NCBI GenBank assembly: GCA_028291365.1
Contig: JAQGIE010000199.1
Span: forward strand, 1 to 37,358
Reading direction: 5' to 3'
Source: Rhodospirillales bacterium
GTDB lineage: Bacteria; Pseudomonadota; Alphaproteobacteria; BOG-932; Roseiterribacteraceae
DNA: 37,358 bases
Made by a program: the position numbers and the translations under genes. A model generated the notes under the pieces. It was not told the origin of the DNA, searched no databases, and saw only the letters and a list, made by a program, of their open reading frames with translations. Position 1 is the stretch's first letter, and every line of letters begins with the position of its first letter. This document shows, in pieces, positions 1-37,358 of this stretch.

Positions 1-2
1 TG

Positions 3-374
3 GTGGTGGCGCGGTCCTGCGATTCACGCACCGGCTATGGCGACTTCGTGCGCAAGTTTGAAAAGCAGCTCACCACCAGTGGCAAGCGTATGCAGACCGC
101 CTTCAAAAGCCATGGTGGCATCAACGCCATGGACAAGTTCAACACCAGGCTCGCCAACGAGGCGATGCGGCAGCATATGGAGAAGGGCACGCCCGTCTTC
201 TGCGCCGATTCGAAGAAGCTCTACGACGAAGTGCTGGCGCTGCGCGGCGACGCGCTCACCGAGTATGCGCTGAAGCGTCCGATCCCGATCGCGACGCCGT
301 TGCGCCCGAGCTGCCCGGCGCCCAGGACCGCCGGGACCGATGCGGCCGGCAGCAGCGGCGCTTCCAGGCCGTAA
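3..374 (+). CDS. Hypothetical protein, probably 5'-truncated by the window edge
   Basis: I do not recognise this protein. The reading frame is open from the left edge; the GTG at base 3 is only the first possible start codon inside the window, so the true start probably lies upstream. The visible 123 residues have a charged, helix-prone middle (about 15-85) with Cys at residues 6 and 67, which could pair if the protein is exported. A low-complexity tail rich in Pro, Ala and Gly follows. The frame ends in TAA just before a cluster of palindromic repeats. A longer open frame on the opposite strand is Arg/Gly/Pro-rich and looks like a shadow. Function is unknown; confidence rests on the balanced composition. 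Confidence 0.5.
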   Translation: MVARSCDSRTGYGDFVRKFEKQLTTSGKRMQTAFKSHGGINAMDKFNTRLANEAMRQHMEKGTPVFCADSKKLYDEVLALRGDALTEYALKRPIPIATPLRPSCPAPRTAGTDAAGSSGASRP

Positions 375-388
375 CACCCTTCCCCGTC

Positions 389-554
389 GTCCCCGCGAAG
401 CTTGTCCCGGCCCCCGAGCCGGGGCGGGGGACCCAGAGCCTGCCTGCGAAGGCAAGCCTGCCCCTGCGAAGGCAGGGGTGAAATGAAAAAGGGCGGTGCA
501 TCCCAGGATGCACCGCCCTCGTTCTGCGTGCTGCATCCCCGCTTGCGCGGGGAT
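389..554. repeat. Cluster of REP-like palindromes
   Basis: Several GC-rich palindromes are packed together. They are an outer pair GTCCCCGC (389-396) / GCGGGGGAC (424-432) enclosing CCCGGC/GCCGGG; an imperfect CTGCGAAGGCA palindrome at 438-457; a perfect 7-bp hairpin CCCCTGC-GAAG-GCAGGGG at 461-478; and a perfect 8-bp hairpin ATCCCCGC-TTGC-GCGGGGAT at 535-554. The wording, CCCCGCGAAG followed by GGGGACCCAG, resembles extragenic palindromes dispersed in many alphaproteobacterial genomes. The ompA terminator lies inside the cluster. No coding signal is seen here. Confidence 0.65.
486..518 (-). terminator. Intrinsic terminator of the OmpA gene
   Basis: A perfect stem of at least 12 bp (491-502 with 507-518) is followed, reading the minus strand, by TTTTTC from the A-run at 486-490. 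It lies about 55 bases past the OmpA stop codon. This is a classic rho-independent signal for leftward transcription. Confidence 0.85.
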
Positions 555-572
555 CCAGCACTGCGCGCTAGA

Positions 573-1610
573 TCACTTGTAGACGATCTCGACGCGGCGG
601 TTCTGCGGCTCGCGCACGCCATCCGGCGTCGGCACCAGCGGCTGCGACTCGCCCTTGGCGAAGACCGCGATCTGGTCGGCCGGCACGCCATCGCGCACCA
701 GTTCGGCCTGCACGGTCTGCGCGCGACGCTGCGACAGACGCTGATTGTACGCGTCCGAGCCCGAACGGTCGGCGTGACCGGTGACTTCGATGCGCGTGAC
801 GTTGCCCGACTTCGCGTTCGACGCGGCCGTGCGGACGATGTTGGCGCCTTCCGGCGTCAGGTCCGAACGATCGAAGTCGAAGAAGACGAGATAGCTGCGC
901 GGTGCCTGCACCGGGGCTGGTGCCGGCGCCACGGCGCGCTGCACGACGGCCTGCTGCTGCACGCCGAAGTTATAACGCACGCCGACCAACGCCATCTGCG
1001 TCGAGTAGTCGTTGCGGATGCCCTTGGGGCCGCTGCTGCTGCCCAGCGGCGTCTCGAAATAGCGATATTCGAGGCTGAGCGTCCAGTTCGGGTCGATGTT
1101 GTAGCCGACACCCGCGATCGCCTGCCAGGCGATGTCGGTGGAGTCATCGTTGAAGCGGAACGGGCTGGTCGAAACACCGCCCTTCGCATCCCAGTTGGCG
1201 ACACCCAGACCGCCGCCGACATACGGCTTCAGGGCGAACGAGACGGGGATGTCGTAATAGACGTTCGCCATCGCGCTCCACACCTGCGAGCGGCCGTTCA
1301 TGCCGCCGACGCCGAGCGCGGTCTTGAACTGATTTTCCTTGTAGCCAATTTCGAGTTCCGTGCGGAACCCGTTGTCCCAGCCATAACCGACCGCGCCGTT
1401 GATCGCGTAGCCGTCGTCGTACTTCGCCTTGTAGGTGCCGCGAGCGCCGGCGATGCCGAGCGCGCCCACGTCGACCTTCTGGTTCTGCGCCCAGTTCCAG
1501 CCGCCGTTCAGGCCGATATAGAAGCCTTCCGCGTGCGCCGGTGCAGAGAACGCGGCCGCGGCGATTGCGAGCGCCGCGGCGGTGCCGCGCAGGGACCAGT
1601 TCCGAGTCAT
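573..1610 (-). CDS. OmpA-family outer membrane protein
   Basis: This 345-residue porin-like protein anchors the outer membrane to peptidoglycan. A signal peptide ends near residue 27 (AHA|EG). Residues about 28-220 form an aromatic-rich beta-barrel of the OmpA/OmpW-like type ending in VRYNF. An Ala/Pro linker follows (about 225-240), then a C-terminal OmpA peptidoglycan-binding domain with FDFDRSDLTPEG, TGHADRSG and YNQRLSQRRAQTV. The length is normal for the family. The start is supported by GGAAGG eight bases upstream of the ATG. It is a single-gene unit with its own strong terminator. Calling it a simple structural OmpA is safe; any host-interaction or channel role is unknown. Confidence 0.93.
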   Translation of the reverse strand: MTRNWSLRGTAAALAIAAAAFSAPAHAEGFYIGLNGGWNWAQNQKVDVGALGIAGARGTYKAKYDDGYAINGAVGYGWDNGFRTELEIGYKENQFKTALGVGGMNGRSQVWSAMANVYYDIPVSFALKPYVGGGLGVANWDAKGGVSTSPFRFNDDSTDIAWQAIAGVGYNIDPNWTLSLEYRYFETPLGSSSGPKGIRNDYSTQMALVGVRYNFGVQQQAVVQRAVAPAPAPVQAPRSYLVFFDFDRSDLTPEGANIVRTAASNAKSGNVTRIEVTGHADRSGSDAYNQRLSQRRAQTVQAELVRDGVPADQIAVFAKGESQPLVPTPDGVREPQNRRVEIVYK

Positions 1611-1892
1611 TTTTGTCTTCCTTCCGATTGTTTCTTTTGGCGACGAATTTGTTGGACCCGCATCGTCGCTTGGCGACGGCGGATCTGCCGAACCAAGCCG
1701 CCCACCCCAATGTCCGGGTGGCGAACGTGGAATTTAACTACCGCGTTCCGTTTTTCATCAGGTGCACTGCAGTCATGCGGTGTGGTTTCTGGCGGCTGAT
1801 GCAGAATTGCAACAGCGGTTTTGGAACGATCGCCCGCGCGCACGGTTGTTGGGGACGCACGAACGCTTCAATCGAGCGAGAGTTCCACAGCC

Positions 1893-2084
1893 ATGCGCGC
1901 GATGATGCTTCTGCTCGGTTTGGTGATGCTCGCCAGCACCGCTCACGCCGTCCCGTATGATCGGGCGACCGTCCGTCTGGCCCGGGTCGAACCGCTGCTG
2001 GCGGTGCCCGCGGTGCCCAGTGTCCAGACGGCGCCGGTCGCGGTGCCGCCGCGCCCCGCGCCGCGCCGCGAGCGGACTTCGTAA
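1893..2084 (+). CDS. Small secreted peptide, unknown function
   Basis: The predicted 63-residue product starts MRAMMLLLGLVMLASTAHA, a textbook signal peptide with an AHA cleavage site. The mature part is about 44 residues, first Arg/Val-rich and then Pro-rich (VPAVPSVQTAPVAVPPRP), ending in basic residues. The frame stays open 24 codons upstream, but the signal-peptide ATG is the convincing start. The ribosome-binding site is weak. It ends 6 bases before the convergent end of the ggt gene. I know no family for it. It could be a membrane-peptide remnant or a real small exported protein. Confidence 0.5.
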   Translation: MRAMMLLLGLVMLASTAHAVPYDRATVRLARVEPLLAVPAVPSVQTAPVAVPPRPAPRRERTS

Positions 2085-2090
2085 CCGGCC

Positions 2091-3827
2091 TTATCTCCCG
2101 ATCGCCAGGCCTTCGCGCCGTTTGTCGGCAGCGCCGACCAGTGTGCCGTTCTCGAATGCGATGGCGTGCAGTCCGCTCGATTGCGGCGACACGCGAGTCT
2201 GATGACCCATCGCTGCCAGCGCCGGTTGCAGTTCGCTGTTTTCAAGCTCCGTCGGCCCGTTCCGGTTGAGCAGATGCGGCAGGTCGAGCGCGGATTGCAG
2301 GTCCATCTTCCAATCCAGTCGCGCCACCAGACTCTTCAGCACATAGCCCGGAATGGCGCTGCCGCCGGGTGAACCGAGCGCCAGCACCGGCATGCGGTTC
2401 GCGTCGAACACGATGGTCGGCATCATCGACGAGCGCGGACGTTTGCCCGGCTCGATTCTGTTTGCGACCGGGGCGCCGTCGGCGCCGGTCGGCGCGAGCG
2501 AAAAATCGGTCATGTGGTTGTTGAGCAGAAAGCCGCCGACGATCAGCCGCGATCCGAACGCGGTTTCGATCGACGTCGTCATCGCCACCAGCAAGCCGTC
2601 CTGGTCGACGATCGTCAAATGCGACGTGCCCGGCCGTTCGAGCGAACGGTCGGGCGCGCGTGCGGGCGGTGCACCCGGCGGTTCGCCCGCGGGCACGCGC
2701 TGGGCCGCGACATGCGCGGGATCGATCGCCGCGGCACGCGCGGCGAGATAGGCGCGGTCGAGCAGTCCCGCGACCGGTACCTGCACGAAATCCGAATCGG
2801 CCAGGTAGCGCTCGCGATCGGCGAAGGCGCGGCGTTGCGCTTCGGCAAGCAGATGCCACGGCTTGGGATCGCTCGGTTTCATCGACGGCAGGTCGAACTT
2901 CTCGAGCATGCCGAGCGATTCGAGCACCGTGACTCCGCCCGAACTCGGCATGCCGACGCTGCACACGCGGAACACGCGGTAGGGCCCGCAGACCGGTTCG
3001 CGCTGCTTGGTCTGGTAGGCGGCAAGGTCGCTCGCCTGCATGCGAACCGGGATCGGCGTCGGGGCGGCGGCTGCGGCTTGCTGCAGCTTTGCCAACAATT
3101 GGTGGCTGATGTCGCCCTTGTAGAAGGCATCGACGCCGTTCCTGGCGATGTCGCGCAGCGTCTTGGCGAAGGCCGGATTCTTGAACGTCTCGCCGACCTG
3201 CAGCGGCGTGCCGTTGCCGTGATAGAAGACCGCGCGCATGTCCGGCGTGGTGTCGAAATAGCGCTGCCCCTGCGACAGCAAGGTCGCCAGTCGCGGCGAC
3301 ACCTCGAAACCGTTTTCGGCGAGCTTGATCGCGGGTTCGAACAGGCGCGCCCAGGGCAGTTTTCCGTGGGCGCGGTGCAGCGTTTCGAGCAGGCGCGGCA
3401 GCCCCGGCACCGCCACGGCGCGGCCGTGTTCGATGGCGGCGAAGAAGCCAACCGGCTTGCCGTCGGGACCGAGAAAATCCTCCGGCGTTGACGCGGCGGG
3501 TGCCATTTCGCGCCCGTCATAAGAGCGCAGTTCGCCGTTCTTCTTCGACCAGGTCAGCACGAAGGCACCGCCGCCGAGGCCCGACGATTGCGGCTCGACG
3601 AGGTTGAGCACAAGCTGCGCCGCGATCGCGGCGTCGGCGGCGCTGCCGCCGGCTTCGAGCATCTCGGCCGCGGCACGCGACGCGTGCGGATTGGCCGACA
3701 CCGCCATCCAATGCTGTGCCACCACCGCCTGTTTTGCGGTGCTCGTCGTTGCAGCTTCGGGATCGGGCGATTGCGCTGCTGCAAGCGGTGCGAACAGCAG
3801 AAAAGCCACAATCCCGAGTTGCTTCAT
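2091..3827 (-). CDS. ggt: Gamma-glutamyltransferase (glutathione hydrolase)
   Basis: This is an N-terminal-nucleophile enzyme that cleaves gamma-glutamyl bonds, notably in glutathione, probably in the periplasm. The 578 residues begin with a signal peptide (LAAAQS, about 1-19). The substrate-carboxylate Arg motif YDGREMAP lies at 103-110. The autoprocessing and nucleophile Thr is T401 in PGTSHLTIVD, preceded by the Pro-rich loop usual before the cleavage site. RSSMMPT and GSPGGSAIPG complete the oxyanion and binding loops, matching the classical E. coli GGT layout. Its ATG overlaps the panC stop by 4 bases, so it is the third gene of a panB-panC-ggt unit, an unusual partnership. Confidence 0.92.
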   Translation of the reverse strand: MKQLGIVAFLLFAPLAAAQSPDPEAATTSTAKQAVVAQHWMAVSANPHASRAAAEMLEAGGSAADAAIAAQLVLNLVEPQSSGLGGGAFVLTWSKKNGELRSYDGREMAPAASTPEDFLGPDGKPVGFFAAIEHGRAVAVPGLPRLLETLHRAHGKLPWARLFEPAIKLAENGFEVSPRLATLLSQGQRYFDTTPDMRAVFYHGNGTPLQVGETFKNPAFAKTLRDIARNGVDAFYKGDISHQLLAKLQQAAAAAPTPIPVRMQASDLAAYQTKQREPVCGPYRVFRVCSVGMPSSGGVTVLESLGMLEKFDLPSMKPSDPKPWHLLAEAQRRAFADRERYLADSDFVQVPVAGLLDRAYLAARAAAIDPAHVAAQRVPAGEPPGAPPARAPDRSLERPGTSHLTIVDQDGLLVAMTTSIETAFGSRLIVGGFLLNNHMTDFSLAPTGADGAPVANRIEPGKRPRSSMMPTIVFDANRMPVLALGSPGGSAIPGYVLKSLVARLDWKMDLQSALDLPHLLNRNGPTELENSELQPALAAMGHQTRVSPQSSGLHAIAFENGTLVGAADKRREGLAIGR

Positions 3828-4693
3828 GTCGGCGGTTCCACCGGGAAGTTGTCGATCAGGCGCGTGCCGCCGATCCGTGCCGCGGCCAGCACACGCAAGG
3901 CGCGGCCCTCGGCGACGGGCGCCGGTTGCATGGTTTCAGCGTCGGCGATCTCAACATAGTCGACACTGTCAAAGCCAGCCTCGCGCAGTTGCGACGACGC
4001 ATTGCCGCGAGCGCCCAGCACGTCGCCTTTTGCCGCTTTGCTGGCCACGTCCTGCAGCACGCGATTGAGCTTGCGCGCGATCGCAAGCTGCTCGGGCGTG
4101 AGATAGGCGTTGCGCGACGACAGCGCCAAGCCTTCGCCGTCACGCACCGTCGGCACGGTCAGGATTTCCAGCGGCAGTTCGAGGTCGCGCACCAGCTGCT
4201 TGATGACTTGCAGCTGCTGCCAGTCTTTTTCGCCGAATAGCGCCAGGTCGGGCGCGATCTGGATGAACAGCTTCGATACGACCGTGGCGACGCCATCGAA
4301 ATGACCCGGTCGGTGGGCGCCTTCGAGCGTCGTGGTCAGCGGACCGCCGACCGACACAGTGGTGGCGAAGCCATCCGGGTACATGACTTCGAGCGGCGGC
4401 GCGAACAGCAGGTCGACGCCGCTGGCGCGCAGCAGGTCGAGATCTTCGCTTTCGGGGCGCGGATAGGCGCCGAAATCTTCACCCGGACCGAACTGCTTGG
4501 GATTGACGAAGACCGACACGACGACGCGGTCGGCCTGGCGGCGCGCATGTTCGATCAGCGCGCGATGGCCGTCATGCAGTGCGCCCAAAGTCGGCACCAG
4601 CGCGACGCGCTGGCGTTCGGAGCGCCATTCGGTAACGCGAGCGCGCGCCGCGCCGACCGTGCGGGCGACGCCGGTCGCGACTTTCGAAATCAT
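3824..4693 (-). CDS. panC: Pantothenate synthetase
   Basis: PanC condenses pantoate with beta-alanine using ATP to make pantothenate, the CoA precursor; it acts in the cytoplasm. The 289 residues carry all family signatures: [11 protein letters not shown] (ATP-binding HxGH loop), [37 protein letters not shown] and the GLALSSRN loop. The length is usual for the family. The ATG overlaps the panB stop by 4 bases, and the stop overlaps the ggt start by 4 bases, so translation is probably coupled through all three genes. Confidence 0.97.
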
Positions 4694-5514
4694 TGTGCGG
4701 CTTTCGGCAGAAAGATGTGCGCCTTGCCGGGGAAGCGGCGGGCGCGCACGTCCTCGGCGAAGGTGCGCGCCGCTTCGTCGATCGTGGTCGCCAGCTCGGC
4801 ATAGCGCTGCACGAAGCGCGGCGTGGCGTCGCCGGTCAGTCCCAGAATGTCGTCGGTCACCAGCACCTGGCCATCACAGTCGGCCGATGCGCCGATGCCG
4901 ATGGTCGGAATGCGGATCGTCTCGGTGATGCGGCGGGCCAGCGGCTCCATCACGCCTTCGATGACGACGGAGAAGGCGCCCGCGTCGGCGATGGCGCGCG
5001 CGTCGTCGACGATGCGTTCGGCGGCTTCTTCGTCGCGGCCCTGGACGCGAAACCCGCCCATCGCGTGCAGCGATTGCGGCGTCAGGCCGATATGGCCCAT
5101 CACCGGCACGCCGCGCTCGACCAGAAACGCGACCGTTTCGGCCATGGCGCGACCGCCTTCGAGCTTCACCGACTGCGCACCGACCCCAAGCAGGCGCGCC
5201 GAGGCGTCAAAAGCTTGCGTCGGCGACGCCTGATAGGTGCCAAAGGGAAGATCGGCGATGATCGCGGCGCGGGTCGAGCCGCGTTTCACCGCTGCGGTGT
5301 GCAGCACCATCATGTCCAGCGTGACGCCCAGCGTGTCGTCCATGCCGTGCAGCACCATGCCGACGGAATCGCCGACCAGCAGCGCGTCGACGTGCGGATC
5401 GAGCAGTCGCGCCATCGGCGCGGTGTAGGCGGTCAGGACGACGATCGGTGGGCCGCCCTTGCGGGCGGCGAGGTCGGGGATCGTCACGCGCCGTGTCAGC
5501 TTGGTCGTGCTCAA
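4690..5514 (-). CDS. panB: 3-methyl-2-oxobutanoate hydroxymethyltransferase
   Basis: PanB transfers a hydroxymethyl group from methylene-tetrahydrofolate to alpha-ketoisovalerate, giving ketopantoate, the first step toward pantothenate. The 274 residues show the PanB (beta/alpha)8 motifs: [27 protein letters not shown] (metal-binding Asp), [37 protein letters not shown] and [15 protein letters not shown]. The chosen start is a TTG, since no in-frame ATG lies upstream; a GTG ten codons downstream ([12 protein letters not shown]) is an alternative. It is first gene of the panB-panC-ggt unit, and its promoter must lie in the 111-bp divergent gap 5515-5625. Confidence 0.96.
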
Positions 5515-5625
5515 TTGATCAGCTTTGTTGCCGGCTGTTGCGTTGCGCTCGGGGCCGCGGTCCGGCAGGTTCGCGGGCGGCAGAACCTAGCCGCGCCCCC
5601 CAACTCGAGCAACGCCATCCCTGCA

Positions 5626-6606
5626 ATGCAGCTCGCCGTCCAAATCGAACGATTTCCACTTCGCCAGGTCTTTCGCATCGCCCGTGGGGCCAGGACCGAA
5701 GCCATCGTCGTGGTGGCAGAGCTCACCCAGGACGGCGTCACCGGTCGGGGAGAATGTGGACCGAATGCGCGCTACGGCGAGACCGCCGAGTCCGTGGCCG
5801 CGACCATCGAGTCCGTTCGCGGCGTGGTCGAAGCGGGGCTGGACCGGGCCGGGCTGCAGTCGCTGCTGAAGCCGGGGGCGGCTCGCAACGCGCTCGACTG
5901 CGCCTTTTGGGACCTCGAAGCCAAGCGGGCGGGCAAGCCGGCCTGGCAACTCGCGGGCATGGCGCCGCCGCGCGCCTGCACCACCGTTCTCACCATCAGC
6001 CTCGACGATCCGGACAAGATGGCAGCGTCGGCACGCGAGGCGGCGCATCTGCCGCTGCTGAAGCTCAAGCTCGCGGGCGACGGCAACGACGTGCCGCGCG
6101 TCGCCGCGGTGCGCCGGGCCGCGCCGCAGGCGCGTCTCATCGCCGACGCCAATGAAGGCTATCGCCGCGAATTTCTGATTGCCGACGCGCCGCGTTTCGC
6201 CGAGCTCGGCGTCGAAATGCTGGAACAGCCGCTGCCCGCGGCCGAAGACGATTTCCTGCGCGACTTCGACTCGCCGCTGCCGCTCGGCGCCGACGAGAGC
6301 GCGCACGCGCTGGATTCGCTGCCGGGCCTCGCGGGCAAATACAGCGTCATCAACATCAAGCTCGACAAGACCGGCGGCATGACCGAAGCGCTCGTGCTGG
6401 CCAAGGCGGCGCGCGAAGCGGGGATGGAAATCATGCTGGGCTGCATGCTCGGCACCTCGCTGGGCATGGCGCCGGGCGTGCTGGTGGCGCAGCTCGCCAA
6501 ATATGTCGATCTCGACGCGCCGCTGTTGCTGGCCAAGGATCGCACGCCGGGCCTTGCCTATAGCGGCGTGCAGATCGCGCCGCCCGAACCCGTGTTGTGG
6601 GGCTGA
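5626..6606 (+). CDS. L-Ala-D/L-Glu epimerase (dipeptide epimerase)
   Basis: This enolase-superfamily enzyme of 326 residues probably epimerises L-Ala-D-Glu from recycled murein to L-Ala-L-Glu. The catalytic set is complete: KxK at K146/K148 (LLKLKLAG), metal ligands D174 (IADANEGY), E200 (MLEQPLP) and D223 (GADES), and the opposing base K245 in INIKLDKTGG. That K-L-D-K-TGG wording is characteristic of dipeptide epimerases rather than muconate-type enzymes. The frame is open far upstream only as antisense of panB; the ATG at 5626 is the first sensible start, without a clear Shine-Dalgarno. It is divergent from panB and followed 19 bases later by a methyltransferase. Actual dipeptide specificity is not provable from sequence. 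Confidence 0.9.
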   Translation: MQLAVQIERFPLRQVFRIARGARTEAIVVVAELTQDGVTGRGECGPNARYGETAESVAATIESVRGVVEAGLDRAGLQSLLKPGAARNALDCAFWDLEAKRAGKPAWQLAGMAPPRACTTVLTISLDDPDKMAASAREAAHLPLLKLKLAGDGNDVPRVAAVRRAAPQARLIADANEGYRREFLIADAPRFAELGVEMLEQPLPAAEDDFLRDFDSPLPLGADESAHALDSLPGLAGKYSVINIKLDKTGGMTEALVLAKAAREAGMEIMLGCMLGTSLGMAPGVLVAQLAKYVDLDAPLLLAKDRTPGLAYSGVQIAPPEPVLWG

Positions 6607-6625
6607 TTCAAGTGGGATTCCGCTG

Positions 6626-7603
6626 ATGCTTCGTCGCGTTGCCCGCCGGCTGCTCCGCCCGTTCCGCGCGCCGCCCCCGCCATCCGCACCGGAACCGCAA
6701 CCGCAACCGGCACCGGTGCCGACCGGTCCGATCCTGCTGACGTCGCTGATCCCGTTGCGCGCGACGCCGTCGCTGGGTGGGCGCGACGAGTTCGGGTTGC
6801 GGGATCTGTTGCGCTCGCTCGAAATCGAAGCCGCGCCGCGCGCCGAGATGCAGGGCTATGTCGATGCCGACTATCGCCGTTTCCTGCACACGGCCGGGCT
6901 GGTGCCGGACGGCACCGGCAAGCTGCTCGAGATCGGCGCCAACCCGTATTACACGACGCTCCTGCTGAAGCTGTTCACGCGCTACGAGCTGTCGCTGACC
7001 AACTATTTCGTCGACAGTGATCCCGGCCGGACCCAGCCGGGTACCTATGACGATGCGGGTGTCCCGCATCAGGTCGGCTTCACCTATGTGCCGGTCAATG
7101 TCGAGCGCGACCGGTTCCCGTTCGCCGACGCGACCTTCGAGGTGGCGCTGTTCTGCGAAGTGATCGAGCATATGCAGATGGATCCGCTGCACGCCCTGGC
7201 GGAATTGAATCGCGTGCTGAAACCGGGCGGCACGCTGGTGCTGACCACGCCCAACGCGGCCCGGCTGGAAAACGTGTCGGCGATGCTGGCCGGCACCAAC
7301 GTCTACGACCAGTACTCGAAATACGGACCCTACGGCCGTCACAATCGCGAGTATGTGCGCGACGAGATGAAGACGCTGCTCGACCATGCCGGCTTCACGG
7401 TCGAGGAAAGCTTTACTGCCGACGTGCATGACGCGGTGCTGCACGGGGCGCCCGACCTGCTGGCGCGCGTCGCCGCCGAACGCACCGGCGAACTCGGCCA
7501 GTATATGTTCTTCCGCGCCCGCAAGCGGGCCGAGCTGCCGGCAGGCGGGCTGCGCAAACCGTCCTTCCTCTATCGCAGCTACGACGCCGACCAGATGGCC
7601 TGA
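6626..7603 (+). CDS. Class I SAM-dependent methyltransferase
   Basis: This is a 325-residue protein of unknown substrate. A basic N-terminus followed by a Pro-rich stretch (about 12-33) leads into a Rossmann methyltransferase fold: motif I LLEIGANPYYTT (about 100-111), motif IV-like FCEVIEHM with the Glu-His usual in Methyltransf_11/25 proteins, and the post-motif LKPGGTLVLTTPNA. The C-terminal third (HNREYVRDEMKTLL) is typical of enzymes that modify glycans or lipids, but nothing around it names a target. It may be cotranscribed with the dipeptide epimerase 19 bases upstream. The start ATG is chosen after the epimerase stop. Confidence 0.82.
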   Translation: MLRRVARRLLRPFRAPPPPSAPEPQPQPAPVPTGPILLTSLIPLRATPSLGGRDEFGLRDLLRSLEIEAAPRAEMQGYVDADYRRFLHTAGLVPDGTGKLLEIGANPYYTTLLLKLFTRYELSLTNYFVDSDPGRTQPGTYDDAGVPHQVGFTYVPVNVERDRFPFADATFEVALFCEVIEHMQMDPLHALAELNRVLKPGGTLVLTTPNAARLENVSAMLAGTNVYDQYSKYGPYGRHNREYVRDEMKTLLDHAGFTVEESFTADVHDAVLHGAPDLLARVAAERTGELGQYMFFRARKRAELPAGGLRKPSFLYRSYDADQMA

Positions 7604-7664
7604 ACCGGGCAGCTGACGGGAGTCCTTGTTCAGGGGGGCCGGGTCGGGCACAACCACCCGCCTT

Positions 7665-8723
7665 ATGCTTCGTCCGGAACAGTTGAATCGCGTTGAATCG
7701 CGGTGGATCGAGTTGCGCGATGCGCTGTCGGGCGCGGTCGGCGCCGAAGAATATGTGCGCCTGTCGCGTGAATATGCCGAGCTGACGCCCGTGGCCGAGG
7801 CGATCACCGCCTGGAAGCGAGCGCACGCCGACAAGGAATCGGCCGAAGCGATGCTGACCGATCCCGAGATGAAGGATCTCGCCTTGGCCGAGCTGGCCGA
7901 GCTGCAGGACAAGCTGCCGTCGCTCGAACAGGCGGTGAAGCTGGCGCTGCTGCCCAAGGATGAGGCCGACGCCAAGAACGCCATTCTCGAGGTACGCGCC
8001 GGCACCGGTGGCGACGAGGCGGCATTGTTCGCGGCCGAGCTGTTCGGCATGTACCAGCGCTATGCGCAGCTGCGCGGCTGGCGCTTCGAAATCCTGTCGG
8101 GTGCCGAAACCGATCTTGGCGGCGCGCGCGAAGCGGTCGCCTCGATCACCGGCGCCAACGTGTTCGCGCGGCTCAAATTCGAAAGCGGCGTGCATCGCGT
8201 GCAGCGCGTGCCCAAAACCGCAACGCAGGGCCGGATCCAAACCTCGGCGGCGACCGTCGCGGTGCTGCCCGAGGCCGAAGAAGTCGATATCGACCTCCAG
8301 GACAAGGATCTGCGCATCGACGTGTTCCGCTCGTCGGGCCCGGGCGGCCAGTCGGTCAACACCACCGACAGCGCGGTGCGCATCACGCATCTGCCGACCG
8401 GCATCGTGGTGTCGCAGCAGGATGAAAAGAGCCAGCACAAGAACAAGGCCAAGGCGCTCAAGGTGCTGCGCGCGCGCATCTACGACGCCGAACGGGCCAA
8501 GATCGACGCGATCCGCGCCGCCGACCGCAAGGGGCAGGTCGGCAGCGGCGATCGTTCCGAACGGATCCGCACCTACAATTTCCCGCAGGGGCGGGTCACC
8601 GATCACCGCATCAACCTGACGCTCTATAAGATCGACAAGGTGATGAACGGCGAGGCGCTCGACGAAATCGTCGACGCACTGGTTCAAGCAGATCAGGCCG
8701 AACGGCTGGCTGCCCTGTCGTGA
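7665..8723 (+). CDS. prfA: Peptide chain release factor 1
   Basis: RF1 ends translation at UAA and UAG. The 352 residues show the full class-I release factor layout: coiled N-terminal domain, [10 protein letters not shown], the codon-reading domain, and the universal GGQ (227-229) in [16 protein letters not shown] followed by [13 protein letters not shown]. The recognition tripeptide region reads [15 protein letters not shown]: the PxT motif is present as P183-K-T185, but the usual GRIHTSA is GRIQTSA, putting Gln192 where RF1 normally has a codon-stacking His. The start ATG is the one giving a standard RF1 N-terminus; no strong Shine-Dalgarno is visible. A secreted peptidase gene separates it from its usual partner prmC. 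Confidence 0.97.
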
Positions 8724-8783
8724 AACGACAAACGGGTAATTCGTAAGCGACCAACGAACCGGGCTTTGAACAGGGAGATCACG

Positions 8784-10730
8784 ATGCGAGTTTCGATCCT
8801 TGCGACGGTGGCCGCGATCGCGCTGGCCGTACCGGCACTCGCGGCCGTGACGCCGCCCGACACGATCCGCGCCGACGGCGTGCCCGAACTGCCCGACACG
8901 CTGCAAAGCCAGATCGCCAGCTACACCGAGTTCCGCGGTTCAACCTTTGTCGGCTTCGATCCCAAATCGAACGGCATCCTGATCGCGCGCCGCGCCGGCA
9001 ACGTGACCCATCTGCATCGCGTGGCCTCGGCGCTGGCAGCGCCGGAGGTGCTGACCAAAGGCGACGAGACGGTTTCGTTCGGCCGCTACGCGCCGGTGCG
9101 CGGCGACATCATCGTCTATGACCAGGACGTTGGCGGCGCTGAATTCTGGCAGCTCTATCGGCTCGATCCCGCGACCGGCACATCGACCCTGCTGACCGAC
9201 GGCAAGTCGCGCAACCAAAGCCTGCAATGGAGCCACGACGGCACCCGCATCGCGTACGCCTCGACGCGCCGCAACGGCAAGGACAACGACATCTGGGTCA
9301 TGGATCCGCGCGATCCCAAGACCGACAGGATTGCGCTCCAGGTCGACGGTGGTGGCGAGGGCTGGACCGTGTCGGGCTGGTCGCCCGACGGCAAGAAGCT
9401 GCTGGTCAACGAATCGATTTCGATCAACGAAAGCTATGTCTGGCTGGTCGATATCGCGACCGGCACCAAGACTGCGATCACGCCGCGCGGACCGGTGCGT
9501 AGCGCCAACGACCATGCCAGGTTCGAACCTTCGGGCAACGGCATCTGGTACACGAGCGACCAGGGCAGCGAAGCGCGCCGTCTGGTTCGCTATGACGTCA
9601 AGACGCAGAATCGCGACGTGATCACGCCCGACCTGCGCTGGGACGTCGAAAGCCTCGCCATGCCGAGCCGCGGCGCCGTCGCCGCCTATGTCGTCAACGA
9701 AGCCGGCATCGCCAAGCTGCATCTGATCGACCTCAAGACGCGCAAGGAGCGCCCGGCCCCGAAGCTGCCGGAAGGCCAGATCGCCAACGCGGTGATCAGC
9801 GCCGACGCGAGCAAGCTCGGTGTCTCGATCACCAGCGCCAAGTCGCCCGGCGACGTGTTCGTGGTCGATCTCAAGACCGGTAACGCGACGCGCTGGACGA
9901 CGGCGGAGACCGGCGGCATGGCGCTCGACAAATTGCGCGAGCCCGAACTGGTCAAGCTGAAGAGTTTCGACGGGCTGGAAATCTCGGGCTTCTATTATCG
10001 TCCCGATCCGAAAGCCTTCCCCGGCAAGCGTCCGGTGATCATCGACATTCATGGCGGACCGGAAGGCCAGACGCGTCCGAAATTCCTCGCCCGCGCCGGC
10101 TATTTCGTCGCCGAGCTCGGCGTCGGCCTGTTCTATCCCAACGTTCGCGGCTCGGAAGGGTACGGCAAGACCTTCCTGTCGCTCGACGACGGCATGAAGC
10201 GCGAAGACTCGGTCAAGGATATCGGCGCCGTCATCGACTGGTTGAAAGCCGATCCGGCGACCGACGGCGATCGCATCGGCGTGCAGGGCGGCTCGTATGG
10301 CGGCTACATGACGCTCGCGGTGATGACGCACTACTCGGACCGGCTGCGCGCCGCGTTGGATGTGGTCGGCATTTCGAACTTCGTGACATTCCTCACCAAC
10401 ACGTCGCCGTACCGGCAGGATCTGCGCCGCGTCGAATATGGCGACGAGCGCGATCCCGCGATGCGCGAATTCCTCACCCGCATCTCGCCGCTGACCAGCG
10501 TTGCCAAGATCACCAAGCCGATGCTGGTGGTGCAGGGCGCCAACGATCCGCGCGTGCCGCTGTCGGAAGCCGACCAGATGGTGAAGGCGCTGCGCGCGCA
10601 AGGGACGCCGACCTGGTACGTGATCGGGCTCGACGAGGGGCACGGCTTCAAGAAGAAGAAAAACGCCGACTACCAATTCCTCACCGGCGCGCAGTTCTGG
10701 AAACAGTATCTGCTCGCCCCATCTAGTTGA
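8784..10730 (+). CDS. Secreted S9 family serine peptidase (prolyl oligopeptidase type)
   Basis: This 648-residue protein has a signal peptide (about 1-20, ending PALA), so it likely acts in the periplasm. A beta-propeller made of WD-like blades follows, with repeated segments such as WSHDGTRIAYAST and WSPDGKKLLVNES (about 50-390). The C-terminal alpha/beta-hydrolase domain has a catalytic triad of S504 (GGSYGGYM), D588 (QGANDPRVP) and H620 (DEGHGF). The order and length match S9C/DPP-like aminopeptidases that clip short peptides. The start is supported by AGGGAG upstream of the ATG. It stops 3 bases before prmC, so the two are probably cotranscribed. Exact specificity is not predictable. Confidence 0.93.
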   Translation: MRVSILATVAAIALAVPALAAVTPPDTIRADGVPELPDTLQSQIASYTEFRGSTFVGFDPKSNGILIARRAGNVTHLHRVASALAAPEVLTKGDETVSFGRYAPVRGDIIVYDQDVGGAEFWQLYRLDPATGTSTLLTDGKSRNQSLQWSHDGTRIAYASTRRNGKDNDIWVMDPRDPKTDRIALQVDGGGEGWTVSGWSPDGKKLLVNESISINESYVWLVDIATGTKTAITPRGPVRSANDHARFEPSGNGIWYTSDQGSEARRLVRYDVKTQNRDVITPDLRWDVESLAMPSRGAVAAYVVNEAGIAKLHLIDLKTRKERPAPKLPEGQIANAVISADASKLGVSITSAKSPGDVFVVDLKTGNATRWTTAETGGMALDKLREPELVKLKSFDGLEISGFYYRPDPKAFPGKRPVIIDIHGGPEGQTRPKFLARAGYFVAELGVGLFYPNVRGSEGYGKTFLSLDDGMKREDSVKDIGAVIDWLKADPATDGDRIGVQGGSYGGYMTLAVMTHYSDRLRAALDVVGISNFVTFLTNTSPYRQDLRRVEYGDERDPAMREFLTRISPLTSVAKITKPMLVVQGANDPRVPLSEADQMVKALRAQGTPTWYVIGLDEGHGFKKKKNADYQFLTGAQFWKQYLLAPSS

Positions 10731-10733
10731 CCC

Positions 10734-11579
10734 ATGTCGCAGCGACAGTCGCTCAAGGACGCGGTCGCGCGGCTGCGCGCGGCGGGCGTCGAGACTCCGG
10801 TCCTCGATGCCCGCCTGCTCGTGCAGCACGCGTTGGGCGCCGACTGGAATCAGCTTTTCATCGGACCTGACCGCGATCTGACCGACGACGAGCGGTCGGA
10901 TCTCGGCCGGCTGCTCGACCGTCGCGCCGCGCGCGAGCCGGTGTCGCGCATTCTCGGCCACCGCGAGTTCTGGAGCCTGGATCTGCTGGTCGGGCCCGAC
11001 ACGCTCGACCCGCGGCCCGACACCGAGACCATCATCGACTCGGCCCTGAAGCTGGTGCCGAGCCGCGATCTACAGGTGCGGGTGCTCGATCTCGGCACCG
11101 GCACCGGCGCCATCCTGCTGGCGCTGCTGACCGAGCTGCCCAACGCGACCGGGCTGGGCGTCGACCGGGCGCCGGGTGCGGTGGCGACGGCGACCGAGAA
11201 CGCGCAGCGGCTCGGCCTCGACGGGCGGGCGCGCTTCCGCAACGGCGATTGGGGCCAGGGGCTGGAAGAGCGATTCGACCTGATCGTCAGCAACCCGCCG
11301 TACATTCGGCGCGGCGACATTGCCGGCCTGTCGCCGGAAGTCCGCGATTTCGATCCGGTGCTGGCGCTGGACGGCGGTCCCGACGGGCTCGAGGCCTATC
11401 GGGCCTTGGCGCCCGATCTCGAGCGGCTGCTCGACCCGGGCGGTTGCGCGGTGCTGGAGGTGGGGCAGGGCCAGGCCCCGGCGGTCATGCGGATCCTGGA
11501 AGCGGTCGGGCTGCGGTCGGCGGGCAGTGCCCGCGATCTCAGCGGAATCGAGCGCTGCGTCATCGCGCAGCGCCAGTGA
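10734..11579 (+). CDS. prmC: Release factor glutamine N5-methyltransferase
   Basis: PrmC methylates the Gln of the GGQ motif in RF1 and RF2 and so supports efficient termination. The 281 residues have the PrmC N-terminal helical domain with REPVSRILGHREFW, SAM motif I VLDLGTGTGAILLAL, and the catalytic N187-P-P-Y motif in LIVSNPPYIRRGDI. The length is usual for the family. It starts 3 bases after the S9 peptidase stop; prfA, its normal neighbour, lies two genes upstream. The product should act on the prfA product of this window. Confidence 0.96.
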   Translation: MSQRQSLKDAVARLRAAGVETPVLDARLLVQHALGADWNQLFIGPDRDLTDDERSDLGRLLDRRAAREPVSRILGHREFWSLDLLVGPDTLDPRPDTETIIDSALKLVPSRDLQVRVLDLGTGTGAILLALLTELPNATGLGVDRAPGAVATATENAQRLGLDGRARFRNGDWGQGLEERFDLIVSNPPYIRRGDIAGLSPEVRDFDPVLALDGGPDGLEAYRALAPDLERLLDPGGCAVLEVGQGQAPAVMRILEAVGLRSAGSARDLSGIERCVIAQRQ

Positions 11580-11766
11580 ATCAGCGGGTTGGCGGCAGGG
11601 GTCCAATCGAGTAGATTGCTGTAGCGGCAGATGGCCGTCGATTTCGATCGACCGCCCTTGCAAGCGACCCGGCCCCTTTCGACGACGAATGACCGTGTCC
11701 GACGCTTCGAGCGTCCAGCGCCGCTCCCTGTAACCTCGTGACTTCGAGGACGAGAACCAGATCGTG

Positions 11767-12750
11767 ATGCGCCAAGGACAGAAGAACCGTTCGCGGGGAC
11801 GCAACAACAACAACAATAACAACCGTCGTCCCGGCGGAATGCCGAGTCGAAACCAGACCTATGATTCCAATGGTCCGGACGTCCGTATTCGTGGCAGCGC
11901 CTATCAGGTGCACGAGAAATATCTCGCTCTAGCGCGCGATGCGCAGGCCGCAGGCGACCGCGTCACCGCGGAAAACTACCTGCAGCACGCCGAGCATTAT
12001 TTCCGAATCATCGCCCAGATCCAGGACGCCCAGGGCCAGCGGCCGCCCTACAATGGCGGCCAGAGCGGCGACAATTTCCGCCGTGAATTCGGCGAAGGCT
12101 ATGACGAGGACGGCGACGGCGAGGGCGGCGGTGACGGCTATGAGGGCGGCGATCAGCAGCCCCAGCAGCCGCAATACCAGCACCCGCACCAGCCGCGTGA
12201 AAACCAGAACCGCGACGGCAATCGGGGGGACGGTGGCCGCGACGGCCAGGGCCGCGACGGTGGCCGTGACCGCGAATATCGCGGCGACCAGCCGCGTGAA
12301 CCGCGCGGCGACTACCGCGAAGGCCAGCAGCAGCGCGAAGGCCGCGAGCCTCGCGAAGCCCGCGAACCACGCGAACGGAACGAAGGGGGCCGGAACGAAG
12401 GCGCCCGGAACGAAGGCGGCGGCGAACGCGCCGCCCAGCCGCAGCCGGCGCCGCCGGTCCGCGAACCGCGCGAGCCCAGAGAACCGCGCGGAGAACCGCG
12501 CGAGCCGCGTGAGCCTCGCGAAGAACCGGCAGCCGCCCAGGCCGAAACGCCGACGCGTCCGGTGCGCCGCGAACGTGCGCCGCGCGGCGAACCGCGGGAG
12601 CCACGTGAGCCGCGCGAGCCCCGGGCCGAACCACGCGCCGAACGCGAGCCGCGCGAGCCCCGCGCCGGCGCCAGCGACCATCGTTCGTTGGCCCAGCGGC
12701 TGAACGAAAAGCTCGACGACGAAACCGAAGGCGAGACCGCCCCGTCCTGA
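11767..12750 (+). CDS. DUF4167 domain protein with long Arg/Glu/Pro repeat tail
   Basis: This 327-residue alphaproteobacterial protein of unknown molecular function begins with a basic, Asn-rich segment (RSRGRNN plus an Asn run). The conserved DUF4167 core follows at about residues 35-90 ([19 protein letters not shown]...[14 protein letters not shown]). The rest is disordered: first Asp/Gly/Gln-rich, then from about 180 onward dense Arg-Glu-Pro repeats (EPREPRE-like), closing with [15 protein letters not shown]. Such RG/RE-rich proteins suggest nucleic-acid or multivalent binding, which is inference. The place between prmC and clpB is the conserved alphaproteobacterial location. ATG at 11767 is preferred over the adjacent GTG at 11764. 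Confidence 0.88.
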
Positions 12751-12773
12751 GGACGTTCACGGCTGTGCGCGGG

Positions 12774-12802
12774 GTTGCCCGCGTCGCCGCGCTTCCCATC
12801 TA
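12774..12802 (+). promoter_or_regulatory. Candidate heat-shock (sigma-32-like) promoter for clpB
   Basis: GTTGCCC (12774-12780) and CCCATCTA (12795-12802) are separated by 14 bases. The second element is a close match to the sigma-32 -10 consensus CCCCATnTA, while the -35 keeps only the TTG core. Spacing is within the E. coli range. Transcription would begin near 12809, at the base of a GC-rich hairpin. ClpB genes are usually sigma-32 controlled, which supports the call. Confidence 0.42.
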
Positions 12803-12807
12803 GGGGA

Positions 12808-12836
12808 TCGGGCCCGCGCCTTCGGGGCGGGCCCGA
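12808..12836 (+). other. GC-rich hairpin between the DUF4167 gene and clpB
   Basis: A perfect 10-bp stem (12808-12817 with 12827-12836) has an inner CC/GG extension. The following bases, ATTCTGTCT, are only weakly T-rich. It may terminate the prfA-to-DUF4167 transcripts or form the very 5' end of a heat-shock clpB mRNA; the sequence cannot decide which. Confidence 0.55.
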
Positions 12837-12883
12837 ATTCTGTCTGCGGCGTGCTTCGGGCGCCGTCGAAAGGGGAGTGCCAA

Positions 12884-15478
<2,595 letters not shown>

Positions 15479-15493
15479 CCGTTGGACTTGCAA

Positions 15494-15524
15494 GGCCGGT
15501 ACGGTTCGCCGTACCGGCCTTTTT
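15494..15524 (+). terminator. Intrinsic terminator of clpB
   Basis: An 11-bp perfect stem (15494-15504 / 15509-15519) with a TTCG loop is followed by TTTTT. It lies 16 bases after the clpB stop codon. Confidence 0.92.
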
Positions 15525-15578
15525 CATGTCCGCCCGTCCGGGCGGTGGCGGGCGCGGTCGAAGACCGCGACCGGCGCA

Positions 15579-15611
15579 GCTTCAGCGCCGAAGAGAAGGC
15601 GGCGCTGAAGC
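15579..15611. other. Perfect inverted repeat downstream of the Tyr/Pro-rich gene
   Basis: GCTTCAGCGCC (15579-15589) pairs exactly with 15601-15611, plus one more G-C pair inside, around a 9-base loop. It lies just past the 3' end of the leftward Tyr/Pro-rich gene and could end its transcript, but no T-run follows on the minus strand. Confidence 0.45.
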
Positions 15612-15627
15612 GTGCAGACGGCGTCGA

Positions 15628-15912
15628 TCAGTAGCCGTAAGGGCGATATACGACGCGCGGCGGCGCGTAGGGGTAGGCTGGCGGATAGTAAGCCGGCGGG
15701 TAGTAGGCCCGCGGGTAATAGGCCGGCCCCGGCACGACCACGACCGCACGCGGACGCCAGTAATGGTGGCCATAGGGGCGGACGATCACGGGCGGCGGCG
15801 CATAGCCGTAGCCGTAGCTGGGACCGACCGAAACGGTGAGCGAACTGTGGGCGGCGGCCGGACCGGCAGCGCCGAGCAGCAGCAGCGGCAGAGCCAAGAA
15901 CAACTTTTTCAT
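15628..15912 (-). CDS. Small secreted Tyr/Pro-rich protein
   Basis: This 94-residue exported protein starts MKKLFLALPLLLLG with a signal peptide ending near PAAAHS. The mature part (about 70 residues) is almost all Tyr, Pro, Ala, Gly, Val and Arg: YGYGYAPPPVIVRPYGHHYW, then AYYPPAYYPPAYPYAP, ending YRPYGY. It resembles PXPV-repeat/glycine-tyrosine-rich envelope proteins, which have no known activity. An upstream ATG two codons earlier (MVMKK) is equally possible. It stands alone, convergent with clpB. The aromatic repeats would suit a disordered cell-surface protein, but that is inference. Confidence 0.72.
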   Translation of the reverse strand: MKKLFLALPLLLLGAAGPAAAHSSLTVSVGPSYGYGYAPPPVIVRPYGHHYWRPRAVVVVPGPAYYPRAYYPPAYYPPAYPYAPPRVVYRPYGY

Positions 15913-16082
15913 GACCATCAAGATGGGGATCGATTGCGGCATTGGCGCGGCGTGCAATCGTCGGCGGAGCTTACATCGGCACCGAACGCAGATCGAAAAG
16001 CGGCGCGTTCGCTCGCGGGCATATCTGTTGCACCGCACGTCCAGGCGCGCAGGCCTTTCGGCAACCCACGTGGAGTCTCGTC

Positions 16083-16250
16083 ATGATGCTTCGTCTCGCA
16101 GTCGCCACTGCCGCTTTCGTTTCGATCTCGCAGGCCGCGTTTGCCGGCATTCCAGTCCCGCCGGTCAGCGTGCCTGAACCGACCACGCTCGCCATTCTCG
16201 GCGCCGGCGTTGCCGGTCTCGTCATCGCGAAGCTGCGCAACCGGAAATAG
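16083..16250 (+). CDS. Minimal PEP-CTERM protein (55 aa)
   Basis: The product is 55 residues: a signal peptide (about 1-21, ending AFA), then GIPVPPVS, then a complete PEP-CTERM sorting signal, VPEPTT followed by the hydrophobic helix LAILGAGVAGLVIA and the basic end KLRNRK. Almost nothing is left between export signal and sorting signal, only about 8 residues. A GGAG sits about 8 bases upstream of the tandem ATG-ATG start, which supports expression. PEP-CTERM proteins are normally processed by an exosortase; no such enzyme is in this window. It lies 17 bases before the fatty acid hydroxylase gene. It could be a decayed remnant of a longer protein. Confidence 0.65.
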   Translation: MMLRLAVATAAFVSISQAAFAGIPVPPVSVPEPTTLAILGAGVAGLVIAKLRNRK

Positions 16251-16267
16251 CCCGAGGGCGGCCCGGC

Positions 16268-17059
16268 ATGTGGCTGGTGCTCGCCTTTCTTCTGATCGGT
16301 GCGGTGGAAACGGCGCTGGCCCGCCAGCGGCGTTCCGCGCATGTCGGCGCGCGCTGGGCCGGCAATCTCGTGCTCTACGTTGCGGGCAGCGCGATGTTGC
16401 TGCTGCCGGCCGTCGCCGCCGCGATCAGCGCCTTCGCGGCGCCGAGCTGGGGGCTGCTGCATCGTCTCGACCTGCCGCAGCCGGCGGCGCTCGCGGTCGG
16501 AGTCATCGCGCTCGACGCCGGACTCTACGCGTTGCATCGACTCAGTCACGCGGTCGAGCCGCTGTGGCGGTTGCATGCGGTGCATCATTCCGATCCGCAT
16601 GTCGACGTCAGCACGACACTGCGCCAGCACCCGTTCGCACTGCTGCTGAGCAGCTTCGTCTTCGCCGCGATCGTCGGCCTGTTGGGGCTGCCGCCCGAAG
16701 CCGCGGTTCTCTACGCCGCGATGCAGACCGCCGTCACGCTGGTCGCGCATGCCGAGCTGCACGTCCCGGCGCAGCTCGACGCGATGCTGGCGCATGTCGT
16801 GGTGACGCCGCGCGTGCATCACCTGCATCACTCGCGCCGCCAGATCGAGACCGACAGCAATTACGGCGAGCTGCTCACCTTGTGGGACAGGTTGTTCGGC
16901 ACCTGGCGCGATCCTCGTTTGATCGATGCGGCTTCGATCGCGTACGGGCTCGATCGGTTCAATGACCGGCGCGACCAGCTTCCGCACCGGTTGCTGATCC
17001 AGCCCTTTGTCGGGCCGACCACGGCCATCGATTGCGAGGGGCCGCCCGCGATGGTTTGA
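16268..17059 (+). CDS. Sterol desaturase / fatty acid hydroxylase family protein
   Basis: This 263-residue integral membrane di-iron oxygenase has at least four hydrophobic segments (about 1-17, 30-58, 75-92 and 125-150). The eight-His iron-binding pattern of the FA_hydroxylase family is present: HRLSH, LHAVHHSD and VHHLHHS, plus HAELH between the last two. The ending NYGELLTLWDRLFGTW is diagnostic of the family. The substrate (sterol, fatty acyl chain or carotenoid-like lipid) cannot be told. It leads a probable operon, with the gamma-glutamyltransferase-family gene starting 8 bases after its stop. Confidence 0.9.
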   Translation: MWLVLAFLLIGAVETALARQRRSAHVGARWAGNLVLYVAGSAMLLLPAVAAAISAFAAPSWGLLHRLDLPQPAALAVGVIALDAGLYALHRLSHAVEPLWRLHAVHHSDPHVDVSTTLRQHPFALLLSSFVFAAIVGLLGLPPEAAVLYAAMQTAVTLVAHAELHVPAQLDAMLAHVVVTPRVHHLHHSRRQIETDSNYGELLTLWDRLFGTWRDPRLIDAASIAYGLDRFNDRRDQLPHRLLIQPFVGPTTAIDCEGPPAMV

Positions 17060-17066
17060 TCGATGG

Positions 17067-18812
17067 ATGAAATCCGTTCTTCGACTCTGCGCGGCCCTCA
17101 TGATTGTCCCCATGTCCGCGCACGCGGAAATCGGACGCGGTGACCGGCTTTCCGGTCTTCCGCTGGCGACGCGCAGCCCTGTCGTGGCGCCGCACGGCGC
17201 AGCGGCGACCAGCCAGCCGCTCGCGACCCAGGTCGCGATCCGCATCCTGCAACAGGGTGGCAGCGCCATCGATGCCGCGATCGCCGCCAACGCGACGCTC
17301 GGCTTGATGGAGCCGACAGGGAGCGGAGTCGGCGGCGATCTCTACGCCATCGTCTGGGATCCCAAGACCCAGCGCCTCTACGGCTACAACAGCTCCGGGC
17401 GGAGTCCGAAAGGGCTCGACCTGGCGACGGTGAAAAGCAAGGCGGACACCAACGGGTTCATCCCGCAATGGGGCGCAATCTCGGTGACCGTGCCGGGCAC
17501 GGTCGATGGCTGGTACGCGTTGCACGGCAAGTTCGGCAAGCTGCCGATGAAACAGCTGCTGGCGCCCGCGATCGGCTATGCCAAGGACGGGTTTCCCTGG
17601 TCGCAATTCATCGCCAAAGCCATCACGGCCAATCTGCGCCGGCTCGATGAGCTGAGCCAGAAAGGCGTCGTCGAAGAGTTCGACAACGCACGCAAGCTGT
17701 GGCTCGCGAACGGTGAGCCGCGCGACGGCAAGATGTTCCGCAATCCTGACCTCGCGCGCACCTATCAGCTGCTCGCGGCGGGCGGGCGCGACGCCTATTA
17801 CAAAGGGCCGGTTGCCAAGACCGTCGACGCCTATATGCGCCGCATCGGCGGCTGGCTGCGCTACGAGGACTTTGCCGCCCACAAGGGCGAATGGGTCGAC
17901 CCGGTCTCGGTCAAATATCGCGGCGTCGAAGTCTGGGAGCTGCCGCCCAACACCCAGGGCATCGCGACCTTGCAGATGCTGAACCTGATGGAAGGCTACG
18001 ACCTGAAATCGATGGGCGCGGGCAGCGCCGACGCGCTGCATGTGATGATCGAGGCGAAGAAGATCGCCTATGCCGATCGCGCCAAGCTCTACGCCGATGC
18101 CAAGTCGATGACGGTGCCGGTCGAAGCGCTGGTCTCCAAGCTCTACGCCGAACAACGCCGCAAGCTGATCCAGATGGACCGCGCGCTCGACAACGTCGAG
18201 GCGGGCGCGCCGACCGGCCATGGCGGCACGATCTATCTCACCGTCGCCGACAAGGACGGGATGATGGTGAGCCTGATCCAGTCGAACTTCCGCGGACTCG
18301 GCTCCGGGCTGGTGCCGGACGGGCTGGGCTTCATGCTGCAGGATCGCGGCGCGCTGTTCGTCGCCACCGACGGCCATCCCAACCAGTACGCGCCGGGCAA
18401 GCGCCCGTTCCACACCATCATTCCCGGTTTCGCGACCAAGGACGGCCAGCCGTGGCTGTCATTCGGCGTGATGGGCGGCGCAATGCAGCCGCAGGGCCAC
18501 GTGCAGATCATCGCCAATCTGGTCGATTTCGGCATGGACGTGCAGGAGGCGGGGGACGCGGCGCGCTGGCAGCATTTCGGCGCCGGCACCGCCGACGATC
18601 CCTACGGCAAGCCGGGCGGCGAAATCGTGCTCGAAAGCGGCATCGCCGCCGCCTCGGTCGACGAGCTGAAAAAGCGCGGCCATGTCGTGCGTTCCCATGG
18701 CGGCGGCAAGGAGCATTACGGCTCCTATGAAGCGATCCTGTGGGACGCGAAGGAGAAGGTCTATCGTGCGGCGACCGAGAGCCGCGTCGACGGGATGGCG
18801 GCCGGGTATTGA
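17067..18812 (+). CDS. Gamma-glutamyltransferase-family Ntn hydrolase (YwrD / acylase-like branch)
   Basis: This 581-residue exported enzyme has a signal peptide at about 1-20 (MSAHA). The fold-defining GGSAIDAAIAANATLGLMEP and the self-cleavage nucleophile T388 in GHGGTIYLTVADKDG are intact. It lacks the classical PSSM-type loop (RPFHTIIPG instead) and has GVMGGAMQPQGHVQ, wording seen in YwrD-type GGTs and cephalosporin acylase relatives. Thus it is a different branch from the ggt gene at 2091-3827 and may hydrolyse another amide. ATG 17067 is chosen because it begins the signal peptide; an out-of-frame ATG sits 4 bases upstream. Confidence 0.88.
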   Translation: MKSVLRLCAALMIVPMSAHAEIGRGDRLSGLPLATRSPVVAPHGAAATSQPLATQVAIRILQQGGSAIDAAIAANATLGLMEPTGSGVGGDLYAIVWDPKTQRLYGYNSSGRSPKGLDLATVKSKADTNGFIPQWGAISVTVPGTVDGWYALHGKFGKLPMKQLLAPAIGYAKDGFPWSQFIAKAITANLRRLDELSQKGVVEEFDNARKLWLANGEPRDGKMFRNPDLARTYQLLAAGGRDAYYKGPVAKTVDAYMRRIGGWLRYEDFAAHKGEWVDPVSVKYRGVEVWELPPNTQGIATLQMLNLMEGYDLKSMGAGSADALHVMIEAKKIAYADRAKLYADAKSMTVPVEALVSKLYAEQRRKLIQMDRALDNVEAGAPTGHGGTIYLTVADKDGMMVSLIQSNFRGLGSGLVPDGLGFMLQDRGALFVATDGHPNQYAPGKRPFHTIIPGFATKDGQPWLSFGVMGGAMQPQGHVQIIANLVDFGMDVQEAGDAARWQHFGAGTADDPYGKPGGEIVLESGIAAASVDELKKRGHVVRSHGGGKEHYGSYEAILWDAKEKVYRAATESRVDGMAAGY

Positions 18813-18844
18813 GCGGCCGTAACAGCGGCGCTGACGGAGGCAAC

Positions 18845-19156
18845 ATGGTGATCTTCAGCGTGCTCTATCCGACCACCGAAGGCGCCCGTTTCGATGCGGC
18901 CTATTACGCCTCGACGCACATTCCGCTGGTGAAGGAGGCGTTCACGCCGACCGGACTGCGCAGCATACAGGTGATGTACGGCCTCGCGGCGGCGGACGGC
19001 AGCGCGGCGCCCTATGTCGCCATGGCGCATCTCACCTTCGAAAGCGCCGACGCGCTGAAAGCGTCGGTGGAAGGCGCGCGCGCGGCGGAGGTGTTCGCGG
19101 ACATTCCGAAATACACGGACATTTCGCCCGTGACGCAGATCAGCGCTCCGGCGTAG
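18845..19156 (+). CDS. EthD-family protein
   Basis: This 103-residue single-domain protein of the dimeric alpha/beta-barrel type begins VIFSVLYPTTEGARFDAAYYASTHIPLVKEAF, the EthD/REDY-like signature with the conserved YY...THIPL. EthD was described beside an ether-degrading P450 system, but most relatives have unknown substrates. The start has an excellent Shine-Dalgarno (GGAGG). It sits 32 bases after the GGT-like gene and probably ends that operon. Its 3' end overlaps the convergent XRE gene by 17 bases. Confidence 0.85.
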   Translation: MVIFSVLYPTTEGARFDAAYYASTHIPLVKEAFTPTGLRSIQVMYGLAAADGSAAPYVAMAHLTFESADALKASVEGARAAEVFADIPKYTDISPVTQISAPA

Positions 19157-19394
19157 AGCTCGCCGGCGCGCCGCGGAGCAATTCGGCCGCGTCGAGGCCG
19201 AGCACGTCGCAGGCGCGTTTGAACTCCATCAGATCGAGCTGGCGCTTGTAGGTTTCGACGCGCGAGACCGCGTCCTGTTCGAGCCCGATCAGGGCGCCGA
19301 ACTCCGACTGTTTCAACCCTTGTTCGAACCGCGCCGCGGCGATGCGATCGATCACCGCGCGATAGGCGGCGTCTTCAGGCGTCTTGCGACCCAT
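19140..19394 (-). CDS. XRE-family helix-turn-helix regulator
   Basis: This 84-residue protein is almost entirely a Cro/C1-type HTH domain: ARFEQGLKQSEFGALIGLEQ then AVSRVETYKRQLDLMEFKRA, followed by CDVLGLDAAELL. No ligand domain is present, so it is probably a simple repressor or a protein-partnered regulator. It starts 7 bases after the NlpC/P60 stop and is the last gene of the pepA-nlpC-xre unit. The overlap of its 3' end with the EthD gene means the two transcripts are antisense at their ends. Its targets are unknown; autoregulation of this peptidase unit is a guess. Confidence 0.87.
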   Translation of the reverse strand: MGRKTPEDAAYRAVIDRIAAARFEQGLKQSEFGALIGLEQDAVSRVETYKRQLDLMEFKRACDVLGLDAAELLRGAPASSTPER

Positions 19395-19401
19395 CGAGCG
19401 G

Positions 19402-20145
19402 CTAGAGCCGGCGCACGTCCGGCGCGCGATCGACGCGCGCGACCAGATCGGCGAGCGGCTCGCGCACCACCGACATGAAATACGCGTTGGCGTGGACGAT
19501 TTCGGTCTCGTCCACCGCGATCGCGACATGGCCGGGCCAGAAGCACAGGTCGCCGCGGCGCAGCCGGACGTCGCCGACGACGCGTTGACCGAGCTTCTGC
19601 GCTTGCGGTCCCGTGTCGCGCGGTGCGGCGATCCCGGCGGCGGCGAGCGACAGCTGTAGCAAAGCCGAACAGTCGAGCCCCAGGCTGGTGCGGCCACCCC
19701 AGAGATAGGGCACGCCGAGGAACCGCAGCGCCGTCGTGACGTAATCCGGTTGAACATCGTCCAGCGCGACGACGTGCCGGTGATAGATCCAGCCCTCGTT
19801 TTCGATTTCGAGATAGCCGTTCTTCTCGCCGGTGACCGCGATCGTGCTCTCGAACGAGAGCGCGGTCAGCGGCGGCGTCTTCAGGTTCGGCTCGCCGAAC
19901 ACGAAGCCGCGCAGCGCACCGATCTTGTGCGTCGGCCGGACAGAGGGCGCGTCCTCGCCCAGCGCATCGGCGGGCACGAAGCCGCGATAGCCGTCGGTCG
20001 CGTTGACCACTTCGGCCCAGTCGTCGCGCGCGAAGCCGACCGTGACGCGCTCGCCGAACAACAACTCGGTCGCCAGTTCGGCCTGTGCGTCGGGCCGACC
20101 CTTGAGCGGCGCCGACGGCGCGATGATGCGAGCTTGGGTGCTCAC
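19402..20145 (-). CDS. C40 NlpC/P60 peptidase with SH3-like domains
   Basis: This 247-residue protein has no signal peptide, so it is probably cytoplasmic. The N-terminal half has two SH3b-like segments (ELLFGERVTV...GFVPADAL and TGEKNGYLEIENEGWIYHRH). The C-terminal NlpC/P60 domain shows C159 (GLDCSALLQL), H206 (WPGHVAIAVD) and H218 (VHANAY) as catalytic residues. Size, architecture and location resemble cytoplasmic murein-peptide hydrolases such as YkfC (gamma-D-Glu-diamino acid endopeptidase). The GTG start overlaps the M17 aminopeptidase stop as GTGA, so translation is probably coupled. Confidence 0.9.
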   Translation of the reverse strand: MSTQARIIAPSAPLKGRPDAQAELATELLFGERVTVGFARDDWAEVVNATDGYRGFVPADALGEDAPSVRPTHKIGALRGFVFGEPNLKTPPLTALSFESTIAVTGEKNGYLEIENEGWIYHRHVVALDDVQPDYVTTALRFLGVPYLWGGRTSLGLDCSALLQLSLAAAGIAAPRDTGPQAQKLGQRVVGDVRLRRGDLCFWPGHVAIAVDETEIVHANAYFMSVVREPLADLVARVDRAPDVRRL

Positions 20146-21521
20146 GCTGCGCGCCGGGCGATCAGGCGGAACAGCGCGAACAGGTTGCGCGCCTCGCCGC
20201 CTTCGGGACGTCCCGGCCGCGCCTTGGGGTTCCACGCGAACGTGTCGAGATGGATCCATTTCACCGCCGGATCGACGAAACGCTGCATGAACAGAGCGGC
20301 GTAGATCGCGCCCGCGAAACCATTGTTCGAAATGTTGTTGAGGTCGGCGACCTTGCTGTCGAGATCCTTGGCGTACGGCGCATGCAGCGGCATGCGCCAC
20401 AGCGGGTCGTTGCTCTCGCGCGCATCGGTTTCGAGTTCGGCGGCGAGCGCATCGTCATTGGCGAACATCGCCGGCAGGTCGGGACCCAGCGCGACCCGCG
20501 CGGCGCCGGTCAGTGTCGCGAAATCGATCAGCAGCGCCGGCTTGTCTTCGCAGGCGAGCGTCAGCGCGTCCGACAGGATCAAACGGCCTTCGGCGTCGGT
20601 ATTGCCGACTTCGACCGTCAGGCCCTTGCGCGTCTGCAGTACGTCGAGTGGCCGCATCGCGTTGCCCGCGATCGCATTCTCGACCGCGGGAATCAGGACG
20701 CGCAGCCGCACTTTCAGCTTGGCGGCCATGATCATGCGGCCCAGCGCCAGCGCATGCGCGGCGCCGCCCATGTCCTTCTTCATCAGAAGCATGCTGCTCG
20801 ACGGTTTGATGTCGAGCCCGCCAGTGTCGAAGCACACGCCTTTGCCGACCAGCGTGATCTTGGGATCGGCCTGGTTGCCCCAGGTGATGTCGATCAGGCG
20901 GGGCGCGTTGGTCGCGGCGCGGCCGACCGCGTGCACGGCGGGATAATTCTCGGCGAGCAGCGCGTCGCCGACCGTCTGCTTGAAGGTGGCGCCGAATTCC
21001 TTCGCCACCTGCTGCGCCGCGTCGGCGAGTTCGGCCGGACCGAGATCGTTGGTCGGCGTGTTGATCAGGTCGCGTGCCAGCGCCACCGACGATGCGTCGC
21101 GCGCGACGCTGGCGCGGTCGGCCTGGTTCGGCCACACCAGCTGCGCCGGTTTCCGCGACGGTTTTTTGTAGCGCGTGAAACGGTACGACCCGAGCGCCCA
21201 GCCCAGCGCCGCCTGCGTCGCCTCTTCGGCGGAAAGATTGCCGTCGATGCGATAGGGGCCTTCGGGCAGCACCATCGGCAGGCTGGCGAAACTCCAGCGA
21301 TCGACCGAGTCGCCGAGCCCGACCAGCACGGTTGGCTTGTCGCCGGGCAGGCGCAGCACAGCGTGCGCCTCGCCTTCGAAACCGCAGCTGATCACCCAGG
21401 CGCGGACCGATTCGGGCTGCGGCTGCTGCCAGGCGGCAAGGTCGGATTTACGGACGCCGACGATCGAGATTGCGTCGTCGGTCGGTTCGATCAGCGAGTC
21501 GCTGAGAAGGGTGGCAGACAT
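20142..21521 (-). CDS. M17 leucyl aminopeptidase
   Basis: This 459-residue cytoplasmic di-metal aminopeptidase releases N-terminal residues from peptides. The M17 core is complete: VGKGVCFDTGGLDIKPSSSM (metal-binding Lys and Asp), MKKDMGGAA, the signature NTDAEGRL, and the closing NNGFAGAIYAALFMQRFV plus WIHLDTFAW. The N-terminal domain is the shorter alphaproteobacterial form. The start MSATLLSDSL at 21521 is preferred over an open extension of 18 codons that has an atypical Arg/His-rich composition. It is divergent from the GST gene, with 66 bases between starts, and is first of three coupled genes with the NlpC/P60 and XRE genes. Confidence 0.94.
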   Translation of the reverse strand: MSATLLSDSLIEPTDDAISIVGVRKSDLAAWQQPQPESVRAWVISCGFEGEAHAVLRLPGDKPTVLVGLGDSVDRWSFASLPMVLPEGPYRIDGNLSAEEATQAALGWALGSYRFTRYKKPSRKPAQLVWPNQADRASVARDASSVALARDLINTPTNDLGPAELADAAQQVAKEFGATFKQTVGDALLAENYPAVHAVGRAATNAPRLIDITWGNQADPKITLVGKGVCFDTGGLDIKPSSSMLLMKKDMGGAAHALALGRMIMAAKLKVRLRVLIPAVENAIAGNAMRPLDVLQTRKGLTVEVGNTDAEGRLILSDALTLACEDKPALLIDFATLTGAARVALGPDLPAMFANDDALAAELETDARESNDPLWRMPLHAPYAKDLDSKVADLNNISNNGFAGAIYAALFMQRFVDPAVKWIHLDTFAWNPKARPGRPEGGEARNLFALFRLIARRAA

Positions 21522-21587
21522 GGCGGCGCACCATGCCGCAGCGTGCCGTCGATGGACAGAGACGGAGCGGCGCACCTACCCTGCGGC

Positions 21588-22229
21588 ATGTCCACGCTCG
21601 CGCTCGTGATCGGCAACAAGGCCACCAGCTCCTGGTCGTTGCGTCCCTGGATCGCGCTGGTCGCGGCCGGCATTCCATTCCGCGAAATCCATGTCCGGCT
21701 GCGCCGGGCCGATACGGCGTCGCAGATCGCCGCCTTTACCTCGTCGGGCCGCATTCCGGTGCTGCTCGACCAGGGCGCACGCGTCTGGGAGAGCTACGCG
21801 ATCCTCGAACATCTTGCCGACCGCTTCCCCGACCGTGGCCTGTGGCCCGCCGATCCCGCCGCGCGCGCGGTTGCGCGCAGCGTCGCGTGCGAGATGCATG
21901 GCGGGTTCGCCGCGCTGCGCCGGGACCTGCCGATGGACGTGCTGAACCGCTTGCCGGGTCGGCGCTGGTCGGACGCCGCCCAGGCCGATATCGACCGGAT
22001 CTGCGCCCTGTGCCGCGAAAGCCGCGCGCAGTTCGGTAGCGCCGGCCCGTTCCTGTTCGGGCGCTTCTCGAACGCCGACGCGATGTACGCGCCGGTGGTG
22101 ACACGATTCGCGACCTACGGCGTTCCTCTGGGCGCGGTCGAGCGCGCCTATGTCGAGGCAATGCAGGCCCATCCGGCGATGCAGCGCTGGATCGACGAGG
22201 CCAAGGACGAAGCGCCGATGGGGACCTGA
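21588..22229 (+). CDS. Glutathione S-transferase family protein
   Basis: This 213-residue soluble protein has a thioredoxin-like N-terminal domain, LVIGNKATSSWSLRPWIALV (active-site Ser region), SSGRIPVLLD (cis-Pro) and VWESYAILEHLADR (glutathione gamma-Glu binding). An all-helical C-terminal domain has FGRFSNADAMYAPVVTRF in place of the usual S-x-AD N-capping box. The likely role is glutathione conjugation or reduction of an unknown electrophile. Its stop shares a base with the next start (TGATG). An Atm1-type exporter, whose relatives move glutathione conjugates, follows in the same direction. Confidence 0.92.
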   Translation: MSTLALVIGNKATSSWSLRPWIALVAAGIPFREIHVRLRRADTASQIAAFTSSGRIPVLLDQGARVWESYAILEHLADRFPDRGLWPADPAARAVARSVACEMHGGFAALRRDLPMDVLNRLPGRRWSDAAQADIDRICALCRESRAQFGSAGPFLFGRFSNADAMYAPVVTRFATYGVPLGAVERAYVEAMQAHPAMQRWIDEAKDEAPMGT

Positions 22230-22468
22230 TGGTGAACGACGACGACGAGCATGACGAGATCGCGGCCAAGGTCGCCGAGCTCAAGGCCAAGGCGAGCCCC
22301 GAAGCGATCCGGCGCATGACGGCGCTGTTCGAGGCCGAGCTGGCGCGCCGCGCCGCCGCCAAGAAACCGGCCGCCCGGCCGACCGCCTCGTCCACGCCGC
22401 CGGCGCCCGACAAGCCGGTCCGTTCGCACGCGCTGGACATTCTGCGGCGCTGGCGCTCGAAACCCTGA
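22229..22468 (+). CDS. Hypothetical protein, 79 aa
   Basis: I do not recognise this small protein. It starts with an acidic MVNDDDEHDE stretch, continues as an amphipathic Ala/Lys/Glu helix (residues about 10-45, AAKVAELKAKASPEAIRRMTALFEAEL), then a Pro/Ala-rich linker and a basic end, ALDILRRWRSKP. No signal peptide or membrane segment is seen. The TGATG overlap with the GST stop argues that it is translated and coupled. It may assist the GST or the exporter downstream, but nothing in the sequence shows how. Confidence 0.68.
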   Translation: MVNDDDEHDEIAAKVAELKAKASPEAIRRMTALFEAELARRAAAKKPAARPTASSTPPAPDKPVRSHALDILRRWRSKP

Positions 22469-22549
22469 GCCCCGGCGCGGGGCCGCTAAAGCCGGCGCCA
22501 GGCGCCAGGCGCTGGTGCGCGGGGCCCTGAGCCCTATCTTGCGGGGCAT

Positions 22550-24409
22550 ATGACTCCGCCCATCGCTCCGCTGCCGGAAAAGACCTCCGGCGATCTCCGC
22601 ACCATCCGCTCCCTGCTTCCCTATCTCTGGCCGGCCAACGAGCCTCGGCTGCGCGCGCGCGTGGTATTGGCCGTCTTCTGCCTGTTGCTGGCCAAGGCCG
22701 CCAACGTCACCATTCCGCTGGTCTATGGCCGCGCCGTCGACGCGCTGTCGGCCGGACGCGATCACCTGACCTACGTGCCGCTGGCGATCATCGGCGGCTA
22801 TGGCCTGGCGCGGCTGTCAGCCTCGCTGTTCGATCAACTTCGCAGCGCGGTGTTCCAGCATGTCGCGCAGCGCGCCATCCGCCGCGTCGCGCTGACCGTG
22901 TTCCGTCACCTGCACGCGCTGTCGCTGCGCTTCCATGTCGAGCGTCAGACCGGCGGGCTTTCGCGATCGATCGAGCGCGGCACCAACGCGATCGAAAACA
23001 TCCTGTCCTTCGCGCTGTTCAACGTGGTGCCGACCCTGGTCGAGCTCGCGCTGGCCGCCGGCATTCTGTGGCACCTGTTCGGCGTCAATTACGCGATCGC
23101 GACGGTGGCGACGGTCGGCATCTATATTTTCTATACGATCAAAGTCGCGAACTGGCGCATGGCGATCCGGCGCGCCATGAATGAAAGCGACACCGCCGCC
23201 AACACCAAAGCCATCGACAGTCTGCTCAACGCCGAGACGGTCAAGTATTTCGTCGCCGAGGAACACGAAGCGCACCGGTACGACGAAGCCCTGGCGCGCT
23301 ACGAGCGGCACGCGGTGCGCACCCAGACCTCGCTCGCCTGGCTCAATACCGGCCAGGCCTTCATCATCGCGCTCGGCCTGACCGCGGTGATGACGATGAG
23401 CGCGTTCGCGATCAAGGCCGGCGACATGTCGGTCGGCGATTTCGTGCTGGTGAACACCTATCTGCTGCAACTCGCGGCGCCGCTGGGCGTGTTCGGCTGG
23501 GTCTATTCGAGCCTGAAACAAGGGCTCGTCGACATGGAGAAGATGTTCGAACTGCTGCGCGTCGATCGCGAAGTGGCCGACCGGCCGGGCGCGCAGCCGC
23601 TGGTCGTGCGCGGTGGCGAGGTCACGTTCGAAGACGTTCGCTTCGGCTACGATCCGCGCCGCGAGATCCTGCACGGTGTTTCGTTCCGCGTGCCGGCGGG
23701 CCGCACGCTCGCCATCGTCGGCCCGACCGGGGCCGGCAAGTCGACCATCAGCCGTCTGCTGTTCCGCTTCTATGACGCCGGAGCCGGGCGCGTGACGATC
23801 GACGGCCAGGATGTGCGCGACGTGACCCAGACCAGCGTGCGTGGTGCCATCGGCATCGTTCCGCAGGACACGGTGCTGTTCAACGAAACGATCTACTACA
23901 ACATCGCGTATGGGCGACCGGGCGCGACGCGCGAAGCGATCGAACACGCGGCGCGCATGGCCGAGATCCACGATTTCGTGATGACGCTGCCCGACGGCTA
24001 CGAGACCAAGGTGGGCGAGCGCGGGCTGAAATTGTCGGGCGGCGAGAAGCAGCGCGTCGCGATCGCGCGGGCGCTGTTGAAGGATCCGCCCATCATGCTG
24101 TTCGACGAGGCGACCAGCGCGCTCGACACCGCGACCGAGCGTGGCATCCAGGCCAATCTCCGCGCCGCCAGTTCGGGTCGCACCACCTTGATCATCGCGC
24201 ATCGTCTTTCCACGGTGATCGACGCCGACGAGATCGTGGTGCTGGAAGGCGGCCGCGTCGCCGAGCGCGGCAATTTCGATCAGCTGCGCGCGGCCGGCGG
24301 AATCTTCGCGACGATGTGGGCCAAGCAGCAGGAGCAGAATCTAGCCGCGCAAGGCGCGGCTCCCGGCTTTCAGCTTGAAGATGAAATCCGGGAGCCGCTT
24401 CGGGGCTAG
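22550..24409 (+). CDS. Atm1/HMT1-type ABC transporter (fused permease and ATPase)
   Basis: This 619-residue half-transporter works as a homodimer. Six membrane helices span about residues 38-320, including the Atm1 hallmark TKAIDSLLNAETVKYF, which is near identical across mitochondrial Atm1 and bacterial homologues that export glutathione derivatives and metal-glutathione complexes. The ATPase domain has Walker A GPTGAGKST (391-399), LSGGEKQR (from 495), Walker B IMLFDEATSALD (from 515) and the H-loop IIAHRLST. The gene follows GST and a small protein in the same orientation, consistent with conjugate export. The substrate is inferred, not shown. Confidence 0.94.
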   Translation: MTPPIAPLPEKTSGDLRTIRSLLPYLWPANEPRLRARVVLAVFCLLLAKAANVTIPLVYGRAVDALSAGRDHLTYVPLAIIGGYGLARLSASLFDQLRSAVFQHVAQRAIRRVALTVFRHLHALSLRFHVERQTGGLSRSIERGTNAIENILSFALFNVVPTLVELALAAGILWHLFGVNYAIATVATVGIYIFYTIKVANWRMAIRRAMNESDTAANTKAIDSLLNAETVKYFVAEEHEAHRYDEALARYERHAVRTQTSLAWLNTGQAFIIALGLTAVMTMSAFAIKAGDMSVGDFVLVNTYLLQLAAPLGVFGWVYSSLKQGLVDMEKMFELLRVDREVADRPGAQPLVVRGGEVTFEDVRFGYDPRREILHGVSFRVPAGRTLAIVGPTGAGKSTISRLLFRFYDAGAGRVTIDGQDVRDVTQTSVRGAIGIVPQDTVLFNETIYYNIAYGRPGATREAIEHAARMAEIHDFVMTLPDGYETKVGERGLKLSGGEKQRVAIARALLKDPPIMLFDEATSALDTATERGIQANLRAASSGRTTLIIAHRLSTVIDADEIVVLEGGRVAERGNFDQLRAAGGIFATMWAKQQEQNLAAQGAAPGFQLEDEIREPLRG

Positions 24410-24412
24410 AAC

Positions 24413-24808
24413 TCAGGGCGTGGCGATGTGCCAGACGTTGTTGACGCCGTCGCCGGTGACGTCGCCGGCCTTGGCGTCGTTCTTCCAGCGATAGAGCGGC
24501 TTGCCCGCATAGGCCCACTGCTTGGTGCCGTCGTCACGGCTCACCACCGTGTACTTGCCTTGCGGCTTGGCGTCGGCGGCCGCGGTGAAAGGCGGCCAAT
24601 TGGTGGCGCAGGTTCCGTTGCACACGGACTTCGCGCCCTCGTCCTTGTCGAACGTGTAGAGCGTCATGCCCTGGGCGTCGGTCAGCATCGGCCCCTTGGC
24701 GCCGGTCCCGGTCTTGGCCGGATCGGCGGCCCAGGCTGATTGGGCGGCGGGCAGGGCCAGGCCGACGACGAGCAGACCGGCGACGGCAATGCGGACAAGT
24801 TGGGACAT
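24413..24808 (-). CDS. Secreted COG4315 / Lipoprotein_15-repeat protein
   Basis: This 131-residue exported protein has a signal peptide at about 1-28 (SAWAAD). Two copies of the short family repeat follow: [19 protein letters not shown]...[12 protein letters not shown] and the second, [21 protein letters not shown]. This pattern (LYTFDKD, CxxxCxxxWPP, GxPLY) marks a widespread periplasmic family of unknown function. There is no lipobox Cys after the signal peptide, so it is soluble rather than lipidated. The start has an ideal Shine-Dalgarno (AGGAGG). It converges on the ABC transporter, with the two stops 3 bases apart. Confidence 0.9.
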
Positions 24809-24929
24809 GGTTTCCTCCTGGGGTTTAATTCGCCTTGCTCAGGTACGAAGCAGACGGGTGCGTATATTCCACCTGAGGCGACCTGACGCACCCCGCCGTT
24901 CGCGGGCGCCAAGGGATGGCGACCTTTCG

Positions 24930-24958
24930 TTGACTCCGGAGGCCGGCTCCGCCATGTT
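24930..24958 (+). promoter_or_regulatory. Candidate promoter for rpmB
   Basis: TTGACT (24930-24935), a 17-base spacer and CATGTT (24953-24958) lie about 90 bases upstream of the rpmB start. The -35 is a good sigma-70 match; the -10 is poor, as is common in alphaproteobacteria. A 7-bp hairpin (25011-25028, GAGGG/CCCTC type) lies in the resulting leader. Confidence 0.35.
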
Positions 24959-25049
24959 CCGCGCCTCGCGCGCTGGGCCCTGTCGTCGGCTCCGGCGACG
25001 TCGTCATTTTGAGGGGCCCGGGTCCCTCTACTGGGTTCGAGGAAAGATC

Positions 25050-25343
25050 ATGTCCCGTCGTTGCGTCGTCACCGGCAAAGGCGTGCAGAGCGGCCACAAG
25101 GTCAGCCACGCCAACAACAAGACCAAGCGCAAGTTCCTGCCCAACCTGCAGGAGACCTCGCTGTTTTCCGAGTCGCTGGGTCGTGGCGTGCGCTTGCGCC
25201 TGTCGACCAACGGCATCCGCACCATCGAGCACAAAGGCGGCCTGGACGCCTGGCTGGTCGAGGCCTCGCCGGCCGATCTGCCGAGCGAGCTGAAGCAGGT
25301 GAAGAAGCTGGTCGTGAAGGCCGTCGCCGCGCGCGCCGCCTGA
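25050..25343 (+). CDS. rpmB: 50S ribosomal protein L28
   Basis: L28 is a late-binding large-subunit protein. The 97 residues open [23 protein letters not shown] and continue [11 protein letters not shown], then the alphaproteobacterial form [21 protein letters not shown]. The single Cys is in the CxxTGK start and the zinc-type second pair is absent, as in many L28 proteins. The start is preceded by GAGGAAAG. It is monocistronic, with its own candidate promoter and a strong terminator. Confidence 0.97.
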
Positions 25344-25366
25344 TCCGATCCTTCCGCTTACCATTT

Positions 25367-25393
25367 AAACGGCCCGCCTTCGGCGGGCCGTTT
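25367..25393 (+). terminator. Intrinsic terminator of rpmB
   Basis: A 12-bp perfect stem (25367-25378 / 25382-25393) has a TTC loop; the stem ends in TTT and is followed by GCGTTTC. It lies 23 bases after the rpmB stop. It can also act leftward because the stem begins with AAA. Confidence 0.82.
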
Positions 25394-25431
25394 GCGTTTC
25401 ACCGAGCCTCCGCGTAATCCCGGCCGCTGCC

Positions 25432-26199
25432 ATGTTTCCTCTCTCGCCCGAACCGCTGATCGCGTGGCTGCACGCGCTACCCGTCGAGGCGATCGAGGCC
25501 ATGCTGCTCGTCGTCTGCTACGGCGGCTGCATGCTGCTGCTGCGCCAGTTCGGCGCCGCCGGCCTCTATTCCTGGATCGTCATCGCCGTCATCGCCGCCA
25601 ATGTGCAGGTGCTGAAGGAGGCGCAGTTCGCGGCCTTTCCCGAACCGGTGGCGCTGGGCACGGTCGTGTTCGCCTCGACCTATCTCGCCACCGATCTGCT
25701 GGCCGAGCATTACGGGCGGCAGGCCGCGCTGGGCGGCGTGCTGGTCGGGTTCGCCGGCTACCTGCTGTGGACCGTGCTGATGGTGCTGACGCTCGGCTAC
25801 CGGCCGCTGCCGGGCGCCGAGATCCAGGTGCATCTGGCCGCAGTCTTCCAGCCGGCCCCGGCGCTCTTCGCCGCCGGCATGGTGTCGTACCTGATCAGCC
25901 AGAGTTTCGATGTCTGGGTGTTCCGCGCCGTGCGCGCGCGCACCGGCCGCAAATATCTGTGGCTGCGCACCAACGCCTCGACGCTGCTGTCGGCACTGCT
26001 CGACACGATCGTGTTTTCGACCCTGGCCTGGGTCGTCTTCGCGCCGGAACCGGTCGGGCTGCACACGCTGGTGTTCACGTACGTGCTCGGCACCTACGGG
26101 CTACGGGTGCTCTATTCGGTGCTCGAGACGCCGTTCATGTACGTCTCGCGGTGGCTGGTGCAGCACGCGCCCGATACGGGGTTTCGCCGTGTCGACTGA
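25432..26199 (+). CDS. Queuosine precursor transporter (YhhQ / VUT family)
   Basis: This 255-residue inner-membrane protein with about six hydrophobic segments belongs to the YhhQ (COG1738, DUF165) family. The family signature ATDLLAEHYGRQAA lies at about residues 83-96, and conserved SQSFDVWVF plus NASTLLSALLDTIVF mark the second half. YhhQ proteins import preQ0/preQ1, precursors of the tRNA base queuosine. The 3' end overlaps the start of tgt, the enzyme that inserts preQ1 into tRNA, by 11 bases, which strongly supports the role. Only the precise precursor is uncertain. Confidence 0.9.
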   Translation: MFPLSPEPLIAWLHALPVEAIEAMLLVVCYGGCMLLLRQFGAAGLYSWIVIAVIAANVQVLKEAQFAAFPEPVALGTVVFASTYLATDLLAEHYGRQAALGGVLVGFAGYLLWTVLMVLTLGYRPLPGAEIQVHLAAVFQPAPALFAAGMVSYLISQSFDVWVFRAVRARTGRKYLWLRTNASTLLSALLDTIVFSTLAWVVFAPEPVGLHTLVFTYVLGTYGLRVLYSVLETPFMYVSRWLVQHAPDTGFRRVD

Positions 26200-27418
26200 A
26201 TTCAGCTTCGACATTCTGCAGCGCGCCGGCGACAGCCGCGCGCGGCGCGGCCGTCTGCGCACGCCGCACGGCGTGGTCGAAACGCCGGCTTTCATCTTCT
26301 GCGCCACCAAGGCCGCGATCAAAGGCCTGACGATGGGCCAGATGCGCGAAGCGCAGGCCGAAATCGTGCTGTCGAACACCTACCATCTGATGATCCAGCC
26401 GGGCGCCGACGTGGTCGAAGCGCTGGGCGGGCTGCAGGCAATGACGGGCTGGAACGGCCCGATGCTGACCGACTCGGGCGGGTTTCAGATTTTCTCGATG
26501 GGCCACGGCTCGATCGCCGACGAGATCAAAGGCCGGCGCACGCCGCCTGGTCAAAGCAAGGGCGGCAACGGCGGGCGTGCCACCACGCTGCTCAAGATCG
26601 AAGAGAGCGGCGCCACCTTCCGGTCCTATCTCGACGGCCGAAAATTGACGCTGACGCCCGAGGAATCGGTGCGCATCCAGAAGAAACTCGGCGCCGATCT
26701 GGTCGTGCAGCTCGATGAATGCACGCCGTTCCATGTCGATCGCGACTACACGCGGAAATCGATGTTGCTGTCGCAGCGGTGGGGCGATCGTTCGCTGGCC
26801 GAGTTCGCGCGGCTCAACGGCGATGGCCGCCAGGCCATGTACGGCATCGTGCAGGGCGGCACGTTCGAAGATCTGCGCCGCGACAGCGCCGCCTGGACGC
26901 GCGACCGCGATTTCTTCGGCACCGCGATCGGCGGCACGCTGGGCGGCAACAAGGCGCAGATGGAAGAAGTCGTCGCCTGGACGATGCCGCACATCCATCC
27001 CGACCGGCCGGTGCATCTGCTCGGGATCGGCGGCATCCGCGACATCTTCATGGGCGTGGCGCTGGGCATCGACACGTTCGACTGCGTGTCGCCGACGCGC
27101 ATCGCGCGCCATGGCTGGGGGCTGGTCGAAGGCGCGCCCGGCGAGCGCATCAATCTGCGCAATGCGGGCTTCAAGGCCGACCCCGGTCCGCTCGACCCGC
27201 GCTGCGATTGTTATGCCTGCCGCACCGCCAGCCGGGGCTATGTGCATCACCTGCTGAAGGCGGGTGAGATGCTGGGCGCGCAGCTCGTATCCATTCATAA
27301 CGTCGCGACCATGACCCGGCTGCTGCGCGAGGTGCGCGCCGCGATCGAGACCGGCACGCTCGGCGAGGCGCGGCGTCGCTGGGTGGCTGACGAACGAGCG
27401 AGTGAAGAGGCCGCCTGA
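26189..27418 (+). CDS. tgt: tRNA-guanine transglycosylase
   Basis: Tgt swaps G34 of GUN anticodons for preQ1 during queuosine synthesis. In the 409 residues, the general acid/base is D95 ([13 protein letters not shown]), the nucleophile D298 ([12 protein letters not shown]), and zinc is held by C339, C341, C344 and H370. QGGTFEDLR and [12 protein letters not shown] are further family blocks. A Gly/Arg-rich insert near 113-133 ([20 protein letters not shown]) lengthens the usual short loop before [15 protein letters not shown]. The GTG start is chosen because it begins the conserved [10 protein letters not shown] segment; it overlaps the transporter gene by 11 bases. It shares TGATG with upp. 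Confidence 0.96.
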
Positions 27419-28077
27419 TGCGCGAACATCCCGAGTTTGACGGCCTGTTCGTGGTCGATCACCCGCTGGTCCAGCACAAGCTGAGCCTGATGCGCGACAA
27501 GGACCGTTCGACCAACGGCTTCCGCTCGCTGCTGCGCGAGATCGCGCTGCTGATGGGCTACGAGATCACGCGCGACCTGCCGACCGAGCTGGTGGACATC
27601 GAGACCCCGGTGGCGCCGGCCCGCGTGCTCAAGCTCGCGGGCAAGAAGCTGGCGGTGGTGCCGATCCTGCGGGCCGGGCTGGAAATGGCCGACGGGCTGA
27701 TCGAACTCGTGCCCTCGGCCCGCATCGGCCATATCGGCCTGTTCCGCGACCCGCTGACCAAGCGGCCGGTCGAGTATTTCGTGAAATTGCCCGAGCCCGG
27801 CGGGCGCCTGTTCATCGTGGTCGATCCGATGCTGGCGACCGGCCACTCGCTGGCGCACGCGACCCAGATCCTGAAGAATCACGGCGTCGAGCCGCGCGCG
27901 ATTCGCGTCATGGCCCTGGTGGCGGCGCCCGAGGGCGTGCGAGCTTTCCATGCGGTGCATCCGGAGATTCCGGTCTATGTCGCGTCGCTGGATAGCCACC
28001 TGAACGACCACGCCTACATCGTTCCCGGCCTGGGCGACGCAGGCGACCGGCTGTTCGGGACCAAGGAGCGAGAGTAG
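27418..28077 (+). CDS. upp: Uracil phosphoribosyltransferase
   Basis: Upp salvages uracil to UMP with PRPP. The 219 residues show [13 protein letters not shown], the 13-residue PRPP loop [15 protein letters not shown], and a C-terminal uracil-binding [14 protein letters not shown]. The N-terminal [19 protein letters not shown] is typical. The length is slightly above E. coli Upp. Start and tgt stop overlap by one base, placing base salvage in one transcript with queuosine salvage. A regulatory link is not evident. Confidence 0.97.
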
Positions 28078-28120
28078 GTAGCTGCGCGTTTTTAGGCGCG
28101 AGACCCAAAGGGGACGACGC

Positions 28121-28528
28121 ATGAACGAGTTGGAGCGCAAATGCGTCTCCGCCGGGCTGAAGATGACCGATCAGCGCCGGGCCATTTTGAAAGTGCTGGA
28201 CGAGTCCGGGGATCATCCCTCGGTCGAGACCGTCTATGTGCGCGTGAAGGAGCTCGACCCGTCGGTGTCGATCGCCACGGTCTATCGCACCCTCAATCTG
28301 CTTGATCAGCTGCACCTGGTGCAGAAGCACGGGTTCAATTCGAACTTCGCGCGCTTCGAGACCAGGCTTGAACATCATCACCACCTGATCGACGTCGAGA
28401 CCGGCACGGTGATCGAATTCCAGGACGAGAAACTGGAAGAGCTGAAGCGCGAAATCGCCGCTCGCCTCGGCTATGAGATCGTCGAGGACATGCTCGAACT
28501 CTACGGGCGCAAAAAGCCGCGCGGATAG
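28121..28528 (+). CDS. Fur-family metalloregulator (alphaproteobacterial Fur/Mur type)
   Basis: This 135-residue repressor has a winged helix at about 1-85 (GLKMTDQRRAILKVL, SIATVYRTLNLL) and a dimerisation domain with the His cluster EHHHHLIDVETGTVIEF. The two CxxC zinc pairs of classical Fur are missing; the whole protein has only one Cys, near the N-terminus. That fits alphaproteobacterial Fur/Mur proteins, many of which respond to manganese. It does not fit Irr, as no heme-binding GCP motif is present. The start follows AGGGGACG. It stands 43 bases after upp and ends in a terminator built into its own last codons. Confidence 0.9.
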   Translation: MNELERKCVSAGLKMTDQRRAILKVLDESGDHPSVETVYVRVKELDPSVSIATVYRTLNLLDQLHLVQKHGFNSNFARFETRLEHHHHLIDVETGTVIEFQDEKLEELKREIAARLGYEIVEDMLELYGRKKPRG

Positions 28529-28540
28529 AAGCGGCTTTTT
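28511..28540 (+). terminator. Terminator overlapping the Fur-family stop codon
   Basis: AAAAAGCCGC (28511-28520) pairs perfectly with GCGGCTTTTT (28531-28540) around a 10-base loop that contains the TAG stop. The left arm encodes the final KKPR residues. The T5 tract is part of the stem end. Symmetry makes it potentially bidirectional. Confidence 0.82.
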
Positions 28541-28553
28541 CGGTACCGCCAGC

Positions 28554-29195
28554 TTGGAAGAACTCTGGACGTTGCTCCGCGGCATCGCGGTTGGGCTTGG
28601 CGTTGCCATCCCGGTCGGACCGCTGGCGCTGCTTTGCATGCGCCGCACGCTCGATCGCGGCGTCACGCACGGTTTCGCCACCGGCGTCGGCGCCGCCGTC
28701 GCGGACGGGATCTATTCGATGGTTGCGGCCTACGGCATCGCCGCCATTTCGGAGTGGGTCACGGTGTGGCAGGGGCCGATCCGGCTGGTCGGCGGCATTT
28801 TTCTTTTGTGGTTCGCGGTCCAGACCTGGCGTCACGATCCGCTGCCGCCGGTGGTCGAAGCGCGCGCCCGGCATCTGCCGGGCGATTTCGCCACCGGCTT
28901 CGTGCTCGCTTTCACCAACCCGATGACGATGATCGGCTTCGCGGCGATCTTTGCATCATTCGGTCTCGGAACCGACCTGCATGACTTCGATCGTGCCGCC
29001 GCCTTGGTCCTGGGCGTCTTTCTAGGGTCGTCGTCCTGGTGGCTGGCGCTGTCGGCGGGGGTGGCGCGCGTGCGCCACTTGATCTCGGTTCGAACGCTGC
29101 GCGCGGTGAATCTGGGGGCGGCCGCGATCCTGCTCCTGTCGTGCGTCTATGCCCTGGTCAGCGCCGCCCTGATCCTGACGCGTGGGCTGCGCTGA
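28554..29195 (+). CDS. LysE/RhtB-family exporter
   Basis: This inner-membrane exporter of amino acids or related small molecules has about 213 residues. Typical family segments are LGVAIPVGPLALLCMRRTLDRG at the N-terminus, GVGAAVADGIYSMVAAYG, and the second repeat GFVLAFTNPMTMIGFAAIF, with about six membrane helices. The start is uncertain: no ATG is available before the first helix. TTG 28554 is used here; TTG 28572, 11 bases after GGAAG, is a good alternative. It is separated from the Fur gene by the terminator, so it needs its own promoter or readthrough. Confidence 0.85.
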   Translation: MEELWTLLRGIAVGLGVAIPVGPLALLCMRRTLDRGVTHGFATGVGAAVADGIYSMVAAYGIAAISEWVTVWQGPIRLVGGIFLLWFAVQTWRHDPLPPVVEARARHLPGDFATGFVLAFTNPMTMIGFAAIFASFGLGTDLHDFDRAAALVLGVFLGSSSWWLALSAGVARVRHLISVRTLRAVNLGAAAILLLSCVYALVSAALILTRGLR

Positions 29196-29254
29196 CGCCG
29201 ATCAATTTGTCGGCTTCATCTTCAGGTAACGAACCGACGGTACGGTCCCGGCCC

Positions 29255-30997
29255 ATGTTCCCGCCTTCTCCGGCTTCGGCCGGCGTGCATGACGGACCGC
29301 TTTTCGCAGCGGTTCCCGACCAAGAGCGGCTCGCCGCGGCGCTGACCATCGCGCTCGCAGCCGCTGGGGATGTCGGCTACGAGTGGGACCTCGCCTCGGA
29401 CGAGGTGCGCTTCTTCGGCGCCATCAACGAGTTGTTCGGCGCCGACTCGCCGCCCGCCACCGGGCGCGCCTTTCACGACGTCATCGTCGGCCAGGATCTG
29501 TCGGCGCGTCTCGCCGCCCTCGATGCGCATTGGACCGACGCCGGCATCTTCGACTGTGAATTCCGGCTGCTGCTCGGCGACGGGCGGTATCGCTGGGTGC
29601 ATGATCGCGGTCAGGCGGCGCGCGGCCCCGACGGTGCGCCGCGACTGGTGCGCGGCGTGCTGCGTGCCATCGACCGCCGCAAACTCTACGAGCTGTCGCT
29701 CGAACAGAACGCCAATTTCGACGAGCTGACCGGCCTGTTCAACCGGCCGCGCCTGCAGACCTCACTCACCGAGACGCTGGGCCAGGTGCAGCGCTACGCC
29801 GCCGTCGCCTGCTACATGGCGATCGCGGTCGACAAATTACCGGTGGTCGGCGAGGGCTTCGGCCGCGCCGCTGCCGACGCGGTGCTGATCGGCATCGCCC
29901 ATCGTCTCGAACGGGTGCTGCGCGAACGCGACGTGATCGGCCGCGTCGGCGTCGACATGTTCGGCGTCATCCTGCATCGCTGCGCGCCCGACCACATGGC
30001 CGCGGTGGCGCAGAAGCTGCTGCAGGCGGTGCGCACCGATGCCATCGATACGCCCGACGGCCCGATCCACGTCACCTTGTCGATCGGCGGCGTCGCGCTC
30101 GCCGACGCGGTGTCGGACGCCAACGAATTGATGGCCAAGGCCGAGCTTGCGCTCGGCAATGCGCGCGGCCGCGGCGCCGACTGTTTCGTCGAGTATGAAT
30201 GGTCGCGCGCCCAGCGCCGCGAACATCGCGTGCAGGTGGAAGTCGCCGAACAGGTGCTGCGCGCGTTCAAGACCAACCAGGCGCGATTCGCATTCCAGCC
30301 GATCGTGGATTCGGCGCATGGCGGGACCGCGTACTACGAAGCGCTGCTGCGGATCGAAGGGCCCGACGGGTCGGTTCTGCCGGCGGGCGCGTTCCTGCCC
30401 GCAATCGACCGGCTGGGGCTGAACCGTATCGTCGATCTGCACGTGCTCGACCTCGCCGTCGCCGAGCTGGTTGCGCATCCCGACATCTCGCTGGCGGTGA
30501 ACGTGTCGGGCCTCACCGTGTCCGACCGTCCGTGGCGTCACCATGCCGAGCATCTGCTGCGCGGCCGCCCCGACGTCGCCGCGCGCCTGATCATCGAAAT
30601 CACCGAAACGGTGGCGATGCAGGACGTCGCCGAGGCCGAGCGTTTCGTCACCGCCATGCGCGCGCTGGGCTGCCGCGTCGCGCTCGACGATTTCGGCGCC
30701 GGCTACACCTCGTTCCGTCATTTGAAAGCGCTGTCGGTCGACATCGTGAAGATCGACGGCAGCTACGTGCAGGGCCTGCCGCTCAACCCCGACAACCAGC
30801 TCTTCGTGCGCACCTTGCTCGCTTTGTGCGACGGGTTCGGGCTCAAGACCGTGGCCGAGTTCGTCGAGACCCAGGCCGAAGCCGACCTGTTGCGCACCTA
30901 CGGCGTCGGGCTGCTGCAGGGCTATCACTGCGGCAAGCCGCAGCTCGACCGTCCCTGGATGCGCGACCTGCCGCCGCTTCGCGCGGTCGGCGACTGA
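29255..30997 (+). CDS. PAS-GGDEF-EAL protein, likely c-di-GMP phosphodiesterase
   Basis: This 580-residue soluble signalling protein has no membrane helices. A PAS-like domain occupies about 30-145 (WDLASDEVRFFG...YRWVHDRGQAARG). The GGDEF domain begins DELTGLFNRPRL but its active site is G232-V-D-M-F, so cyclase activity is unlikely. The EAL domain is complete: E362-A-L364, NVSGLT, EITETVAM, DDFGAGYTSF, KIDGSYV, AEFVET and LQGYHCGKP, the residues needed for metal binding and catalysis. It therefore probably hydrolyses c-di-GMP, with PAS and degenerate GGDEF as sensors. It lies 60 bases after the LysE gene and converges on phaR. Confidence 0.92.
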   Translation: MFPPSPASAGVHDGPLFAAVPDQERLAAALTIALAAAGDVGYEWDLASDEVRFFGAINELFGADSPPATGRAFHDVIVGQDLSARLAALDAHWTDAGIFDCEFRLLLGDGRYRWVHDRGQAARGPDGAPRLVRGVLRAIDRRKLYELSLEQNANFDELTGLFNRPRLQTSLTETLGQVQRYAAVACYMAIAVDKLPVVGEGFGRAAADAVLIGIAHRLERVLRERDVIGRVGVDMFGVILHRCAPDHMAAVAQKLLQAVRTDAIDTPDGPIHVTLSIGGVALADAVSDANELMAKAELALGNARGRGADCFVEYEWSRAQRREHRVQVEVAEQVLRAFKTNQARFAFQPIVDSAHGGTAYYEALLRIEGPDGSVLPAGAFLPAIDRLGLNRIVDLHVLDLAVAELVAHPDISLAVNVSGLTVSDRPWRHHAEHLLRGRPDVAARLIIEITETVAMQDVAEAERFVTAMRALGCRVALDDFGAGYTSFRHLKALSVDIVKIDGSYVQGLPLNPDNQLFVRTLLALCDGFGLKTVAEFVETQAEADLLRTYGVGLLQGYHCGKPQLDRPWMRDLPPLRAVGD

Positions 30998-31048
30998 GCT
31001 TTTTTCGGGCCTGCGCGTCGCGCCGCCCGTGAGATTTGCTCGGCCAGA

Positions 31049-31621
31049 TTAGCTGGAGGTTTTTCCGCTCTGGCGCTGCAGCTCTTCCATGCGGCGCTTC
31101 AGATCTTCCATCTCGCGCTCGGGCGACTGCTTCGGCACGCCGACTGCGCCGGGCGCGAACATGCGCATGGCCTGCTCGAACATCTGCATGTTCTGCTTGC
31201 CCATCTCGCCCAGCGCGCTGCCGAACGGGAACATGCCGCCGAACGTGTTCGCGAAGTAATCGCGCATGCGATCCTGTTCCTTCGTGAACGCGACCATCGC
31301 CTGGTCGAGATAGGTCGGCACCATCCATTGCATCTGGTCGCCGTAGAAACTGATCAGCGTACGCAGGAAGCTGATCGGCAGAAGGTTCTGTCCCTTGCTT
31401 TCTTCCTCGACGATGATTTGGGTAAGCACGCTGCGCGTGATGTCGTCGCCGGTCTTCGCGTCGTACACGACGAAGTCGACCCCGTCCTTGACCATCTGGG
31501 CGAGATGGTCGAGCGTTACATAACTGCTGGTCGCAGTATTATAGAGCCGTCGGTTGGCGTATTTCTTGATCGTCACCGGCGAAGCGGCGTCTTGCTTCTG
31601 CTGTTCGGCTGGTTCCGCCAT
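31049..31621 (-). CDS. phaR: Polyhydroxyalkanoate synthesis repressor PhaR
   Basis: PhaR binds both DNA and PHA granules, repressing phasin and PHA genes until polymer appears. The 190 residues show the PHB_acc_N domain at about 15-75 (TIKKYANRRLYNTATSSYVT, then VVYDAKTGDDITRSVL). The PHB accumulation regulatory region QMQWMVPTYLDQAM...FTKEQDRMRDYF follows, and a C-terminal coiled coil (REMEDLKRRMEELQRQ). GGAAG precedes the ATG. It is divergent from the PhaC-like gene across a 98-bp gap, the natural place for its operator, though I see no confident PhaR site. Confidence 0.96.
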   Translation of the reverse strand: MAEPAEQQKQDAASPVTIKKYANRRLYNTATSSYVTLDHLAQMVKDGVDFVVYDAKTGDDITRSVLTQIIVEEESKGQNLLPISFLRTLISFYGDQMQWMVPTYLDQAMVAFTKEQDRMRDYFANTFGGMFPFGSALGEMGKQNMQMFEQAMRMFAPGAVGVPKQSPEREMEDLKRRMEELQRQSGKTSS

Positions 31622-31658
31622 GACATCTCTTCCTTCGCTACCGCCGCGAACGGCGGCT

Positions 31659-31687
31659 TTGACACACCTACGCGACCGGGACCGTCC
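31659..31687 (+). promoter_or_regulatory. Candidate promoter for the PhaC-like gene
   Basis: A perfect -35 box TTGACA (31659-31664) sits in the 98-bp phaR/phaC-like divergent gap. After 17 bases the sequence is CCGTCC, a poor -10. The location is right for a PhaR-controlled promoter, but the call rests on the -35 alone. Confidence 0.3.
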
Positions 31688-31719
31688 CGCGCAAGCTAAG
31701 CTGACGCGAGTACTTCGCC

Positions 31720-32049
31720 ATGGACCAGAATCCCGACGATCTCGCACGGCGCTGGTTGGCGCTCTGGCAGGAGCATTGGGCGCAGAGCCTGGCCAGCCCG
31801 GAGACAGCGGCGTTGGTCGCGCGCCTGTTCGAGGGTTTGGCGCGTGACGCCGCGGGTGGGGCCGCGGCCCTTGCCGCTGCATCTTCTGTCGGCGGCGGCG
31901 GCCTGGTCGAGTGCGAGCGCCGGATTGCCGAACTTGAACGGCGCGTGGCCGAGCTGGAGTCCGAACGCGCCGGCGGAGCTTCGGGACGCGCTGGCGAGCC
32001 TGCCCCGGTCGGTGCTGGACGCGTCCCTCGGTCGGACGATCCTCGCTAA
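31720..32049 (+). CDS. Coiled-coil leader: PhaE-like small protein or N-terminus of the PhaC-like enzyme
   Basis: The frame encodes 109 residues. The first ~84 look real: MDQNPDDLARRWLALWQEHW, then SPETAALVARLFEGLARDAA, an Ala/Gly stretch and a regular heptad coiled coil (ECERRIAELERRVAELESE). After about base 31973 this frame turns into low-quality Gly/Pro/Arg sequence, while the +1 frame becomes clear PhaC-like coding. Thus it is either a short PhaE-like partner overlapping the next gene or the true N-terminus of that gene, split by a frameshift or a sequence error. PhaE subunits also end in coiled coils. The last ~25 residues are probably not native. Confidence 0.55.
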   Translation: MDQNPDDLARRWLALWQEHWAQSLASPETAALVARLFEGLARDAAGGAAALAAASSVGGGGLVECERRIAELERRVAELESERAGGASGRAGEPAPVGAGRVPRSDDPR

Positions 32050-33028
32050 TTTCGACGCTTTTCTCACCGGCCTCGAACGCTATCGCGCGCATCCCTATCG
32101 CCGCGCGCTGAGCGATCCGCCCGCCGCCTGGGCGGAAGGCGCGACCAGCCTGCTCGATCACGGCGGCACCGGCCCGCTGCTGGTGATGGTCCCGTCGCTG
32201 ATCAATCGCGGCTACGTGCTCGACCTCGCCGAGGAGAACAGCCTGGCGCGCTGGCTCAGCACCGAGGGGTTGCGCGTGCTGCGGCTCGAATGGGGCGCGC
32301 CGGGCGCCGACGAGCGCGGCTACGACGTCGCCGCCTACGTGCTGCGTCTCGAACGCGCGCTCGAAGCGCTGGGCGAGCCGGTGCATCTGCTCGGCTACTG
32401 CATGGGCGGGCTGCTGACCGTTGCGGCCGCGATCCGCGCCCCGATCCGCGTGCGTTCGCTGTCGCTTTTGGCCGTGCCCTGGGACTTCCACGCCGACGCG
32501 CCCGACCGCGCGCGCACCCTGGCTTCGATCCACGCCGCCATGGCGCCGCTGCTCGACCGGCTCGGCGTCATGCCGCTCGATCTCATCCAGGCCTTGTTCG
32601 CCTGGCTCGATCCACTGGGCTCGGCGCGTAAATTCTCCAAGTTCGGCGCGATGCCGGGCGACAGCGCGCAGGCGCATGCCTTTGTCGCGCTCGAAGATTG
32701 GCTGAATGACGGTGTGGAATTGACACCGGGCGTCGCTGCCGACGGCATGGCGTGCTGGTATGGCGACAACGATCCGGTGCATGGGCGCTGGCAGGTCGAC
32801 GGCGAGGCGATCGACGCCCGCCACGTCAAAGCGCGCTCGCTGCTGCTGGTGCCGCAAGGCGACCGCATCGTGCCGCCGGGCTCGGCCAACGCGCTGGCAG
32901 CGCAGCTTCCCGATGCGGCGGTCATTTCACCACCACTCGGTCATATCGGCATGGTGGTGGGCTCGCGGGCGCGGCGCGCGACATGGGAGCCGCTGGCGAA
33001 ATGGCTGCGCGAGGGCGAACTCGGCTGA
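31844..33028 (+). CDS. PhaC-like polyhydroxyalkanoate synthase / alpha/beta hydrolase
   Basis: The protein has the PHA-synthase version of the alpha/beta-hydrolase fold: VPSLINRGYVLDL, the lipase-like box GYCMGGL with Cys (codon 32399-32401) instead of Ser, Asp in VPQGDRIVPP (32861-32863) and His in LGHIGMVVG (32942-32944). It is short, like class III PhaC. Family-like sequence starts near 31973 (AELRDALASLPRSVLD); before that this frame is Trp/Pro/Ser-rich and doubtful. GTG 31844 has GAGGG 8 bases upstream; GTG 32012 is a second candidate start. A single gene joined to the preceding frame is also possible. It lies upstream of phaA and phaB. Polymerase activity is inferred. Confidence 0.8.
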   Translation: MTPRVGPRPLPLHLLSAAAAWSSASAGLPNLNGAWPSWSPNAPAELRDALASLPRSVLDASLGRTILANFDAFLTGLERYRAHPYRRALSDPPAAWAEGATSLLDHGGTGPLLVMVPSLINRGYVLDLAEENSLARWLSTEGLRVLRLEWGAPGADERGYDVAAYVLRLERALEALGEPVHLLGYCMGGLLTVAAAIRAPIRVRSLSLLAVPWDFHADAPDRARTLASIHAAMAPLLDRLGVMPLDLIQALFAWLDPLGSARKFSKFGAMPGDSAQAHAFVALEDWLNDGVELTPGVAADGMACWYGDNDPVHGRWQVDGEAIDARHVKARSLLLVPQGDRIVPPGSANALAAQLPDAAVISPPLGHIGMVVGSRARRATWEPLAKWLREGELG

Positions 33029-33038
33029 CCGGCCCAGG

Positions 33039-33067
33039 TTGACCGGTGCAAGCAGCGGTCCTTAGCT
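33039..33067 (+). promoter_or_regulatory. Candidate promoter for phaA
   Basis: TTGACC (33039-33044), a 17-base spacer and TTAGCT (33062-33067) precede phaA by about 47 bases. This is a good housekeeping-sigma arrangement for an alphaproteobacterium and would let phaA and phaB be transcribed independently of the PhaC-like gene. Confidence 0.45.
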
Positions 33068-33114
33068 ACGCGTTCTTCTCTTTCAGTCTTTTCCTCTGAC
33101 CCGAGGGTCTTCCA

Positions 33115-34290
33115 ATGTCTGCAATCGTCATCGTCGCCGCCGCGCGCACGCCGATCGGCGCTTTCAACGGCGCGCTCGCCAACCTGCCCGCGCATGCGTT
33201 GGGCAAGGTCGCGATCGAAGCGGCGCTGACCCGCGCCAATGTCGCCGCCGACGAAGTCGACGAGGTGATCCTGGGTCAGGTCCTGACCGCGGGCGAGGGC
33301 CAAAATCCCGCACGCCAGGCGGCAATCGCGGCAGGCATCCCCAAAGAACGCACCGCCTACGGCATCAACCAGGTGTGCGGGTCGGGCCTGCGCACGGTGG
33401 CGCTCGGCATGCAGGCGATCCTCGCCGGCGACAGCCGCATCGTCGTCGCGGGCGGCCAGGAAAGCATGAGCATGTCGCGCCACTGCGCCCATCTGCGCGG
33501 CGGCACGAAAATGGGCGGGCTCGAACTCGTCGACACGATGATCAAGGACGGGCTGTGGGATGCCTTCAACGGCTATCACATGGGCCAAACCGCCGAGAAC
33601 GTCGCGCGCGAATGGCAGATCACGCGCGAGCAACAGGATGAATTCGCGCTGGCCTCGCAGAACAAGGCCGAAACGGCGGTCAAGTCGGGCCGCTTCAAGG
33701 ACGAGATCGCACCGGTGACGGTGGCGTCGCGCAAAGGCGACGTGGTCGTCGACACCGATGAATATCCGCGCTTCGGCGCCACCATCGAAGCGATGCAGAA
33801 GCTCAAGCCGGCTTTTGCCAAAGATGGTTCGGTCACCGCGGGCAACGCGTCGGGGCTGAATGACGGCGCCGCCGCGCTGGTGTTGATGACCGAAGAAGAG
33901 GCGGCCAAGCGTGGCCTCACCCCGCTGGCGCGCATCGTCAGCTGGGCGACGGCGGGCGTCGATCCCAGCGTGATGGGCATCGGTCCGGTGCCGGCGTCGC
34001 GCCGCGCGCTGGAGAAGGCGGGCTGGAAAGTCGCCGATCTCGACCTGATCGAAGCCAACGAGGCCTTCGCGGCGCAGGCATGCGCGGTGGGCAAGGAACT
34101 CGGCTTCGATCCGGACAAGCTCAACGTCAATGGCGGCGCCATCGCGCTCGGTCATCCGATCGGCGCGTCGGGCGCGCGCGTACTGACCACCTTGCTGCAC
34201 GAGATGGGCAAGCGCAGCGCCAAGAAAGGACTCGCGACGCTGTGCATCGGCGGCGGCATGGGCATTGCCATGTGCGTGGCGCGCGACTAG
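33115..34290 (+). CDS. phaA: Acetyl-CoA C-acetyltransferase (beta-ketothiolase)
   Basis: The enzyme joins two acetyl-CoA to acetoacetyl-CoA, the first step of polyhydroxybutyrate synthesis. The 391 residues contain the thiolase catalytic set: nucleophile C88 ([11 protein letters not shown]), H347 ([12 protein letters not shown]) and C377 (LCIGGGMG), with [10 protein letters not shown] and [11 protein letters not shown]. The length and the closing [10 protein letters not shown] are normal for biosynthetic thiolases. GAGGG lies upstream of the ATG. phaB follows after a 197-bp gap filled by tandem repeats that copy this gene's last codons. Confidence 0.97.
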
Positions 34291-34412
34291 CGCGGCGCAC
34301 GAGAAAGAGTTGCGTGGCGCGCGACTAGCGCGGCGCACGAGAAAGACTCGCGTGGCGCGCGACTAGCGCGGCGCACGAGAAAGAGTTGCGTGGCGCGCGA
34401 CCAGCGTGCCGC
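34273..34412 (+). repeat. 38-bp tandem repeat, about 3.5 copies, seeded by the phaA 3' end
   Basis: Units lie at 34273-34310, 34311-34348 and 34349-34386, with a diverging partial copy from 34387. The full copies differ at only one to three positions, near the unit ends. Each unit begins with the last codons and stop of phaA (encoding C-V-A-R-D-stop) and continues CGCGGCGCACGAGAAAGA. The first copy is the real gene end. The units contain an imperfect GC palindrome around ACTAG and no T-run. Confidence 0.92.
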
Positions 34413-34443
34413 TGACGAGACGAGCACGCTTACATCGACAACG

Positions 34444-34468
34444 GCTCGCCGGAGCGCAACCGGCGAGC
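34444..34468 (+). other. Intergenic hairpin ahead of phaB
   Basis: GCTCGCCGG (34444-34452) pairs perfectly with CCGGCGAGC (34460-34468) around a 7-base loop. It ends 19 bases before the phaB start, just upstream of the GGGAGG ribosome-binding site. With no T-run it is unlikely to terminate; it could protect or cut the phaB message. Confidence 0.55.
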
Positions 34469-34487
34469 GAACTGGACGGGAGGTCTC

Positions 34488-35210
34488 ATGGCTCGTACGG
34501 CGGTGGTCACCGGTGGCACGCGCGGCATCGGTGCCGCAATTTCGATCAAGCTGAAAGAGAACGGGTACGACGTCGCCGCCTGCTATGGCGGTGACGACGC
34601 GCGCGCCAAGTCTTTCACCGAAGTGACGGGCATTCCCGCCTACAAATTCGACGTCAGCGATTTCGAGGCCTGTCGAACCGCGGTGCGCACGATCGAGGGC
34701 GACGTCGGCGTCATCGACGTGCTGGTCAACAATGCCGGCATCACGCGCGACACCACGATGAAGCGGATGAATTTCGTGCAGTGGAACGAGGTCATCCAGA
34801 CCAACCTCTCCTCGTGCTTCAACATGTGCCAGGCGGTGTGGGACGGCATGCTGAACCGTTCGTTCGGCCGCATCGTCAATATCGGTTCGATCAACGGCCA
34901 GGCCGGCCAGTATGGCCAGGTCAATTACGCCGCCGCCAAGTCGGGCATTCACGGCTTCACCAAAGCGCTGGCGCAGGAAGGCGCGTCCAAGGGCATCACC
35001 GTCAACGCCATCGCGCCCGGTTACATCGACACCGACATGGTGCGTGCGGTGCCGCCCAACGTGCTGGAGAAGATCGTCGCCAAGATTCCGGTCGGCCGCC
35101 TCGGTCGCGCCGATGAAATCGCGCGCGGCGTGATGTTCCTGGTCGCCGACGATGGCGGCTTCATCACCGGCTCGACGCTGTCGATCAACGGTGGCCAGCA
35201 TATGTACTGA
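34488..35210 (+). CDS. phaB: Acetoacetyl-CoA reductase
   Basis: This NADPH-dependent short-chain dehydrogenase reduces acetoacetyl-CoA to (R)-3-hydroxybutyryl-CoA, the PHB monomer. In the 240 residues, the cofactor loop is VVTGGTRGIGAAI, LVNNAGITRD follows, and the catalytic triad is S134 (NIGSING), Y147 and K151 (VNYAAAKSG). VQWNEVIQTNLSSCFNM and the terminal STLSINGGQHMY are typical of PhaB. The Shine-Dalgarno GGGAGG is strong. It is second in the phaA-phaB pair. Confidence 0.96.
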   Translation: MARTAVVTGGTRGIGAAISIKLKENGYDVAACYGGDDARAKSFTEVTGIPAYKFDVSDFEACRTAVRTIEGDVGVIDVLVNNAGITRDTTMKRMNFVQWNEVIQTNLSSCFNMCQAVWDGMLNRSFGRIVNIGSINGQAGQYGQVNYAAAKSGIHGFTKALAQEGASKGITVNAIAPGYIDTDMVRAVPPNVLEKIVAKIPVGRLGRADEIARGVMFLVADDGGFITGSTLSINGGQHMY

Positions 35211-35238
35211 TGCGGCGCGGGCCGATGAGGCGCGTCAC

Positions 35239-35664
35239 GTGACCAGCCGCGAATATCCGACGCGCCCCTGGGTCGGCGTCGGTGTCGTGATTCGCCGCGG
35301 CGAGCAGCTGCTGCTGGTGCGGCGCGCCAAGGCGCCGCGCGCGGGTGAATGGTCGATCCCGGGCGGCGCGGTCGAACTGGGCGAGACGATTTTTGCAGCC
35401 GCCAAACGCGAAGTGCGCGAAGAAACCGGCCTCGACATCACGCCGGTCAAGCTTCTGACCACGGTCGACGCGATCCAACGCGACGACCAGGGCAATGTCG
35501 CTTTCCACTACGTTCTGATCGACCTGCTCGCGACGGTGGGCGACACCCAAGTGCCGGTCGCGCGCGACGATGTTGACGCGGTGCGCTGGGCGACGTTGGA
35601 CGAAGCGATCGAACTGCTTCCGTGGCAGGCGACGCGCGACGTCGTCCGCATGGGTTTTGCGTGA
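35239..35664 (+). CDS. NUDIX hydrolase
   Basis: This 141-residue pyrophosphohydrolase has an intact Nudix box, GGAVELGETIFAAAKREVREETGLDI (Gx5Ex7REUxEExGU), at about residues 40-65. It is preceded by GVGVVIRRGEQLLLVRRA, as in MutT/ADP-sugar-type enzymes. The nucleotide substrate cannot be predicted. The GTG start is chosen because GAGG lies 7-11 bases upstream and the conserved domain begins ten residues later. It follows phaB by 28 bases, and its stop overlaps the next start as GTGA. Confidence 0.9.
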   Translation: MTSREYPTRPWVGVGVVIRRGEQLLLVRRAKAPRAGEWSIPGGAVELGETIFAAAKREVREETGLDITPVKLLTTVDAIQRDDQGNVAFHYVLIDLLATVGDTQVPVARDDVDAVRWATLDEAIELLPWQATRDVVRMGFA

Positions 35665-37001
35665 GCTCGCGGCTGCTGCGCTCGGGCGCGCCGGTTCCGT
35701 TCGCGCGCGGCCCCGCCGGCGCGGTGCTGGCCAAGCCGTGGCTCGACCGGCTCGCGCTGCCGCTTGTCGCCGATTGGACCTTGCCGACCTTGCGCCTCAG
35801 CGAATGGGCGTTGCAAAGCGGCGGTGACGCCGCGCGGCTCGCGGCGCTGACCGGTCGCGAGATCCGACCGACCCGCGCGTTGCAGCGCCGGCTCGATGCG
35901 CTGCTCGACGCTTCCCGAGGCGAGGCCGAGGCGCGCGCGACCTGGCGCCGGGCGCTGTTCGGCGAGGCGGGCAACGAACACCACGCAACGCTCGCCGAGC
36001 GCGAGCGGCTCGATGCGGCGGCAAACATGCTGCGCGCGCGGTTCGGCCTGTGGTCCTGGGCCAGGCGCTGGCGCGCGCCGCGCATCGCGCTGGCGCCGGT
36101 TGCGCCCGACGCGCTCGATCCGCGCATCCGGGCGCGAGCGGCCGATCGCGAGAACGCATTTCCCTGTGACGTCGACCCGATCCGCGTCAGCCGTTGGATT
36201 CCCAGCGCGCTCGGGCGCGAATACTGGATCGAGAGTGCGTCGGGCGCTCGCGCACGCGTGGTCGAAGGCGAGCAGGTTCGCGGCAGCGTGCTGGTGCTGC
36301 ACGGGCTTGGCGTCGAGCCGGACGAATTTCTCATTGGCCGTGCCGAGTTGCGGGCCCTGGTGCGACACGGGTTTCGCGTGCTGCTGCTCGAAGGTCCGTA
36401 TCACGGCCGCCGTCGCGTCGCGGGCTTCTATGCCGGTGAACCGGTGCTGGCCGATGCGCCACGAGGCGCCATCGCCTATTTCGAACGTCACGTCGCCGAG
36501 ATCGGCAACGTCACGCGCTGGGCGCGCGCCAAGGGCGACGGCCCGGTCGGCTGGATCGGCACCAGTCTCGGCGCCTTCACCGCCGCCATTGCCGCCGACG
36601 CGGCGCGTGGCTGGGCGGCAGCGTCGCGTCCCGACGGCGTGCAACTCGTCACCGTCGGCACCGCGCTGTTCGCGCCCGCCGTGCTCGACGGTGCGCTGGG
36701 GCGCAAGCTCGATCTGATGCCCGCCCTCGAACGTGCCGGCTGGACGCGCGCCCAGATCGCGACGTTGGCCCCGCTGACCGGTCCTGCCGGACCGCCGAGC
36801 TGCGGCGGCGCGCACGTGCATCTGTTGCTCGGCCATGTCGACGAGGTGACGCCGCTCGCCAGCGGACGCGAACTCGCCGAACGCTGGCAGGTGCCGGCGG
36901 GCAATATCGAATTGCGCCGCCAGGGCCATTACACGATTCCGATCGGGCTCGAACGCGATCCTGGCCCGATCCTGCGCTTCGCCGACGCGCTCGAGCGTTG
37001 A
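35661..37001 (+). CDS. Alpha/beta hydrolase, unknown substrate
   Basis: The protein has 446 residues. An Arg/Ala-rich helical N-terminal region (about 1-195) precedes the hydrolase fold. LVLHGLGVEPDEF carries the oxyanion loop, VLLLEGPYHGRRR follows, the nucleophile elbow is GWIGTSLGAF (Ser), and the likely acid and base are Asp in LLGHVDEVTPL and His in RQGHYTIPIG. The GPYHGRRR motif recalls the Abhydrolase_18 group, but I cannot place it firmly. The GTG start overlaps the NUDIX stop by 4 bases, suggesting coupled translation. A strong hairpin ends the unit. Confidence 0.8.
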   Translation: MSSRLLRSGAPVPFARGPAGAVLAKPWLDRLALPLVADWTLPTLRLSEWALQSGGDAARLAALTGREIRPTRALQRRLDALLDASRGEAEARATWRRALFGEAGNEHHATLAERERLDAAANMLRARFGLWSWARRWRAPRIALAPVAPDALDPRIRARAADRENAFPCDVDPIRVSRWIPSALGREYWIESASGARARVVEGEQVRGSVLVLHGLGVEPDEFLIGRAELRALVRHGFRVLLLEGPYHGRRRVAGFYAGEPVLADAPRGAIAYFERHVAEIGNVTRWARAKGDGPVGWIGTSLGAFTAAIAADAARGWAAASRPDGVQLVTVGTALFAPAVLDGALGRKLDLMPALERAGWTRAQIATLAPLTGPAGPPSCGGAHVHLLLGHVDEVTPLASGRELAERWQVPAGNIELRRQGHYTIPIGLERDPGPILRFADALER

Positions 37002-37008
37002 GTCGAAA

Positions 37009-37039
37009 CGGCCCGCCGGTCGCCGCCGGCGGGCCGAAT
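37009..37039. terminator. Bidirectional terminator between convergent genes
   Basis: CGGCCCGCCGG (37009-37019) pairs perfectly with 37026-37036 around a 6-base loop. The plus strand continues AATCTTCTC, and the minus strand continues TTTCG. It sits between the stops of the alpha/beta hydrolase and the PEP-CTERM gene and can serve both. Confidence 0.72.
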
Positions 37040-37065
37040 CTTCTCGTGTGTTCGGCTACGACGCG

Positions 37066-37358
37066 TCAGTTCTTGCGGCGCCGTACCATGCCCATCCCGA
37101 ACAAGGCGGTGCCGAGCAGCGCCAACGTTGCCGGCTCCGGCACGTTGGGGCCGCCGCCGCCGATCGTGCCGTACGACACGTTGTCGAACTCGAACGCGTT
37201 GCTGCTCGAGCTGAAGGCGACGCTGGTGAAGGCGTCGCCGCCGTTGAACAGGAACTCGACGAAGCGGTTGGTGGCGCTGCTCGACTGGTTGCCGTTGGCC
37301 GGGTTCCAGATATCGGCGCCGGTGAAGCTCTGCACCAGCGTCAGGCCGTTGAAGAACG
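37066..37358 (-). CDS. PEP-CTERM domain protein, 5' end beyond the window
   Basis: About 97 C-terminal codons are visible; the frame stays open to the window edge, so the start and signal peptide are missing. The visible part reads FFNGLTLVQSFTGADIWNPA, then Ser/Asn/Phe-rich segments ending ...NAFEFDNVSYG, like the end of a beta-sandwich. A Gly-rich linker and a complete PEP-CTERM signal follow: VPEPATLALLGTALFGMGM and the basic end VRRRKN. Such proteins are exported, and the tail is removed by an exosortase. It is the second PEP-CTERM protein in the window, and its far larger mature domain contrasts with the 55-aa one. Confidence 0.87.
   Translation of the reverse strand, partial: FFNGLTLVQSFTGADIWNPANGNQSSSATNRFVEFLFNGGDAFTSVAFSSSSNAFEFDNVSYGTIGGGGPNVPEPATLALLGTALFGMGMVRRRKN

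Follow-up and report, generated by a model that had tools for sequence, protein, structure and literature searches.

A 55-residue PEP-CTERM protein encoded beside a fatty acid hydroxylase: a candidate module linking exosortase sorting to membrane lipids

The locus and the sorting system of its genome

The window, the whole 37,358-nucleotide stretch of DNA analyzed here, encodes a 55-residue protein whose translation (16083-16250, + strand) is MMLRLAVATAAFVSISQAAFAGIPVPPVSVPEPTTLAILGAGVAGLVIAKLRNRK. This mini-ORF is followed after 17 nt by a gene for a fatty acid hydroxylase (FAH) superfamily protein, and the two genes lie in a segment that is missing from a second genome of the same genus (G001). 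The features, with the evidence for each, are as follows.

15953..17122, no strand: segment missing from G001 that holds the mini-ORF and the FAH gene, with conserved flanks (comparison with G001)
16072..16075, +: Shine-Dalgarno sequence GGAG, 7 nt 5' of the ATG (sequence)
16083..16250, +: minimal PEP-CTERM protein, 55 aa (translation; PF07589, 29.7 bits, cut-off 20.7; TIGR02595, 24.4 bits, cut-off 16)
16083..16145, +: predicted signal peptide, residues 1-21, with inferred cleavage between AFA and G (inspection and hydropathy scan)
16146..16172, +: exported segment GIPVPPVSV, nine residues before PEP (translation; boundaries inferred)
16173..16247, +: PEP-CTERM sorting signal, comprising PEP, a transmembrane segment and the basic end KLRNRK (PF07589, TIGR02595)
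16268..17059, +: FAH superfamily protein, 263 aa (PF04116, 101.9 bits; His boxes intact)

The first-pass annotation had read the mini-ORF as encoding a PEP-CTERM protein whose mature part is all but absent, preceded by a plausible Shine-Dalgarno sequence, and this was borne out by the GGAG and by a tail that exceeds the cut-offs of both models. Its estimate of about eight residues between the two signals was right about the brevity of the segment and one residue short. In a six-frame TIGR02595 scan of the whole 4.37-Mb genome the tail has an E-value of 3.6e-4, making a chance match unlikely, and inspection and a hydropathy scan place a hydrophobic stretch and the AFA site at the N-terminus. 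The open frame extends to 111 aa if the first start, TTG 15942, is taken; GC content by codon position is 0.60/0.67/0.65 in the 129 nt upstream, without bias, versus 0.69/0.53/0.73 inside the mini-ORF, which favors ATG 16083 and disfavors the TTG. A candidate sigma-54 site 5' of the mini-ORF, sought by eye, was discarded for its wrong spacing. Judged by these sequence features, the mini-ORF is probably a real gene.

The genome (G000) has a single exosortase gene (contig C232; PF09721, 214.7 bits), so that the exosortase which the annotation had suggested looking for elsewhere in the genome is present. The TIGR02595 scan returned 23 matches, 21 of them over the cut-off, and there are about 20 PEP-CTERM genes besides the mini-ORF, mostly full-length. 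The matching genes encode proteins of approximately 190-470 aa, with three exceptions: the mini-ORF; a 58-aa frame (L021) that matches the model without the motif and was judged a chance match; and a second PEP-CTERM gene of the window, 37066-37335 (-), truncated by the contig end. The latter also contains an Npun_F0296 exosortase-dependent family domain (39.4 bits, cut-off 29). The window further encodes a DUF4167 protein (11764-12750), which we take to be the mark of an alphaproteobacterium.

In G001, clpA (94% identical) and the gamma-glutamyltranspeptidase gene (GGT; 84%) are retained in the same order. DNA similarity spans the small upstream minus-strand gene to approximately position 15952 and restarts at 17123, within GGT; in place of the 1.17 kb that holds the mini-ORF and FAH gene, G001 has approximately 90 bp. 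We found neither a PEP-CTERM remnant nor a longer protein in this replacement, in contrast to the longer protein in relatives that the annotation had named as evidence of an internal deletion. No FAH match was found anywhere in G001 at E 1e-8, and every PEP-CTERM frame of that genome is at least 193 aa long. With two genomes compared, the difference may be an insertion in one or a deletion in the other. The minus-strand gene (15628-15912), located between clpA and the module, encodes a small Tyr/Pro/Gly-rich, apparently secreted protein with no Pfam match and is kept in G001 with 76% DNA identity over 333 aligned positions.

The three His boxes of the window FAH are HRLSH, HAVHH and HHLHH (HX3H, HX2HH and HX2HH). 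Its best named match is the model for OlsE (NF052566), a member of the FAH superfamily described as hydroxylating the ornithine moiety of ornithine lipids (PMC3972451); at 90.5 bits, far under the cut-off of 475, identity with OlsE was rejected. No solved structure matched the FAH by sequence at E up to 1. Only 7 nt separate its stop from the start of GGT (17067-18812, +), and the module may therefore share a transcript with a gene of the locus common to G001.

Recurrence of the gene pair

With the 55-aa protein as query, 29 of 385 genomes of the class had a match. One of them, G233, encodes three tandem minimal PEP-CTERM ORFs (contig C122; 57, 56 and 57 aa), followed after approximately 15 nt by an FAH gene (L191 2123-3028, -) whose product is 36% identical to that of the window; G315 (contig C53) has a short PEP-CTERM frame and then an FAH gene. 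An alignment of five mini-proteins found matches in at least 31 of 289 relatives of G233 and added two contigs of G397 (C28 and C45), both with an FAH gene directly downstream. A nine-protein alignment found matches in at least 37 of 398 genomes of the phylum and added two loci from beyond the class, both with an adjoining FAH gene: G709:C9 (51 aa) and G741:C77 (54 aa), the latter with DEP in place of PEP (TIGR02595, 17.6 bits). These are counts from the best candidates of each genome, at most 22 among the relatives of G233 and 16 in the phylum, and misses are likely. Alignments A2 and A3 were made only or mostly from FAH-linked mini-proteins, and the later searches may favor such proteins; several genomes are fragmented, and G397 has 8% contamination. 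The 50-60-aa PEP-CTERM ORFs adjoining an FAH gene that the annotation had proposed to seek in relatives thus exist in other genomes.

The pair was also approached from the FAH side. Among 71 FAH genes with enough upstream DNA, 15 were flagged as preceded by a small ORF whose product is hydrophobic at both ends and has a basic terminus, and 12 of these ORFs carry a sorting signal; the remaining three (at L056, L185 and L190) have none. The 12 comprise the window FAH, six that had been fetched via a mini-ORF, and five fetched by FAH similarity alone, whose mini-ORFs bear sorting signals other than the PEP type. Since only 5 of the 64 FAH genes fetched by similarity alone have a mini-ORF, and most FAH genes lack one, the FAH does not need it. 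The same hydropathy filter flagged 15 of 251 non-FAH genes, of which five are the same mini-ORFs in overlapping frames; no sorting signal was seen in the others.

Altogether, a minimal sorting-substrate ORF lies directly upstream of an FAH gene in the window and at ten more loci (G233:C122, G315:C53, G397:C28, G397:C45, G709:C9, G741:C77, L055, L060, L062 and L094), for a total of 12 FAH genes at 11 loci in 10 genomes of at least two proteobacterial classes. Two results go beyond the first-pass annotation: the FAH is a recurrent partner of the mini-protein, and the type of tail varies by locus (PEP at seven, IPTL at three and VPEI at one). The L055 contig, from an uncultured gammaproteobacterium, encodes the FAH that was the top match of the contig search (43% identity); its mini-ORF (60 aa) ends in an IPTL-CTERM tail (29.7 bits, cut-off 20.5), and two longer proteins on the contig have IPTL-like ends by eye. 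L062 and L060, both from Burkholderiales, likewise have tails of IPTL type; that of L062 scores 27.2 bits and that of L060 18.7, just under the cut-off. At L094 (genome G055) there are two FAH genes, each preceded by a 55-aa ORF with a VPEIS or APEVS tail, and the second FAH gene has a further copy of the mini-ORF before it. The resemblance of these tails to VPEID-CTERM, a signal that goes with exosortase E, is weak (15.1 bits against a cut-off of 33 for the first, no match for the second). Upstream of the intact mini-ORF of L062 is a second IPTL-type copy (approximately 3350-3520, +) with signal peptide and tail out of frame, either a pseudogene or an assembly error.

The flanking genes differ from locus to locus: clpA and GGT in the window, an elongation factor Tu gene (tuf) and secE in G709, the ribosomal protein L19 gene (rplS) and a glycine transporter gene in G741, and an EamA transporter or carbohydrate kinase gene on the G397 contigs. 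To judge from this gene order, what recurs is the unit of mini-ORF and FAH gene alone and not a neighborhood. One G233 peptide searched against plasmids had no match.

The association is specific to short PEP-CTERM ORFs. Of 18 short ORFs, 7 have an FAH gene downstream on the same strand, no more than 600 nt away, whereas 0 of 115 long ORFs do (Fisher 2.6e-7); when the G233 array is counted once, the figures are 5 of 16 versus 0 of 115 (Fisher 1.5e-5). A general proximity of FAH genes to PEP-CTERM genes is thereby rejected. The comparison draws on the 138 distinct ORFs that passed the tail model among the fetched PEP-CTERM loci, less five short ones cut by a contig end; three of the long ORFs have less than 300 nt of downstream sequence, and two FAH-linked mini-ORFs (L230 and L268) fell under the threshold of the tail model and are outside the count. 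The proportion obtained for the short ORFs may be too high, as the later alignments were made from FAH-linked mini-ORFs, a bias that leaves the 0 of 115 unaffected. Seven further short frames (L140, L157, L163, L194, L232, L246 and L256) were set aside as fragments with no visible signal peptide.

These counts bear on the possibility that the mini-protein modulates sorting, acting as a low-cost substrate that is made together with a membrane-remodeling enzyme and either charges the exosortase or competes for it; the first-pass annotation had offered the competitor role. The mini-protein is essentially just two signals, and the window genome has one exosortase for about 20 substrates, as such a role would lead one to expect; it would leave unexplained, however, why an FAH gene recurs next to the mini-ORFs and adjoins none of the 115 long PEP-CTERM ORFs, and we consider it improbable.

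Minimal PEP-CTERM ORFs free of an FAH gene also exist. G385 has one of 60 aa (L227 3988-4257, -), with no FAH gene within the 5.3 kb examined, and G392 (L228 200-466, -) and G395 (L229 3793-4275, -) have related ones of 70 and 72 aa, for which no FAH was found. The G392 and G395 proteins share a conserved extension past the arginines, and the G395 ORF lies, by eye, between acetolactate synthase-like and formate-tetrahydrofolate ligase-like genes.

Tails, exported segments and hydroxylases

All 12 mini-ORFs that were read out start with ATG, most of them after a purine-rich stretch. In the tandem tails of G233, pS (synonymous differences per site) is 0.48-0.65 and pN (non-synonymous) 0.04-0.13; pS/pN is 0.14/0.02 and 0.56/0.18 for the G055 copies and 0.66/0.16 for L060 versus L062, while the values for G392 versus G395 were not used because of a one-residue shift in the comparison. 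By these substitution patterns the G233 tails are under purifying selection, although sorting recognition alone would constrain them.

Two readings of the mini-ORF sit poorly with this constraint. It could be what an internal deletion left of a longer PEP-CTERM gene, as the first-pass annotation had allowed, and the other PEP-CTERM genes of its genome are indeed several times longer. Yet G001 has no gene of any length at the locus, the minimal form recurs alongside an FAH gene in further families and in a second class, and the G233 tails are under selection; we reject this reading as scarcely credible. Alternatively, it could act as a leader whose translation is coupled to expression of the FAH gene, its product being inert. 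The short gaps to the FAH in the window and G233 would suit a leader, as would a terminator-like hairpin and T run seen by eye between the two genes in G315 (L192 approximately 5848-5892, +), where attenuation is possible. A leader, however, would not retain a signal peptide and a class-specific sorting signal or show purifying selection on its amino acids, and the gaps between mini-ORF and FAH range up to approximately 120 nt; this makes the idea very improbable.

The exported segments, with cleavage placed by eye, are 6-11 residues long (GIPVPPVSV, APPAPVEV, GAVIVPI, SNIIVV, SQVNLTSV, TGAPIPV, RIPTVV, GISTPTQV, GSAPVATPVD and others). They resemble one another in length and composition, with no residue common across loci. 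Among tandem copies they differ while the tails are nearly constant, as might be expected of a secreted peptide signal, a role that the first-pass annotation had offered, or of a diversified exported peptide, in either case with an accompanying hydroxylated lipid made by the FAH; the tandem copies in G233 and G055 fit this as well. The absence of a conserved residue nevertheless weakens the case for a conserved pheromone, and among the neighbors examined neither a receptor nor a transporter is recurrent, leaving such a signal a distinctly unlikely explanation.

All three His boxes are intact in the 12 mini-linked FAHs. In trees these enzymes cluster but fall into more than one clade, suggesting repeated gain or loss of the pairing. 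A quick tree requires six label changes (mini-linked or not) for 12 rows, a number as low as in none of 500 shuffles, with at least two forced by the starred branches, and a single ancient clade of mini-linked FAHs is accordingly unsupported; this tree omitted eight loci (L081, L086 and L088-L093), whose FAH rows were mostly long or odd in the fuller tree. In the latter, the window FAH groups with that of G233 (support 98/88).

The main rival to the explanation we favor below is that the mini-protein belongs to the FAH as a small membrane subunit or helps to assemble it, with the tail as an anchor, the basic cytosolic end contacting the enzyme, and any cutting by the exosortase incidental. In a post hoc comparison, seven of nine FAH-linked PEP-type mini-proteins have a C-terminal K or R versus 20 of 113 ordinary tails, and RRR is present in two of nine versus 71 of 113, a difference that a contact with the enzyme could explain, together with the lack of conservation in the exported segment. 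A plain anchor, however, needs no PEP or IPTL motif, and the majority of FAHs are not accompanied by a mini-protein. That the tail class changes from host to host also argues against a subunit, as the above-cut-off IPTL tails of L055 and L062 suggest that the tail follows the sorting system. We regard the subunit reading as possible but doubtful.

A proposed lipid-linked function

The best explanation, to which we give an even chance on this comparative evidence, is that the minimal exosortase substrate and the downstream FAH form a two-gene module that acts through a lipid-based mechanism. In its favor are the signal architecture, the exosortase gene, the recurrence with at least two sorting-signal classes, the selection on the tails, and the joint absence of both genes from G001; the recurring unit points to a link between exosortase sorting and membrane lipids. 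What goes beyond the presence and joint recurrence of the two genes we infer as follows. The mini-protein would be exported by Sec and its signal peptide removed, leaving the tail held in the inner membrane and PEP on its periplasmic side. The exosortase would then cut at PEP and, by analogy with archaeosortase A, move the 6-11-residue peptide onto a membrane lipid, and the FAH, an enzyme type whose active site normally lies on the cytosolic side, would hydroxylate this acceptor lipid or its precursor. The product could be a small lipopeptide of ribosomal origin or a peptide-capped lipid of the cell envelope. That this is a widespread pathway, in which the peptide is joined to an FAH-hydroxylated lipid and the tail is swapped to suit each class of exosortase (PEP, IPTL, possibly VPEI), is a more tentative proposal and rather unlikely to hold in full.

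The analogy with archaeosortase A, a related enzyme, would lie in processing of the sortase type linked to an enzyme of lipid metabolism (PssA/PssD in haloarchaea). As described in PMC7157517, processing by archaeosortase A goes with covalent lipid attachment to its substrates and needs a phosphatidylserine synthase-type gene; artA adjoins the lipid-synthesis gene pssA in methanogens, and, after this neighborhood had been noted, the Haloferax pssA and pssD homologs were shown to be needed for lipid anchoring. The enzyme, lipid and domain of life are all different. If the proposal is true, the module could reveal which lipid serves bacterial exosortases as acceptor. Being almost all signals and tied to a membrane hydroxylase, the mini-protein would be a good probe for where these enzymes attach their substrates; its product would be small enough for mass spectrometry, and the FAH suggests the class of molecule to examine.

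Among known systems, the closest is that of PEP-CTERM proteins and exosortase (EpsH/XrtA; TIGR02595/PF07589), which shares with the window PEP, the transmembrane segment, the basic C-terminus, the exosortase encoded in the genome and probably also the signal peptide, a prediction here. In the description of Haft et al. 2006 (PMC1569441), the tail consists of a motif on the periplasmic side, a helix spanning the membrane and a cluster of basic residues in the cytosol. Unlike the usual members, the mini-protein has only nine residues between its signals, and its kind has a recurrent FAH neighbor. Tiny dedicated exosortase targets are already known, having been named as PExPT-CTERM, the targets of XrtJ, with a 57-position whole-protein model (TIGR04200); minimal substrates paired with an FAH across sorting classes we did not find described, and they seem new. 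Among the open-access papers searched, a scope that leaves absence unproven, none was found that combines "PEP-CTERM" with "fatty acid hydroxylase" or "sterol desaturase". The window protein matches neither TIGR04200 nor the IPTL-CTERM (TIGR04174) and midcut-by-XrtH (NF033207) models at E up to 1. The mini-proteins of L055, L060 and L062 follow the same design in an IPTL-type version and match the first third of NF033207, a model that runs to 175 positions; that of L055 scores 36.4 bits, under the cut-off of 45.
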